A stretch of 48,857 bases of DNA from Rouxiella silvae (GTDB taxonomy: Bacteria > Pseudomonadota > Gammaproteobacteria > Enterobacterales > Enterobacteriaceae): the NCBI RefSeq assembly GCF_002093625.1, contig NZ_MRWD01000044.1, positions 1-48,857 on the forward strand, given 5' to 3'. Position 1 is the stretch's first letter. Each line of letters starts with the position of its first letter. The translations under genes were made by a program, and so were the position numbers. The notes under the pieces were generated by a model. The model made no database searches and was not told the DNA's origin. It saw only the letters and a program-made list of their open reading frames with translations. Positions 1 through 48,857 of this stretch are shown in pieces.

Positions 1-135
1 GTTATATTAATTCTTTGATTTTAATTCGATTAATGAAAACAACCCTTTTTATTTTAAATAGACTTGGGCATAATACTCACAAATAACGTAATCAAAACTA
101 ATTCAATTAAGAATATTAAATTCTGGAGACTCCTC

Positions 136-642
136 GTGCTTAAAGAAGACATGATCAAGCAGCTCAATGAACAACTGAACCTTGAATTCTACTCGGCAAA
201 TTTATATTTGCAGATGAGTGCCTGGTGCAGTGATAAAGGTTTTGAAGGAGCGGCTGCATTCTTGATGGAGCACTCTCGCGAAGAGATGGACCACATGCAT
301 CGCCTGTTCAAATATGTCAGCGATACCGGCGCACTGCCGCTGTTGGGCACTATCGAAGCACCGCGCGCAGATTTTGAATCACTGTCTGACGTTTTCCATC
401 TTGCTTACAAGCACGAGCAGCTGATCACCGAAGAGATTAACAAACTTGCCGACCTGGCAATGACCACCAAAGATTACTCTACCTTCAACTTCCTGCAGTG
501 GTATGTCGCAGAGCAGCATGAAGAAGAGACTCTGTTCAAATCTGTGCTCGATAAACTCGGCCTGGTTAGCAACACCGGCAACGGCTTGTTCTTTGTCGAT
601 AAAGATCTAAAGAACATGGTGGGTCAATCGCCGATAGCCTAA
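136..642 (+). CDS. ftnA: Non-haem ferritin, iron storage
   Basis: Cytoplasmic 24-mer ferritin that oxidises Fe(II) and stores ferric iron. The 168-residue product has the length and sequence of enterobacterial FtnA. The ferroxidase ligands E17, E50 and H53 fall at the same positions as in the E. coli protein, inside the SREEMDH helix, followed by a second EEIN/EQHEEE helix pair. I chose the GTG at 136 because it gives the canonical N-terminus ([10 protein letters not shown]) and has GGAG 7 nt upstream; the frame is open further back to an ATG at 64 but that extension is AT-rich and unlike ferritin. The gene stands alone, with its own terminator. Confidence 0.95.
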
Positions 643-661
643 GTTTTCTAAGTCTTGCATC

Positions 662-696
662 AACGCAGAGCCTGATGATCACGCTCTGCGTTTTTT
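662..696 (+). terminator. Rho-independent terminator of ftnA
   Basis: GC-rich stem AACGCAGAGC / GCTCTGCGTT with an 11-nt loop, followed directly by a run of T. It lies 20 bp after the ftnA stop codon. Confidence 0.9.
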
Positions 697-869
697 ATTT
701 TATCCTTAGTATTCATAAGATTATTCCCGCTCCCTCCCTGAACTTTTCGTGCGAAATCTGCGCAATTCTCTCATTCAGTAATCATTACCCATTAATTTTG
801 ACAGAATCTAGCGGCGGTTTGCGCTAAAGTTGCGCGTAAATTTCATGTTCAGCTAGCCAAGGATAAATT

Positions 870-1253
870 GTGTCTATTAAAAAACTGATGCGTCTGCGCA
901 CTTTCGGTACTGCCTGCGTTTTAGCTGCGGGTTTGATTTCACAACAGGCTTTTGCCCACGCCCATCTTAAAAGCGAGACTCCGGCGGCAGACAGCCAAGT
1001 CAGCGTTGCGCCAAGTGAACTGACATTAGGTTTCAGCGAAGGTGTCGAGCCAAACTTCAGCAAAGTTGAGGTTAGTGGTCCAGATAATAAATCTGTTAAA
1101 ACCGGTGAGTTTAAGCTGGCCACCAACGACAATACTCAGGTTTTAATCTCCCTGCCTGCGCCGCTCACCAGTGGGAAGTATGTCGTTTCATGGCATGTTG
1201 TTTCCGTTGACGGACATAAAACCCAAGGTAAATACAGCTTCTCGGTGAAATAA
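870..1253 (+). CDS. yobA: Periplasmic copper-binding CopC-like protein
   Basis: CopC family protein (127 aa) acting in the periplasm. A signal peptide ends at AFA, so the mature protein begins with His (HAHLKSE). That N-terminal His together with the Asp and His of VDGHKT near the C-terminus forms the usual Cu(II) site of CopC proteins. The GTG start at 870 is preceded by AAGGA at a good distance. It is followed 4 bp later by the CopD-like gene, and the two are expected to act together in copper uptake or homeostasis. Confidence 0.93.
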   Translation: MSIKKLMRLRTFGTACVLAAGLISQQAFAHAHLKSETPAADSQVSVAPSELTLGFSEGVEPNFSKVEVSGPDNKSVKTGEFKLATNDNTQVLISLPAPLTSGKYVVSWHVVSVDGHKTQGKYSFSVK

Positions 1254-1257
1254 CGAC

Positions 1258-2142
1258 ATGAGTTTGGCGTCGCTTTTTGTTCTATGCCGATTTGTGCACT
1301 TTATTTCAGTGATGCAGCTCTTTGGTGCCTGTGTTTTTACCCGACTTTTATCGCCGGAAGGATTTTCGGCGGTTTTAGCGCGTAAAAACCAGACGCTAAT
1401 TTTGACGTCAGCCTTCGTCTCGGCGTTTACCTCATTCCTGATGCTGGCAGTTCAGGCGGGAGTGATGGGCAACGGCTGGACAGACACCATCAACCTTAAT
1501 GTTTGGTTGCTGGTACTGACTACCACCTTTGGTGATGTTTGGCGCTGGCATATGTTGATGTCAGTTTGCGCACTGTTACTGCTTCTCATCGACAGACTAC
1601 CTGGGCGGTATCTGCTAGTGCTGCTGCTCAGTGCGGGAATGCTGGTAGGGCAGGCGCTGATCGGACACGCGGCGATGCGTGAAGGAGCGATGGGACTTTT
1701 GCAGCGCGCCAACCATGCATTGCACCTGCTCAGCGCAGCATATTGGTTCGGCAGCTTGGTTCCTTTGCTAACCTGCATGGCATTGACTCATCAATCCGCT
1801 TATCGACCGGCAGCAATTGTGACACTGCTGCGCTTTTCGACCTGGGGTCATATTGCCGTAGCCGTTGTGATATTGACCGGTGTAATTAATGGCGGACTGA
1901 TTCTGCAACGTTGGCCCACCAATATGCATTCACCGTATGAATTACTGTTAGTGTGTAAAACCTTGCTAGTGGCAGTCATGGTCGTTGCTGCGGTCTATAA
2001 CCGTTACCGGCTTGTACCGCAGCTTGCGCATCACTCGCCTCTTGCGCAGCAGCGAACAATAGCAGTTTGCTGGTTAGAGCTGGGTTTAGCCCTTTTGGTC
2101 ATTGCTTTGGTAAGCCTTTTTGCTACCCTGTCTCCCAATTAA
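1258..2142 (+). CDS. yebZ: CopD-family inner-membrane copper protein
   Basis: Polytopic membrane protein (294 aa) with about eight hydrophobic segments, matching the CopD/YebZ family. Conserved His residues in membrane segments (for example in RFVHFISVMQLFGA and IGHAAMREG) are probable metal ligands. It sits in an operon with the CopC-like gene (4-bp gap) and yebY downstream, the same order seen around E. coli yebZ. The Shine-Dalgarno is weak, which suggests translational coupling to yobA. Confidence 0.92.
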   Translation: MSLASLFVLCRFVHFISVMQLFGACVFTRLLSPEGFSAVLARKNQTLILTSAFVSAFTSFLMLAVQAGVMGNGWTDTINLNVWLLVLTTTFGDVWRWHMLMSVCALLLLLIDRLPGRYLLVLLLSAGMLVGQALIGHAAMREGAMGLLQRANHALHLLSAAYWFGSLVPLLTCMALTHQSAYRPAAIVTLLRFSTWGHIAVAVVILTGVINGGLILQRWPTNMHSPYELLLVCKTLLVAVMVVAAVYNRYRLVPQLAHHSPLAQQRTIAVCWLELGLALLVIALVSLFATLSPN

Positions 2143-2214
2143 GCATCCAGATAATGCGTCATGGATGAGACTGGCAACAAGATTGATTTTGAAAAAGTGA
2201 AACGAGGAAGAGTC

Positions 2215-2550
2215 ATGAAGAAAACACTGCTGGGGTGCCTGTTGTTCACCCTTTCTGCCAGCTGTTTTGCAGCCCCGCAAGTTGTTACCGTAAGCCGCCT
2301 GGAATATGGGAAAGCATGGGCCTTTACCCGTGAAGAAGTCATGCTGCAGTGTCGACCTGGTAAAGCCCTGTTCGTGATTAATGACAGCACGTTGGCCCAG
2401 TATCCTCTCAACGACGTTGCGACGCAGCTGGTCAAAGAGGGCAAGGTCAGCGCTCAGCCGTTGAGTATTATTCAGTTAGATGACCCTAAAAATCCCGGCC
2501 ACAAAATGAGCCTGACTCCGTTCATCGAACGCGCCGTTACACTCTGCTAA
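2215..2550 (+). CDS. yebY: YebY family secreted protein (DUF2511)
   Basis: Small exported protein (111 aa) of the YebY family. An N-terminal signal peptide ([20 protein letters not shown]) is followed by a short mature domain with two Cys, one in LQCRPG and one at the very C-terminus. The ATG at 2215 has GAGGAAG upstream; the frame is also open to 2161, but that extension would place 18 charged residues before the signal peptide. It completes the yobA-yebZ-yebY operon; the function is not established beyond the copper context. Confidence 0.92.
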
Positions 2551-2562
2551 TTTTTGCACTCT

Positions 2563-2591
2563 CCAGAGGCTGACCCGTCGGCCTCTAAAAA
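2563..2591 (+). terminator. Possible terminator after yebY
   Basis: Stem AGAGGC / GCCTCT around a 10-nt loop, followed by an A-rich stretch and only short T runs. It is a modest candidate, placed 14 bp after the yebY stop. Confidence 0.4.
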
Positions 2592-2743
2592 TTCCTGTTA
2601 ACAAAGCTTACAGGGGTTAAATTCACAATGTTAATAGTATGTTTTGCGAATGTTGTCACAAAACCTTACTAATTTCGCAAAGTTATTATCACCACGCGTC
2701 AAACTTGCTGGTAAAGCATCCATCCTCGGCTACGCTTTAAGTT

Positions 2744-2847
2744 GTAAGGCTTAACCGCCTGCATCAATGCCAACTTTTAGCGCACGGCTCTCTCCCAAGA
2801 GCCATTTCCCTAGACCGAATATAGGAATCGTATTCGGTCTTTTTTTA
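2744..2847 (+). ncRNA. sdsR: SdsR (RyeB) small regulatory RNA
   Basis: Hfq-dependent sRNA made in stationary phase from a sigma-S promoter in enterobacteria. The sequence keeps the conserved core ATGCCAACTTTTAGCGCACG, the GGCTCTC/GAGAGCC-like middle hairpin, and the terminator hairpin GACCGAATA / TATTCGGTC with a T run. A sigma-S-like -10 (CTACGCTTT) lies just upstream at 2730-2738. The location beside yebY is the same as in E. coli. The last 24 bp are also the attL core of the prophage, and the gene remains whole after integration. The 5' end is estimated by analogy with the E. coli 104-nt RNA. Confidence 0.92.
2823..2846. repeat. attL core in the sdsR terminator
   Basis: A 24-bp sequence (AGGAATCGTATTCGGTC followed by seven T) identical to 44954-44977. 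It is the right half of the sdsR terminator hairpin. Integration into an intrinsic terminator regenerates the host RNA gene on the left side. Confidence 0.92.
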
Positions 2848-2880
2848 TGTTTTTGATTTATATGAATAAAAATTAGTGAT

Positions 2881-2909
2881 ACACGAAAATACACGAAATT
2901 TCCACGAAA
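2881..2909. repeat. Probable arm-type integrase binding repeats
   Basis: Three direct copies of (A/C)CACGAAA starting at 2881, 2891 and 2902, one per helical turn, between attL and the int stop codon. This is the usual place and pattern for arm-type sites of lambda-like integrases. Binding is inferred only. Confidence 0.55.
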
Positions 2910-2925
2910 TATCATATTCGGTCTT

Positions 2926-4008
2926 TTACAGCATCTCGTATTCCTTGCCTCTTGTATCGAGGTATTTGTCCGTCATTTTCTCCGATTTATGCCCCAATAA
3001 TCGCCTCGCAAAATCCTTTCCTTTCTCCTTCTCATATAGCCGACCAGCCAGGCTCCGGATCTCATGGAACGTTGGCGCATTCTCCTCAAAAACCAATCCA
3101 CTCGCCTTCCTTGCTGCAACAAACTTCTTTGTCAGGCTATCTGGATGAAGGTAGCCATCTTGGCTGTTTTTCCTGAGCCCGGCACTAACCATAAAATTAG
3201 TGGTGCTGGCCTGACGACATTGCTCAACGATCTCACCAAGCTTTAGACCAGCTGCTTTTAGTTCCAGCTCCAGGGGGATCGAAAGCATTGCTCCCGTTTT
3301 TCCCTGTTCGATTTGCAGACGGCCATTTACAATGTGATCAAAGCGAAGCATTGCTACATCTTCGCGTCTCTGTCCTGTGGCCAGAGCTAAATCCATAGCC
3401 AGTGAGAACCATCGTGGCAAGGTGTCCGCCGCTCTCCTGATTGCTCTGTACTGCTCCAGCTCCAAGCGCTCACGTTTAACTGTGACCTTAGCTGATCGAG
3501 TTGGGCTTACCGGATTTGACACAACATGGCCCTCTACGACCGCTTCTCTGAATACGTCCGATAAGACGGAACGCATGGTTGCCGCCATTGATGATTTATC
3601 CTGAATAACCCAGGTTTCAAGAAATTCAGCAATATGTTTAGTGGTGACTTTGCTTAATACAATAGCGCCCATTCTTTCATCAATTACCGAGAGTTGGCCC
3701 TTACGCACTTTGTTTGTGTTTTCTGCTAATTTTCGCCTTTCGAAAATCACCGCATACCGTTTCAACCAGCTTGAAAGAGTAAGTTCGTCACCGCCTTTCA
3801 GCTTCTCCAGAAGGAGTACGGGCGAGTAGTTTTTATCGATGTAATTATTCGCCTCAATAGCCTGAGAAATAGCGTCCCTGCGAGCGATTACTCCTAAAGC
3901 AATTTCTTTACCTGTCAGCGGATTACGCCAGTAGTATGATTTATACTTTTTACGGTAAGTGAGATTTTTAGGTAAGTTTGCATCATACCTTGCGGGCCGC
4001 CGTGTCAT
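2926..4008 (-). CDS. int: Tyrosine-family phage integrase
   Basis: Site-specific recombinase (360 aa) that integrates and excises the prophage at the sdsR site. Residues 1-60 look like the arm-binding domain of lambda/HK022-type Int, with the motif YRKKYKSYYWRNP. The catalytic set is visible: R214 (TGQRRED), K237, H315-x-x-R318 (HEIR), H340 (LLGH) and nucleophile Y349 (DKYLDTRG). The C-terminus resembles lambda Int closely in this last block. It lies directly beside attL and its start overlaps xis by 26 bp, so the two are co-translated from the leftward operon. Confidence 0.95.
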   Translation of the reverse strand: MTRRPARYDANLPKNLTYRKKYKSYYWRNPLTGKEIALGVIARRDAISQAIEANNYIDKNYSPVLLLEKLKGGDELTLSSWLKRYAVIFERRKLAENTNKVRKGQLSVIDERMGAIVLSKVTTKHIAEFLETWVIQDKSSMAATMRSVLSDVFREAVVEGHVVSNPVSPTRSAKVTVKRERLELEQYRAIRRAADTLPRWFSLAMDLALATGQRREDVAMLRFDHIVNGRLQIEQGKTGAMLSIPLELELKAAGLKLGEIVEQCRQASTTNFMVSAGLRKNSQDGYLHPDSLTKKFVAARKASGLVFEENAPTFHEIRSLAGRLYEKEKGKDFARRLLGHKSEKMTDKYLDTRGKEYEML

Positions 4009-4342
4009 TGATCACCTTCTGCATAAAAGCGCTTTTTGCTGGCTTATTGCTTTGTGCTTCTTTAATTTTCTCACCAGTTTTCACATCGGTGGGATTTACG
4101 TAAATCGCGTCTGTTCGAACTACGTATTGCCTGCCGTGCTTTTCAGGTGCCGGATAAATCTTCCCGTCACGGGCCCACCGCTGGAGTGTCTGCACCGTGG
4201 GTTTGTACTCTTTGTATTTGAGATCTCGCCACTCTTCTAACGTGAGCCACTTGCTCATTACGTCATATGCGGCCAATTGATTGCTTTTAGCGGCTTCTGG
4301 GGTTGGGTGTTCTCCGGCGGCCTTGGCGGTTTTTTGATTCAT
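3983..4342 (-). CDS. xis: Excisionase-like protein (Xis)
   Basis: Small DNA-binding protein (119 aa) expected to direct Int toward excision. Residues 30-85 match the winged-helix fold of phage excisionases: WLTLEEWRDLKY, then TVQTLQRWARDGKIYP and KHGRQYVV. The first 29 residues are an extension; a start at the internal ATG (MSKWLTL) is possible. I prefer 4342 because the Shine-Dalgarno AGAGG sits just upstream within a 15-nt motif shared with four other phage genes and complementary to the candidate sRNA at 7657-7777. It overlaps int. Confidence 0.85.
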   Translation of the reverse strand: MNQKTAKAAGEHPTPEAAKSNQLAAYDVMSKWLTLEEWRDLKYKEYKPTVQTLQRWARDGKIYPAPEKHGRQYVVRTDAIYVNPTDVKTGEKIKEAQSNKPAKSAFMQKVINDTAARKV

Positions 4343-4505
4343 GGTCTTGCCTCTGTATTATGCGGGATATGGCGGTATCGGCGGCGATACATGCCCGGTC
4401 TATATCCTGCTGATTGATGGTCTTTTTTCTGATGCTGAAAGAGAGCTTCCCGATCTTTAAATCGAAATCAGTAAGTAGGCATTTGCCTGATTGCCATGGT
4501 TGCAT
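4287..4505 (-). CDS. Small phage protein, unknown
   Basis: A 72-residue reading frame with a good Shine-Dalgarno (AAAAGGA) before the ATG at 4505. Its last 56 bp overlap the xis start, typical of packed early phage genes. The N-terminal half (LTDFDLKIGKLSFSIRKK) looks like a folded small protein, and the tail is very basic (GRRRTPNPRSR). I do not recognise a family. The overlap leaves some doubt that it is real. Confidence 0.5.
   Translation of the reverse strand: MQPWQSGKCLLTDFDLKIGKLSFSIRKKTINQQDIDRACIAADTAISRIIQRQDHESKNRQGRRRTPNPRSR
4342..4356 (-). promoter_or_regulatory. Shared RBS motif, target site 1 (xis)
   Basis: On the minus strand ACAGAGGCAAGACCA covers the Shine-Dalgarno and reaches the A of the xis start codon. 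All 15 nt are complementary to the candidate sRNA. Confidence 0.75.
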
Positions 4506-4553
4506 TGCCGGGTCCTTTTATTGGTTTCCGGCAATGCTATCCAAGTGGGGTGG

Positions 4554-4730
4554 CTATTTCTGATTATCGATAATCAGTTTTGGGAAAGCCTGCTTTTCTC
4601 GGGTGAGCTTAACTTTTTCAGGAAAATGAAAACCCAGCTCGCTCCGGCTTTGAACTTCGATAATGCCGGTGGAACCGTCCGGAAACTGCACATGGACGGC
4701 ATCTCCTTTTGAGAGGTACATTCTTAACAT
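4554..4730 (-). CDS. Small CsrA-like phage protein
   Basis: A 58-residue gene with a clear Shine-Dalgarno (TAAGGAT) before the ATG at 4730. The pattern MLRMYLSKGDAVHV, then IIEVQSRSELGFHFPEKV and KLTRE, recalls the carbon storage regulator CsrA (MLxLxRxxGExxxI, then xIGxxAPxxVxVxREE). If this is right it may bind GGA motifs in RNA and affect translation of phage or host mRNAs. The match is by pattern only and the N-terminus lacks the RxGE signature. The very end contains the palindrome CTGATTATCGATAATCAG. Confidence 0.6.
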   Translation of the reverse strand: MLRMYLSKGDAVHVQFPDGSTGIIEVQSRSELGFHFPEKVKLTREKQAFPKLIIDNQK

Positions 4731-4766
4731 AATGATCCTTAATTCGGCCCCGCGGGACCGATGGCA

Positions 4767-5267
4767 TTAACGAACTTGGAGGCTACGTGAACCGATTTCG
4801 ATGTGTGCGCCAGGTACCTCAACGCCACTCTCAAGAGCTTCTTTGATGGCTTTTTTGTCCGGCGCGGAAATCATCTGCACATCAACTAACTCGTCTGGCA
4901 GGAGCTCCACGTTGTCTATGACTACGCTGGCCACGCCTTTACGTGCGGTGAATGTGTTAACAGGCGTTTTCAGCTTATCCAGCCCGGCAGCCAGCAGGCA
5001 ACTGAGCACGTACTGCCGGAGGTGCTTAGCTTGATTTTCAAAGCTTCTTTTGCGGTCTGCCAATCGCTTGGCTTCCTCATCACAGGTTTTTGAGAGCCCT
5101 TCAAGGTTGCGGATAAACTTAAACGTATTGTCCAGCTTCTCCTCGAGCATGCCCTCAATGCTCTCGAGAGTGTCCGCAATCATCTCAGGAGTCAGCTCCT
5201 CTGAGGTTTCCAACAGTTGCTGTAATTTGTTGTAGTCTGCGGCTAATGCGATAGCTGTTGTGCTCAT
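4767..5267 (-). CDS. Gp157-family phage protein
   Basis: A 166-residue, largely helical protein matching the Siphovirus Gp157 family: an acidic N-terminus (LLETSEELTPEMIADTLESI), a coiled-coil centre (EEAKRLADRKRSFENQAKHL), and a C-terminal strand-rich part (TARKGVASVVIDNVELLP). Family members sit in phage recombination or replication operons. Its start overlaps the stop of the upstream recombination gene by 4 bp (ATGA), so the two are translationally coupled. Its biochemical role is not known. Confidence 0.82.
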   Translation of the reverse strand: MSTTAIALAADYNKLQQLLETSEELTPEMIADTLESIEGMLEEKLDNTFKFIRNLEGLSKTCDEEAKRLADRKRSFENQAKHLRQYVLSCLLAAGLDKLKTPVNTFTARKGVASVVIDNVELLPDELVDVQMISAPDKKAIKEALESGVEVPGAHIEIGSRSLQVR

Positions 5268-7261
5268 GCTGTTTCCCCTTGAAGTTGGTTAATGCGGGCA
5301 GTTTTGATTTCTGACAGGCGGCGGAGTCGTCCGGCGAGATACTTAGCTCGTTCTGGATCGCCTTTGGCTTCTGCATCTTTGCGGTGAATATCAATCTCAC
5401 GGGCCACTGTCTTGAATATTTTCTCGGCCTCATTAGTAGTGACAGCCTTTTCAATGCTGGTGGCATTCTTACTTAGCTTTTCATCAAATTCAGTGCGTGC
5501 GGTGGCAATGTCCTCAGCTTTATCGCTGGCGTTCTTAAGGGCAAATTCCTGCTTAACCTCGTTGCGATAAGCTTGATCATCGTAAAGACCCAAGAACACA
5601 TCTGCAGAAAAGCCAAGTAGCGATAGAGCCTTTTTGACTGCGTCGGTTAGAGACTTTTTAGGAGCTTCGCCATCGGTAGTTAATCCGTATTTGGTGTTGT
5701 AGAGATACTCTGTACAACCATAGGATTGGATGTGGCATTTTTCCCCATCCAGCCGATACCAAAAATCAATCAGTACCGTATGATTCAGCTCGCATACCGC
5801 ATTTCCGTCGGCATCACGTACTATTCTGCTACCAGCAGGTTTACCAGAATCATCGGTGATCTTTTCGGTGATAGGCGCTCCTTTATCAAAGCGCTCCTCA
5901 TCGATGTTGTAACCCCAGCCTTTTCCTATAGGGCCGAAAATTTCTGTAGCGCGCATCATCATGTAGGTACCGTTGATCGAAGTGCCGCCGCCGTTATTGC
6001 TAAAGGCCTTGGTAAATTTCTCATCGGTCTTTTGCACGCTCCGCCAGATGCTTAGATTTTTCTGGGCATCTACCGGGAGTTTTTCGATTTCTTTATCGAG
6101 GTTTTCAATAGCGGCCGGGGCTGCTTCTTGAACCTGCACTAACTGTTTCTCGACTTCTTTTGCGGTGCTAGCTTGCTCGATGACAACTGCAGCAGCGGCA
6201 ACCTCAGGCTTACCTTCTTGTTGTTGCTTTTCAATCAGCGGCTTATTTTCACTAGCCTTTTCGCCCGTCAAACCCTCTATGCTGAAAGCGCCATTACCCA
6301 GATTTTGAACTGTGACTTCTGCCTCAGGTGGCTTGGCACCTAGGTTTGATAGGTACGTAGCAATGACATGCGAACGTTCGAGGTTATTAACGGTATTCAG
6401 AGGCTTTCTTTTGCATAACTCTTGGACCAGACCGACAATTACTTCACGGCTGTGACATGTCACACCATCAACGGCGCGTATTGATCCAGAGAATGCGCGG
6501 AAAGATTTATCCTCGTTCTCTCTGAGCATTTCCCGTGCCTGATTGACTAGCGCAGGTGAAGGGGAGGCGATGTCCACTCCGCAAAGCGCCATAGCTATGT
6601 CCATATCAATTTCTTGCAGTGTCCGTGCGGGAGTACTTGCCGGTGCGGGGCGTTCAGTTGGTTTATTCACCCAGTGTTGAGCGAATGCCAATACCTTAGA
6701 TACGGACAACACCGGGTTATATTTTGCATAGATAGCCTGAATCAGTTCGCGCATCGATGCCGGATACATTTGCTCGAGTGCTTTGATTTGTGAGAGAGCT
6801 TCAACGATGGTGCGGAACTGGATATCCGATTCATCATCAGCCAGTGCATCGCAGATCATTGAGTAATCAGATCCCTCAATTTCGTCTTGCTCGAAGAAGA
6901 TGACTGCGGCGATCTTCTCCTTGAGGGATAGCTTTGCCACATCGAAGGGGCCAACATCTTGGCTTTCTTCATCAGCCTGCGCAATGACAACAGAGCGCCA
7001 TATGCCATCGACATATTCGTTATCGATAGCAAAACGCTCGTCAAATTTGTCGAGTGCCGGCCGATTTGAGCCGTGGGCATCTTCTGTGACTTTTGGTTCG
7101 TTAAAGTTATCAGTAGCTGCAGGATATGCGTCATCTAACATCATGATCGCTTTGCCTTTGGCTCCTTTTAGTGAGTTGGCCTCTATAGCTATGGCCAGTG
7201 GTATGGCACCGGCCTTAACTGCCTTTTTGTTGGGTTCGAAAACACAGACATAAACTGTCAT
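5264..7261 (-). CDS. Phage recombination protein: annealing domain with long N-terminal extension
   Basis: A 665-residue protein. The C-terminal half (about 430-600) contains MMMRATEIFGPIGKGWGY, an ELNHTVLIDFWYRLDG strand pair and the helical block KKSLTDAVKKALSLLGF with SADVFLGLYDD. This is the pattern of Rad52-like/ERF-type single-strand annealing proteins. The N-terminal half is different: MTVYVCVFEPNKKA, then a region around 230-310 (CHSREVIVGLVQELCKRKPL) that resembles the non-catalytic part of RecE proteins. I see no RecE nuclease domain. A low-complexity Ala/Glu linker lies between. Role inferred: homologous recombination of phage DNA. Family assignment is by eye. Confidence 0.7.
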   Translation of the reverse strand: MTVYVCVFEPNKKAVKAGAIPLAIAIEANSLKGAKGKAIMMLDDAYPAATDNFNEPKVTEDAHGSNRPALDKFDERFAIDNEYVDGIWRSVVIAQADEESQDVGPFDVAKLSLKEKIAAVIFFEQDEIEGSDYSMICDALADDESDIQFRTIVEALSQIKALEQMYPASMRELIQAIYAKYNPVLSVSKVLAFAQHWVNKPTERPAPASTPARTLQEIDMDIAMALCGVDIASPSPALVNQAREMLRENEDKSFRAFSGSIRAVDGVTCHSREVIVGLVQELCKRKPLNTVNNLERSHVIATYLSNLGAKPPEAEVTVQNLGNGAFSIEGLTGEKASENKPLIEKQQQEGKPEVAAAAVVIEQASTAKEVEKQLVQVQEAAPAAIENLDKEIEKLPVDAQKNLSIWRSVQKTDEKFTKAFSNNGGGTSINGTYMMMRATEIFGPIGKGWGYNIDEERFDKGAPITEKITDDSGKPAGSRIVRDADGNAVCELNHTVLIDFWYRLDGEKCHIQSYGCTEYLYNTKYGLTTDGEAPKKSLTDAVKKALSLLGFSADVFLGLYDDQAYRNEVKQEFALKNASDKAEDIATARTEFDEKLSKNATSIEKAVTTNEAEKIFKTVAREIDIHRKDAEAKGDPERAKYLAGRLRRLSEIKTARINQLQGETA

Positions 7262-7262
7262 T

Positions 7263-7276
7263 TTGGTCTTGCCTCT
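7263..7276 (-). promoter_or_regulatory. Shared RBS motif, target site 2 (recombinase)
   Basis: On the minus strand AGAGGCAAGACCAA lies 1 nt before the start codon at 7261 and includes the Shine-Dalgarno. All 14 nt are complementary to the candidate sRNA. Confidence 0.75.
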
Positions 7277-7293
7277 TGGTCATGAAAAAATGG

Positions 7294-7632
7294 TCAGAAC
7301 GGAAGATCGTTTGAATCGTCGTAAGCTGGCGCTGCTGGGATGTAGTCAATGCATAGCAATGATTGGACCTGGTCTTCCAGCAAGGCTTGTTTATGATTTG
7401 CGACTGCCAATATCTTTGCTTGAGATGAGCGCAGTTTTGCCACCTCAAGAGAAAGAATGTCATCGGGCTGTGGGACGTTAATGGTGACTTCAACGATACC
7501 TAATAGCACTGAATCTTCGGTATATTCAGAGCTATCAAACTCGCTGATTGATAGGTCGTATTCTTTGGTGTAAGAATTACGTTTTGCGGTGATAAACACT
7601 GGTTTTGTCAGCGTCTTAGGTAGTGCTCTCAT
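7294..7632 (-). CDS. Small early phage protein with SSB-like C-terminal tail
   Basis: A 112-residue protein, first gene of the leftward operon. The C-terminus, PAAPAYDDSNDLPF, resembles the acidic tip of single-strand binding protein (DDDIPF), the docking peptide for RecQ, RecO, PriA, Exo I and other repair enzymes. The rest shows no OB-fold signature that I recognise. The Shine-Dalgarno is CAGGAG before the ATG at 7632. It lies directly before the recombination gene, so a role in recombination or in recruiting or blocking host SSB partners is plausible, but inferred. Confidence 0.7.
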   Translation of the reverse strand: MRALPKTLTKPVFITAKRNSYTKEYDLSISEFDSSEYTEDSVLLGIVEVTINVPQPDDILSLEVAKLRSSQAKILAVANHKQALLEDQVQSLLCIDYIPAAPAYDDSNDLPF

Positions 7633-7641
7633 AGCAACTCC

Positions 7642-7650
7642 TGATATACT
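7642..7650 (+). promoter_or_regulatory. Extended -10 promoter of candidate sRNA
   Basis: TGATATACT is a TGn extended -10 element with a near-consensus hexamer (TATACT, 7645-7650). No good -35 is visible, which extended -10 promoters tolerate. A start near 7657 is predicted. Confidence 0.55.
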
Positions 7651-7656
7651 ATTTTC

Positions 7657-7777
7657 AAGGTCGATGGCGTAAGCCGTTGGTCTTGCCTCTGTTTACGGGT
7701 TGGTCCCCGTAAGCAATTCCCGGTTAACTTTGGTCGGTGACCCGGGGTAATCAAACCCACTTCGGTGGGTTTTTTTA
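7657..7777 (+). ncRNA. Candidate antisense sRNA targeting five phage ribosome binding sites
   Basis: A predicted RNA of about 120 nt on the + strand, opposite to the leftward early leader. It begins after an extended -10 and ends in a textbook terminator: ACCCAC, UUCG loop, GUGGGU, then seven U. An internal hairpin UUACGGG / CCCGUAA lies at 7693-7713. The stretch 7676-7697 includes GGUCUUGCCUCUGUUUACG, which is perfectly complementary to the leader and Shine-Dalgarno of five phage genes (starts at 4342, 7261, 9649, 12094, 12764) over 15, 14, 21, 14 and 21 nt. Pairing would cover AGAGG and block ribosome binding. The terminator has no other gene to serve. Existence and function are inferred from sequence. 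Confidence 0.7.
7751..7777 (+). terminator. Terminator of the candidate sRNA
   Basis: AACCCAC TTCG GTGGGTT followed by a T run, + strand only. No protein gene on the + strand ends upstream, so it points to a short untranslated transcript. Confidence 0.85.
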
Positions 7778-7950
7778 CGTCTGCATTTTGGTGCGGCTCT
7801 TTACCCGCCGTCAGAACGTGATAACTAAACTCATCAAACAGCTGCGCCGTTAATTACTCTCCGCAAATCATCCTAGTGTTCATATGCCCCAGGCGGCTAC
7901 TTCGTGGGCTATCCGTGCCTACTTTGCGGTGTTTCGTTTTGATGGGACTA

Positions 7951-7992
7951 ATGATGCTACTTTTGGTAGTGGTAGTCAACTACAAAAAGTAG
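7951..7992 (-). promoter_or_regulatory. Leftward early promoter PL with two repressor operators (OL)
   Basis: On the minus strand: -35 TTGACT (7974-7979), 17-bp spacer, -10 CATCAT (7951-7956). Two 13-bp dyads overlap it: CTACAAAAAGTAG (7980-7992) upstream of the -35 and CTACTTTTGGTAG (7957-7969) in the spacer, 23 bp apart. The arrangement mirrors the rightward promoter exactly. Confidence 0.85.
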
Positions 7993-8046
7993 AAAGTAAT
8001 GACGTGAGATATTCCACTTGAAGTTAAGTGTTGATTCACAAAGAAT

Positions 8047-8068
8047 TTAAAAGCCGACGGTGTCGGCT
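8047..8068 (-). terminator. Terminator after the repressor gene
   Basis: On the minus strand AGCCGAC ACC GTCGGCT followed by TTTAAAT, just past the cI stop codon. Confidence 0.7.
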
Positions 8069-8075
8069 AGAGGTA

Positions 8076-8798
8076 TTAGTAAAAGTCGTTAAATTGAAGG
8101 GGTAAGTGCTTGATTAGTCTTCCAAATATGAAAAGTTCATGCATTTCATTTGGCTCAATATAGAAAGGGGGGTAAGTCGGATTATCGGATAACACGGCTA
8201 GCTTTCTACCTTTAATTCGTTGTAATCGCTTAATGAAAGTTGAATCTTCGAAGTTAAAAACATATACGCCGTCACCAATGAAATGGTCAATTTTTGAATC
8301 AATAAAGAGCAAGTCTTTAGGTTTTAATGTTGGGGCCATACTATCACCATCAACATTTATCAGTTTTATACCTTCAAGCGTTTTTCTGCCAAAGAGTTCA
8401 TATATTCGCTCCTTGGGGATCTCCATAGACCTGATTATTTCTGGAAAATCTGTGTTTTTGTAACCTGTTCCAGCAGAAGCGAAAACGTCTAACTGCTCTA
8501 ATCTTTCTGTGTCTTTTTCAACTAAAACAATAGTGTCACCACCAACGCCATAATCTAAATACGCTGGCGACACACCGAAGTGATTGGCGATTTTAATCAT
8601 CTTTTCGTCTCTGGGCTTCGCTGTGCCCATGGTATAACGCCGCGCCATCTCATATGAGACACCACATACATTTTTTAACGCTGACACCGACACATCTTGC
8701 TCAATCATTAGGCGATTAAGTCGGCTCGCGAAATCTTTATATTTTTCTTCATCTTCTACCATACGTAGAAGGTTACTTAGTTCTAGGAGTTTCGTCAT
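8076..8798 (-). CDS. cI: CI-like prophage repressor (HTH + S24 self-cleaving domain)
   Basis: Lysogeny repressor of 240 aa. Residues 22-75 form the helix-turn-helix domain (VSALKNVCGVSYEMARRYTMG). The C-terminal S24/LexA-like domain shows the Ala-Gly cleavage site A109-G110 (FASAGTGY), catalytic S153 (VDGDSMAPTL) and K190 (TFIKRLQR), so induction by RecA-stimulated self-cleavage is expected. It is flanked by matching operator pairs at 7957-7992 and 8801-8836. No Shine-Dalgarno is seen before the ATG, and the predicted maintenance promoter (-10 TAAAAT at 8817-8822) would start transcription only about 12 nt upstream, as in nearly leaderless lambda cI mRNA. Confidence 0.93.
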   Translation of the reverse strand: MTKLLELSNLLRMVEDEEKYKDFASRLNRLMIEQDVSVSALKNVCGVSYEMARRYTMGTAKPRDEKMIKIANHFGVSPAYLDYGVGGDTIVLVEKDTERLEQLDVFASAGTGYKNTDFPEIIRSMEIPKERIYELFGRKTLEGIKLINVDGDSMAPTLKPKDLLFIDSKIDHFIGDGVYVFNFEDSTFIKRLQRIKGRKLAVLSDNPTYPPFYIEPNEMHELFIFGRLIKHLPLQFNDFY

Positions 8799-8800
8799 TT

Positions 8801-8842
8801 CTATTTTTTGTAGTTGATTTTATCTACTTAAAGTAGCATTAT
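8801..8842 (+). promoter_or_regulatory. Rightward early promoter PR with two repressor operators (OR)
   Basis: -35 TTGATT (8814-8819), 17-bp spacer, -10 CATTAT (8837-8842). Operators CTATTTTTTGTAG (8801-8813) and CTACTTAAAGTAG (8824-8836) lie 23 bp apart, the same geometry as OL. The second is a perfect palindrome. The divergent maintenance promoter for cI overlaps it. Confidence 0.85.
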
Positions 8843-8869
8843 GATTTCAATTAACACTCGGAGATCGTT

Positions 8870-9118
8870 ATGTCTACTAAATCAAAAAATATTACACATG
8901 AGGCCGTGCGGGCGATTGGCTCAATTTCAGCCGTCTCTCGTCGCTTTGACTTCAAGTCTGTCCAATCGGTAGCAAACTGGATTAATCATGATCAAGTTCC
9001 TGCGGAAAGAGTTATTCAACTTTGTGCTTGGGGTAATTGGAAGGTTACGCCCCATGAATTACGGCCAGATATTTACCCAAATCCGGGAGATGGCGTCCCC
9101 GAAGTTTCATTAGCTTAA
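8870..9118 (+). CDS. ydaS: Cro-like / YdaS-family DNA-binding protein
   Basis: An 82-residue helix-turn-helix protein of the YdaS/Cro type: VRAIGSISAVSRRFDFKS then VQSVANWINHDQVPAERVIQLC. It is the first gene under PR, divergent from cI, which is the place of cro in lambdoid phages. Its function is therefore expected to be repression of the CI maintenance promoter and of the early promoters in the lytic choice. The Shine-Dalgarno CGGAG precedes the ATG. YdaS was once named an antitoxin in the Rac prophage; here the Cro role fits better. Confidence 0.85.
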   Translation: MSTKSKNITHEAVRAIGSISAVSRRFDFKSVQSVANWINHDQVPAERVIQLCAWGNWKVTPHELRPDIYPNPGDGVPEVSLA

Positions 9119-9137
9119 TCATCAGCTATCTAAAAAT

Positions 9138-9155
9138 CTGATTATCAATAATCAA
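9138..9155. promoter_or_regulatory. Palindromic site upstream of ydaT
   Basis: CTGATTATCAATAATCAA differs by two bases from the perfect palindrome CTGATTATCGATAATCAG at 4560-4577. It sits 20 bp before the ydaT start. A regulator site is suspected; the protein is unknown. Confidence 0.4.
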
Positions 9156-9174
9156 CTTGCGACAGGAGACGCAT

Positions 9175-9633
9175 ATGGACATCAACTTACTAAAAACCGA
9201 GTTGGAATCGTGGGCGGCAGAAGTAGGGCAAGAGCACGTAGCAATTGAGGTTAGCCGCTATTTTTTACTTCTTGGCGGTGGCCCACGCGTTCGGCTTCAT
9301 CAAATTGAGCACAGCGGTGTCGCCGATTGGCGGGCAATAAATAACAACCGGCAGCAGATATTTAGATGGCTTCGCGGAGATTCACGCGCTTCAGCTCAAA
9401 AGCTTCAAGAGCTGGCCCCTGCGATTCAGGCCGCACTGCCGGCAGAACGACGAGCAAAACTAGATGGCGATGTATCGATGCTTTACCTGGTCTCGATCGC
9501 CATTCGCGAGTTTGCCGCTGCGATCATCGCCATCCTTCTAGATGACCGTGACATGTCACAGCGATTAGCAATAGCAAACTCGGCAATGGCAGCTATGGCA
9601 CCAGTATTACAACTGCGGACGACCACCGCGTAA
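9175..9633 (+). CDS. ydaT: YdaT-family early regulator (CII position)
   Basis: A 152-residue protein resembling Rac prophage YdaT: NNNRQQIFRWLRGDSRASAQ, then LQELAPAIQAALPAERRAKL and a helical C-terminus. YdaT proteins are DNA-binding, toxic when overproduced, and occupy the place of lambda cII. In this phage the gene follows cro directly. I chose ATG 9175 because GGAGACGC precedes it; the frame is open to 9157 but that start has no ribosome site. Confidence 0.75.
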   Translation: MDINLLKTELESWAAEVGQEHVAIEVSRYFLLLGGGPRVRLHQIEHSGVADWRAINNNRQQIFRWLRGDSRASAQKLQELAPAIQAALPAERRAKLDGDVSMLYLVSIAIREFAAAIIAILLDDRDMSQRLAIANSAMAAMAPVLQLRTTTA

Positions 9634-9649
9634 ACAGAGGCAAGACCAA
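9629..9649 (+). promoter_or_regulatory. Shared RBS motif, target site 3
   Basis: CGTAAACAGAGGCAAGACCA plus the A of the start codon: 21 nt perfectly complementary to the candidate sRNA. It includes the Shine-Dalgarno of the gene at 9649. Confidence 0.78.
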
Positions 9650-9876
9650 TGCACAATTCGATGAACCAGATCACTTACCGGAATGGTTTCCAGCTTAATG
9701 GCCAACCGGCTACGGTTGAGGAAATTACACCGATTTTTGAAAAACGCCGTGCTGCCGCGCTTACTGTTTGGGAAGAATACGAGCAAAACAAAGCGCAGCT
9801 GCGCCAGATGCTGGATCTCTCACCAGAAGAGTATCAGCGGGCATGTCGCCAGATAGCTGACGCATTAGGGATTTGA
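9649..9876 (+). CDS. Small early phage protein, unknown
   Basis: A 75-residue protein with a beta-like N-terminus (ITYRNGFQLNGQPATVEEI) and two predicted helices rich in Gln and Glu (EQNKAQLRQMLDLSPEEYQ). No family recognised. The start at 9649 is supported by AGAGG in the shared motif; an internal ATG at 9661 lacks a ribosome site. It lies between ydaT and the replication gene and is a predicted target of the sRNA. Confidence 0.75.
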   Translation: MHNSMNQITYRNGFQLNGQPATVEEITPIFEKRRAAALTVWEEYEQNKAQLRQMLDLSPEEYQRACRQIADALGI

Positions 9877-9880
9877 ATCT

Positions 9881-10648
9881 ATGAGTATGACCCTAATGGC
9901 CAAGGCTATGAGCGTCAAAGTGGGTAGCCCTTTGCGTAAACTGGTACTGATTAAGCTGGCTGATAACGCCAACGATAAAGGCGAGTGCTGGCCTTCGTAT
10001 GGCCACGTAGCTGAACAGTGTGAATGCAGTAAAAGCTCGGTAAAGGAACATATCGCGGCATTGATTAAGATGGGCTTTATTTCGAAAGAGAATCGTCTTG
10101 GTGTGAATAATGGAAAGGGGAATACCTCAAACGTTTACTACCTGACCCTTGAAAACCCTGTGCCGCGAGAAAGCATAGCCCCTGTGCCGTCAAAAAGCAC
10201 AGGTGGGGTTTCTGCTGACTCCCCTGTGCCGTCAGAAAGCACACCCCCTGTGCCGCCTGCTGGCACCAGAATCAGTCACTCTTTTGAACCAGTCAATGAA
10301 CCTATTGATACTCCGTCTGCTGACGCAGACGAACAGGAAGCGCCAAAAGTTAACGCAATAGATTTCACCAACGTTCTGTCGGCATATCACGAAATCGTGC
10401 CTGAAATGCCAGCGGTAAAACTTCTGACCGACTCTCGCAAAAAGACTTTCAGGAACTTCTGGAAGAAATTCAATTTCAATCAGGCTCGTTGGGAGGCGTA
10501 TTTAACATACATCGCCGGTAACTGCCGCTGGATGCTGGAAGATAGGCCAAATGGCAACGGTGGATTCTGGAAGTGCAAAAACTTCGACTACCTGATGACT
10601 GAGCGCTGCTATGTGGCCGTGAAAGAGGAGCGTGCCAATGACCGATAA
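9881..10648 (+). CDS. Replication initiator, lambda O-like
   Basis: A 255-residue protein with an N-terminal winged helix-turn-helix (GECWPSYGHVAEQCECSKSSVKEHIAALIKMGFI), a Pro/Ser-rich middle (85-125) and a C-terminal domain ending in FWKCKNFDYLMTERC, as in many phage O-type initiators. It should bind the origin and recruit the helicase encoded next. The DNA for the middle part consists of four repeats that look like origin iterons (10156-10268), so the origin is inside the gene as in lambda. It overlaps the helicase start. Confidence 0.82.
   Translation: MSMTLMAKAMSVKVGSPLRKLVLIKLADNANDKGECWPSYGHVAEQCECSKSSVKEHIAALIKMGFISKENRLGVNNGKGNTSNVYYLTLENPVPRESIAPVPSKSTGGVSADSPVPSESTPPVPPAGTRISHSFEPVNEPIDTPSADADEQEAPKVNAIDFTNVLSAYHEIVPEMPAVKLLTDSRKKTFRNFWKKFNFNQARWEAYLTYIAGNCRWMLEDRPNGNGGFWKCKNFDYLMTERCYVAVKEERANDR
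10156..10268 (+). repeat. Four iterons, probable phage replication origin
   Basis: Repeats beginning CCCTGTGCCG start at 10156, 10180, 10222 and 10246, spaced 24, 42 and 24 bp. The second has inverted arms CCTGTGC / GCACAGG and the third is nearly the same. They code for repeated PVPSxST in the initiator. Lambda O binds comparable dyad iterons inside its own gene. Confidence 0.65.
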
Positions 10649-12053
10649 CGTTATCGCATTACTGCCGCATAACATCGAGGCTGAACAGGCCGTGCTCGGT
10701 GGTCTGATGCTGAATACTGATGAGGACCGCTGCCAGACAGTCCTATCTATCCTGAAGCCTGACACGTTCCATTTGAGAGGTCATAGAGCCATTTATCTGG
10801 CATTGCGTGGATTGATCAAGACCCATCAGCCGACTGACCTCATTACCGTTAGCCACGCTCTTGAGTCGAAAGGGGAGTTGGATCTGATCGGCGGCTTCGG
10901 ATATCTGGCCCAGCTTTGCCAGGTGCCAAGTGTGGCCAGCATGGTGAATTACGCGAGGATAGTCCGTGACAAAGCCGTGCAGCGCTACACGCTTGAAAAA
11001 CTCTATTCCTGTATCGAGCTGGTTAACGCAAATAATGGGCAAGACATCGAGTCAAAACTATCCAGCGTCCAGCAGATGATTACCGCAGTCACCGATCATG
11101 CTCGTACTGGCCGAAAAGGGGGATTGCGTCCCGCCAGTGATGTAATCGGCGATTGGGTTGATGATATTGATCGCCGGTTTAGCGATCCGGATGGTGCGGC
11201 GGGGTTCACCCTGGGAATTGAAGATTTGGATCGTCTCATGGCACCTAAACAGACGCTTCGCGGCGCGCTGGTTGTAGTCGGTGCGCGGCCCAAAATGGGT
11301 AAGACATCCACCTACAACAAAATCGCCACACACTTTGCCCTTAATCATCGAGTGCCGACACTCGTTTTCAGTCTGGAAATGACAGACCGAGCGATCATTG
11401 AGCGCATGGTGGCACAGGAAGCCAAGGTGAATTCTGAAATCTTCTATGTTGGTGCGAAAAACGATAGCGATATGGCTCGAGCCATGGCGAAAGCGGGGGA
11501 GCTGGCAGAATCTAATCTAATGATCGATAGCACGCCCGGTGTAACGCTGGCTCACATTGAGGCGGAATGTCGCAAGGTAAAGCGGCAGCGCGGAGATATC
11601 GGTCTGGTGGCTGTAGATTACCTCACGTTAATGAAGCCCGAAGCAGCTGAGCGCCGAGACATTGCTTACGGTGATATCACTACCGGCCTAAAGAACCTGG
11701 CTAAGGAGCTGAATTGCGTGGTGCTGCTGCTGACCCAGCTTAACCGAAAATTGGAAGAGCGCGCAGATAAACGCCCACACCCTTCAGACAGTAAGGACTC
11801 TGGCCAGATTGAGCAGGATTGCGACGTATGGATCGGCCTCTATCGTGATGCCATCTATAACAAAAACTCAGACCCCACCTTAATGGAAATGATATTGCGT
11901 CTGAACCGCGAGGGAGCCAGTGGGACGGCGTACTCAAAAATGGTTGATGGCTCAATCAGAGATATAACCCATGAGGAGGGTGAAAGGCTGGCCCAGACAG
12001 GGCAAGAGCGTACAAACCGTTATAGCAAAAAATCCTTAAGCGAAGAATTCTAA
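10638..12053 (+). CDS. DnaB-type replicative helicase
   Basis: A 471-residue hexameric 5'-3' DNA helicase for phage replication. The N-terminal domain begins PHNIEAEQAVLGGLMLN as in host DnaB. The RecA-like core has Walker A GARPKMGKTS (about 218-227), Walker B IGLVAVDYL, and the motif LLLTQLNRKLEERADKRP with SDSKDSGQIEQD. The start at 10638 has GAGGAG 7 nt upstream; a GTG at 10632 is possible. It makes the phage independent of host DnaB loading, as in P22-type phages rather than lambda P. Confidence 0.95.
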   Translation: MTDNVIALLPHNIEAEQAVLGGLMLNTDEDRCQTVLSILKPDTFHLRGHRAIYLALRGLIKTHQPTDLITVSHALESKGELDLIGGFGYLAQLCQVPSVASMVNYARIVRDKAVQRYTLEKLYSCIELVNANNGQDIESKLSSVQQMITAVTDHARTGRKGGLRPASDVIGDWVDDIDRRFSDPDGAAGFTLGIEDLDRLMAPKQTLRGALVVVGARPKMGKTSTYNKIATHFALNHRVPTLVFSLEMTDRAIIERMVAQEAKVNSEIFYVGAKNDSDMARAMAKAGELAESNLMIDSTPGVTLAHIEAECRKVKRQRGDIGLVAVDYLTLMKPEAAERRDIAYGDITTGLKNLAKELNCVVLLLTQLNRKLEERADKRPHPSDSKDSGQIEQDCDVWIGLYRDAIYNKNSDPTLMEMILRLNREGASGTAYSKMVDGSIRDITHEEGERLAQTGQERTNRYSKKSLSEEF

Positions 12054-12080
12054 ACCACGCCTGACCAGCGTTTAAACCAA

Positions 12081-12094
12081 AGAGGCAAGACCAA
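12081..12094 (+). promoter_or_regulatory. Shared RBS motif, target site 4
   Basis: AGAGGCAAGACCA plus the A of the start codon: 14 nt complementary to the candidate sRNA. It contains the Shine-Dalgarno of the gene at 12094. Upstream bases differ from copies 3 and 6. Confidence 0.75.
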
Positions 12095-12516
12095 TGCACT
12101 CAGTTAACGATCTGATCGTAGACACTCGCTCAATTTTTGATGACGGCCGCGATTACACCGCGTGCGTACTGGACAATATCAACGCAGCGGCGCGTGCCAG
12201 AACCCGGACAAGTTATGTCCCACCTATTAAAGCAGCCCAAGTATCTAAGCCTGTAACTGAATCTGGCCCAATAGTGAAGATTGGGGAGCGTGCCAGCTAT
12301 GGCCGTAATGTTTGCCGTGGCATTTACGAATTAGAGCTGCGTGGCCGCTCGGCTGACTACATCGCGATAGCTTTACGCATGCCACTTGGCCGTGTTGAGC
12401 ACATTCTCAAACACGACACGGGAACTCGCAGAAAAATCTATCAAGAAGTGAATAGCGTACCGGCTCCGGCAGAGCGCGAAATAATGAAGCGCATGGCCGC
12501 AGAGACCAGGGCGTAG
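12094..12516 (+). CDS. Early phage protein with possible HTH, unknown
   Basis: A 140-residue protein. The segment ELELRGRSADYIAIALRMPLGRVEHILKHD (about 81-110) reads as a helix-turn-helix of the sigma/AraC-like type. The N-terminal 60 residues are charged and probably flexible. It follows the helicase after 40 bp and carries the shared ribosome-site motif, so it is probably regulated with xis and the recombinase. No named family. Confidence 0.75.
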   Translation: MHSVNDLIVDTRSIFDDGRDYTACVLDNINAAARARTRTSYVPPIKAAQVSKPVTESGPIVKIGERASYGRNVCRGIYELELRGRSADYIAIALRMPLGRVEHILKHDTGTRRKIYQEVNSVPAPAEREIMKRMAAETRA

Positions 12517-12518
12517 CT

Positions 12519-12767
12519 ATGGGCCAGTCAGATTATCTACCACCTGGATTACCCCATAATCGATGTGAATGGCCGCAGGATCTTAGAGATTTGGAAAACC
12601 TCGATATGCGAGCCAGCGGTTTAATCAAAAACATAGTTTTGAAAAAGATCACCCGAGGCAGTGTTGAGCAGCAGATTAAGCAGGTTGACGAGCGGTACCG
12701 GGATCATTTCAAAGCACGCCTGAATTACTGGCGCGAATACCACGTAAACAGAGGCAAGACCAAATGA
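12519..12767 (+). CDS. Small early phage protein, unknown
   Basis: An 82-residue basic protein with a helical C-terminal half (SVEQQIKQVDERYRDHFKARLNYWREY). It begins 2 bp after the previous stop and ends overlapping the next start by 4 bp. Its last codons (VNRGKTK) are made from the shared ribosome-site motif that serves the next gene, so that motif is coding here. Confidence 0.75.
   Translation: MGQSDYLPPGLPHNRCEWPQDLRDLENLDMRASGLIKNIVLKKITRGSVEQQIKQVDERYRDHFKARLNYWREYHVNRGKTK
12743..12763 (+). promoter_or_regulatory. Shared RBS motif, target site 5
   Basis: CGTAAACAGAGGCAAGACCA plus one A: 21 nt perfectly complementary to the candidate sRNA, ending directly before the ATG at 12764. It lies inside the 3' end of the preceding gene. 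Confidence 0.78.
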
Positions 12768-13234
12768 AAGACCAAACAGTAGAAAGCCTGATGCAAAAAC
12801 TTGATGAAGCAACCACCCTGATTAATAAGCTGCGCCGTTCAGCAAAGCATTACCAGCGTGAGTGCTATACCTGGCGGCAGTGTGCACAGAAAGCAGAGGC
12901 CGAACTAGCCAAGCCTAAAGGCGACGCGGTGCCGGTGGCTTACTTGTACCAGTACGCTGGATGTGAAACCTGTGAGGGATTCAGAGACTGGCGCGAGGAG
13001 TTGAGTAGAGAGAGACCGCCTGAATGGATGATTAAAACAGGTAAGGTCACTGGATTAGTTGAGCTATTCACCCACGCCCAGCCGGTGCCGGTGGTTGTGT
13101 TGCCTCCCGCACCGACTGGTCATGATTGCCCTGAACACATTCAAGACCCTTTTTCTTGGGCGTGCGGCGCAGAATGGATGCTTATGCGTGTGCAGGATTC
13201 GCTTAAATCTGCCGATGGCGAGGGGGAGTTATGA
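12764..13234 (+). CDS. Accessory early protein, coiled-coil N-terminus
   Basis: A 156-residue protein: residues 1-48 are a helical, probably coiled-coil region (SLMQKLDEATTLINKLRRS), followed by VPVAYLYQYAGCETCEGF and a C-terminal part with PVVVLPPAPTGHDCPEHI. This modular form (coiled coil, then VAW/VAYL segment with VVLPP) is common in Ead/Eae-like accessory proteins of lambdoid prophages. Function unknown. Confidence 0.75.
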   Translation: MKDQTVESLMQKLDEATTLINKLRRSAKHYQRECYTWRQCAQKAEAELAKPKGDAVPVAYLYQYAGCETCEGFRDWREELSRERPPEWMIKTGKVTGLVELFTHAQPVPVVVLPPAPTGHDCPEHIQDPFSWACGAEWMLMRVQDSLKSADGEGEL

Positions 13235-13524
13235 GAACTGACGAACTAAAACAGCACATTGAAGAAACTGGGGAATCTGCATTTGAAATTCTATCTGATG
13301 CGCTGCCAAAGGTTTCAGCCAAATTTTATCGCCTTGAAAAGAGTATGGCTAAGTTACTTGATGAAGTTAGGGAGCATTTCCCAGAAGCTATATTTTACAC
13401 GTCCGGTGGAGATGGTTTTGCGCTATCCCTTGGCGATACCCACTCTGGAAGAGGATGGCAACCAAACAATGAGCTTGTCGCAGTATTTGCTACTAAATTA
13501 CATGTGGCGGGGGGTGACTGGTGA
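13231..13524 (+). CDS. Small accessory phage protein, unknown
   Basis: A 97-residue protein: a helical N-terminus (RLEKSMAKLLDEVREHFPEA) and a C-terminus ending in LHVAGGDW. It overlaps both neighbours by a few bases (ATGAG and TGATG junctions), so it is translated as part of the operon. No family recognised. Confidence 0.75.
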   Translation: MRTDELKQHIEETGESAFEILSDALPKVSAKFYRLEKSMAKLLDEVREHFPEAIFYTSGGDGFALSLGDTHSGRGWQPNNELVAVFATKLHVAGGDW

Positions 13525-13817
13525 TGAGCGATAAAATCAGTGAGCGTAAACCAGATGGCGGCCTTCAAGAGTGGATTGATTTCTACGAGATGGCTGCCGA
13601 TGGCGACGAAGCCCCTACCGAACTATTGATGCTGCTTATCGAATTGCGTGCTCATCGCCGCCGCGCCGCCGAGGTTAAGCCGGTTGAACTGCCGGAAGCT
13701 GACTTAGTTTACTACACGGTAACGGATACGTTCGGGGATGAGGGATGCATGATGATCCCATTATCACTGGCGATAGCAGCCATCAAAGCCGCTGGCGGCA
13801 CCGTGGCGGGTGAGTGA
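13524..13817 (+). CDS. Small accessory phage protein, unknown
   Basis: A 97-residue acidic protein (ISERKPDGGLQEWIDFYEMAADGDEAPTEL) with a helical middle. The ATG at 13524 shares a base with the preceding stop (TGATG); an in-frame GTG at 13521 is the alternative. No family recognised. Confidence 0.72.
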   Translation: MSDKISERKPDGGLQEWIDFYEMAADGDEAPTELLMLLIELRAHRRRAAEVKPVELPEADLVYYTVTDTFGDEGCMMIPLSLAIAAIKAAGGTVAGE

Positions 13818-14164
13818 TGGCTAAGTCCGCAGCAGAGCGCAAAGCCGCGCAGCGAGCACGGCAGGCCGCAGGCGGTGGCCGCAAGATGGAGCTGGTTCTC
13901 GATGAGCAAGAGGTGATCATGCTGGCGCAGAATTGCGCCCTTCGCCGCCCTCAGCGTGAGCCTTACGACATGGAAGAGTACATCACCATGCTGATACGCA
14001 AAGACAATACCGAGTTGCAAGCGCAGCTGGCAGAGCAGTCAAAGCGGAGCTGTGTCCGTTGTGGTGACCAATTGCCTGGTGATGCTGGTGGCTGCCCATT
14101 ACACGGTGAGGCTGCATGCTGGCAGAGTTGGGGATGGCAAGAGTTGAAATTGAAAAATTGCTAA
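13817..14164 (+). CDS. Small accessory phage protein with Cys-rich end
   Basis: A 115-residue protein with a basic N-terminus (AKSAAERKAAQRARQAAGGG) typical of phage proteins that resemble ribbon-helix-helix regulators, a helical centre, and four Cys near the C-terminus (CVRCGDQLPGDAGGCPLHGEAAC) that may bind zinc. The start overlaps the preceding stop (TGATG). It is the last rightward gene before the inverted cassette. Confidence 0.72.
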   Translation: MAKSAAERKAAQRARQAAGGGRKMELVLDEQEVIMLAQNCALRRPQREPYDMEEYITMLIRKDNTELQAQLAEQSKRSCVRCGDQLPGDAGGCPLHGEAACWQSWGWQELKLKNC

Positions 14165-14182
14165 ATAGATTTTGAAAGCTTG

Positions 14183-14213
14183 CATCAAGGCCCACAATAG
14201 GTGGGCCTTGATG
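14183..14213. terminator. Bidirectional hairpin between convergent genes
   Basis: Perfect 13-bp stem CATCAAGGCCCAC / GTGGGCCTTGATG with loop AATAG. It separates the rightward gene ending at 14164 from the leftward gene ending at 14215. T runs are short on both sides. Confidence 0.65.
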
Positions 14214-14214
14214 T

Positions 14215-14898
14215 TTAGTGTCCCTGAGTGATCGCCACGGATTTAAAGATTTGAATTCCGATCCAAAGTACAGCAGGGAGGCCCAACAAAATACTTACGA
14301 CCCATATAATTATAGATGTTTTAGATTCTGCAATTTTAGTTGTAACATCCGACGAACTTTTTTCAATAGCACCTTTAAGTTCAATGCTTTGACTTGCTAA
14401 ACTTTGGTCAAATAGTGTTTTCTGATTATCAATCCTGACTGATAACTGATCATTCCGAACATCAATTTTATCAGCGATTTTTTCAAATCCTTGATCGATT
14501 TTATCGCTTAATCGCTCAAATTTTGAGTCATAGGAAGAAATCTTAGATTCAATTCCTGACAGTGACCCACGGATACCAGTCAATGTTGAATCAATTGAGT
14601 CGACTTTCCTTTCGAGACTTTCGAGACGTTTTTCCATGTTGGAACCTCCATTATCTCCTCCACCAAGACTGTTGGTTTGTGTGGGAGGAGACTTCAATAC
14701 TGGACTTACACCAGTTTGAAAGTCAGCAATAAAACTGCTTAAGCTTTCTTGCACACCAGAATGACTTTCTTGAAGTTTCGTCATCGATGTCATCAACCAA
14801 CTAATTTGACTGCTTTGGGTGCTTCCGCCGCCAGGCACTGGAGCGTTAGGCGTGGGTACACCGTTGTCTGGGGTATTATCAGAAGGCATAGGCGCCAT
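14215..14898 (-). CDS. Coiled-coil protein with C-terminal membrane helix (inverted cassette)
   Basis: A 227-residue protein. A Pro/Gly/Ser-rich N-terminus (1-85) precedes a long coiled coil (88-190: MEKRLESLERKVDSIDSTLT, then repeats such as FERLSDKIDQGFEKIADKID) and a single membrane segment near the end (TSIIIWVVSILLGLPAVLWIGI). The short tail probably faces the other side of the inner membrane. It is transcribed against the phage early operon, after the gene at 14901-15168 (2-bp gap), from a promoter at 15207-15235. No family is recognised. The topology suits a sensor or pore-forming effector; a superinfection-exclusion or defence role is inferred only. Confidence 0.8.
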   Translation of the reverse strand: MAPMPSDNTPDNGVPTPNAPVPGGGSTQSSQISWLMTSMTKLQESHSGVQESLSSFIADFQTGVSPVLKSPPTQTNSLGGGDNGGSNMEKRLESLERKVDSIDSTLTGIRGSLSGIESKISSYDSKFERLSDKIDQGFEKIADKIDVRNDQLSVRIDNQKTLFDQSLASQSIELKGAIEKSSSDVTTKIAESKTSIIIWVVSILLGLPAVLWIGIQIFKSVAITQGH

Positions 14899-14900
14899 TT

Positions 14901-15168
14901 TTACAGCCCCTTACTCGTCAGCCACTCCCAAACACCCCTGTTGTGGAACCCAAAATACGAAGCAAACAATACAACAATTACAGTTCCACCTTCACCATTA
15001 CTAAAAGCTGCTTTTTCACAAAGCTCCTTAGGAGTATTGATCATAGCTGAGCTCACAAACCATTGCTTGTCGTCAACCTTGTAAATATCACTCGGAGGAA
15101 AAGTGTTGTTTAATTTTTTTTCAACTTCGACAGGGGTGCTTGTTGCTACCACTGAAAAGACGGGCATT
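14901..15168 (-). CDS. Small protein of inverted cassette, possible ferredoxin-like fold
   Basis: An 88-residue protein. The ATG at 15168 has GGAGGT 5 nt upstream; the frame stays open to 15260 but without a ribosome site. The pattern beta (MPVFSVVATS), helix (VEVEKKLNNTF), beta (IYKVDDKQWFVSSA), helix (TPKELCEKAAF), beta (GGTVIVVLFA) recalls the Cas2/VapD-like ferredoxin fold and SinR-type phage proteins. That likeness is a reading of strand order, not a match. It is the first gene of a two-gene leftward unit with the membrane coiled-coil protein. Confidence 0.78.
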
Positions 15169-15206
15169 ACTACCTCCAACCGTGCATGTAAAACTATAAG
15201 TTCTAC

Positions 15207-15235
15207 AGTATAAATTCTTGTATTATTCAAGACAA
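15207..15235 (-). promoter_or_regulatory. Promoter of the inverted two-gene cassette
   Basis: On the minus strand: -35 TTGTCT (15230-15235), 17-bp spacer, -10 TATACT (15207-15212). It would express the cassette from the silent prophage. Confidence 0.65.
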
Positions 15236-15343
15236 TGAACCGTCTGAAAGGTTCACGCAAGATATTTTAAATGTTATTCTAACATAGACGACATGAACAA
15301 TCGTTAAACTCATCAACAGCTGTGCCATCAACCGGAGAGGAAG

Positions 15344-15940
15344 ATGGCTCAGTATTCTTTTATCAAATCACAAGGCGGCGTGCTGCTTCCGGCAACACCG
15401 GATACAGTCGATTTCGTCAGCAATAAGCTTAAATTAGGCGCGTTACTCACAGCCGATTTTAAGCGTGTCCGCAATCCAGCATTCCACCGCAAGTTTTTTT
15501 CCCTGCTCAATTTAGGCTTCGAGTATTGGGAACCGGTCGGCGGTACGATATCCCCATCAGAAAAAAGGCTGCTTCGCGGATACGTTAGGCATCTGGCCTC
15601 GTACGCTGGAAGCGAAGATGCGCTAAGCGCAGTTGCGGATGAGTACTTTGCAACGGTCAGCTCCCGCCGCGCCGCAAACATTTCAACAACCAAATCATTT
15701 GAGGCTTTTCGCCGTTGGGTAACCATCGAAGCGGGGCATTTTGACGTCTTCCAATTGCCGGACGGCTCTCTGCTTAAAGAACCGCGTTCGATCTCCTTTG
15801 CCAAAATGGACGAGCTCGAGTTTAACGACCTTTTCAAAGCTACCCTCGACGTTCTTTGGACCTTCATTCTTTCAAAGTCTTTCACTGACCAGCAAGCTGT
15901 TGAAAACGCCGCATCCCAACTTATGGGGTATGCCGCATGA
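15344..15940 (+). CDS. DUF1367 family phage protein
   Basis: A 198-residue protein matching DUF1367: YSFIKSQGGVLLPATPDTVDF, then LKLGALLTADFKRVRNPAFH with RKFFSLLNLGFEYWEP. Members lie in the nin-like region of lambdoid phages before the late antiterminator. GAGAGGAAG precedes the ATG. It overlaps the next start by 4 bp. The role is unknown. Confidence 0.88.
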   Translation: MAQYSFIKSQGGVLLPATPDTVDFVSNKLKLGALLTADFKRVRNPAFHRKFFSLLNLGFEYWEPVGGTISPSEKRLLRGYVRHLASYAGSEDALSAVADEYFATVSSRRAANISTTKSFEAFRRWVTIEAGHFDVFQLPDGSLLKEPRSISFAKMDELEFNDLFKATLDVLWTFILSKSFTDQQAVENAASQLMGYAA

Positions 15941-16221
15941 GCAAACTGCGAAAAGAGGCAAAAGGGCGCGAATGCCAAATACGGATCTCCGGCATATGCA
16001 ATGGCAATCCTGAAACTGTGGTGCTGGCGCACTATCGCCTTTCGGGAACGTGCGGTACCGGAATTAAGCCGGATGACGAGCAGGGCGCGCATAGTTGTAG
16101 CGCATGCCACGACGAATGCGACCGCAGAACAAAGTTCATTGATGCCGACACAGCTCGGCTTTATCACGCTGAAGGGGTCATGAGAACCCAATACATTCTA
16201 AAAAGAGAGGGAAAGCTATGA
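15937..16221 (+). CDS. DUF1364 family phage protein
   Basis: A 94-residue protein matching DUF1364: ECQIRISGICNGNPETVVLA HYR, then CSACHDECDRRTKF and ARLYHAEGVMRTQ. The conserved His and Cys residues suggest a zinc-supported His-Cys nuclease-like fold, probably acting on phage DNA. It is coupled by 4-bp overlaps on both sides, ATGA in each case. Confidence 0.87.
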   Translation: MSKLRKEAKGRECQIRISGICNGNPETVVLAHYRLSGTCGTGIKPDDEQGAHSCSACHDECDRRTKFIDADTARLYHAEGVMRTQYILKREGKL

Positions 16222-16787
16222 TTTATCCTGAGAACGTTGGCCCTGCAGGGGATGAATTGCATTTGAAAACCCTCGAGAGCATTTGGCTGGTGGGTAAATT
16301 GAAGATGTGGGGCCGCTGGTCGCGGATCAGCAGCAATAGTTCTGTAAATGGGGTATTCGCTCGGCTGCTGGCCAAAGATAAAATCAGTAAGACCGCACTG
16401 AACTCAGCTATTAAAAAGCTGAATCAGGCCGGGATATCAAAAGAGGAGCTATTCCAGTATTTCGGAAACCTCGATCAGCAAAAGACGCATAGCAGCCTGA
16501 CGCACTGTACCGATACCGAGGGGCTGCTGATTGATGGAGTCATCGGTGTGGCCTTATTCGATACGCCTGGGCTGATTACTATCGTGAAAGATCGTTATGT
16601 TAAGGGGTTGAGCAAAAAGGAGATGGCTGAGGACTTACAGGCGGCATTCCCTAAACTTTCATTACGCACCTGCCAGCGCCGGATCGACACCTGGTTAGTT
16701 GCAAGTGAGATCATTCTCTTTACGGCGATGTTCGAGGCTTTTGAAAAAGGAATTGAGCAAGACGATAAAAAAGCATTGACTATTTGA
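16218..16787 (+). CDS. DUF1133 protein, probable late antiterminator (Q-like)
   Basis: A 189-residue protein of the DUF1133 family: IYPENVGPAGDELHLKTLES, then WLVGKLKMWGRWSRI and a helical C-terminus with a possible helix-turn-helix (KRYVKGLSKKEMAEDL region and SLRTCQRRIDTWL). It is the last gene of the early operon. A strong promoter begins within its end and is followed at once by a terminator, the pR'-tR' order of lambdoid phages. A Q role is therefore likely by position and family, not proven. Confidence 0.82.
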   Translation: MIYPENVGPAGDELHLKTLESIWLVGKLKMWGRWSRISSNSSVNGVFARLLAKDKISKTALNSAIKKLNQAGISKEELFQYFGNLDQQKTHSSLTHCTDTEGLLIDGVIGVALFDTPGLITIVKDRYVKGLSKKEMAEDLQAAFPKLSLRTCQRRIDTWLVASEIILFTAMFEAFEKGIEQDDKKALTI

Positions 16788-16814
16788 CATTAAAATATAG
16801 GATTTGTGTATAAG
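16784..16814 (+). promoter_or_regulatory. Late promoter (pR'-like)
   Basis: TTGACA (16784-16789) and TGTATA (16807-16812) with a 17-bp spacer, or TATAAG two bases further on. The -35 lies in the last codons of the Q-like gene. Confidence 0.8.
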
Positions 16815-16851
16815 CTCGCGCAAATGCAACGCAAGCGAAGGACTCGAAAGG

Positions 16852-16877
16852 AACCCGCCACTGTGCGGGTTTTTTTA
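16852..16877 (+). terminator. tR'-like terminator in the late leader
   Basis: AACCCGC CACTGT GCGGGTT followed by T, about 35 bp after the predicted late start. It should stop late transcription until the Q-like protein acts. Confidence 0.85.
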
Positions 16878-16906
16878 TACCCAAAATACACCCTCAAATT
16901 TGTAAA

Positions 16907-16930
16907 GCTGCCACTTTGGCGGCTTTTTTC
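16907..16930 (+). terminator. Second terminator in the late leader
   Basis: GCTGCCA CTT TGGCGGC followed by a T run. It doubles the stop before the lysis genes. Nothing else is seen between here and the holin start at 17034. Confidence 0.75.
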
Positions 16931-17033
16931 GTCTTAGCGCCTTGCCACCCACTCCCCTGCAGGTTTGTTCTCCGGTTGGGCGCTATTCCCCCTGACTACA
17001 GAACACAGCCAACATTAGTTGGAGGTGGAGACT

Positions 17034-17348
17034 ATGAAAATGAACCAACAAGGTGACAGCTGGTGGACGCATTTCTGGGCCACATTGACGGCATTGGCCA
17101 GCGCTGCGGGCCTGACAACGGAACAGTGGATTTATGTTTTGTGCGCCATTTTCGGTGCAGTGCTTTCGTTTAATTCTTACCGTAACAATAAGCGCGCATT
17201 GAAAGCGCGTCAGATCCAGGATGAGAAACGCACTAATGCCCTGCAGGCTTATTTGGCTGGCAGGAAAAATAACAGCGCCGTCGATCCTGCAACGGTCGCA
17301 GGCGAAGTGAAAAACGTTATTGGCGAACTGGAAGAGGCAGATCACTAA
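17034..17348 (+). CDS. Phage holin
   Basis: A 104-residue membrane protein with two hydrophobic segments (HFWATLTALASAAGL and WIYVLCAIFGAVLSF) and a charged cytoplasmic tail (NNKRALKARQIQDEK). Position before lysozyme and spanins identifies it as the holin or pinholin. The start region reads Met-Lys-Met (ATG at 17034 and 17040) behind GGAGGTGGAG, the same dual-start arrangement as lambda S. Both long (antiholin) and short forms may be made. The stop overlaps the lysozyme start (TAATG). Confidence 0.85.
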   Translation: MKMNQQGDSWWTHFWATLTALASAAGLTTEQWIYVLCAIFGAVLSFNSYRNNKRALKARQIQDEKRTNALQAYLAGRKNNSAVDPATVAGEVKNVIGELEEADH

Positions 17349-17842
17349 TGGCCATGTCACCGGAATTACGGAGCAAGATAGTTAAGTTAGGCGGAGCAAC
17401 CGCATTAACAATAGCGATTGCGCTGCTCGGTGGACCGGACGGAGTAGAAGGCCAAAGGAGCACGCCATATAGGGACGTCGGCGGAGTCTGGACCGTATGC
17501 AGCGGAATAACAGGTCCTGACGTGATTCCCGGTCACCATTATTCTGACAAAGAATGTGATGCATTATTAAACAAACACTTGGCCCCTGTGAAAGTGGCCG
17601 TAGACGCAGCGGTCAAGATCCCGATCGACAATTACACGCGTGCTGCACTTTACTCGTTTGCTTATAACGTCGGTGTGACTGCATTCCGGCGTTCGTCTCT
17701 GCTGCGTCACGTTAACGCCGGTGACACGCTGGCCGCCTGTGATGATCTGCGCAAATGGGTTTACGTGAACAAGCAGCGTAACCGGGGGTTGGTGAATCGG
17801 CGCGAAATTGACAGGCAGGTATGCCTGCTGGGGCAAACATGA
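17348..17842 (+). CDS. Endolysin, GH24 lysozyme with SAR-type N-terminus
   Basis: Muramidase of 164 aa that cleaves peptidoglycan. The catalytic triad E34-8-D43-5-T49 is present (VEGQRSTPYRDVGGVWT). Residues 9-29 (SKIVKLGGATALTIAIALLGG) form a weakly hydrophobic, Gly/Ala-rich segment like a signal-arrest-release domain, so export would not need holin pores. This pairs well with a pinholin-type partner. It overlaps the holin stop and the Rz start (ATGA). Confidence 0.92.
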   Translation: MAMSPELRSKIVKLGGATALTIAIALLGGPDGVEGQRSTPYRDVGGVWTVCSGITGPDVIPGHHYSDKECDALLNKHLAPVKVAVDAAVKIPIDNYTRAALYSFAYNVGVTAFRRSSLLRHVNAGDTLAACDDLRKWVYVNKQRNRGLVNRREIDRQVCLLGQT

Positions 17843-18366
17843 TTAACAAAATCGCCGTTACCCTGACTGCCTTAATAATCGTGATATTTGGTGTGCTGCT
17901 TTTTTTCGCGTTTCACTATCACGGCAAAGCGGTTGCCGCCGCGGGCCAGATATCTCAACTGCAAAGCGATAACAGCTTGCAGAGCCAAACCGTGTCCACC
18001 CAAGCATTCAACTTTCAGCTATCAAACAAAATCGCCGCTGCAGCACAGCAATACGCGGTAAAGGTGACGGGAGACAGCCAGGAGAGAGAAATTGAATATC
18101 GCACAATCCTTAAAACGGAGCAGACCTGCTCTCTGGCTATTCCTGCTGATATCGCTAACGGGCTGTACGACTACGCGAACCGTCTACGTGCCAGCGCAAT
18201 GTACACCGATACCAGCGGACCTGTTAAAGCCGTTGTTAGTGCCACTACCTCCCGCCGAATAACGTATTGCCAGGCTGTCCTTTGGATAGACCCGTTACTG
18301 ACCCTTATTGACCAAGGCAACAATCAGTTGGCGAGCATTCGACAGTTTGAAAAAGAGAGGAAGTGA
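17839..18366 (+). CDS. Rz-like inner-membrane spanin
   Basis: A 175-residue protein with an N-terminal membrane anchor (VTLTALIIVIFGVLLFFAF) and a periplasmic helical region (QISQLQSDNSLQSQTVSTQA). The ATG at 17839 overlaps the lysozyme stop. It forms the spanin complex with the lipoprotein encoded inside it in another frame (18092-18262) and fuses the two membranes at the end of lysis. Confidence 0.85.
   Translation: MINKIAVTLTALIIVIFGVLLFFAFHYHGKAVAAAGQISQLQSDNSLQSQTVSTQAFNFQLSNKIAAAAQQYAVKVTGDSQEREIEYRTILKTEQTCSLAIPADIANGLYDYANRLRASAMYTDTSGPVKAVVSATTSRRITYCQAVLWIDPLLTLIDQGNNQLASIRQFEKERK
18092..18262 (+). CDS. Rz1-like outer-membrane lipoprotein spanin, nested in Rz
   Basis: A 56-residue lipoprotein in the +1 frame, wholly inside Rz. 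It has a TTG start with AGGAGAGA upstream, a signal sequence (LWLFLLISLTGC) with lipobox LTGC, then a short Pro-rich mature part ending PLLVPLPPAE. All are hallmarks of Rz1. The nested arrangement matches lambda Rz/Rz1. The second mature Cys (PAQCTP) may form a disulfide. Confidence 0.85.
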   Translation: MNIAQSLKRSRPALWLFLLISLTGCTTTRTVYVPAQCTPIPADLLKPLLVPLPPAE

Positions 18367-18929
18367 TGTTCTCTAAAATTCTTGCATTTCTAACATCGAT
18401 TTATTTGAAACCAGCCGCACCGGCTACCACAACTCAGGAACCTACCATGTCCAACGTTCTCGTATTGACCCTTATCGCTAATGGCGCCATCGCTGACGGC
18501 TCTGCTGTGAATACCATTCAAGCCAAAGTAACCGACGCTACCGGCGTGGCCGTTGCTGCTCAAATCGTCAGTCTGACCGCAGGTGCAGGCGTAGGTGTTA
18601 ACATTCCAGCATCACTGGTTACTGACGCTAACGGCGTGGCTTCGGTAAATATCACCAGCGCAACTGCCGGCACTTATAACGTTACCGCGACACTGGCAGA
18701 TGGTACGTCTCAAAACGTATCAGTGCTGTTCAACGCAGTAACATTAATCGGCACTGCTACAAGCGCAGCAACCCTGACGGCAGCAACCGCTACCGCTGCA
18801 GCACTGTCTCCGCTAGCTGAGCTCAAAGCGAAAACCGAGGCGTTCTTTGAGTTCGTTGAGCACGGCATTGAGGTATTGGGTGAGGAGGCAGAGGCCGAGC
18901 TAGTTTCTTTGAAAGAGAAGTATTGGTAA
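18366..18929 (+). CDS. Ig-like (Big_1 type) domain protein
   Basis: A 187-residue protein. Residues 29-125 form one bacterial Ig-like domain of the invasin type (VLTLIANGAIADGSAVNTIQ, then VTDATGVAVAAQIVSLTAG, VTDANGVASVNITS, TAGTYNVTATLADG). An Ala/Thr-rich linker and a charged helical C-terminus (LAELKAKTEAFFEFVEHGIE) follow. A start at 18447 (MSNVLVLTLI) is an alternative with CAGGAAC upstream. Ig-like domains often decorate phage virions or bind carbohydrate surfaces. Placement right after spanins, before the cargo gene, is unusual; the role is unknown. Confidence 0.78.
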   Translation: MFSKILAFLTSIYLKPAAPATTTQEPTMSNVLVLTLIANGAIADGSAVNTIQAKVTDATGVAVAAQIVSLTAGAGVGVNIPASLVTDANGVASVNITSATAGTYNVTATLADGTSQNVSVLFNAVTLIGTATSAATLTAATATAAALSPLAELKAKTEAFFEFVEHGIEVLGEEAEAELVSLKEKYW

Positions 18930-19045
18930 GATATCAATGATAAGTGATGAGTAATTTCGTCGTGAAAATTTGCTAATCAAAACCCTATCAGAAGACAAAA
19001 GAGAACGATATTCTAAGTGATATTTAACCTTCTAAGGAAAGCTTA

Positions 19046-19732
19046 ATGTCATCTTGGGAATGTCCGTATTGTAGTAGATTAGCAACTGTAACAGCAGTAA
19101 CCGGAAAGAAAAACGGTTTTGGATTCAGTGCTGATACAAAGTATGGCCCTCTTTACTTTTCCAGCCATGTGCACCTTTGCCCCAACCCAGAATGTCAAGA
19201 GTATACTTTTAAGACTGTTGTGCATGAGGGGGAAGTACACAATGGACTTGTCTATCAAGGGGAGAAAGTACTCCACACTTGGGTAAATAAGCCCCAAGGA
19301 ATAGTAAAAAATTTTCCAGAATATATACCAAAAGTTATTTTGGATGATTACGAAGAAGCAGCACTAATCAAGGATTTATCACCAAAGGCGTCTGCAACGT
19401 TAGCCAGACGCTGTTTGCAAGGGATGCTTCGAGACTTTTGGAAAGTTAAACCAGCAAGGCTTGTAGATGAAGTTCTGGAAGTAAAAGAAAAAATATCACC
19501 AGATACCTGGCAAGCAATTGATGCAGTCAGGAATATTGGCAATATCGGTGCTCATATGGAAAATGACATCAATAAAATTATTGATGTCGATCCTGAAGAA
19601 GCTGAGCTGCTTATCCAATTAATCGAGACCCTAATCAAAGACTGGTATATAGATAGACACGAACGGCAAAAAAGAAACCAAAGCATCATTGATTCAGCTG
19701 CTAAAAAGAAAGCTGAAAAAAAAGCATCATAA
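19046..19732 (+). CDS. DUF4145 protein (cargo gene)
   Basis: A 228-residue protein. The N-terminus has Cys pairs (CPYC and CPNPEC) that may bind zinc; the C-terminal half (LSPKASATLARRCLQGMLRDF, then AIDAVRNIGNIGAHMENDIN) is the DUF4145 helical domain, related to HEPN-like folds. It lies between lysis and packaging, is more AT-rich than its neighbours, and has AAGGAAAG before the ATG and its own terminator. These are signs of a lysogenic cargo gene (moron). DUF4145 proteins are often found with restriction and other defence genes; the function here is unknown. Confidence 0.82.
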   Translation: MSSWECPYCSRLATVTAVTGKKNGFGFSADTKYGPLYFSSHVHLCPNPECQEYTFKTVVHEGEVHNGLVYQGEKVLHTWVNKPQGIVKNFPEYIPKVILDDYEEAALIKDLSPKASATLARRCLQGMLRDFWKVKPARLVDEVLEVKEKISPDTWQAIDAVRNIGNIGAHMENDINKIIDVDPEEAELLIQLIETLIKDWYIDRHERQKRNQSIIDSAAKKKAEKKAS

Positions 19733-19735
19733 ACT

Positions 19736-19757
19736 ACCGCCTACGGGCGGTTTTTTA
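19736..19757 (+). terminator. Terminator after DUF4145 gene
   Basis: ACCGCC TACG GGCGGT followed by TTTTTATT, 4 bp past the stop codon. Confidence 0.85.
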
Positions 19758-19876
19758 TTGCATCACCGAGTAGCTTTCCGAGGCTACTGCGTAATGCGCA
19801 AGCAAAGTTACCGGGGGCACCTACCTGCTCACCCTGAGTTTGGCTGCTGGTAGCTTTTTTAATAAGGGCAGAAACA

Positions 19877-20899
19877 ATGTCAAAGCCAGAGGAAAGCGGC
19901 CTCGAGCGCGATTACTGTGCCGGGCAGCTCACCCTGAGAGACATGGCTGAGATATACGGCATCAGTGAAGGGGCGATAAGAAAGCGCGCCAAAAAAAACG
20001 GATGGGTACGCAAGGAAAAATCTGGTACGCAAAAAAGTACGCAGGAACGCAAAAGCGGTACGCAAAAAAAAGAGGTGCGTACCAGCACCAAGACAAACAA
20101 GAAAGAGCCATCATCGGATACTGACCCGCCCCAAATCGAGGAATACAACGAAAGCGACGAAGTAGGGTTAGAACCGCGCAGATACGGGCTCAACGAAATC
20201 CAGCGGCGATTTGTTAATGAGTACCTCATCGACTTGAATCGGACAGCGGCCTACAAAAGAGCAGGAGGGAAGGGCGAGGGTAATACTGCCTACGTCAGCG
20301 CAAGCCGAATGTACAGAAATGCTAAGGTGAGCCGAGCGATAAGTGATGCGCTGGAAGCCAGGGAGCGCCGGACTCAAATAACCCAGGATGCAGTCCTGAA
20401 AATGTGGTGGGACATCGCCACTGCTGACGCCAATCAGATCACTGAGTACCGCCGGTTGTGTTGTCGTCACTGCTGGGGCTTCGGCTTTCAGTACCAATGG
20501 CGGGATGCTGTAGAGCACGAAGAAGCTGGCGAGAAAGCAAAGGCCGCGAAGAAACCGCCTCCACGCGATAACGGTGGCTATGGCTTCGATGCCACGCTTG
20601 ACCCTAACCCTGATTGTCCGCGATGTAACGGTGCTGGCGAGGGGCGTGCTCATTTCCACGATACGCGCGATCTGAATGGAGCTGCGCGACGCTTGTTCGC
20701 TGGTATCAAAGAAGGCAAGTTCGGTATTGAGGTCATCACCCGCAATCAGGATGATGCCTTGAAGATGGTCGCCCAACATCTTGGTATGCTGAAAAACAAA
20801 ACCGAGATCAGCGGACCCGATGGCAGCCCGGTAAAAACGGAAGCTGTTACCATGACCCCAGAGGAAGCGGCAGAGGCTTATCGCCGTTTAATGGGATAA
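19877..20899 (+). CDS. terS: Terminase small subunit
   Basis: DNA-recognition subunit of the packaging motor (340 aa). An N-terminal helix-turn-helix (QLTLRDMAEIYGISEGAIRKRAKKNGW) is followed by a Lys/Thr/Ser-rich linker and the Terminase_2 core (LNEIQRRFVNEYLIDLNRTA). A Cys-containing insert (CCRHCWGFG to CPRCNGAG, about 195-258) looks like a zinc-binding finger. The end is acidic and should contact the large subunit. The large-subunit gene follows after a 450-bp gap occupied by an inverted small gene. Confidence 0.9.
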   Translation: MSKPEESGLERDYCAGQLTLRDMAEIYGISEGAIRKRAKKNGWVRKEKSGTQKSTQERKSGTQKKEVRTSTKTNKKEPSSDTDPPQIEEYNESDEVGLEPRRYGLNEIQRRFVNEYLIDLNRTAAYKRAGGKGEGNTAYVSASRMYRNAKVSRAISDALEARERRTQITQDAVLKMWWDIATADANQITEYRRLCCRHCWGFGFQYQWRDAVEHEEAGEKAKAAKKPPPRDNGGYGFDATLDPNPDCPRCNGAGEGRAHFHDTRDLNGAARRLFAGIKEGKFGIEVITRNQDDALKMVAQHLGMLKNKTEISGPDGSPVKTEAVTMTPEEAAEAYRRLMG

Positions 20900-21007
20900 C
20901 TGCCGGAAATACCCGTTTCGCCCTAAAAAAACGCTATACAAAATCACGCTACTTTTATGCATGATTTATGCAGGCAATTTTTACCGTTCGCTCCCTGAAA
21001 ACTATTG

Positions 21008-21044
21008 AAAAAAAGGCACTCAGTCGTTTTGCTCGGTGAGTGCC
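21008..21044 (-). terminator. Terminator of the inverted DUF2158 gene
   Basis: On the minus strand GGCACTCA ... TGAGTGCC followed by a run of seven T. Confidence 0.75.
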
Positions 21045-21108
21045 TTCGGCGCGGTGCGGGTAACATCCATTATGTTAAAAAGTAGCTACATCCGCTCATT
21101 TACGACAA

Positions 21109-21279
21109 TCAAGAAGACCTGTGGGCTTTTAAGGTATCTGATAGAAATTCGCTGTTCATTACGGTGTTATCAAAAAACCAAACGACATGGATTACGTTGC
21201 CTCGGATGTTTACTACGGTCATTTTCGGGCCGCCTGAATTTAAAACAACAACATCCCCGACATTAAATTGCACGGTCAT
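21109..21279 (-). CDS. DUF2158 (YodC-like) small protein
   Basis: A 56-residue protein on the minus strand between terS and terL. MTVQFNVGDVVVLNSGGPKM is the signature of the DUF2158/YodC family, small beta-barrel-like proteins of unknown role. GAGGT precedes the ATG at 21279 and a terminator follows it at 21008-21044. It is a monocistronic gene set against the late operon, so it may be expressed in the lysogen. Confidence 0.82.
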   Translation of the reverse strand: MTVQFNVGDVVVLNSGGPKMTVVNIRGNVIHVVWFFDNTVMNSEFLSDTLKAHRSS

Positions 21280-21350
21280 ATAAACCTCATTTTTTTAAAG
21301 AGATTTAAATATGTATCTGATTAATCAATAACGCAAGAAATGAGATAAAA

Positions 21351-22970
21351 ATGCCAATCCCGTTCCCGTTTGACTTCAAAAATCCGGACTACGGGCAGGT
21401 ATTCGAATGGCGCATGGAGCGGCTGGAGCGCCTGAGAAAGCAGCCCGAGATGCTCCCAGCGATGAGGGCGTTTTATAAAACCAACCCCGCCCAGTTCATC
21501 ATTGACTGGGGCATGACCACCGACCCCCGCAACATCGACTACGGCCTACCGGTTACGATCCCATTTCTGCTTTTTCCAAAACAAGAGGAGTGGATCCACT
21601 GGATTATGGACCGCCGTGAGAACATGGAGAACGGCATCACCGAGAAGAGCCGCGAAATGGGCCTGAGCTGGACGGCAATCGGGATGGCGTGCTCTCTGTG
21701 TTTGTTCAACAAAGAAATGGTGATCGGCTTCGGCTCCCGCAAAGAGGAGTACGTGGACAGCACCGGCGACCCTAAGGCGCTTTTCTGGAAGGCTCGGAAA
21801 TTTGTTGAGACATTGCCGGTGGAGTTTCGCGGCTCCTGGAATGACAAAAAGCACGCACCCTACATGCGCGTTGAATTCCCTGAGACTGGCGCTGTTATCA
21901 AAGGCGAGGCGGGGGACAACATCGGGCGCGGCGACCGTACAACGCTTTATCTCGTCGATGAGGCGGCATTTCTCCAGCGGCCACTACTTATCGATGCTGC
22001 ACTATCGCAAACAACACGCTGCCGTATCGACCTCTCCTCGGTCAACGGCATGGCTAACCCATTCGCACAGAAGCGCCACGGCGGCAAAATACCGGTGTTT
22101 ACGTTCCATTGGCGCAGTGATCCGCGCAAAGACGATGCCTGGTACCAAAAAGAGTGCGCCAAAATCGACAACCCGGTTGTGGTGGCTCAAGAGCTCGACC
22201 TCAACTATGCGGCCTCAGCCGAGGGCGTGCTCATTCCTAACGAATGGATTAGGGCCGCCATCGATGCACATATCAAACTCGGCATACAGCCGACCGGTAA
22301 ACGCCAAGGAGCGATGGACGTCGCCGACGAGGGCCGCGATAAAAATGCCTTCTCAACTCGTCACGGCTTCTTGCTTCACGACGTCGTGGAATGGTCCGGC
22401 GTTGGCAGCGATATTTATGCCTCATCTGAGAAAGCCTTTGGGCTGTGTGACCTACACGGTCTCGACGAGTTCCGCTTTGATGAGGATGGGCTCGGCGCAG
22501 GTGTACGCGGCGATGCTCGAGCAATTAACGAAATCCGCAAAGCGGAGCGCGTGCGCTACATACTGGCCACTCCATTCCGGGGCAGCGCTGCAGTATTCGA
22601 TCCAGATGATGAAGCGGTGCCAGGTGACAATGGGCAGGCCGCCCGAATCAACAAGGACTTCTTCGCCAATGCCAAGGCGCAAAGCTGGTGGCATCTGCGC
22701 AAGTTGTTTAGAAACGTATATCGCGCCGTGGTGGAGGGTATGGAGTACAACCCTGACGAAATCATTTCTATCAGTGGCGATATCAAAAACCTCGACAAGC
22801 TGATTATCGAGCTATCACAGCCGACCTATTCAATAAACGGGGTGGGGAAAATCATCGTGGATAAACAGCCGGAAGGAACCAAATCACCGAACCTATCTGA
22901 CTCAGTGATGATCAACTACGCGCCAATGGATACCTCAATGGATGTCTGGAACAAATTAGGAGGCCAGTAA
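21351..22970 (+). CDS. terL: Terminase large subunit
   Basis: ATPase and nuclease of the DNA packaging motor (539 aa). The ATPase domain shows a Walker A-like loop ([10 protein letters not shown], about 98-107) and Walker B ([10 protein letters not shown], about 199-208). The C-terminal nuclease half has acidic residues in [11 protein letters not shown] (about 321-331) and [11 protein letters not shown]. It is adjacent to the portal gene with a 1-bp overlap (TAATG). Confidence 0.95.
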
Positions 22971-24430
22971 TGGCACGCTCTAAACCGGTCGCCACTGCTG
23001 ACTCTTACGATAACTTCGTTGCTAAAGTCGGAATGCAGCAGCAAAACCAGCATGCCGCGTCTACCTATCGCGCCAACTACACCAGTCGAAACCGTCTGCT
23101 TATTGAGTGGGCCTATCGTTCGTCGTGGATCATTGGCGCGGCGATAGATTCTATTGCAGATGACATGACCAAAAAAGGCGTTCGCATTACTTCGGAAATC
23201 GACCCTAAGCGCCGTGGCGTGCTCGAGGCTGAATTCGAGGTTCTGAATATCTGGGACTGCCTGAGCGACACAATTAAGTGGGCGCGGTTGTATGGTGGCG
23301 CAATGGCCCTGGTCCTCATCGAAGGGCAGGCACCACTTACCCCACTCGAAATGAACAAGGTAGGCAAGGACAGCTTCAAGGGTTTAATCGTTCTCGACCG
23401 CTGGATGGTGAACCCGAACTTTGGCCGACTGATTAAAACCCTGGGGCCAGACCTTGGCAAACCAGAGTTTTACGACATCGTTACTTCTGCGCAGGGATTG
23501 CCTGCATGGACAGTCCATCACAGCCGCCTTATTCGCTTTGATGGTGTAACCCTGCCTTACCAGCAGTCGCGCACGGAGAACGGATGGGGAATGTCTGTGG
23601 TTGAGCGCATTTTTGACCGCCTGACCTCTTACGACAGTACCAGCGTCGGTGCTGCGCAACTTGCTTATAAAGCGCATTTGCGGACGATGAAAATCAAAAA
23701 GCTACGTGAAATTATCGCGATGGGCGGCAAGCCTTTTGATGCGCTGGTAAAAAATATGGACATGGTCCGCCAGTTTCAGACTAACGAAGGTTTAACACTG
23801 ATAGACGGAGAGGATGAGTTTGAAACGCACACTTATGCTTTCGGTGGCCTGGCTGACTTAATCGCAGAGTTCAAAGAAGAAATCTCCGGCGCGACGGGGA
23901 TCCCTCTGGTACGCCTGTTTGGGCAGTCGCCTAAGGGCTTCTCTACCGGTGATTCCGACTTAGCCAACTATTATGACGGGGTGGGCACCAATCAGGAGCG
24001 CCGCCTCCGCCAGCCCATCCGCATGCTGTTTGACATCATCCACCGCTCTAACTTCGGTGAGCCGCTCCCGGATGATTTCACGTTCGAATTTAACCCGCTA
24101 TGGCAGATGAGCGAGGTAGACCGCTCAACAGTTGCCACCAACATGGCAAACGCCATCTCGACACTAAGTGACCGTGGCTTGCTCCCTACCAAAGCGGCAA
24201 TGACTGATATCAGAGAGCTGGCAGACGTAACCGGCGTAGGTTCGTCAATTACCGATGAGGATATCGATAATGCAGAAGACAGCCCGCCGCCAAGCGCGAA
24301 AGACATCGGAGTTAAAGGCCCATCCGAAGGCGGTAGAGAATCAGTATCAGAAAAGCCTACGGGCGATAGCGCGAGAAGTGGGAAAGATAATCCACGACGG
24401 CTACGATGGTTCCAACGATTCGGTAACTGA
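22970..24430 (+). CDS. Portal protein (DUF1073 family)
   Basis: Dodecameric portal (486 aa) through which DNA enters the head. DUF1073 features: NYTSRNRLLIEWAYRSSWI, DSIADDMTKKGVRI, a central long helix region and EISGATGIPLVRLFGQSPKG. DUF1073 is sometimes labelled anti-CBASS Acb1-like in databases; I see no paired HxT motifs here, so the portal role is favoured. Its last 161 bp overlap the minor head protein in another frame. Confidence 0.92.
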   Translation: MARSKPVATADSYDNFVAKVGMQQQNQHAASTYRANYTSRNRLLIEWAYRSSWIIGAAIDSIADDMTKKGVRITSEIDPKRRGVLEAEFEVLNIWDCLSDTIKWARLYGGAMALVLIEGQAPLTPLEMNKVGKDSFKGLIVLDRWMVNPNFGRLIKTLGPDLGKPEFYDIVTSAQGLPAWTVHHSRLIRFDGVTLPYQQSRTENGWGMSVVERIFDRLTSYDSTSVGAAQLAYKAHLRTMKIKKLREIIAMGGKPFDALVKNMDMVRQFQTNEGLTLIDGEDEFETHTYAFGGLADLIAEFKEEISGATGIPLVRLFGQSPKGFSTGDSDLANYYDGVGTNQERRLRQPIRMLFDIIHRSNFGEPLPDDFTFEFNPLWQMSEVDRSTVATNMANAISTLSDRGLLPTKAAMTDIRELADVTGVGSSITDEDIDNAEDSPPPSAKDIGVKGPSEGGRESVSEKPTGDSARSGKDNPRRLRWFQRFGN

Positions 24431-25028
24431 AATCATGGACCGGCTGGACCAGTACAGCGCGATTATTGGTGACTGGGCGGACAATGTAGCCACTAACATG
24501 GTGCTGGCCGCCAATAAAATCGATGAAACTGCATGGAAGGCGCGTAGCCAGGCAATCAGCAAAGAATTGCACAACGTCATCAACAACACGCCTGTTGGCC
24601 ACGTCATGCGGTCTATTGTTGCCGAGCAGGTGAAGTACATCAAAAGCCTGCCTATCGAAGCTGCTGACCGTGTCTATGACATCCAAAATCAGGCAATAGA
24701 GCTGGCGGCCAATGGCGGTCGCTCAAGCGAGCTTGCTGCCGAAATCATGCGAAGTGGTGAAGTTGCCGAATCCCGCGCCAAGTTGATTGCCCGTACTGAA
24801 GTGGGACGCGCCACACAGGCATTGACGCAGGCGCGAGCGTTATCAGTTGGTTCTGAGGGTTATATCTGGCGAACGTCTGAGGATGGCGATGTGCGGCACT
24901 CTCACTACTTAATGGAGGGCAAGTTTGTACGCTGGGACTCGCCGCCTACGTTGGACGGTATGACCGGACATGCGGGATGCCTACCGAACTGCAGATGTTA
25001 TGGGGAAGTCGTTATCTCAGAAATCTAA
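24270..25028 (+). CDS. Minor head protein, Mu F / SPP1 gp7-like
   Basis: A 252-residue head morphogenesis protein. The C-terminal Phage_Mu_F core is clear: ARTEVGRATQALTQARA, then DGDVRHSHYLMEG and a Cys/His pair in HAGCLPNCRCYGEVV. Such proteins attach to the portal inside the capsid. ATG 24270 (MQKTARRQARK) is chosen for its typical basic start and upstream GAGG. It lies inside the portal 3' end. Confidence 0.87.
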   Translation: MQKTARRQARKTSELKAHPKAVENQYQKSLRAIAREVGKIIHDGYDGSNDSVTEIMDRLDQYSAIIGDWADNVATNMVLAANKIDETAWKARSQAISKELHNVINNTPVGHVMRSIVAEQVKYIKSLPIEAADRVYDIQNQAIELAANGGRSSELAAEIMRSGEVAESRAKLIARTEVGRATQALTQARALSVGSEGYIWRTSEDGDVRHSHYLMEGKFVRWDSPPTLDGMTGHAGCLPNCRCYGEVVISEI

Positions 25029-25073
25029 ACTATATTTAGATTTCAAACGATAATCGAATGTATGGAGCATGGA

Positions 25074-25262
25074 ATGAAAACTTGGTTTATGGCATATGAA
25101 TACACAAACGAAGAGCGCGTTGCCGTTAAAAGTTTTACTTTTATCACGGAAAATGAAGAACACGATCTTCCTAAACAAGTTGATGACTTTATCAGGAATG
25201 AAGCAGGTGCATTGGGTTTTGGGACTAGTGCCATAGCTGTGACTGCATTGAACATTGTTTAA
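25074..25262 (+). CDS. Small protein between head genes, unknown
   Basis: A 62-residue protein (KTWFMAYEYTNEERVAVKSF, then FITENEEHDLPKQVDDFIRN). It is AT-rich, has GGAGCATGGA before the ATG, and its own terminator 20 bp later, so it is likely a late addition to the head module. No family recognised. Confidence 0.7.
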   Translation: MKTWFMAYEYTNEERVAVKSFTFITENEEHDLPKQVDDFIRNEAGALGFGTSAIAVTALNIV

Positions 25263-25280
25263 AGCATATCAAACGACATA

Positions 25281-25307
25281 GGTCGCCATATGGCGGCCTT
25301 TTTTTAT
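25281..25307 (+). terminator. Terminator before the capsid protease gene
   Basis: GGTCGCCA TA TGGCGGCC followed by seven T. A strong hairpin inside the late operon, to be read through by the antiterminated polymerase. Confidence 0.8.
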
Positions 25308-25330
25308 GCCCGCGATTCAGCAGGTGAACA

Positions 25331-26539
25331 ATGAAATATTTCTTTAATACTCGTCTGGGTAACACGCGTTACCAATTGGCGGACGGCTCCGTATTGTTCA
25401 AAGACGTGCCGATTGCCCGCACGGGATCGCAGGTTTACGGCGCTGACGAGCTACCAGACCTCGAAACAGACAAAAACGGCCTGATAACCGTTCATCGTTA
25501 CCCTGAGGAAGTTTTCAGCGCCGAGACAATAGCCTCGTTCGAAGGGATGGCTGTCACAATTGGTCACCCCAAAGATTTCGGCGGCAATATCATTTTCGTC
25601 TCGCCGGGCAACTGGCGACAACTGGCGAACGGCCACATTCAAAACGTTCGGCGCGGGACCGGTGACCAAGCCGATCTCATGCTGGCTGACGTTATCGTTA
25701 AAACGCAGGACGCCATTGAAGCCATCGATGCTGGTGACGATGAGGTTAGCTGCGGTTATGACGCCGAATACAAAAAAATCTCGCCGGGCGTGGCATCACA
25801 GTACGCCATTACCGGTAATCACCTGGCTCTCGTCCCTAACGGGCGTGCCGGTTCACGTTGTGCATTGGGAGACAGCATGCCTGTTACTAACTCAAAAAAC
25901 TGGTTCACACGCCTGACCAAGGCGCGTAAAACCAACGACGCCAATGAAATGGCAAATCTTATCGATAACCCGCCAGACGACATCACCGGCGACGACGGTG
26001 GCGTAGAAACCACGTCCACGGCGGGTGGTGTGGTAAACATCCATCTTGGCCCACAACAGCCTATCCCCGGTCCAGCATTGGCCGGTACCGGTGATGCAGA
26101 GGAAGATATCCCCGCGTGGGGAAAAGCGCTTATTGAAGCCGTCTCCAAGCTCACTGGCGCTGGCAATTCAGAACCGACCGGCGATGAAGACGAAGAAGAG
26201 AAAAAAGAAGAGGAGGGGAAAATTACCGGTGATGCCGCGTATCTGGCCGACCTTATTCAGCCAGGTATCCAACTGCCCGAGAAAGCCAAGCTAACGGCAT
26301 TTAAACGCAGCGTGCTGGCTGGTGGCGATCAGAAAATTGTTCGCTCTATCGTTGGTGATGCCGATATCTCCAAATTGCCTAAGCGCACTGTAGACATGGC
26401 TTTCAAAGCGGTCTCCGAGCTTTCCAAAACCCGCAATACCAAAACCACCGACGCCGCTCGCGCAATGGGTGATGCCACTCGCAGCACCATTGCCGGCTTG
26501 AATCAGGCCGCTCAGGACTTCTGGGCCAAACGAGGTTAA
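25331..26539 (+). CDS. DUF2213 capsid maturation protease / scaffold
   Basis: A 402-residue protein. Residues 1-190 match DUF2213, a prohead protease family ([20 protein letters not shown], then [16 protein letters not shown], and [18 protein letters not shown] with the conserved His/Ser). The remaining part is acidic and helical ([12 protein letters not shown] region) and probably serves as the scaffold, removed during head maturation. The major capsid gene is two genes on, as usual. Confidence 0.88.
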
Positions 26540-26545
26540 TTCCCC

Positions 26546-27037
26546 ATGGTTGCATATTTAAAACGGATGCCTGCGGGCATTGCCGGGGCGGTTTCACGCC
26601 CGCAAGACCTCACCGTTGAGCCAGTGATGCTGGACTCTACGAACCTTTTCTCAGCCTACGGCCTTGGCGGCAAATACTCCGGCGGCAAGTTTGTGCCGAT
26701 TGTTGCCGCTGATACAGCAGCTGTATTGGCAGGAATTTACGTCCGCCCATACCCAACTATGTCGCAGCCAGATACCGTGCGCCAAATTGGCACCGGTAAG
26801 AATTACATGGGCGATTGCATGAAGCGCGGTTACGCCAGCGTGAATATCGGCGGTGATGCTTCGGCGGTTACGCTCGGTGGCGCGGTGTATATGCGAGTGG
26901 CGACACCGTCCGCACTGAGTCCGCTCGGCGCGTTCTTGTCTGCGGTAGATGGTGCCAACACCGTCCAGATCACTAACGCTTATTTCACGGGTCCTGGCGA
27001 CGCCAGCGGCAACATCGAAATCGCATTTAATATTTAA
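26546..27037 (+). CDS. Capsid decoration-type structural protein
   Basis: A 163-residue beta-rich protein (YLKRMPAGIAGAVSRPQDLT, GKFVPIVAADTAAVLAGIYV, GGAVYMRVATPSALSPLG). The form and place, between protease/scaffold and major capsid, fit a head decoration (cement) protein. The assignment is by context and general pattern. Confidence 0.75.
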   Translation: MVAYLKRMPAGIAGAVSRPQDLTVEPVMLDSTNLFSAYGLGGKYSGGKFVPIVAADTAAVLAGIYVRPYPTMSQPDTVRQIGTGKNYMGDCMKRGYASVNIGGDASAVTLGGAVYMRVATPSALSPLGAFLSAVDGANTVQITNAYFTGPGDASGNIEIAFNI

Positions 27038-27049
27038 GGACTCTACAAC

Positions 27050-27988
27050 ATGATGACTTTTGACCAGGCGACGATCGACAGTACCGGCGCCTTCCTTGTA
27101 GGTGAGCTTGAGCGGCTCGACCAGACGCTGAATATGCCGCTTGTCGCTTATACCTGGTCGCGTGACGTTCAACTGCGCGAAGACGTTTCTATTGCCGATG
27201 AAATCAGCTCATTCACGCAATCGGGCTTTGCCGCTGCTGGTGCGCCTGCTTCCAACGGCAAGAACTGGTTGAGCAAAACCGCGACCGCAATCCCAGGCAT
27301 TAACGTGGATATCGGTAAGCAGGGTTTCCCGCTGAGCCTTTGGGGTATGGAGCTGGGCTGGACACTTCCCGAGCTACAAGCCTCGGTTCAAGTGGGCCGC
27401 CCGGTTGACTCCCAGAAATATGAAGGGATGCAGCTTAAATGGAACATGGACACCGATGAGCAGGTTTATATCGGGGATACCGGTCTGGGCGTTAATGGCC
27501 TGCTGAACCTTTCCCAGGTTACTCCGACGAACGCTACAAAAACCTTTGCGCTATCTTCGGCGGACGAAATGCGCGCCGCGATTAACACGTTGCTGACCGC
27601 CGGATGGGTTAACTCAGGCTATTCAATCGTACCAGGTGATCTTCTCGTTCCCCCTGAGCAATATGCGCTGATGGCCAGCACAATCGTTTCCACAGCCGGT
27701 AATCAGTCTTTGCTGACTTATCTCGCAACTAACACGATTGCCTACCACCAGAACGGCCGACCTCTGAATATCCGCCCGGTTAAATGGGCTAAAGGGACAG
27801 GAGTCGGCGGTACCGACCGCATGATGGCTTACACGAATGATAAAAAATTCGTGCGCTTCCCTATGGTCCCCCTGATGAGCGTTCCGATCCAGTATCGCGG
27901 TATTTATCAGTTGGTGACTTATTACGGCAAGTTGGGTGCGGTTGAACCGGTGTATACCGAAACTCTCGCGTACATGGATGGCATCTAA
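27050..27988 (+). CDS. Major capsid protein (DUF2184 type)
   Basis: A 312-residue HK97-fold-like capsid protein of the DUF2184 family: [20 protein letters not shown], then [20 protein letters not shown] and [20 protein letters not shown]. It is the most likely abundant late product, and a compact hairpin lies right after its stop. Confidence 0.9.
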
Positions 27989-27993
27989 ATTCT

Positions 27994-28008
27994 AGCCCCG
28001 AAAGGGGC
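27994..28008 (+). terminator. Compact hairpin after the major capsid gene
   Basis: AGCCCC GAAA GGGGCT with few T after it. It is likely to protect the capsid mRNA end or slow transcription rather than to terminate strongly. Confidence 0.5.
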
Positions 28009-28023
28009 TTAAAAGAGGCAGCA

Positions 28024-28404
28024 ATGAAAACGATTTACGTGTTGAAAGCGTTCAACTTTAACGATGGTACTGGACCGGTAAAACCTTACAGTGCGGGATT
28101 TCATGATGTCGAAGACGAGATTGCCGAGCATTGGTTTGTCAAAGCTCATCTCTCTCCGGACGGTAAGGCACCTACATCTGAAAGCGGTACCCGTATCACG
28201 GAGCTTGAGGGGCTGCTGGCGGTACAAGCCGCGTTTGTCGGAGAACTGCAGGCGGCTGCGGAAATCAAGGACACTCGCATTACGGAGCTTGAGGGGCTGC
28301 TGGACACATCCAAAGAACAGGTCACCACTCTGACGGCACAAGTTGCGACATTATCAGGCGGTGAAACTAATGGCAGTAAATCAAAGTCTACCGACACCAA
28401 GTGA
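28024..28404 (+). CDS. Head protein with coiled-coil repeat
   Basis: A 126-residue protein. Residues 1-55 form a small beta domain ([20 protein letters not shown], then [13 protein letters not shown]); the rest is a coiled coil with the segment [10 protein letters not shown] duplicated (about 59 and 81), coded by a DNA repeat. It overlaps the next gene by 35 bp. The STAR-like N-domain suggests a virion or head-assembly role. Confidence 0.72.
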
Positions 28405-28786
28405 TTTCCGAGTCCTCTTCCCTCAATTCGCTGATACAACCAAATACCCTGACCTGCGGATAGCTGCCCGCCTGGCTGTGGCGGATCGGCTGCTTAATGA
28501 GAACGTCACCGGTACTGATTTATTCCCGTACTACTCCGGCCTGTTTGTCGCGCATTACATGTACCTCGATGCTGCTGACAGTCGCTCAACGGCAGTCGGC
28601 GGTGCGGGTGGGGCCAATAGTGGGGTATTGACGTCAAAATCCGTGGATAAGGTTTCCATGAGCTATGACGCCAGCATGACGATGAACCCTGATGCCGGTT
28701 TCTGGAACAACAGTCGCTACGGGTCGGAATTTTGGGAATTGATGATGCTGTTTGGCGCGGGCGGGATTCAACTGGGGGCACCATGA
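28370..28786 (+). CDS. DUF4054 head-tail connector protein
   Basis: A 138-residue protein of the DUF4054 family: [20 protein letters not shown], then [14 protein letters not shown] and [19 protein letters not shown]. It corresponds to the adaptor ring below the portal. ATG 28370 is chosen over earlier in-frame codons because the family starts here. It ends in an ATGA overlap with the next gene. Confidence 0.85.
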
Positions 28787-29346
28787 AAAGCGGCCTGACG
28801 GTAAGGCTGGATAACTCAAAAGCTATTCTGGATGCGTTGAAGACTATTGGTAATCGTGACGTGCTGGTGGGCATTCCACAATCAGCAGACGAACGGCCAC
28901 CGGAGGAAGGGGAGAAACCAACCTTTGGTAACGCCGCGATCGGCTATATCAACGAGAAGGGCTCACCGGCGCAAAACATTCCGCCGCGTCCGCACCTGGA
29001 GCCCGGCGTTCAATCTGTTCAACCCCAGACTGTTGAAAAACTTAAAGCTGCCGCGCTGGCGGTGCTTGAGGGCAATAGCGGGGCTGCTGAGCGGGCGCTG
29101 GAATCAGCGGGCATCATCGCCAGCCAGGCGGTTAAGCGTTACATGACGATCACAGGCTTCACGCCGCTGGCAGATAGCACGCTGGCGGCCAGAGCACGAC
29201 GTGGGAGAAAGGGGGCAGCGAAGGAGTTGGAAAGCCGCGCTGCTGGTAACGACCCGGATAATGCCAACGCCCGACCGCTCATCGACACCGGCGAATACCG
29301 CAACTCAATCACCTACGTTGTAAGGGCCAAAAATGCCAAATCTTGA
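28783..29346 (+). CDS. Head-tail joining / neck protein
   Basis: A 187-residue protein ([76 protein letters not shown]). The PPRPHLEPG and [11 protein letters not shown] motifs are typical of HK97 gp10-like and related tail-completion proteins. The ATG at 28783 overlaps the preceding stop. Confidence 0.78.
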
Positions 29347-29722
29347 TGTGTCAGAAATCCTCTTCGATCCTGATTTTGCGGATTTCTCACTGATGGTCAC
29401 TCGTAACGCTCAGACCGTTGATAGTGATGGATTTGCGGCGAATGCCACGACTAAGACAACGTTTACCGGCGTCGTTACTGTCGATCGCTCCCTGGAGGCG
29501 CAGCGCCGTATGGCTGGACAGGTGGTTAACGGTGCAATTTTGATTGTGACGCAATTCCGGCTCACTCAGGGCCAGACCGGTATTGACGCTGACATTGTGA
29601 CCTATCAGAACCGTGATTACCGCGTGACTTCTGTTGACCCTTATACGGCATATGGTGCTGGATTCGTGCAGGCGCATTGCGAGCTGCAACCGTTTGATGG
29701 AGGTACGCCTATTGAGCAATGA
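29333..29722 (+). CDS. Head-tail adaptor-type protein
   Basis: A 129-residue beta-rich protein (FADFSLMVTRNAQTVDSDGF, then VTVDRSLEAQRRMAGQ and YQNRDYRVTSVDPYTAYGAG). It resembles head-closure or adaptor proteins in this position. It overlaps the preceding gene by 14 bp and the next by 11 bp. Confidence 0.72.
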   Translation: MPNLDVSEILFDPDFADFSLMVTRNAQTVDSDGFAANATTKTTFTGVVTVDRSLEAQRRMAGQVVNGAILIVTQFRLTQGQTGIDADIVTYQNRDYRVTSVDPYTAYGAGFVQAHCELQPFDGGTPIEQ

Positions 29723-30260
29723 CAGTACTGCAGCTGGTTGGCTGACTCCGACCGGCGATCCGCCAGACACCGATGAATCACTCGAGCGAAAACTCAGTCA
29801 GTGGGTCAAGGCATTGTCCGGGCTGCCAGATGGAATGGTGCGGCCACGGTGGACACCCGTTCAACCAGCGCAGCCAGCACAAAGTGTTAACTGGTGTGGT
29901 TTCGGTATTTTGAGCATCACCGGTGACGACAATCCAGCCTTCGTGAATCAATCAGATGATTCAACTGAGATGTGGAAGCACGAGCAAATCGAGTGCATGA
30001 CCTCGTTTTACGGTCCGGGCAGTCAGGGTGTTGCATCTCAGTTCCGTGATGGCCTCAAAGTCTCGCAGAACAACGCACAGCTAAACACACTGGGTTTATC
30101 ACTCGGTGAGTACAGCAAACTGGTATCAGCCCCCGAGCTGATTAACCAGCAGTGGGTACGACGGTACGACATGACCATATTTCTGCGCCGCAAACTTATC
30201 CGCACGTACGGCATTAAATCCGTTCTCGGAACAAATTTCACAATAACCACTGGAGATTAA
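29712..30260 (+). CDS. Neck/tail terminator-like protein
   Basis: A 182-residue protein. The TTG start at 29712 has GGAGG 8 nt upstream and overlaps the previous stop; upstream in-frame codons lie inside the previous gene and look unnatural. Motifs: SLERKLSQWVKALSGLPDGM, VRPRWTPVQPAQP, VNWCGFGILSITGDDNPAFV, YDMTIFLRRKLIRTYGIKS. This matches the LIC_12616-like phage neck terminator family, placed just before the sheath. Confidence 0.8.
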   Translation: MSNDSTAAGWLTPTGDPPDTDESLERKLSQWVKALSGLPDGMVRPRWTPVQPAQPAQSVNWCGFGILSITGDDNPAFVNQSDDSTEMWKHEQIECMTSFYGPGSQGVASQFRDGLKVSQNNAQLNTLGLSLGEYSKLVSAPELINQQWVRRYDMTIFLRRKLIRTYGIKSVLGTNFTITTGD

Positions 30261-30264
30261 ATCC

Positions 30265-31407
30265 ATGTCAGGATTATCCGTCAGTCGCATTTCTAATGTG
30301 ACTGTGACTCTATCCGCCAAGGCTGCGCAGGGGTTTAACTTCGGCTCTATGCTTATCCTCGGCACATCGACCGTCATTTCGATTGCTGAGCGCCTGCGGG
30401 CTTATACTGCCGCTGATGACGTTGGCGCCGACTTCGGCGTAGACAGCGAAGAATACAAAGCCTCTGTGATCTGGTTCTCCCAGTCCCCGCAACCCACCCA
30501 GGTGTATATCGGGCGCTGGGTTAAAACCCTGGCCGCCGCCGAGGCTGGCGCAGTTGAGACACTCCTCGAGGCTGTGAATACGCTGCTGGGCTATACGTCT
30601 TGGTATGGCCTGCATATTGCCGACACTGTCGATCCAACCAATGCAGAGCTCATTAGCGTTGCTGCCGCGATTCAAGCCTCAACGATTTCCCGCGTGCTGG
30701 CCTATACAACGCAGGATGCTGCGGTGCTGGATTCTACTTCAACCACCGATATCGCCGCTCAAATGAAGGCTGCTGCCTACGGTCGCACCTTTGGGCAATA
30801 TTCATCCTCAAGCCGCTATGCAGCCATTTCTGCTTTTGGTCGTGCTTTTACCGTGGACTTCACCGGCAGCAATACGACGATCACCCTCAAATTCAAAACA
30901 GAGCCGGGCATTACTTACGAAACGCTGACCGAACCACAGGCTGACGCTCTCGAAGCTAAAAACTGCAATGTTTACGTGCTGTACAACAACGATACGGCAA
31001 TTCTTGAGCAGGGCGTGATGGCTAACGGCGATTTCTTTGATGAGCGCCACGGACTTGACTGGCTACAAAACACCGTGCAGACGGCTGATTACAACACCCT
31101 CTATACCTCAACCACCAAAGTTCCTCAGACCGACGCAGGGACAACCACGCGCATGGCAAACATCGAGCTTGCGCTCGAGCAAGCTGTGACAAACGGATTG
31201 TTTGCGCCAGGGAAATGGACCGGTGGCCCGATTGGTCAACTTAATACAGGTGACAGCCTTACCAAAGGTTATTACATGTATGCCGACACAGTAGATAACC
31301 AGTCACAGGCCGACCGTGAAAAGCGTAAAGGGGTCGCCATTCAGGTGGCCGGTAAGCTGGCTGGTGCCGTGCACTACGGCTCTGTCGCAATCACCGTCGT
31401 TCGTTAA
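30265..31407 (+). CDS. Contractile tail sheath protein (DUF3383)
   Basis: A 380-residue sheath protein of the DUF3383 family (VTVTLSAKAAQGFNFGSMLI at the start, YVLYNNDTAILEQGVMANGD, then MANIELALEQAVTNGLFAPG). It shows that the phage has a contractile tail, of the short Pam3-like type. The tube gene follows after 10 bp. Confidence 0.92.
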   Translation: MSGLSVSRISNVTVTLSAKAAQGFNFGSMLILGTSTVISIAERLRAYTAADDVGADFGVDSEEYKASVIWFSQSPQPTQVYIGRWVKTLAAAEAGAVETLLEAVNTLLGYTSWYGLHIADTVDPTNAELISVAAAIQASTISRVLAYTTQDAAVLDSTSTTDIAAQMKAAAYGRTFGQYSSSSRYAAISAFGRAFTVDFTGSNTTITLKFKTEPGITYETLTEPQADALEAKNCNVYVLYNNDTAILEQGVMANGDFFDERHGLDWLQNTVQTADYNTLYTSTTKVPQTDAGTTTRMANIELALEQAVTNGLFAPGKWTGGPIGQLNTGDSLTKGYYMYADTVDNQSQADREKRKGVAIQVAGKLAGAVHYGSVAITVVR

Positions 31408-31417
31408 GGGGTAAATA

Positions 31418-31858
31418 ATGTCAACTTATAGCTTTATGGATATTTCCGTGAGCCTTACCGGGCCATCGGGAAGCATTGACCTCGGCGCGGGCTCTGCGAA
31501 CTCGGACGAGGGTATTACCGTTGCGATGGGCGGCGCCAAAAACACCATGACCATCGGTGCCGATGGCGAAGGCATGCACAGCCTTCATGCTGATAAATCG
31601 GGGACAGTAGTTGTAAGCCTCCTAAAAACATCCCCACAAAATAAAAAGCTCTCGCTGATGTATAACGCGCAGATCCTTTCCTCAGCTCTCTGGGGAAACA
31701 ACGTTATTGTCGGCAGGAACTTGGCTTCCGGGGATATCGTTACAGCGCGCAGTTGTGCGTTTCAGAAAATACCGGACTGGAAAAACGCCAAAGACGGCTC
31801 GATCGTCGAGTGGGTTTTTGACAGCCTGAAAATTGACGAAGTGCTGGGGAGCTACTGA
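31418..31858 (+). CDS. Tail tube protein (DUF3277)
   Basis: A 146-residue beta-barrel-type tube protein of the DUF3277 family (SFMDISVSLTGPSGSIDLGA, then TVAMGGAKNTMTIGADGEGM). It stacks inside the sheath. The start of the chaperone gene overlaps its stop (TGATG). Confidence 0.9.
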   Translation: MSTYSFMDISVSLTGPSGSIDLGAGSANSDEGITVAMGGAKNTMTIGADGEGMHSLHADKSGTVVVSLLKTSPQNKKLSLMYNAQILSSALWGNNVIVGRNLASGDIVTARSCAFQKIPDWKNAKDGSIVEWVFDSLKIDEVLGSY

Positions 31859-32286
31859 TGGAATTTGAGATTAAAGACCAGCAGTACCGCACGGCCAAGT
31901 TGAGCGTATTCGACCAGTTGAAAGTCTCCCGTAAGCTGCTGCCGGTATTATCCGGGCTGTTGGGCGATTTCCATGGGATTAAAGCTGCTGCTGATGGCGG
32001 TGACGTCTATAAGGCGATGGAAACCGCGCTACCCAAAATCGCCGAGTCGCTGGCCAGCATGAGCGAGGAAGATACCAACGCGATTATTTTCCCGTGCCTG
32101 AAAGTGGTTTCTCGCAAGCACCTCAAGTCATGGGTGCCGGTTTTCAGCGAAGACAGCCTCAACTTCGATGATATTGAGCTGATGGACATGCTGCAGCTGG
32201 TGGCCCGCGTGGTGGGGGATTCGCTTGGAAATTTTTTCAGCGGACTCCCCGGCAAAGAGACTGCGGACCCGTCGCTACAGGATTAA
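31858..32286 (+). CDS. Tail assembly chaperone, upstream frame
   Basis: A 142-residue helical protein (FEIKDQQYRTAKLSVFDQLK, then MSEEDTNAIIFPCLKVVSRK) of the tail chaperone type found before tape measure genes. Near its end the sequence A AAT TTT TTC allows a -1 frameshift into the frame of the downstream gene, giving a longer fusion, as with lambda G and GT. Confidence 0.85.
   Translation: MEFEIKDQQYRTAKLSVFDQLKVSRKLLPVLSGLLGDFHGIKAAADGGDVYKAMETALPKIAESLASMSEEDTNAIIFPCLKVVSRKHLKSWVPVFSEDSLNFDDIELMDMLQLVARVVGDSLGNFFSGLPGKETADPSLQD
32229..32238 (+). promoter_or_regulatory. Candidate -1 ribosomal slippery site
   Basis: AAATTTTTTC contains two overlapping X XXY YYZ heptamers in the zero frame: A AAT TTT (32229-32235) and T TTT TTC (32232-32238). 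The -1 frame is open from here to 32474. Confidence 0.65.
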
Positions 32287-32297
32287 CGCTCGATGTG

Positions 32298-32474
32298 ATG
32301 CCCGATGGCACCGATATGATTTGGAAGGTAACCAGAGCGTACCAACTGGACCCGAAAGACCTCCTCTCCGGTGCAATCGACCTCTGCTACATCTCAGAAA
32401 TGCACGATTACCTCACGCTCGAGGAAGACAACGAAAACCGGGTAACTCGCTGGAGACAGGCTAATGAACGCTGA
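32298..32474 (+). CDS. Tail chaperone, downstream frame (DUF6889-like)
   Basis: A 58-residue segment (TDMIWKVTRAYQLDPKDLLS, then AIDLCYISEMHDYLTLEEDN) in the -1 frame relative to the chaperone gene. It has clear protein character and matches the second chaperone component found before tape measure genes. It could be made from ATG 32298 or, more likely, as the C-terminal part of a frameshift fusion. It overlaps the tape measure start by 11 bp. Confidence 0.82.
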   Translation: MPDGTDMIWKVTRAYQLDPKDLLSGAIDLCYISEMHDYLTLEEDNENRVTRWRQANER

Positions 32475-34482
32475 AACAATTAAGGACTTTCTGGTTTCTC
32501 TGGGTTTTCAAGTTGACGACGCAGGAGCCAAAAAGTTTGATTCGGTGCTGGCGGGCGTCACGACGAACGTTTTTAAAATGGCGGGGGCGGTCGAGGCGGC
32601 CGCCGGTACCGTCATGCTGTTTACCACGAAAATTGCGGCGGGTCTGGATAACCTCTACTGGGCTTCTCAGCGCACCGGCGCGTCCGTGGCTGGCATCAAG
32701 GCGTTGGGCTATGCGGCATCACAAACAGGCTCAAGCGCGGAAGCGGCGAGGGGTTCTCTCGAGAGCCTGTCCCGCTTTATGCGCAATAACCCAGGCGCGG
32801 AAGGTTTCCTGAATCGCCTTGGCGTGCAGACGCGTGACGCCAGCGGCAATATGCGGGATATGTCGTCTGTGTTCACTGGCGTTGGCCAGCAACTCAGTAA
32901 AATGCCTTACTACCGCGCCAATCAGTACGCCGAGATGTTCGGCATTGATGAAAACACGCTGATGGCCATGCGCCGGGGGCTTGGTGGCTTCAATGCTGAA
33001 TATTCGGCAATGGCAAAAGCGATCGGCTATAACGCCGACCAGGCGGCGGTAAGCTCGAATAAATTCATGACGTCGCTGCGTGACTTCGGCGCAATGGCGG
33101 GCATGGCGCGGGATAAAATTGGCTCGACCCTCGCTAATGGCCTGGCTGGTTCAATCGATAATCTCCGCAAACAGTTCCTCGAAAATTTCCCCAAAATTGA
33201 GGATACGATCACCCGTGGTGTGAATGGTCTGCTGTGGCTGGCGGGAGTAATCGGCCAGGTGATATACCGACTCATCCAAGCTGCTGGCGATATACGGGAC
33301 TGGTGGGGAACGCTCGACAAAGGCACTAAGCAACTAATCGAGACGTTCGGCGGCCTGATTCTCGCCTGGCGCATCCTCAATAGCGCTTTTGTTATGTCGC
33401 CAATCGGAATGGTCACTCTCTTGGTTGGCGCTTTAATTGCGCTTTACGATGACTATAAAACATGGAAAGAAGGTGGCAAGAGCCTCATTGACTGGGGGAA
33501 ATGGAAGCCTGAAATAGATTCTGCGCTGGATGGCATCGACAAGCTATGGACCGAAATTAACCGCCTTAAAAATGAGCTGTTGGATCTTTTCGGCATCGAC
33601 CCCAAAACATGGTCCATTAAATTTGAGTTTACCAGTCTTACTAAACAGTTTGGTGAGCTCACCAAGATGCTCGGCACGATCAGCGACATCGTTAATGCAA
33701 TTAACGAGGGTAGATGGTCCGATGCTGCAAGCCTGGCTAAGAAGCTAATGAATCAGGGAGGAGACCAGCCTGATGCGCTGCCGGGCGTCACCGGTGTAGC
33801 GACCCAAAATAGAAACTGGTTGCTGGATAAATACTTCCAGATGAATGATGCCGTGAACCGTTTCTTCACTCTCCATGCTGGCAATGATGGCTTACTCCCA
33901 TCTGGCGGGTTAGCGAGTGGTGTAAAACGGCCTCAGGCCACCGCTGCGGGATCTGCTTTGCTAGGGTGGTTAAGCCCGACGCTCGACAAACTGGAAGCGC
34001 TCTACCACCTACCCGCAGGCTTACTTAAAAGCGTCGCTATCACCGAGTCAGCTGGAAACCCTAATGCCGTTTCTGGCGTGGGTGCACAAGGTCTTTTCCA
34101 ACTAATGCCCGGTACCGCGAAGGATCTGGGGTTGAAGGGTGGAGATGCTTTTGACCCTGTGAAGTCTGCCCAGGCGGCCGCAAAATATTTAGCCCAACTC
34201 ATGAAGATAAATGGCGGTGATCTCAATAAAGCATTGGCCTCTTATAACTGGGGCGTCGGTAATGTGCAGAAATACGGCATGGCGTTAATGCCTCAGGAGA
34301 CGCGGAACTATGTTCCACGCGTGATGAGTAATATGCCTGGTGTCGGCACAACAATTTCACAGGAAACCAATATCCACGTGCATGGCGTCTCCGACCCAGT
34401 TCGCGCTGGGCAGGAAGTGGCTCAGAGGCAAACTAACGTTAATTCACGGTTAACGCAGCAGACGGGGGGAGGTGCAAGCTAA
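32464..34482 (+). CDS. Tail tape measure protein with lytic transglycosylase domain
   Basis: A 672-residue protein that sets tail length and, on infection, opens the cell wall. The N-terminal part is a helical tape region (FLVSLGFQVDDAGAKKFDSV); the middle has hydrophobic segments (GLLWLAGVIGQVIYRLI and ILAWRILNSAFVMSPIGMVT). Residues about 510-640 are an SLT/GH23 domain with catalytic E528 (AITESAGNPNAVSG) followed by GAQGLFQLMPGTA and ASYNWGVGNV. The length predicts a short tail. Confidence 0.93.
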   Translation: MNAETIKDFLVSLGFQVDDAGAKKFDSVLAGVTTNVFKMAGAVEAAAGTVMLFTTKIAAGLDNLYWASQRTGASVAGIKALGYAASQTGSSAEAARGSLESLSRFMRNNPGAEGFLNRLGVQTRDASGNMRDMSSVFTGVGQQLSKMPYYRANQYAEMFGIDENTLMAMRRGLGGFNAEYSAMAKAIGYNADQAAVSSNKFMTSLRDFGAMAGMARDKIGSTLANGLAGSIDNLRKQFLENFPKIEDTITRGVNGLLWLAGVIGQVIYRLIQAAGDIRDWWGTLDKGTKQLIETFGGLILAWRILNSAFVMSPIGMVTLLVGALIALYDDYKTWKEGGKSLIDWGKWKPEIDSALDGIDKLWTEINRLKNELLDLFGIDPKTWSIKFEFTSLTKQFGELTKMLGTISDIVNAINEGRWSDAASLAKKLMNQGGDQPDALPGVTGVATQNRNWLLDKYFQMNDAVNRFFTLHAGNDGLLPSGGLASGVKRPQATAAGSALLGWLSPTLDKLEALYHLPAGLLKSVAITESAGNPNAVSGVGAQGLFQLMPGTAKDLGLKGGDAFDPVKSAQAAAKYLAQLMKINGGDLNKALASYNWGVGNVQKYGMALMPQETRNYVPRVMSNMPGVGTTISQETNIHVHGVSDPVRAGQEVAQRQTNVNSRLTQQTGGGAS

Positions 34483-35060
34483 TGGACATTCTTTCTACGC
34501 TGTTCCAGCAGTCGTCTAGGAAAATAGACCTGATAATTCCAAATGTTGTTGTGTCTGAAAAACATTCAGATGCACTGGAAATAACAGAGCACCCGGTGGA
34601 AATTGGCGCTCCCGTTGCAGATCATGCCTATAAAAGACCCTCTGAGGTCACAATGGAGATTGGTTTTGCGGGGGGCGGGTCACTTTTAGACGGTCTGGAT
34701 ACTTCGTCGGTTGGACTTTCTCTCGGCACAAGCCCGCAGGAGATGTATCAGAAAATACTCGACCTGCAAGCCACTCGAGTACCCTTCAATGTAATTACGG
34801 GCAAAAAGAAGTACAGCAACATGCTTATCCGGGGTATTGATGTCACGACCGACAAGACCAGTGAGAACGTGTTGATGTGCGTTCTCACACTGAGGCAGGT
34901 GCTAATTTCTCAAACTCAGACCGTTTCTGTAGCTGATAAATCTGATATGGCCAATGGTGTGAGCACTTCTGCTGTACAAAATAGCGGCGTTAAAACAGTC
35001 ATCCCTACAACAACCTCGATACTTCAGAAGCTGGCAACATTCCTGGGGATTTCATTATGA
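34482..35060 (+). CDS. Baseplate Dit-like protein
   Basis: A 192-residue protein (IDLIIPNVVVSEKHSDALEI, then VEIGAPVADHAYKRPSEVTM and VPFNVITGKKKYSNMLIRGI) of the phage baseplate Dit-like type, forming the ring at the tail tip. It overlaps the tape measure stop by 1 bp and the next start by 4 bp. Confidence 0.83.
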   Translation: MDILSTLFQQSSRKIDLIIPNVVVSEKHSDALEITEHPVEIGAPVADHAYKRPSEVTMEIGFAGGGSLLDGLDTSSVGLSLGTSPQEMYQKILDLQATRVPFNVITGKKKYSNMLIRGIDVTTDKTSENVLMCVLTLRQVLISQTQTVSVADKSDMANGVSTSAVQNSGVKTVIPTTTSILQKLATFLGISL

Positions 35061-35371
35061 CTATGACGGCCAATGAAATTCCTCTATCGCCGGATAATCA
35101 GAAGTTCAGCATCACGCTTAACAGTGTTTCTTACCGGATGAATATCATCTGGCGAGATACACCTGGCTGGGTCATGGACCTGCAGGATAGCTCTGGCGTG
35201 AATTTGATTGCCGGAATTCCTCTTGTGACTGGTGCTGATCTGCTGGGTCAGTATGGGTATCTGGGTCTTGGGTTCTCGCTTTTGGTTATGTGCGACGACG
35301 ACACACAGGAATACCCAACAAAGACGGATCTCGGCACCGGCAGTCATCTCTATTACGTTTTGCAAAGCTAA
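35057..35371 (+). CDS. Baseplate hub-associated protein (Pam3 gp18-like)
   Basis: A 104-residue beta-rich protein (KFSITLNSVSYRMNIIWRDT, then GWVMDLQDSSGVNLIAGIPL and DLLGQYGYLGLGFSLLV). This matches the small DUF6983/Pam3 gp18-like proteins found between Dit-like and hub genes. Confidence 0.82.
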   Translation: MTMTANEIPLSPDNQKFSITLNSVSYRMNIIWRDTPGWVMDLQDSSGVNLIAGIPLVTGADLLGQYGYLGLGFSLLVMCDDDTQEYPTKTDLGTGSHLYYVLQS

Positions 35372-35381
35372 GGGGCAACGA

Positions 35382-36455
35382 TTGAGCCAGAACTGGATGC
35401 GGCATTTTGAACTACTGCTAACGGATGATAGCGGGAAGGGGATCAGCCTATCTGACTTCAAAGTCACGTTTGATATTGAGTGGTTCAATATCAAATTTTC
35501 CCGCGTGGCCACCATTAAAATTTATAACCTTTCCCAAGCCACTAATAATCGCATTTTGGGGAAGGAGTTTTCCAAGCTCCGGATCATAGCGGGTTACGAT
35601 GGGCTGGCCCAAGCAGTTGATCAAAGTCAGGTCGGCGTGGTTACGCAGGTCCCTGCTAATCAGGTCGGGCAAACCAATGGCCAGAATTATGGGCAAATTT
35701 ATGATGGTGATATCCGTTTTAGCCTGACAGGTCGAGATAACCCCACCGACACCTACGTGTTAATTCAGGCCGTGGACGGGCATCAGGCGCTTATGGGGGC
35801 TGTGGTCACAACGACCCTTGCGGCGGGGTATACGGTCGCCGACGTGCACGCAGCGACAATGCAAAGCTTCAGCCCGTTCGGCGTAGTGGCGGGTATCACC
35901 GGCGACATGCCTACGACTGTCTTCCCACGGGGGCGCGTGATTTTTCAGGCAGCTCATAAGACGATGGATAATATCGCGCAGCAGTGCGGAGCTACCTGGC
36001 AGATTGTGGAAGGCAAGGTTCAGCTAATCCCGGTTAACAAATACATTCAGGAGGCGATCGTACTTAACAGCAACACAGGCCTAATCGGTATGCCTCAGCA
36101 GACTATGGGTGCTGGTGTTAACGTTCGCTGCCTGATTAATCCCAATATCCGTGTTGGCGGTCTGATAGAGTTGGACCAGACATCAGTCTATCGCGCGGCG
36201 CTGTCATCGAACGACATACAGATGTCTGGGGGGCGTATCTCGGAAAAGGACGATAACGGCAATAAGGTTGTGAGCGGTGTAGCCAGCATCCCACCGGCCA
36301 GTGTGGCCACGGATGGCGTTTATATTGTTCAATCAATATCCTATACTGGCGATACAAGAGGCCAAGCTTGGTACATGGATATGATGTGCTTTGCGCGTGG
36401 TTCAAAAGATCTTCTTACTGGTTCTGCCTTAAACAAGGGAGTAGTGAATGACTAG
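35382..36455 (+). CDS. Baseplate hub protein
   Basis: A 357-residue hub protein (FELLLTDDSGKGISLSDFKV, TFDIEWFNIKFSRVATIKIY, then a gp27-like middle with ARGSKD near the end). I set the start at TTG 35382, with AGGGG upstream; ATG 35397 is the alternative. Earlier in-frame codons fall in the previous gene. The spike gene would normally follow directly; two cargo genes intervene. Confidence 0.83.
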   Translation: MSQNWMRHFELLLTDDSGKGISLSDFKVTFDIEWFNIKFSRVATIKIYNLSQATNNRILGKEFSKLRIIAGYDGLAQAVDQSQVGVVTQVPANQVGQTNGQNYGQIYDGDIRFSLTGRDNPTDTYVLIQAVDGHQALMGAVVTTTLAAGYTVADVHAATMQSFSPFGVVAGITGDMPTTVFPRGRVIFQAAHKTMDNIAQQCGATWQIVEGKVQLIPVNKYIQEAIVLNSNTGLIGMPQQTMGAGVNVRCLINPNIRVGGLIELDQTSVYRAALSSNDIQMSGGRISEKDDNGNKVVSGVASIPPASVATDGVYIVQSISYTGDTRGQAWYMDMMCFARGSKDLLTGSALNKGVVND

Positions 36456-36789
36456 TCGTTGCTTGATTATTGCTCTAACTTTGATGTTCTCATCTTCAAG
36501 CATGGCTGCATTCGTTTGTGGTGGCTGGAAGTTAGACGTTAACAGCGCTGGGGAAACCACTCTCAATGGACAAGTAACCGACACACAAAAAATCACGTTC
36601 TTAAAAAAAGATGGTGATTACGCGAACATTAAAATGGACATGGCTCTATCCAGCTCAAGAGATGGGAACATGTACGGCTTCGAATTTATAAAGAGGGCTG
36701 GGAGGGCCTTTTTGAACGTTCAGTTGCTCCAGGCTAGGATGGATGCACCGAAGGTTTTTGGCACGTTTGACTGTCATAAAGTTAATTGA
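36448..36789 (+). CDS. Secreted cargo protein, unknown
   Basis: A 113-residue protein with a signal peptide (CLIIALTLMFSSSSMAA, cleavage after SMAA). The mature part has two Cys, near each end (FVCGGWKL and TFDCHKVN), which may form a disulfide in the periplasm. It overlaps the hub stop by 8 bp and has AAGGGAG upstream, so it can be made with late mRNA. No family recognised. A secreted product among baseplate genes is odd; an envelope-level exclusion factor is one possibility. Confidence 0.78.
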   Translation: MTSRCLIIALTLMFSSSSMAAFVCGGWKLDVNSAGETTLNGQVTDTQKITFLKKDGDYANIKMDMALSSSRDGNMYGFEFIKRAGRAFLNVQLLQARMDAPKVFGTFDCHKVN

Positions 36790-36821
36790 TACTTAACGTT
36801 TCATAAAGTTTAGACCATGGA

Positions 36822-36827
36822 TATAAT
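36822..36827 (+). promoter_or_regulatory. Promoter -10 element before the Mrr-like gene
   Basis: Perfect TATAAT 34 bp before the ATG at 36861. The -35 region (TTTCAT at 17 bp) is poor. It suggests independent expression. Confidence 0.45.
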
Positions 36828-36860
36828 GCAGGAATTACAGATAAATCCTATGGCGGCATT

Positions 36861-37709
36861 ATGGAATACATTCCTTTAGATTCGTATGTGAAGAAGAAAA
36901 CTCGAGCAATTTTGTTTCTTTTGATTGCATGTATAGCCCTGAGCTTGAAGGGCGGGGTTCATCCTGGATTAGTTACAATTGTCGCTATCATTGGATCTGT
37001 AATTTACTCTTACATGAAAAAAACTTACTACCCAAAAGTGTGGTCTAAAACTGTAGGGAAGCTGGCTTATAGCGCAAGAGAGCTAGATGAGGACAATTTT
37101 AAGAAGGAAATAATTAGGCACCTTCCTGTATTAGCAAGAAAACGTAATATGTTAATTACTAGCGATGATTATGGAAATATAATAGTTGATCCGTGGGTGA
37201 AGGAGAAAAAATATTATATAAGCAAACTAAACTACTTCCCTCATGTAACACCTTATTATTCAGGAATGGATGACTTTGATCAGTTCTTAATCCTAGATGA
37301 AATGATTGATGATTATCTTCAATTTAATGATGTTGAATCCATAAACATTATAGATATGACACCAACAGAATATGAGCACTATTGTGCTGATGTTCTTAGA
37401 GACCAAGGGTGGGAGGCTAGAGTCACTAAAGGATCGGGGGATCAAGGGGTGGATGTACTAGCAGAAAAAAATGGAGTTACTATTGCTGTTCAGTGTAAAA
37501 AGTACTCATCCCCAGTCGGAAACAAAGCCGTTCAAGAGGTTGCTGCTGGAAAAGGATTTTACGGTGCTGATTATGGAATGGTTGTTACAAATAATACTTA
37601 TACAGCGTCGGCTAAACAACTCGCTAATTCGCAATTGGTTTTTTTACTTCATCATGATGATCTATATTCAATAGATGAGCTTATAGACGTCGGTGTCAAT
37701 GTAGCTTGA
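36861..37709 (+). CDS. Membrane-anchored Mrr-like restriction endonuclease
   Basis: A 282-residue protein. Two membrane segments at the N-terminus (AILFLLIACIALSLKGG and GLVTIVAIIGSVIYSYM) hold a cytoplasmic domain. Residues about 165-270 are an Mrr_cat/PD-(D/E)xK nuclease: MTPTEYEHYCADVLRDQGWE, then GSGDQGVDVLAEKNG and the QCKKY signature, with D and QxK as catalytic residues. The gene is AT-rich, has its own -10 and terminator, and interrupts the baseplate genes. A defence or exclusion role against other phages is likely by class; target and trigger are unknown. Confidence 0.9.
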   Translation: MEYIPLDSYVKKKTRAILFLLIACIALSLKGGVHPGLVTIVAIIGSVIYSYMKKTYYPKVWSKTVGKLAYSARELDEDNFKKEIIRHLPVLARKRNMLITSDDYGNIIVDPWVKEKKYYISKLNYFPHVTPYYSGMDDFDQFLILDEMIDDYLQFNDVESINIIDMTPTEYEHYCADVLRDQGWEARVTKGSGDQGVDVLAEKNGVTIAVQCKKYSSPVGNKAVQEVAAGKGFYGADYGMVVTNNTYTASAKQLANSQLVFLLHHDDLYSIDELIDVGVNVA

Positions 37710-37712
37710 TAG

Positions 37713-37736
37713 AACCCGCCTAGTGCGGGTTTTTTT
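37713..37736 (+). terminator. Terminator after the Mrr-like gene
   Basis: AACCCGC CTAGT GCGGGTT followed by T, 4 bp after the stop codon. The stem has the same sequence as the tR'-like terminator at 16852. Confidence 0.87.
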
Positions 37737-37750
37737 ATGGAGTTTTTCCC

Positions 37751-38419
37751 ATGCCTGTTTCTAACTCTGCCCAAACCGGCGATACCGCCGCGTTAACTGA
37801 GGCGCTAGCCAAGGACATATCGTCCAACCTTCGCGTTTCAATGCCAGGCATCATTCAGTCATTCGATCCGGGTGACGATACCCGAGGCCCGACGTGCGTT
37901 GTGTTACCTGCAATCAAAGGCACAAAGACTGACTCGGACGGGAACGTCACCTCGGAGGATTACCCGCTATTGGTGGACGTGCCGATGGTATTCCCTCGCG
38001 GGGGCGGCGTCACGCTGACTTTCCCTATCGGTGAAGGTGATGAGTGCCTGCTTGTGTTCTCTGACCGCTGCATTGATTTCTGGTGGCAGAGTGGCGGGGT
38101 ACAGGAGGCAGTCGATAAACGCCAGCATGATTTATCCGATGCTTTCGCTATCGTCGGCCTACAGTCTGGCGCAACGAAAATCAGCAATATCAGCACGACG
38201 GCTGTGCAGCTGCGCACCGATGATGGCGCGAGCTTCATTGAGTTGAAGCAGGGCGGCGCGGTAAACATCAAATCAACCTTGGTGACGATTGACGGCGATG
38301 TGCAGGTTAATGGCGCCATAACCTCGACCGGCGACCAGACAGCGGCAGGTATCAGCCAGACCGGACATGTTCATGGCGGCGTCGAGTCAGGGGGCAGCAA
38401 CACAGGAGAGCCGCAATGA
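37751..38419 (+). CDS. Baseplate spike protein (Gp138 N-terminal domain)
   Basis: A 222-residue central spike. The N-terminal OB-like Gp138 domain (LRVSMPGIIQSFDPGDDTRG, then GGVTLTFPIGEGDECLLVFS) is followed by a beta-helix stem (VNIKSTLVTIDGDVQVNGAI) and a tip with HxH (GHVHGGVESGG), as in iron-binding spike tips of contractile systems. The stop overlaps the next start (ATGA). Confidence 0.9.
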   Translation: MPVSNSAQTGDTAALTEALAKDISSNLRVSMPGIIQSFDPGDDTRGPTCVVLPAIKGTKTDSDGNVTSEDYPLLVDVPMVFPRGGGVTLTFPIGEGDECLLVFSDRCIDFWWQSGGVQEAVDKRQHDLSDAFAIVGLQSGATKISNISTTAVQLRTDDGASFIELKQGGAVNIKSTLVTIDGDVQVNGAITSTGDQTAAGISQTGHVHGGVESGGSNTGEPQ

Positions 38420-38769
38420 GATACCGACGAGAAGACGCAGACGGCGATTACACGTTTGGACAGGGTGACAACACCTGGTTGATTAACTCCCCTGACGCGG
38501 TGGCACAGGCCATCAAAACCCGATTTCTGCTCTGGTACGGTCAGTGGTTCCTTGATACCACGACCGGTACACCGTGGATCCAGTCCGTATTGGGAAAGCA
38601 AAACCCAACGGCTTACAACATGGCCATTCGCCAGCGTATTCTTGAAACCCAGGGTGTTAACTCAATCACAGCTTTTAACACCACCGTGGACAGCTCCACG
38701 CGGCGCGTAACCTTCACCGCAACCATTGACACCCTCTACGGGACGACGACAGTCACAAGCGAGGCATAA
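38416..38769 (+). CDS. Baseplate wedge protein, gp25-like
   Basis: A 117-residue protein (GDNTWLINSPDAVAQAIKTR, then FLDTTTGTPWIQSVLGKQNP) of the gp25/DUF2634-like wedge type. It starts in the spike stop (ATGA) and its stop overlaps the gpJ start (TAATG). Confidence 0.85.
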   Translation: MRYRREDADGDYTFGQGDNTWLINSPDAVAQAIKTRFLLWYGQWFLDTTTGTPWIQSVLGKQNPTAYNMAIRQRILETQGVNSITAFNTTVDSSTRRVTFTATIDTLYGTTTVTSEA

Positions 38770-39968
38770 TGGCTCTTGATTTAGACACGTTGGGGCTCGC
38801 CTCCACGGTGACCGCCTCAGGGATAAGTGCGCCTGATTACCAGACAATCCTCACGACAATAACCGGCTACTTCCAACAAATTTACGGCACTGACTCCTAT
38901 CTTGATCCCGATAGCAAAGATGGGCAAATGGTGGCGATTGTGGCGCTGGCCATCAATGACGCGAACAACGTAGCCATTGCCGTTTATAACGCATTTTCTC
39001 CAGCGACCGCTGTCGGTACTGGGTTATCCAGTAACGTCAAAATTAACGGCATCACGCGCCGTGCAGCCACCAACTCAACGGTAGACCTCACCCTGACCGG
39101 CACCGTGGGTACCACTATCACCAACGGCACAGCGAAGGATGCAAACGGCATTGTTTGGAATCTGCCGGCCAGCGTGGTTATCGGTACCGGCGGTACAGTC
39201 GTGGCCACGGCAACCAGTGCGACATCTGGTGCAGTTGCGGCACTTGCTGGCACTGTGACGTTAATAGGGACGCCCACGCGTGGCTGGGTCTCGGTCACCA
39301 ATATACTGGCGACCACTGTGGGTACCGCAGCAGAAACCGATGCAGAACTGCGCGTACGGCAGACATTGAGCACTGCATTGGCCTCTGTAACGCCGTTTGA
39401 CGCGGTTGATGGCGCGATTGCCAACGTATCAGGCGTGACACGTCACAAGCTGTTTGAGAACGATACGGAAGAAACTGACAGCAATGGCCTTCCGCCTCAC
39501 TCAATTTCGGTCATTGTGGAAGGTGGCGACGCCAGCACTATCGCCAATACAATTCGTGGCACTAAAGGCCAGGGAGTGGCGACCTATGGCACGACGGCCA
39601 TTACCGTGGCTGATAAGTATGGCAATCCTCACGCTATCAACTTTTCTCGCCCGGTAGACGTGCCGATTTTTGTCGCCATTACATTGCAGGCGTTCACGGG
39701 TTACACATCACAAATCGGTGACGACATAAAGACGGCAGTAGCTGCGTACGTCAATGCCCTGGCGATCGGCGATAGTGTCCTGCTAAGTCGAATGTATTCC
39801 CCGGCGAATCTCGGTGTTGTGAGCGGCGGCAACGCGAAGTATTACGACATCATTGAGTTGGCGATCGGCACTTCTGCCGCTGGTGTTGCTGCTGCCAACG
39901 TCACTATAGCCTATGACCACTCGGCATCATGCCTTACAGACAACATCGCGCTGACGGTGACGTCATGA
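38769..39968 (+). CDS. Baseplate J-like protein
   Basis: A 399-residue wedge protein of the Baseplate_J family (GLSSNVKINGITRRAATNST, then VSVTNILATTVGTAAETDAE and the helix SPANLGVVSGGNAKYYDI). It forms the baseplate periphery with gp25-like and DUF2612 proteins. Confidence 0.92.
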   Translation: MALDLDTLGLASTVTASGISAPDYQTILTTITGYFQQIYGTDSYLDPDSKDGQMVAIVALAINDANNVAIAVYNAFSPATAVGTGLSSNVKINGITRRAATNSTVDLTLTGTVGTTITNGTAKDANGIVWNLPASVVIGTGGTVVATATSATSGAVAALAGTVTLIGTPTRGWVSVTNILATTVGTAAETDAELRVRQTLSTALASVTPFDAVDGAIANVSGVTRHKLFENDTEETDSNGLPPHSISVIVEGGDASTIANTIRGTKGQGVATYGTTAITVADKYGNPHAINFSRPVDVPIFVAITLQAFTGYTSQIGDDIKTAVAAYVNALAIGDSVLLSRMYSPANLGVVSGGNAKYYDIIELAIGTSAAGVAAANVTIAYDHSASCLTDNIALTVTS

Positions 39969-40738
39969 GTAAGTACACCGATCTCATCACCAACTATCAC
40001 GCCGGAAAGCCTAAATTTGTCAGCCACGTAGACCTATCCACGCGGCCACTAACCGACGTCGGGACGGCCATTACCAGCCTTATAGCTGCATTTGATATCG
40101 ATACGGCTGTGGGTAATCAACTGGATATTATCGGGTTGTGGGTAGGGCGTTCACGGCGTGTGAGTACGCCAATCACCGGTGTTTATTTTTCGTGGGATAC
40201 GGAGCGTGTTGGATGGGATCAGGGGGGGTGGCAGGGGCCATACGATCCGGATGATGGCGTTATTGACCTCAGCGACGAAATCTATCGGCTTGTGCTGAAA
40301 GTTAAGATAGCCATTAACAGTTGGAACGGCCAGAACGACTCCATACAGGAGTTCATCAGCGGCATGCTTTTAGGCTCCGGCCTGAGAATGGCGATTGTTG
40401 ATAATCAGGACATGAGTATTTCAATCTGGCTGCTCCCTGACCAAAATATTTTTATGAACGATACGGACCGCTTAATTTTTGATTCAGCCCTGAATCGCGG
40501 CCCCTTCATTGTGTTACCTGCAGGTTATACCTCATCCCGACTCGATCTCAATCCGCTTGACCAAGTCAATAGCGAACTCTTTTGGGCTATCCAGAATGGT
40601 TACATGACAATTAAAGCGGCAGGAGTTCGCGTGCGTGAAATTCAGATGCCGTCTGAGGGGTATCAATTTTTTGGGTTCGATATCGACAACGACTACGTAT
40701 CCGGCTGGGATAGCGGTGCATGGGGAGAAGATCTTTAA
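39965..40738 (+). CDS. DUF2612 baseplate/tail protein
   Basis: A 257-residue protein of the DUF2612 family (LITNYHAGKPKFVSHVDLST, then AVGNQLDIIGLWVGRSRRV and LVLKVKIAINSWNGQNDSIQ). It occupies the place of gpI and links the J-like protein to the fibres. The start overlaps the previous stop (ATGA). Confidence 0.88.
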   Translation: MSKYTDLITNYHAGKPKFVSHVDLSTRPLTDVGTAITSLIAAFDIDTAVGNQLDIIGLWVGRSRRVSTPITGVYFSWDTERVGWDQGGWQGPYDPDDGVIDLSDEIYRLVLKVKIAINSWNGQNDSIQEFISGMLLGSGLRMAIVDNQDMSISIWLLPDQNIFMNDTDRLIFDSALNRGPFIVLPAGYTSSRLDLNPLDQVNSELFWAIQNGYMTIKAAGVRVREIQMPSEGYQFFGFDIDNDYVSGWDSGAWGEDL

Positions 40739-41364
40739 TGGCAGCAAACAACTTTAAACCGTTCGCTACGGGTTCCGGCGCGAATATTACATCACAGGCA
40801 GATTGGGAAGCGCTTGCGGCGCTGGCGACTGGATTTTCGTCAGGCAAAGCATCTTCAGCTCAGATCAACAAAGCGTTAAGGCAAAGTTCATTTATCTCGG
40901 CAGCAGTCGCGCAATTCATTGCAAATACCCTGAATGTTGATGTTCTTGATGATGGTGACCAGGCGGGTTTTGTTACCGATCTAATCAGCGCACTGCGAAC
41001 CGACACCACGAAAAATCTACTCCCTGTATTCATTAGTCAAACCAATGGCTATATCGCCATGCCAGCCCTTCTGGCGGGAGTGAAAACAACTTTCTACATC
41101 CAGTTCGGAACTTTTACAGGGACCACGGACAGTACGGGCAATAATGGCGTCTACGAGAATTCAAACATCAACGTTGTGTGGCCGGTAGCTTTCCCAAATG
41201 CGAACCTTGCAGTAATTACGGGTGGTTCATCTGATGTTGGCGGGGTTGGTATGCAGGAAATGGCCTGGAGCCTGAATAAAGGAAAAACAGGTGGAACATT
41301 TGGCGTCCAGTGCAGAGCGCCATCATCATCTATGACAGGCTCATATATTGCCATCGGATATTAA
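40738..41364 (+). CDS. Tail fibre protein (short)
   Basis: A 208-residue protein: an N-terminal attachment part (FKPFATGSGANITSQADWEA) and a C-terminal beta domain of the gp53-like fibre type (NLAVITGGSSDVGGVGMQEM, then GGTFGVQCRAPSSSMTG). It lacks a long shaft, so it may be a base for, or an alternative to, the larger spike. The tail-fibre assembly gene follows after 12 bp. Confidence 0.82.
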   Translation: MAANNFKPFATGSGANITSQADWEALAALATGFSSGKASSAQINKALRQSSFISAAVAQFIANTLNVDVLDDGDQAGFVTDLISALRTDTTKNLLPVFISQTNGYIAMPALLAGVKTTFYIQFGTFTGTTDSTGNNGVYENSNINVVWPVAFPNANLAVITGGSSDVGGVGMQEMAWSLNKGKTGGTFGVQCRAPSSSMTGSYIAIGY

Positions 41365-41376
41365 CAGGAAGCCATT

Positions 41377-41853
41377 ATGCTTTTTTCTGAAACTACTCAG
41401 GCATTTTATGACAAGAATGCAAATTATGGCAGCAATATGCCTGCTGATGCCGAAGAAATTACCGGCGATGAATATGCGCAGTTCTATGCAGCCGTTAATT
41501 CTGCAAGACGAGTTTACAAAAGCGCCAGCGCTTTTGTTATTAGCATCCCTCAGCCTGATAAATATTACACATGGGATGAAAATACTTCCTCGTGGAAGAT
41601 TACCGCCGCCATGTCTCAGCAGCGAGACAATGACGCAGCAAGTGCTTTGAAACAAACGGCATCCTCTGAGGTGACGCGATCGAGCACGCTAATAAGTATT
41701 TTGTCAGACAAGGTCGAGTTACAGGACTTTTCTGGAGCAGAAACATCTGATTCGGTGACTGCGACACTTACCATCTGGAAGAAGTACCGAATAGATTGCA
41801 ACAGCGTGGTTACCGGGTCGGCAACTGAATTACCGATGGCACCAGATGCGTAA
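41377..41853 (+). CDS. tfa: Tail fibre assembly protein
   Basis: A 158-residue Caudo_TAP-type chaperone: IPQPDKYYTWDENTSSWKIT, then AAMSQQRDNDAASALKQTA and LTIWKKYRIDCNSV. The C-terminal WKKYRxxL-like motif is conserved in Tfa proteins. It assists folding of the fibre encoded just before it. Confidence 0.9.
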   Translation: MLFSETTQAFYDKNANYGSNMPADAEEITGDEYAQFYAAVNSARRVYKSASAFVISIPQPDKYYTWDENTSSWKITAAMSQQRDNDAASALKQTASSEVTRSSTLISILSDKVELQDFSGAETSDSVTATLTIWKKYRIDCNSVVTGSATELPMAPDA

Positions 41854-41936
41854 TCGATTGAGCTTACTAAATTTTTGATTATGCAGGAATTTTTTATTGA
41901 GGTGTCAATGAATATTTTTAATTCAGAGGTGGCTTA

Positions 41937-43844
41937 ATGGCTAACCGATACAATACTAACAGTGAAGTCCCCTCGAATACACTGCCAGACTTGAACGACA
42001 ACATGCTGGTGTTTGACGCGTTTGTAAATCAAGAGTCGGGGTCGGTAATATCAAGGAAGGGGGTAGACATCCCCGTATTACAAGAGCAGGTTGGCGGGCG
42101 AATTGATGCTCTAACCGCAGATGCTCAGGCGGCGCTTACCGGCGCTCAGGCCTCTGCTAATGAAGCGGCACAGTCGGCAGCAGCCTCGGGCATCATCGCG
42201 AATAATCTTGGACTACCACCAGGCGCAGGCCTTGTGGGATATAAGAGAGGAGTTTCTTACCCAGTTAACTCTGCCGGTAGTAAGTTAAGTCGTTGGATTG
42301 ATATCGAGGATTACGCTGATAGCAATGCTGCTTCTGGTGATTGGCTTAGTACCATCCAGACCGCGATTAATACTGCAATTAATGAGGGAATTACCGAAAT
42401 ACGTGGGCAGGGTAGTTACGCTATTTCAAATACTCTAAATATTCAGAATATCCAGAGTAAAGGCATAAACCTGTACCTGAAATCACTCAGCGTTACTGCA
42501 GATTTCCCGACTAATACCTCCTTTTGGGATGCAACCCCAATGATAAACGTGGGGGATATGGTGAGTAATATCACCGGGCTGAATATTTTTATTCAGACTT
42601 TAGATGGCGGGGGTAAGGCTGATGGTATCAGTGCGATCGGATATGGCTATGCATTGTGCCACATTCATGTGGGGTCTTTGACCAATTGCATTGCCGGTAT
42701 GCGCCAGGGTAAGCATCAGTGGCCTAATGCCTCAAACTATGTTACCGGTGATAACTGGGCCAATAACCGCGTTGGTATTTACCTTGCTGATGGGACAGGA
42801 CCCAATGCCCCAATAACAGAAGGCTGGCATATTGATATCAAATTCATGCCAGTAAACTCGTGGGGGGCTATTTGGTATCGCCGTTCCGGGCGTTATGGTC
42901 GGTTCAATAGCGATGTCGATTTCAACGGGCAAAACCTTTCGATCTACCAACTCAGCAATACTACCGGTCTTGATTTAATCTGGGATACGCAGCAACTTAA
43001 ACTCACTAACGGTACGAATACCGCAGAGTTTCTGTTTTATTATATGTACCAGGGTTATTTCTATATTGTCATTGGCGAGGATCATAAATGTTCTGCGATC
43101 GATGCCGAGGGCCCTCCTAGTTTCTCAGTGGGGGACACACTCAGCTGCACGACAATCAGCGGGGTAGCGCTCGGAGTGGGCACCGTTAATGTGTGTCGTG
43201 ATAATGCTTCTGGAACCAACTATTTCGATATTCTTCACGATTTTGAACGTGGGACTTTCGGGAAGATTTTGGTGATGTGTGGGTATGCTGCGGGGATTAT
43301 CGGAGGGATTCAACAGTCATCCAGCTTTCAATTCCAGAATAGCTTTAATGGAGCAACGGACAGCCTCCGAGGGTTCGGTGTAAGTAACTCAGGTTCGACC
43401 CTGGCATTTTATAATTATGCTATTTCAAATAACCCATATTCTAATATTACTTCAGACTATGTGAATTTTGAGAAAAAGCTTTACCTCAAAGACCACCGTA
43501 TAGTCGGCGGCGAGGTTGAGGCCGTTATCGCCCGGAGCACGACAGACTACACAACATTATTAAATTTTTCCGATACCAGCACTGATAAACGAGCCGATGA
43601 GGGCGCCAAGTTCCATGTGGAAATCCTGACTAACTATGATGGTTGTGGAGCTTCATTTAATATTAATGTGAAAGCAGCGGGTATTATTCAGGTAACTAAA
43701 CCCACCATGTTAAATGGTGCGTTTAAATTCCGCATAGTGACCGTGCTCAGTTCAGACGGTACCAGTGTGGTCGGCTCAGCGTTACAAATTCGCCAGGAAT
43801 CACAGGACTTTATTAGGTTTGTCATAAATATTACGAGGCTCTGA
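41937..43844 (+). CDS. Tailspike, beta-helix receptor-binding protein
   Basis: A 635-residue protein. An N-terminal virion-binding part (YNTNSEVPSNTLPDLNDNML) is followed by an Ala-rich coiled coil (TADAQAALTGAQASANEAAQ) and a pectate-lyase-like beta-helix starting near WLSTIQTAINTAINEGITEI. Such spikes bind and often degrade surface polysaccharide. A 9-residue reading frame (41908-41937) ends in the spike start codon (TAATG) and may couple translation. Confidence 0.87.
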   Translation: MANRYNTNSEVPSNTLPDLNDNMLVFDAFVNQESGSVISRKGVDIPVLQEQVGGRIDALTADAQAALTGAQASANEAAQSAAASGIIANNLGLPPGAGLVGYKRGVSYPVNSAGSKLSRWIDIEDYADSNAASGDWLSTIQTAINTAINEGITEIRGQGSYAISNTLNIQNIQSKGINLYLKSLSVTADFPTNTSFWDATPMINVGDMVSNITGLNIFIQTLDGGGKADGISAIGYGYALCHIHVGSLTNCIAGMRQGKHQWPNASNYVTGDNWANNRVGIYLADGTGPNAPITEGWHIDIKFMPVNSWGAIWYRRSGRYGRFNSDVDFNGQNLSIYQLSNTTGLDLIWDTQQLKLTNGTNTAEFLFYYMYQGYFYIVIGEDHKCSAIDAEGPPSFSVGDTLSCTTISGVALGVGTVNVCRDNASGTNYFDILHDFERGTFGKILVMCGYAAGIIGGIQQSSSFQFQNSFNGATDSLRGFGVSNSGSTLAFYNYAISNNPYSNITSDYVNFEKKLYLKDHRIVGGEVEAVIARSTTDYTTLLNFSDTSTDKRADEGAKFHVEILTNYDGCGASFNINVKAAGIIQVTKPTMLNGAFKFRIVTVLSSDGTSVVGSALQIRQESQDFIRFVINITRL

Positions 43845-43846
43845 AT

Positions 43847-44272
43847 ATGTCTGACCCCTTACAGGTAACCACCTTATTTGATATTGAACAGAACCACACC
43901 CCAGCACCGGGTGAAGTTGGAAAGATAGAGTCGCTTAACGGCGACCTCTACGCAATTAATTACTGGCTTGCACAGGCTATGAGTGCTGGCAGCCTGGCTG
44001 GCGTATGGGATGGGTTAAGCGTTGGCGGTCGAATTACACAAGACCCGAACGCGGCTCAACATTTGGGGCCAGATGTATTGACGGATCTTGCTATTACTCA
44101 GATATCTGACGTAACGGTTGATGATGAAACAGCTGCAGTAAAAGCAATTCATGCTAACCAACAAACTATCATGAATAACCTTAATAATATTGTGGCGGGT
44201 ATTAACTTGCGAACGCAAAATTACAATATTCTTCTCCAGTATTTGATCAACTACTCAAGTTTAAAAGCATAA
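43847..44272 (+). CDS. Protein downstream of tailspike, unknown
   Basis: A 141-residue protein (VTTLFDIEQNHTPAPGEVGK, then YAINYWLAQAMSAG and HANQQTIMNNLNNIVAGINL). The gap to the spike is 2 bp. The N-terminal residues look like a virion attachment segment, so it may be a second small fibre or spike partner. No family recognised. Confidence 0.72.
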   Translation: MSDPLQVTTLFDIEQNHTPAPGEVGKIESLNGDLYAINYWLAQAMSAGSLAGVWDGLSVGGRITQDPNAAQHLGPDVLTDLAITQISDVTVDDETAAVKAIHANQQTIMNNLNNIVAGINLRTQNYNILLQYLINYSSLKA

Positions 44273-44336
44273 CCAAGAAGTATCTCGAATTTATCAGGAT
44301 GTTTTTTGTGCTTTAATTCTCCTTTAAGGATTAATC

Positions 44337-44675
44337 ATGGCAATCACCGGAATATATATTTTCAACGGTATTACAGTTCCAGCGGCTTATGCTGTTATAG
44401 ATGCAATTGATTTCAGAGCAACTTCAGCATTTGTAAGTTTTAAAGTTTATGCATCAGTGGATGCCTATATCATGGGCACTCCACCATTGAAAAGCGTTCC
44501 AATGAATATGGCGTATGATGGTACAACTGCGCCAATCGATACTTTCGAGAATGCGGCGATAGCCTCGGGAAATTTTTCTGGATTCACAAAAACAGAAACA
44601 GTCGTGATAAAAGTTCCGGATTTAATGAATCGCTCTGAGGGACAATTAGGGGGCGCGGATCCATTGGTAAGTTGA
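44337..44675 (+). CDS. Last prophage gene, unknown
   Basis: A 112-residue protein (ITGIYIFNGITVPAAYAVID, then FVSFKVYASVDAYIMGTPP). It has a fairly good Shine-Dalgarno (TTAAGGA). Its beta-rich, short form is like virion accessory proteins at the end of late operons. Function unknown. Confidence 0.72.
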   Translation: MAITGIYIFNGITVPAAYAVIDAIDFRATSAFVSFKVYASVDAYIMGTPPLKSVPMNMAYDGTTAPIDTFENAAIASGNFSGFTKTETVVIKVPDLMNRSEGQLGGADPLVS

Positions 44676-44953
44676 TGTCATTTTCTTTCCCTCAGCTAGT
44701 TCGATGGCTACTCCAAAGCGTGCGTAAATATTCATGTAAAGGGCAGGATATAGGTTGAGGGAATTTTTTGATGATGATGTATTGATAGTAAATGCTGAAG
44801 AATCGATATCGAAAATTTCACGACGATTTTCGAAAATGGTAGTAACTTTATGATTTTAAAAGATTGCTAAGGACAGTGTTTGAGTGTAAAAAACGACCCG
44901 GCCTCAACCTAACCAATTGAATTTAAATGATAATTAATAGGTAAAGCAAATAA
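44676..44953. other. Non-coding right end of prophage
   Basis: About 280 bp without a convincing gene. It holds an AT-rich stretch with dyads around CGATATCG and TTTTCGAAAA (44813-44838), and a repeated GGTTGAGG word. These may be integrase or excisionase sites of the right arm, or fragments of a lost gene (a short leftward frame near 44735 reads like the beginning of a fibre-assembly type protein). Confidence 0.5.
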
Positions 44954-44977
44954 AGGAATCGTATTCGGTCTTTTTTT
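44954..44977. repeat. attR core
   Basis: The 24-bp copy identical to 2823-2846. Here the left arm of the sdsR terminator is missing (the sequence before it is phage), so no sRNA is encoded at this copy. Confidence 0.92.
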
Positions 44978-45045
44978 TGTGGGATTTTTAAAACAACGAC
45001 TTATATTAAAATCAATGAGTTAATCCCACCCTGTTGCCTCCTGTT

Positions 45046-46122
45046 CTACCCTGTAGGATCTTCTGCCGCCATTTTGTCGCCACTTTTGGCCGGTGTTTTA
45101 CTGCCTAAAATCGACAGTGGATTGTTAGTTAGGGCGTCTTCCAGATGGTCTGGAGCAAAGTGGGCATAACGCATGGTTACCCTGATATCCGAATGGCCTA
45201 GGATGCGCTGCAGTACGATGATATTGCCTCCGGCCATCATAAAATGACTGGCGAAAGTATGGCGTAGAACATGGGTCATCTGGCCTTCTGGTAATTCAAT
45301 GCCGGTAAGCCTGATAACCCGATAGAACTGTTTATAGCAAGGCTCAAAAGTTTTATCTTTGCAGGCCAGCAGGTCGTCATACAGGGCTTGGCTGATAGGT
45401 ACCGAGCGGTTCTTTTTGCCCTTGGTATTGATGAAGGTAATTTTATTGGGGGAGAGCTGGGAGCCTTTCAACTTGGCGGCTTCGCTCCAGCGTTCGCCGG
45501 TAGACAGGCAGACTCTGACTATGAGGGTTAACTCAGGATTGCCGTGAAGCTCGCATGCGGCCATCACCTTTTCGACCTGCTCTAACGTCAGCCAGGCCAT
45601 CTCTCTTTCAGGCTGGTCAAACTCGCGGATGTTTTCCAGTGGGTTAGGGTAGTTGAGTTCTCCTAGGCGCTTAAGCTCATTAAACACGGCGCGCAAAAAG
45701 GCGTGCTCGCAATTTACGGTGCCGGTAGTGACTTTGCGTGATTTCTCGCTGGTATTAAAACCGTTATCGATTAGGCCACGCAGGCGGCGATCGCGATAGT
45801 GCGCCCAGTCTTTTGCGGTGATGTCGATGGCAACAGGGTCACCCATGCCTTTGCAAATTATCCACAGTTTACCGAGGCGGCCTTTCTTGTCACTAAGTGA
45901 GCATCCATGCAGTTTGTACCACAGCTCGACTAACTCGCTGAGTTTGCGGTTATCTTCTTTTTCGCCCAGCCAAGGTTTGGCTTTGGCCTTATCAAGCTCA
46001 TATTGTTCGTAGGAGACGGCTTCGCCTTTGGTACTAAACTGCTTCCTGACTCGTTTCCCATCGCGTCCGGTCGGGTAAAATTCACATAGCCATTTCCCTG
46101 TGGGAAGCTTTCTAATTGCCAT
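45046..46122 (-). CDS. Second tyrosine integrase, P2-like
   Basis: A 358-residue integrase of the P2/186 type (MAIRKLPTGKWLCEFYPTGR at the start). Catalytic residues: R211 (STGERWSEA), H284-x-x-R287 (HVLRH), H310 (ILGHSDI) and Y319 (MRYAHF). It appears intact. It lies just outside attR with its stop 68 bp from the att core, the same orientation and distance as the first integrase from attL. Repeats CCCTGTTGCC, CTCCTGTTCT and CTACCCTGTAG between 45030 and 45056 may be its arm sites. It probably belongs to a second element inserted at the same site. Confidence 0.93.
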   Translation of the reverse strand: MAIRKLPTGKWLCEFYPTGRDGKRVRKQFSTKGEAVSYEQYELDKAKAKPWLGEKEDNRKLSELVELWYKLHGCSLSDKKGRLGKLWIICKGMGDPVAIDITAKDWAHYRDRRLRGLIDNGFNTSEKSRKVTTGTVNCEHAFLRAVFNELKRLGELNYPNPLENIREFDQPEREMAWLTLEQVEKVMAACELHGNPELTLIVRVCLSTGERWSEAAKLKGSQLSPNKITFINTKGKKNRSVPISQALYDDLLACKDKTFEPCYKQFYRVIRLTGIELPEGQMTHVLRHTFASHFMMAGGNIIVLQRILGHSDIRVTMRYAHFAPDHLEDALTNNPLSILGSKTPAKSGDKMAAEDPTG

Positions 46123-46256
46123 CGTACGACCTCATAAAAACATGAGGCAAAAATACTGTATATAAAAGGGTCTTCCCCTGTTGTGGTGGCTGAGGGCATT
46201 ATAGGGGGCAGTTTGGACATCGAAAATTATTGTACGTTACGACTGTTTTTGCGCCT

Positions 46257-46389
46257 TTATACTTTGGCTGGACGCAGGCGACGAAACTTACCGAAAGCCG
46301 GTGTTCTGATGCCCCGCCAGAGATAATCCCCAGTCAGATTGATATGCTCCCAGCCCAGCGGCGAAAAATGCGACTGCAACTGCTGTATC
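46257..46389 (-). pseudogene. tnpA: Remnant of Tn3-family transposase, C-terminal end
   Basis: On the minus strand the frame gives [16 protein letters not shown], then GKFRRLRP and a stop at 46257, the typical end of Tn3-family TnpA. Only about 44 codons remain. At its 5' end it joins directly to an IS1 fragment. Confidence 0.7.
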
Positions 46390-46546
46390 GCGGATACCTG
46401 AGTTGTTCATAACACGGTCAACAATTTTCTCATTCATGCCCGTCTGGCAGACGCGATAAGCGTAATTGAGCCGGAAAGTTCGACAGCATAACTGACAGCG
46501 ATAACGCCGTGCCCGTTAATGGTATCTGTACGTTCACATGACGCGG
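46381..46546 (-). pseudogene. insA: Remnant of IS1-family InsA
   Basis: On the minus strand: RRYRCQLCCRTFRLNYAYR, then [20 protein letters not shown] and DTA, matching the middle of IS1 InsA. The part before it (ERTDTINGHG) is in another frame, so there is at least one frameshift. The start and the InsB part are missing. Confidence 0.72.
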
Positions 46547-46787
46547 GTAGGAACAATATGCTCAAACGGCCATATCACCCGAGGCCTGAAGGTAATGTTC
46601 TCAGACCTTCCCGCCCACTCAAGAGTGAACCGGTTAATCTAGCGACCTCACGATGCCCCCAATAAATGGGTCTGAGCAGATGACCTCCTATTTGGAACAG
46701 CGAGGTAGCCCAGGCAAATTTGAATGTGGATAAACATCAGTTATAGTGATCAGTGTCCATTCACGGGCTAATATAAAGGTGCATAAC
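46547..46787. other. Intergenic, no gene seen
   Basis: About 240 bp with no supported coding frame. Probably more decayed insertion-sequence DNA. A weak ribosome site (AAAGG) at its end serves the gene at 46788. Confidence 0.5.
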
Positions 46788-47204
46788 ATGGTAGATAAAG
46801 AGCATTTACAATCTTTCGTTGATGAATTTTTCCTCCAAAATCAGGCTATTAAGCAGATTATCATTTTCTCGCTGAACGATAATGAAGTCTTGTTATCTAC
46901 TCCGGACTTCCCACTATCCACCGAGCTTTTAACCAAAGACATTATTCCTTACTTTGAACATCAAGAAGTATGGCAAGATAATCTCCTCGACGAAGGTTTT
47001 ACACTTAATTGGGCTGAAATAGATGTAAATATGTTTGATGCACCTAGCAAGGATAGAAAAAGCACTTTACAGTTCTTTAAAACAAACAATTTGATGGTTT
47101 TCATCATTTGCGAAGGCAGTGGAAATGACCTGGTATACGTAGGGAGAACGTTGCGTAGCGATCTCATAGATAGTGGATTTAGTGAACCCGAACCCGATGA
47201 ATAA
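46788..47204 (+). CDS. Orphan acidic protein, unknown
   Basis: A 138-residue acidic protein (IKQIIIFSLNDNEVLLSTPD, then VWQDNLLDEGFTLNWAEIDV and LMVFIICEGSGNDLVYVGRT). ATG 46788 is chosen for AAAGG upstream; the frame is open to 46746. It is AT-rich and lies alone among transposon remnants. Its size and acidity are like those of immunity or antitoxin proteins, but no family is recognised. Confidence 0.68.
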   Translation: MVDKEHLQSFVDEFFLQNQAIKQIIIFSLNDNEVLLSTPDFPLSTELLTKDIIPYFEHQEVWQDNLLDEGFTLNWAEIDVNMFDAPSKDRKSTLQFFKTNNLMVFIICEGSGNDLVYVGRTLRSDLIDSGFSEPEPDE

Positions 47205-47459
47205 GATTGATGTTAAATATACCATATAAGGCTATCTTCTCTGTCGTTATTAAAACGTCATGAAATAGTTCGTATAACTGATGGGCAGGTTGATATTCCT
47301 GGGAGAGTGTCCGCTTATTAATTTAGCCAGAGAATAGACCGTCCGCGTAATGGGGGCACCACCCGAGATCTTGGTTTTCACCTTGTGCCGGCTGAGACCG
47401 GCAGCCAGCGAGGGTGACCACCCCTGATAGAATTAAACGCCGTCCTCCTCCTTTTTTAC
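47205..47459. other. Intergenic, no gene seen
   Basis: About 250 bp, no supported gene. A dyad at 47387-47405 (GCCGGCTGAGACCGGC) is visible. Likely further remnant DNA. Confidence 0.45.
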
Positions 47460-47732
47460 GGCTAAAAAAGCGTTCTCCGCGGAGACGTTCCACGTCAGCG
47501 AGTGAAAGAAGTTTTCCGCACCATCATTGTCATAACAGCAGCCTTTACTGGCCCCGAGAAATAACATGTTCCGGGCGTTTACACCGCCAGAATCCTATTT
47601 TCAGCGCATCACAGGTCAACTGCTCTGTCATACGCGCGACATCGACCAGCCAATTACTGAACGAAACCACAAGTCGGTGCCCTCCGTCAGGTACAACTAG
47701 CCTTCGTTTGTGCGCAGATAAGATGACAGCCA
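47460..47732 (-). pseudogene. Remnant of IS3-family transposase OrfB
   Basis: On the minus strand: YLTEGTDLWFRSVIGWSMSR, then in a shifted frame MTEQLTCDALKIGFW and RCKRPEHVISRG, then CCYDNDGAENFFHSLTW. These are pieces of the IS3-type OrfB integrase core, including the region around the last catalytic Glu. The HTDRGxQY part is deleted and there are stops and shifts, so it is dead. Confidence 0.68.
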
Positions 47733-47829
47733 AAGTAGAGCGGAGCAAAAAACAGTCTTACCGTACAATAATTTTCGATATCCAAACTGCCGCCTATCGT
47801 GGCAATCTTGATTTTCTGAGGAGCCTGCT

Positions 47830-48857
47830 ATGGACGAAAAGTCCCTCTATGCACACATTCTCAACCTGTCCGCGCCGTGGCAGGTTAATTCTCTTTCCCT
47901 CGATAAAAATTCCGGTTCTGTGACAGTCACCGTCGGCATCGCTGCGCACGCACAGTTAACCTGTCCTACCTGCTGCAAATCCTGCCCTATACATGACCAT
48001 CGACACCGTAAATGGCGTCACCTCGATACCTGCCAGTTCACCACGCTGGTTGAGGCGAATGTTCCTCGCATTGACTGCCCTGAACACGGTTGCCAGACAC
48101 TGCCAGTTCCCTGGGCTGTCCCTGGGAGCCGGTACACGCTGCTGTTCGAGTTCTTTGTCCTCTCATGGCTCAAAATTAGCACGGTAGATGCGGTCAGAAA
48201 ACAGCTCAAGCTTAGTTGGAATGCCGTTGACGGCATCATGATGCGTGCCGTTAAACGGGGTCTTGCCCGGATAAAAAAGCCTTTATCGGCCCGCCACCTC
48301 TGCGTGGATGAAGTGGCCTTCAAAAAAGGTCATCAGTACGTCACCGTTATCTCTGACCGTCAAGGGCGGGCCCTTAAACTGACCGATGACCGCGGTGTTG
48401 AAAGCCTTGCCAGTTATCTGCGTAATCTGAGCGATCGCCAGTTGGATGAAATAAAAACGTTGTCGATGGACATGAACATGGCCTATATCAGCGCCGCGCG
48501 GATCCATCTTCCCAATGCCGTGGATAAAATTGCTTTCGATCACTTCCATGTGGCAAAAACGCTCTGCGCCGTTGTTGATAAAACACGTATGGCGGAAATG
48601 AAACGCATCTCGTCGTCAGACAGGAAAGGGGCACACCGCTCGCGCTATCTGTGGTTTTACGGTAAACAGAACCGGCATGGACGAAGGGCGGAAAGGTTGG
48701 AAGTTGCACGTCTGGTATTACCCGAAACTAGCCAATGTTGGGTAATGAAAGAGCTTGCCCGTGACCTGTGGCACCGGCGTTATTGTAAGCACACCCGTTT
48801 TAGTTCCACGCACTTTTTGAGATTTCCGTATTTTCGGCCATCAGCCTGTACTCTTCC
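47830..48857 (+). CDS. ISL3-family transposase, runs off the window
   Basis: An open frame of at least 342 codons to the window edge. TGAGGAG precedes the ATG. It has an N-terminal zinc-finger (CPTCCKSCPIHDHRHRKWRH, later CPEHGC), an ISL3 helix-turn-helix (STVDAVRKQLKLSWNAVDGI) and DDE parts (LCVDEVAFKKGHQYVTVISD, then SMDMNMAYISAARIHLPNAV with FDHFHVAKTL). The last 20 or so codons (after HRRYCKHTR, from about 48800) no longer look like ISL3, so the gene may be truncated or interrupted there. Confidence 0.85.
   Translation, partial: MDEKSLYAHILNLSAPWQVNSLSLDKNSGSVTVTVGIAAHAQLTCPTCCKSCPIHDHRHRKWRHLDTCQFTTLVEANVPRIDCPEHGCQTLPVPWAVPGSRYTLLFEFFVLSWLKISTVDAVRKQLKLSWNAVDGIMMRAVKRGLARIKKPLSARHLCVDEVAFKKGHQYVTVISDRQGRALKLTDDRGVESLASYLRNLSDRQLDEIKTLSMDMNMAYISAARIHLPNAVDKIAFDHFHVAKTLCAVVDKTRMAEMKRISSSDRKGAHRSRYLWFYGKQNRHGRRAERLEVARLVLPETSQCWVMKELARDLWHRRYCKHTRFSSTHFLRFPYFRPSACTL

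What the first reader, a model, noticed from the sequence alone, without database searches (positions are those of the whole stretch)
7642..7777. Candidate prophage antisense sRNA that would silence five early genes through a shared ribosome-site motif
Seen: six copies of the 12-mer AGAGGCAAGACC occur in the prophage. Five lie at the Shine-Dalgarno and start codon of genes at 4342 (xis), 7261 (recombinase), 9649, 12094 and 12764, on both strands. The sixth (7679-7690, minus strand) has no gene start. On the + strand that orphan copy sits between an extended -10 promoter (7642-7650) and a strong terminator (7751-7777) that has no protein gene to end. The resulting RNA of about 120 nt is complementary to the five sites over 15, 14, 21, 14 and 21 nt. 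Known: antisense RNAs of P1 (C4), P22 (Sar) and P4 (CI RNA) control single phage operons in this way. Inference: one small RNA keeps excision, recombination and other early genes silent in the lysogen, and would act on related incoming phages, giving a second layer of immunity. I know of no described sRNA with this multi-site design in this phage group.
Basis: partly seen in the sequence, partly recalled or inferred. Interest (0 to 1): 0.95.

Follow-up and report, generated by a model that had tools for sequence, protein, structure and literature searches.

The report
Prophage RNA silencing many phage genes
A sleeping virus in a bacterial chromosome appears to carry one small RNA that blocks the translation starts of several of the virus's own early genes, and in related viruses the RNA and its target sites change together, which is strong evidence that the pairing is real.

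Summary
Six exact copies of AGAGGCAAGACC occur (0.02 expected): five at ribosome sites of prophage early genes, one antisense inside a + strand gene for a structured RNA of about 120 nt.

Decisive test: do seed and boxes change together? In 107 related loci with ten seed variants, 335 boxes match the local seed and 32 any of the other nine; reversed motifs give 35. Eight new prophages were found blindly through a target protein: the six with an intact RNA all matched, one with a new seed. The RNA fold covaries (25 of 40 pairs).

Targets recur as the same genes: excisionase, RecE-like exonuclease, the gene before the replication genes, the gene after the helicase. Many leaders carry a hairpin loop NNGACCA that could kiss the RNA's UUGGUC loops. 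The putative leftward early promoter transcribes through the RNA gene in antisense; relatives often have an extra box there, a possible off-switch.

Not shown: expression, repression, immunity. Salmonella-type isrB loci show no such boxes.

The parts
7642..7650 (+). extended -10 promoter element (TGATATACT) of the sRNA
   Evidence: sequence; similar -10 elements at the same place in relatives, by eye; not listed by the consensus scan; start near 7657 is inferred
7657..7777 (+). sRNA gene, about 120 nt, isrB-related
   Evidence: fold z -4.4; Rfam RF01386 at 7687-7775; covariation in 20 sRNAs of the group
7657..7684 (+). hairpin 1; its 3' arm holds the first half of the seed (UUGGUCUU)
   Evidence: 8 of 13 pairs with changes on both sides
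7677..7697 (+). seed: antisense to the boxes; core 7679-7690, 21 nt to the sites at 9649 and 12764
7690..7715 (+). hairpin 2, loop UUGGUC at 7700-7705
   Evidence: all 8 modelled pairs show two-sided changes
7718..7747 (+). hairpin 3, the isrB hallmark CUUUGGUCGGUG; loop UUGGUC at 7730-7735
7753..7777 (+). intrinsic terminator
4343..4354 (-). target box at the start of the excisionase gene (ATG at 4342)
   Evidence: PF07825 and phrog_629
7265..7276 (-). target box at the start of the RecE-like exonuclease gene (ATG at 7261)
   Evidence: phrog_2489
9636..9647 (+). target box at the gene between the CII-like and O-like genes (ATG at 9649, phrog_2465)
9614..9630 (+). leader hairpin with loop ACGACCA upstream of the 9636 box
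   Evidence: the leader as a whole is not more stable than shuffles (z 0.63)
12081..12092 (+). target box at the gene after the DnaB-like helicase (ATG at 12094)
12057..12071 (+). leader hairpin ACGC-CTGACCA-GCGT upstream of the 12081 box
   Evidence: the leader as a whole is not more stable than shuffles (z -0.30)
12750..12761 (+). target box at the gene with ATG at 12764 (156 aa, no family found)
7936..7995 (-). putative leftward early promoter and operator pL; its transcript would run antisense through the sRNA gene
   Evidence: 60-nt, 75% inverted-repeat twin of 8798-8857
8798..8857 (+). putative rightward early promoter and operator pR, twin of pL
8076..8798 (-). CI-like repressor gene
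   Evidence: PF00717 and HTH_3

Best explanation
The prophage encodes a terminator-ended sRNA of about 120 nt, made from its own promoter between the RecE-side operon and cI. Its seed pairs with the Shine-Dalgarno to start-codon region of several early mRNAs: excisionase, RecE-like exonuclease, the gene that opens the replication block, the gene after the helicase, and one more. Pairing blocks ribosome entry. In the lysogen this would silence leaky early transcripts after CI has repressed transcription. Shown by sequence comparison: RNA structure under selection, and co-variation of seed and boxes. Inferred: expression, repression, use in lysogeny. Further inference: UUGGUC loops of hairpins 2 and 3 first kiss NNGACCA hairpin loops in many target leaders, and when pL is induced its leader, antisense to the whole sRNA gene, mops up the sRNA.
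For: Six copies against 0.02 expected. Seed by box table over 107 loci, ten classes A-J: 335 own-class boxes (221 distinct contexts), 32 other-class boxes (22 distinct) over nine times as many cells, 35 for reversed motifs over all cells; 105 of 107 loci have at least one own box. First 81-locus version, boxes of classes A-E: seed A 155 own of 166, B 111 of 111, C 3 of 3, D 4 of 4, E 7 of 7. Blind test: 14 of 392 genomes found by the protein of one target; eight were new to me, six with an intact sRNA, all six concordant including new class E with seven boxes. Further classes F, G, H, I, J turned up from a structure model, with matches up to 21 nt. Duplex energies: own sRNA ranks 1 of 29 for window, L048, L052, L058 and L063, 2 for L054, 4 for L062. 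Orthologous target genes carry the local box. On a quick DnaB tree the seed class changes 5 times (starred branches alone force fewer), so modules were exchanged yet boxes match. The own sRNA extends exact pairing upstream of the box further than the mean of same-class sRNAs at 70 of 87 sites (A; 17 less) and 36 of 56 (B; 18 less, 2 ties). 154 of 181 distinct boxes have ATG within 7 nt downstream. RNA pairs: 92.3% formed against 37-51% when slid, 25 of 40 with two-sided changes. Leader loops: GACCA upstream of 103 of 154 start-site boxes against 4.2% of random 45-mers; of 99 with GACCA 12-45 nt upstream, 66 have a stem of 4 or more around exactly NNGACCA, against 6.9% of 1393 distinct GACCA contexts in the same loci, target leaders not taken out.
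Against: No expression data for this phage. Two loci with a seed have no own box in the DNA held: L221 (contig starts at the sRNA) and L243. Two of eight blind finds keep boxes without an intact sRNA (L175, L176). Salmonella-type isrB loci show no boxes or convincing leader loops, and their own sRNA ranks anywhere from 4 to 29 of 29 in the duplex test. In that test D-class L064 and L065 ranked 29 and 28 of 29. Loci are related and some are the same prophage twice, so counts are not independent. Classes F-J were defined after seeing their matches. In the window I found the loop hairpin in two of five leaders, and those leaders are not more stable than shuffles; the window lacks the extra pL-leader box.
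Confidence: 0.86

Rival explanations
1. The boxes and the orphan copy are DNA operators of one phage protein, not RNA pairing sites.
For: A protein with drifting specificity could also make all sites in one genome alike; the copies lie on both strands.
Against: Boxes lie at start codons of genes inside operons, mostly in mRNA sense (154 of 181 distinct ones with ATG within 7 nt). In the 20 relatives aligned the orphan lies antisense inside a covarying RNA with a terminator. Wobble-compatible exceptions fit RNA pairing: F boxes with seed I, J boxes with seed G, and the L171 box.
Confidence: 0.04
2. The sRNA is a cis-antisense RNA of the pL operon leader only (as OOP is to cII); the dispersed boxes are a by-product.
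For: pL would transcribe the whole sRNA gene in antisense; an extra box recurs in putative pL leaders.
Against: Boxes lie at starts on both arms, change with the seed, and are matched in the rightward operon, which does not overlap the sRNA.
Confidence: 0.06
3. The box is a shared translation-start consensus and the sRNA copy is a relic without function.
For: Window boxes contain a Shine-Dalgarno-like AGAGG and precede ATG.
Against: Ten different boxes with ten matching seeds; class D boxes lack AGG; RNA structure is under selection.
Confidence: 0.02

Closest known systems
Salmonella IsrB (Rfam RF01386; Gifsy prophages)
   Same: Rfam score above cut-off; same hairpin 3 and terminator; same place, opposite a RecE/SbcA-type gene (table passage in PMC2515195). 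[quoted passage not shown]
   Different: The 5' half with hairpins 1-2 and the seed differs; Salmonella-type loci show no matching multi-gene boxes.
P22 Sar RNA (review PMC12197685, its section 2 read) and P1/P7 C4 RNA (recalled)
   Same: Phage antisense RNA that blocks translation of a phage gene and favours lysogeny.
   Different: Sar (and, from memory, C4) acts on one antirepressor target; here one seed faces several genes on both arms (1 to 8 own boxes, median 4, in the 35 loci of 12 kb or more). No C4 match in Rfam scans.
GcvB-type multi-target sRNAs (PMC3879156, start of abstract in a listing)
   Same: One sRNA pairs at or near many translation starts.
   Different: Targets are the phage's own early genes, and seed and boxes co-vary as a set across phages.
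STnc6030 of prophage BTP1 (PMC7067206, passages)
   Same: Prophage antisense RNA giving superinfection exclusion.
   Different: 786-nt cis antisense of structural genes; no multi-gene box is described in the passages seen.

Membership tests
isrB (RF01386) | covariance model score over the gathering cut-off | tested here: met
   42.6 bits against 35, model 1-87 of 87
isrB (RF01386) | position opposite a RecE/SbcA gene in a prophage | tested here: met
   phrog_2489 exonuclease at 5264-7261 on the - strand, with one small gene between; sbcA/isrB-1/STM1010 in PMC2515195
isrB (RF01386) | Salmonella-type 5' half | tested here: not met
   5' part differs; the subfamily model R1 scores the Salmonella-type and D-class loci at 25-50 bits against 111 for the window, which was in the model
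isrB (RF01386) | binding of Hfq or ProQ | not testable with these tools
   needs a pull-down
C4 antisense RNA | Rfam match | tested here: not met
   no C4 match at gathering score over the window or at E up to 10 over 7500-7950
multi-target base-pairing sRNA | one seed complementary to several ribosome sites | tested here: met
multi-target base-pairing sRNA | repression of targets in vivo | not testable with these tools
   reporter test needed

The most novel reading that the evidence does not exclude
These RNAs form an RNA-based immunity system of lambdoid-like prophages with exchangeable specificities. Each seed class with its set of boxes is an RNA immunity group that silences excision, recombination and replication of the resident prophage and of incoming phages of the same class, recognises targets by loop kissing plus seed pairing, and is switched off by the pL leader, which is both full antisense and box decoy.
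Probability: 0.35. Interest if true: 0.93.

Novelty: new variant of a known kind. Interest (0 to 1): 0.85.

Why it matters
It gives relatives of an sRNA family with no target in the passages seen here a testable role, and suggests that a phage uses one RNA to coordinate several early genes after transcription. Ten seed classes with matching boxes are a natural set of compensatory mutants. They make RNA-level lysogeny control and RNA-based superinfection immunity directly testable, and may bear on the coexistence of prophages: one genome here (G180) carries loci of classes A and F.

Tried and rejected
A scan for the 75-aa target protein in viral contigs gave only 2 loci, one of them the window itself. 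phrog_2465 in 369 genomes of the class hit only the window's own genome. Duplex energies for Salmonella-type isrB loci gave no signal. A search for leader loops in the wide isrB group gave nothing convincing. The 'sense control' printed is void: searching both strands makes it identical to the test; I replaced it by reversed motifs. RNAalifold on the raw alignment gave a weak consensus, so I used pairs shared by individual folds and counted them with slid controls; that structure was derived from the same sequences, which favours it over the slid versions. Trees were 'quick' ones with single support values. Papers: PMC3391216 (ZF40 genome, passages) mentions no such RNA or box in the passages seen; PMC7556043 and PMC13397905 passages gave nothing on targets. 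PMC12803456 was seen as outline and abstract only.

Rows dropped: of 85 pattern loci (57 viral, 28 genome), 20 were dropped by eye as chance matches and L109 for lack of a seed; 64 remained. With ten named loci, six blind ones and phage BUCT708 that makes 81. Of the 40 regions had no seed of classes A-J and are outside the 107-locus table: L222 and L223 carry a variant of D with matching boxes, L255 a variant of I, L226, L244, L245, L247 and L249 are Salmonella-type by eye, and I take L239, L251, L253, L256, L257 and L259 as false hits. The other 24 seedless loci listed are. The list of matches was itself cut ('more matches are not listed'), and I fetched only 40 places from it.

Full report
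What is there. The window holds a lambdoid-like prophage. On its - strand lie integrase, excisionase (3983-4342), a Gp157/Gam-like gene, a RecE-like exonuclease (5264-7261) and a small phrog_2479 gene; then cI (8076-8798, - strand); and on the + strand a Cro-like gene, a CII-like gene, phrog_2465 (9649-9876), an O-like gene, a DnaB-like helicase, and genes at 12094 and 12764. AGAGGCAAGACC occurs six times, 0.02 expected: five at ribosome sites, one antisense at 7679-7690. That copy lies in a + strand unit with an extended -10, three hairpins and a terminator.

Known family. Rfam scanning places 7687-7775 in isrB (RF01386), 42.6 bits against a cut-off of 35. A table passage in PMC2515195 puts Salmonella isrB-1 between sbcA and STM1010, the same place relative to the exonuclease gene. 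PMC7067206 passages describe IsrB-1 as apparently expressed in strain 4/74. [quoted passage not shown] None of the passages seen names a target. isrB matched in 29 of 295 genomes of the family at E 0.01 or better, 18 over the cut-off.

Co-variation test. For isrB loci and phage ZF40 I searched about 12-20 kb of DNA each for stretches complementary to the local RNA. Loci with the window's seed had the window's box at several gene starts; G166, G159 and G062 had other seeds and the matching boxes. A pattern scan of viral and genome contigs gave 85 loci, 64 kept. The 28 loci with seed GGTCTTTCCT have AGGAAAGACC boxes and none of the other four classes. Over 81 loci the table was: seed A loci 155 own and 11 other boxes (classes A-E), B 111 and 0, C 3 and 0, D 4 and 0, E 7 and 0.

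Blind test. To avoid selecting on the RNA I searched 392 family genomes for phrog_2465, the protein of one target. 14 had it; eight were new to me. Six had an intact sRNA. All six matched their boxes: L169 B, L170 A, L171 A (with a wobble box at that gene and exact boxes elsewhere), L172 A, L174 B, and L173 a new class E with seven boxes and none of A or B. The other two, L175 and L176, keep boxes but have no intact sRNA; by eye they have lost the left arm or immunity region.

More classes. A covariance model of 20 sRNAs over 392 genomes of the family gave 14 genomes at 68.9 bits or more, then a gap to 50.5 bits and below. I fetched 40 further places from its list. They include new seeds F, G, H, I, J with matching boxes (for example 12-19 nt at four to six sites per locus for F, 15-21 nt at five sites for J), many D-class loci, several Salmonella-type loci and some false hits. 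Over 107 loci with ten seed classes: 335 own boxes (221 distinct contexts), 32 other-class (22 distinct), 35 for reversed motifs; 105 of 107 loci have at least one own box. Four of the other-class boxes pair by G-U wobble (two F boxes with seed I, two J boxes with seed G). Cautions: classes F-J were defined after their matches were seen, loci are related, and some are one prophage held twice (L120 is the window).

Targets. Sites fall on the same orthologs in different phages: phrog_2465, the exonuclease, the 12094 gene, the 12764 gene, excisionase or a short gene next to it. On a quick DnaB tree the seed class changes 5 times (least possible 3; starred branches alone force at least 2 for A and for B), while on the exonuclease tree class B is one group. 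Modules are exchanged, yet boxes fit the local seed. Even within a class the own sRNA extends exact pairing upstream of the box further than the mean of same-class sRNAs at 70 of 87 sites (A) and 36 of 56 (B; 18 less, 2 ties). In a duplex-energy comparison of 29 sRNAs the own one ranks first for the window, L048, L052, L058 and L063, second for L054 and fourth for L062.

RNA structure. In 20 sRNAs 92.3% of pair cells form, against 37-51% when slid, and 25 of 40 pairs have changes on both sides. Hairpins 2 and 3 both show the loop UUGGUC in most sequences. The first half of the seed lies in the 3' arm of hairpin 1, and the UUGCCUC part is mostly open in the predicted folds.

Leader hairpin. Of 154 distinct start-site boxes in classes A-E, 103 have GACCA within 45 nt upstream, against 4.2% of random 45-mers. 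Of 99 leaders with GACCA 12-45 nt upstream, 66 have a stem of four or more pairs that closes exactly a 7-nt loop NNGACCA, against 6.9% of 1393 distinct GACCA contexts in the same loci, target leaders not taken out. By class a stem of four or more occurs at 44 of 56 B sites, 26 of 88 A, 2 of 7 E, 0 of 20 D and 0 of 17 F. It could kiss the UUGGUC loops; this part rests on complementarity only, and the two window leaders folded are not more stable than shuffles.

Switch. pL (7936-7995) and pR (8798-8857) are 60-nt inverted-repeat twins flanking cI; that they are the early promoters is inferred. The pL transcript would cross the sRNA gene in antisense. Of 27 distinct boxes without a nearby ATG, 26 lie on the - strand 175-1215 nt beyond the start of the sRNA segment, the side on which cI lies, in both A and B phages, and Stenotrophomonas phage BUCT708 has several boxes there. 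I read this as a decoy; it is inference. The window lacks the extra box.

Negative results. Salmonella-type isrB loci have no boxes or convincing leader loops within about 10 kb, and their own sRNA ranks from 4 to 29 of 29 against swapped ones. D-class L064 and L065 also rank last in that energy test although exact boxes are present. So the mechanism is claimed for the seed-bearing subfamily, not for all isrB. In the window's own genome the 10-mer is hardly enriched outside the prophage (8 against 6 for the reversed control).

Judgement. Base-pairing control of several early genes by this RNA is very likely. Expression, repression, immunity and the decoy are untested. Ten paper searches (listings) and two sections of a 2025 review of phage sRNAs (PMC12197685) showed no RNA of this design; the library lacks most subscription journals, and the DOI I recalled for the original report of the isr RNAs was not held.

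Noticed in passing
window 2705-2850: The host SdsR/RyeB and SraC/RyeA sRNA pair lies next to the prophage integrase gene, so the prophage may sit at this sRNA locus.
   Followed up: no
L154 8085-8210 and 8593, - strand (phage BUCT708): Several seed-class boxes or near-boxes and a CTGACCAGCG element cluster in the putative pL leader, like a sponge.
   Followed up: partly
L071, L073, L068, L117 and others, about 180 nt beyond the start of the sRNA segment, - strand: A box without start codon recurs in the putative pL leader and changes with the seed class.
   Followed up: partly
L035-L047, L049-L051, L053, L055-L057, L060, L061: Salmonella-type isrB RNAs keep the loop and terminator but no targets were found near them; their targets are unexplained.
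   Followed up: partly
L054 and L224 (genome G180): One genome carries loci with seed classes A and F.
   Followed up: no
L176 (G114): Apparent prophage remnant that keeps hairpin 3 and the terminator of the sRNA and two class B boxes, but not the seed half.
   Followed up: partly
L222, L223, L255: Further seed variants near D and I that do not fit the ten 10-mers; L222 and L223 have matching boxes.
   Followed up: partly
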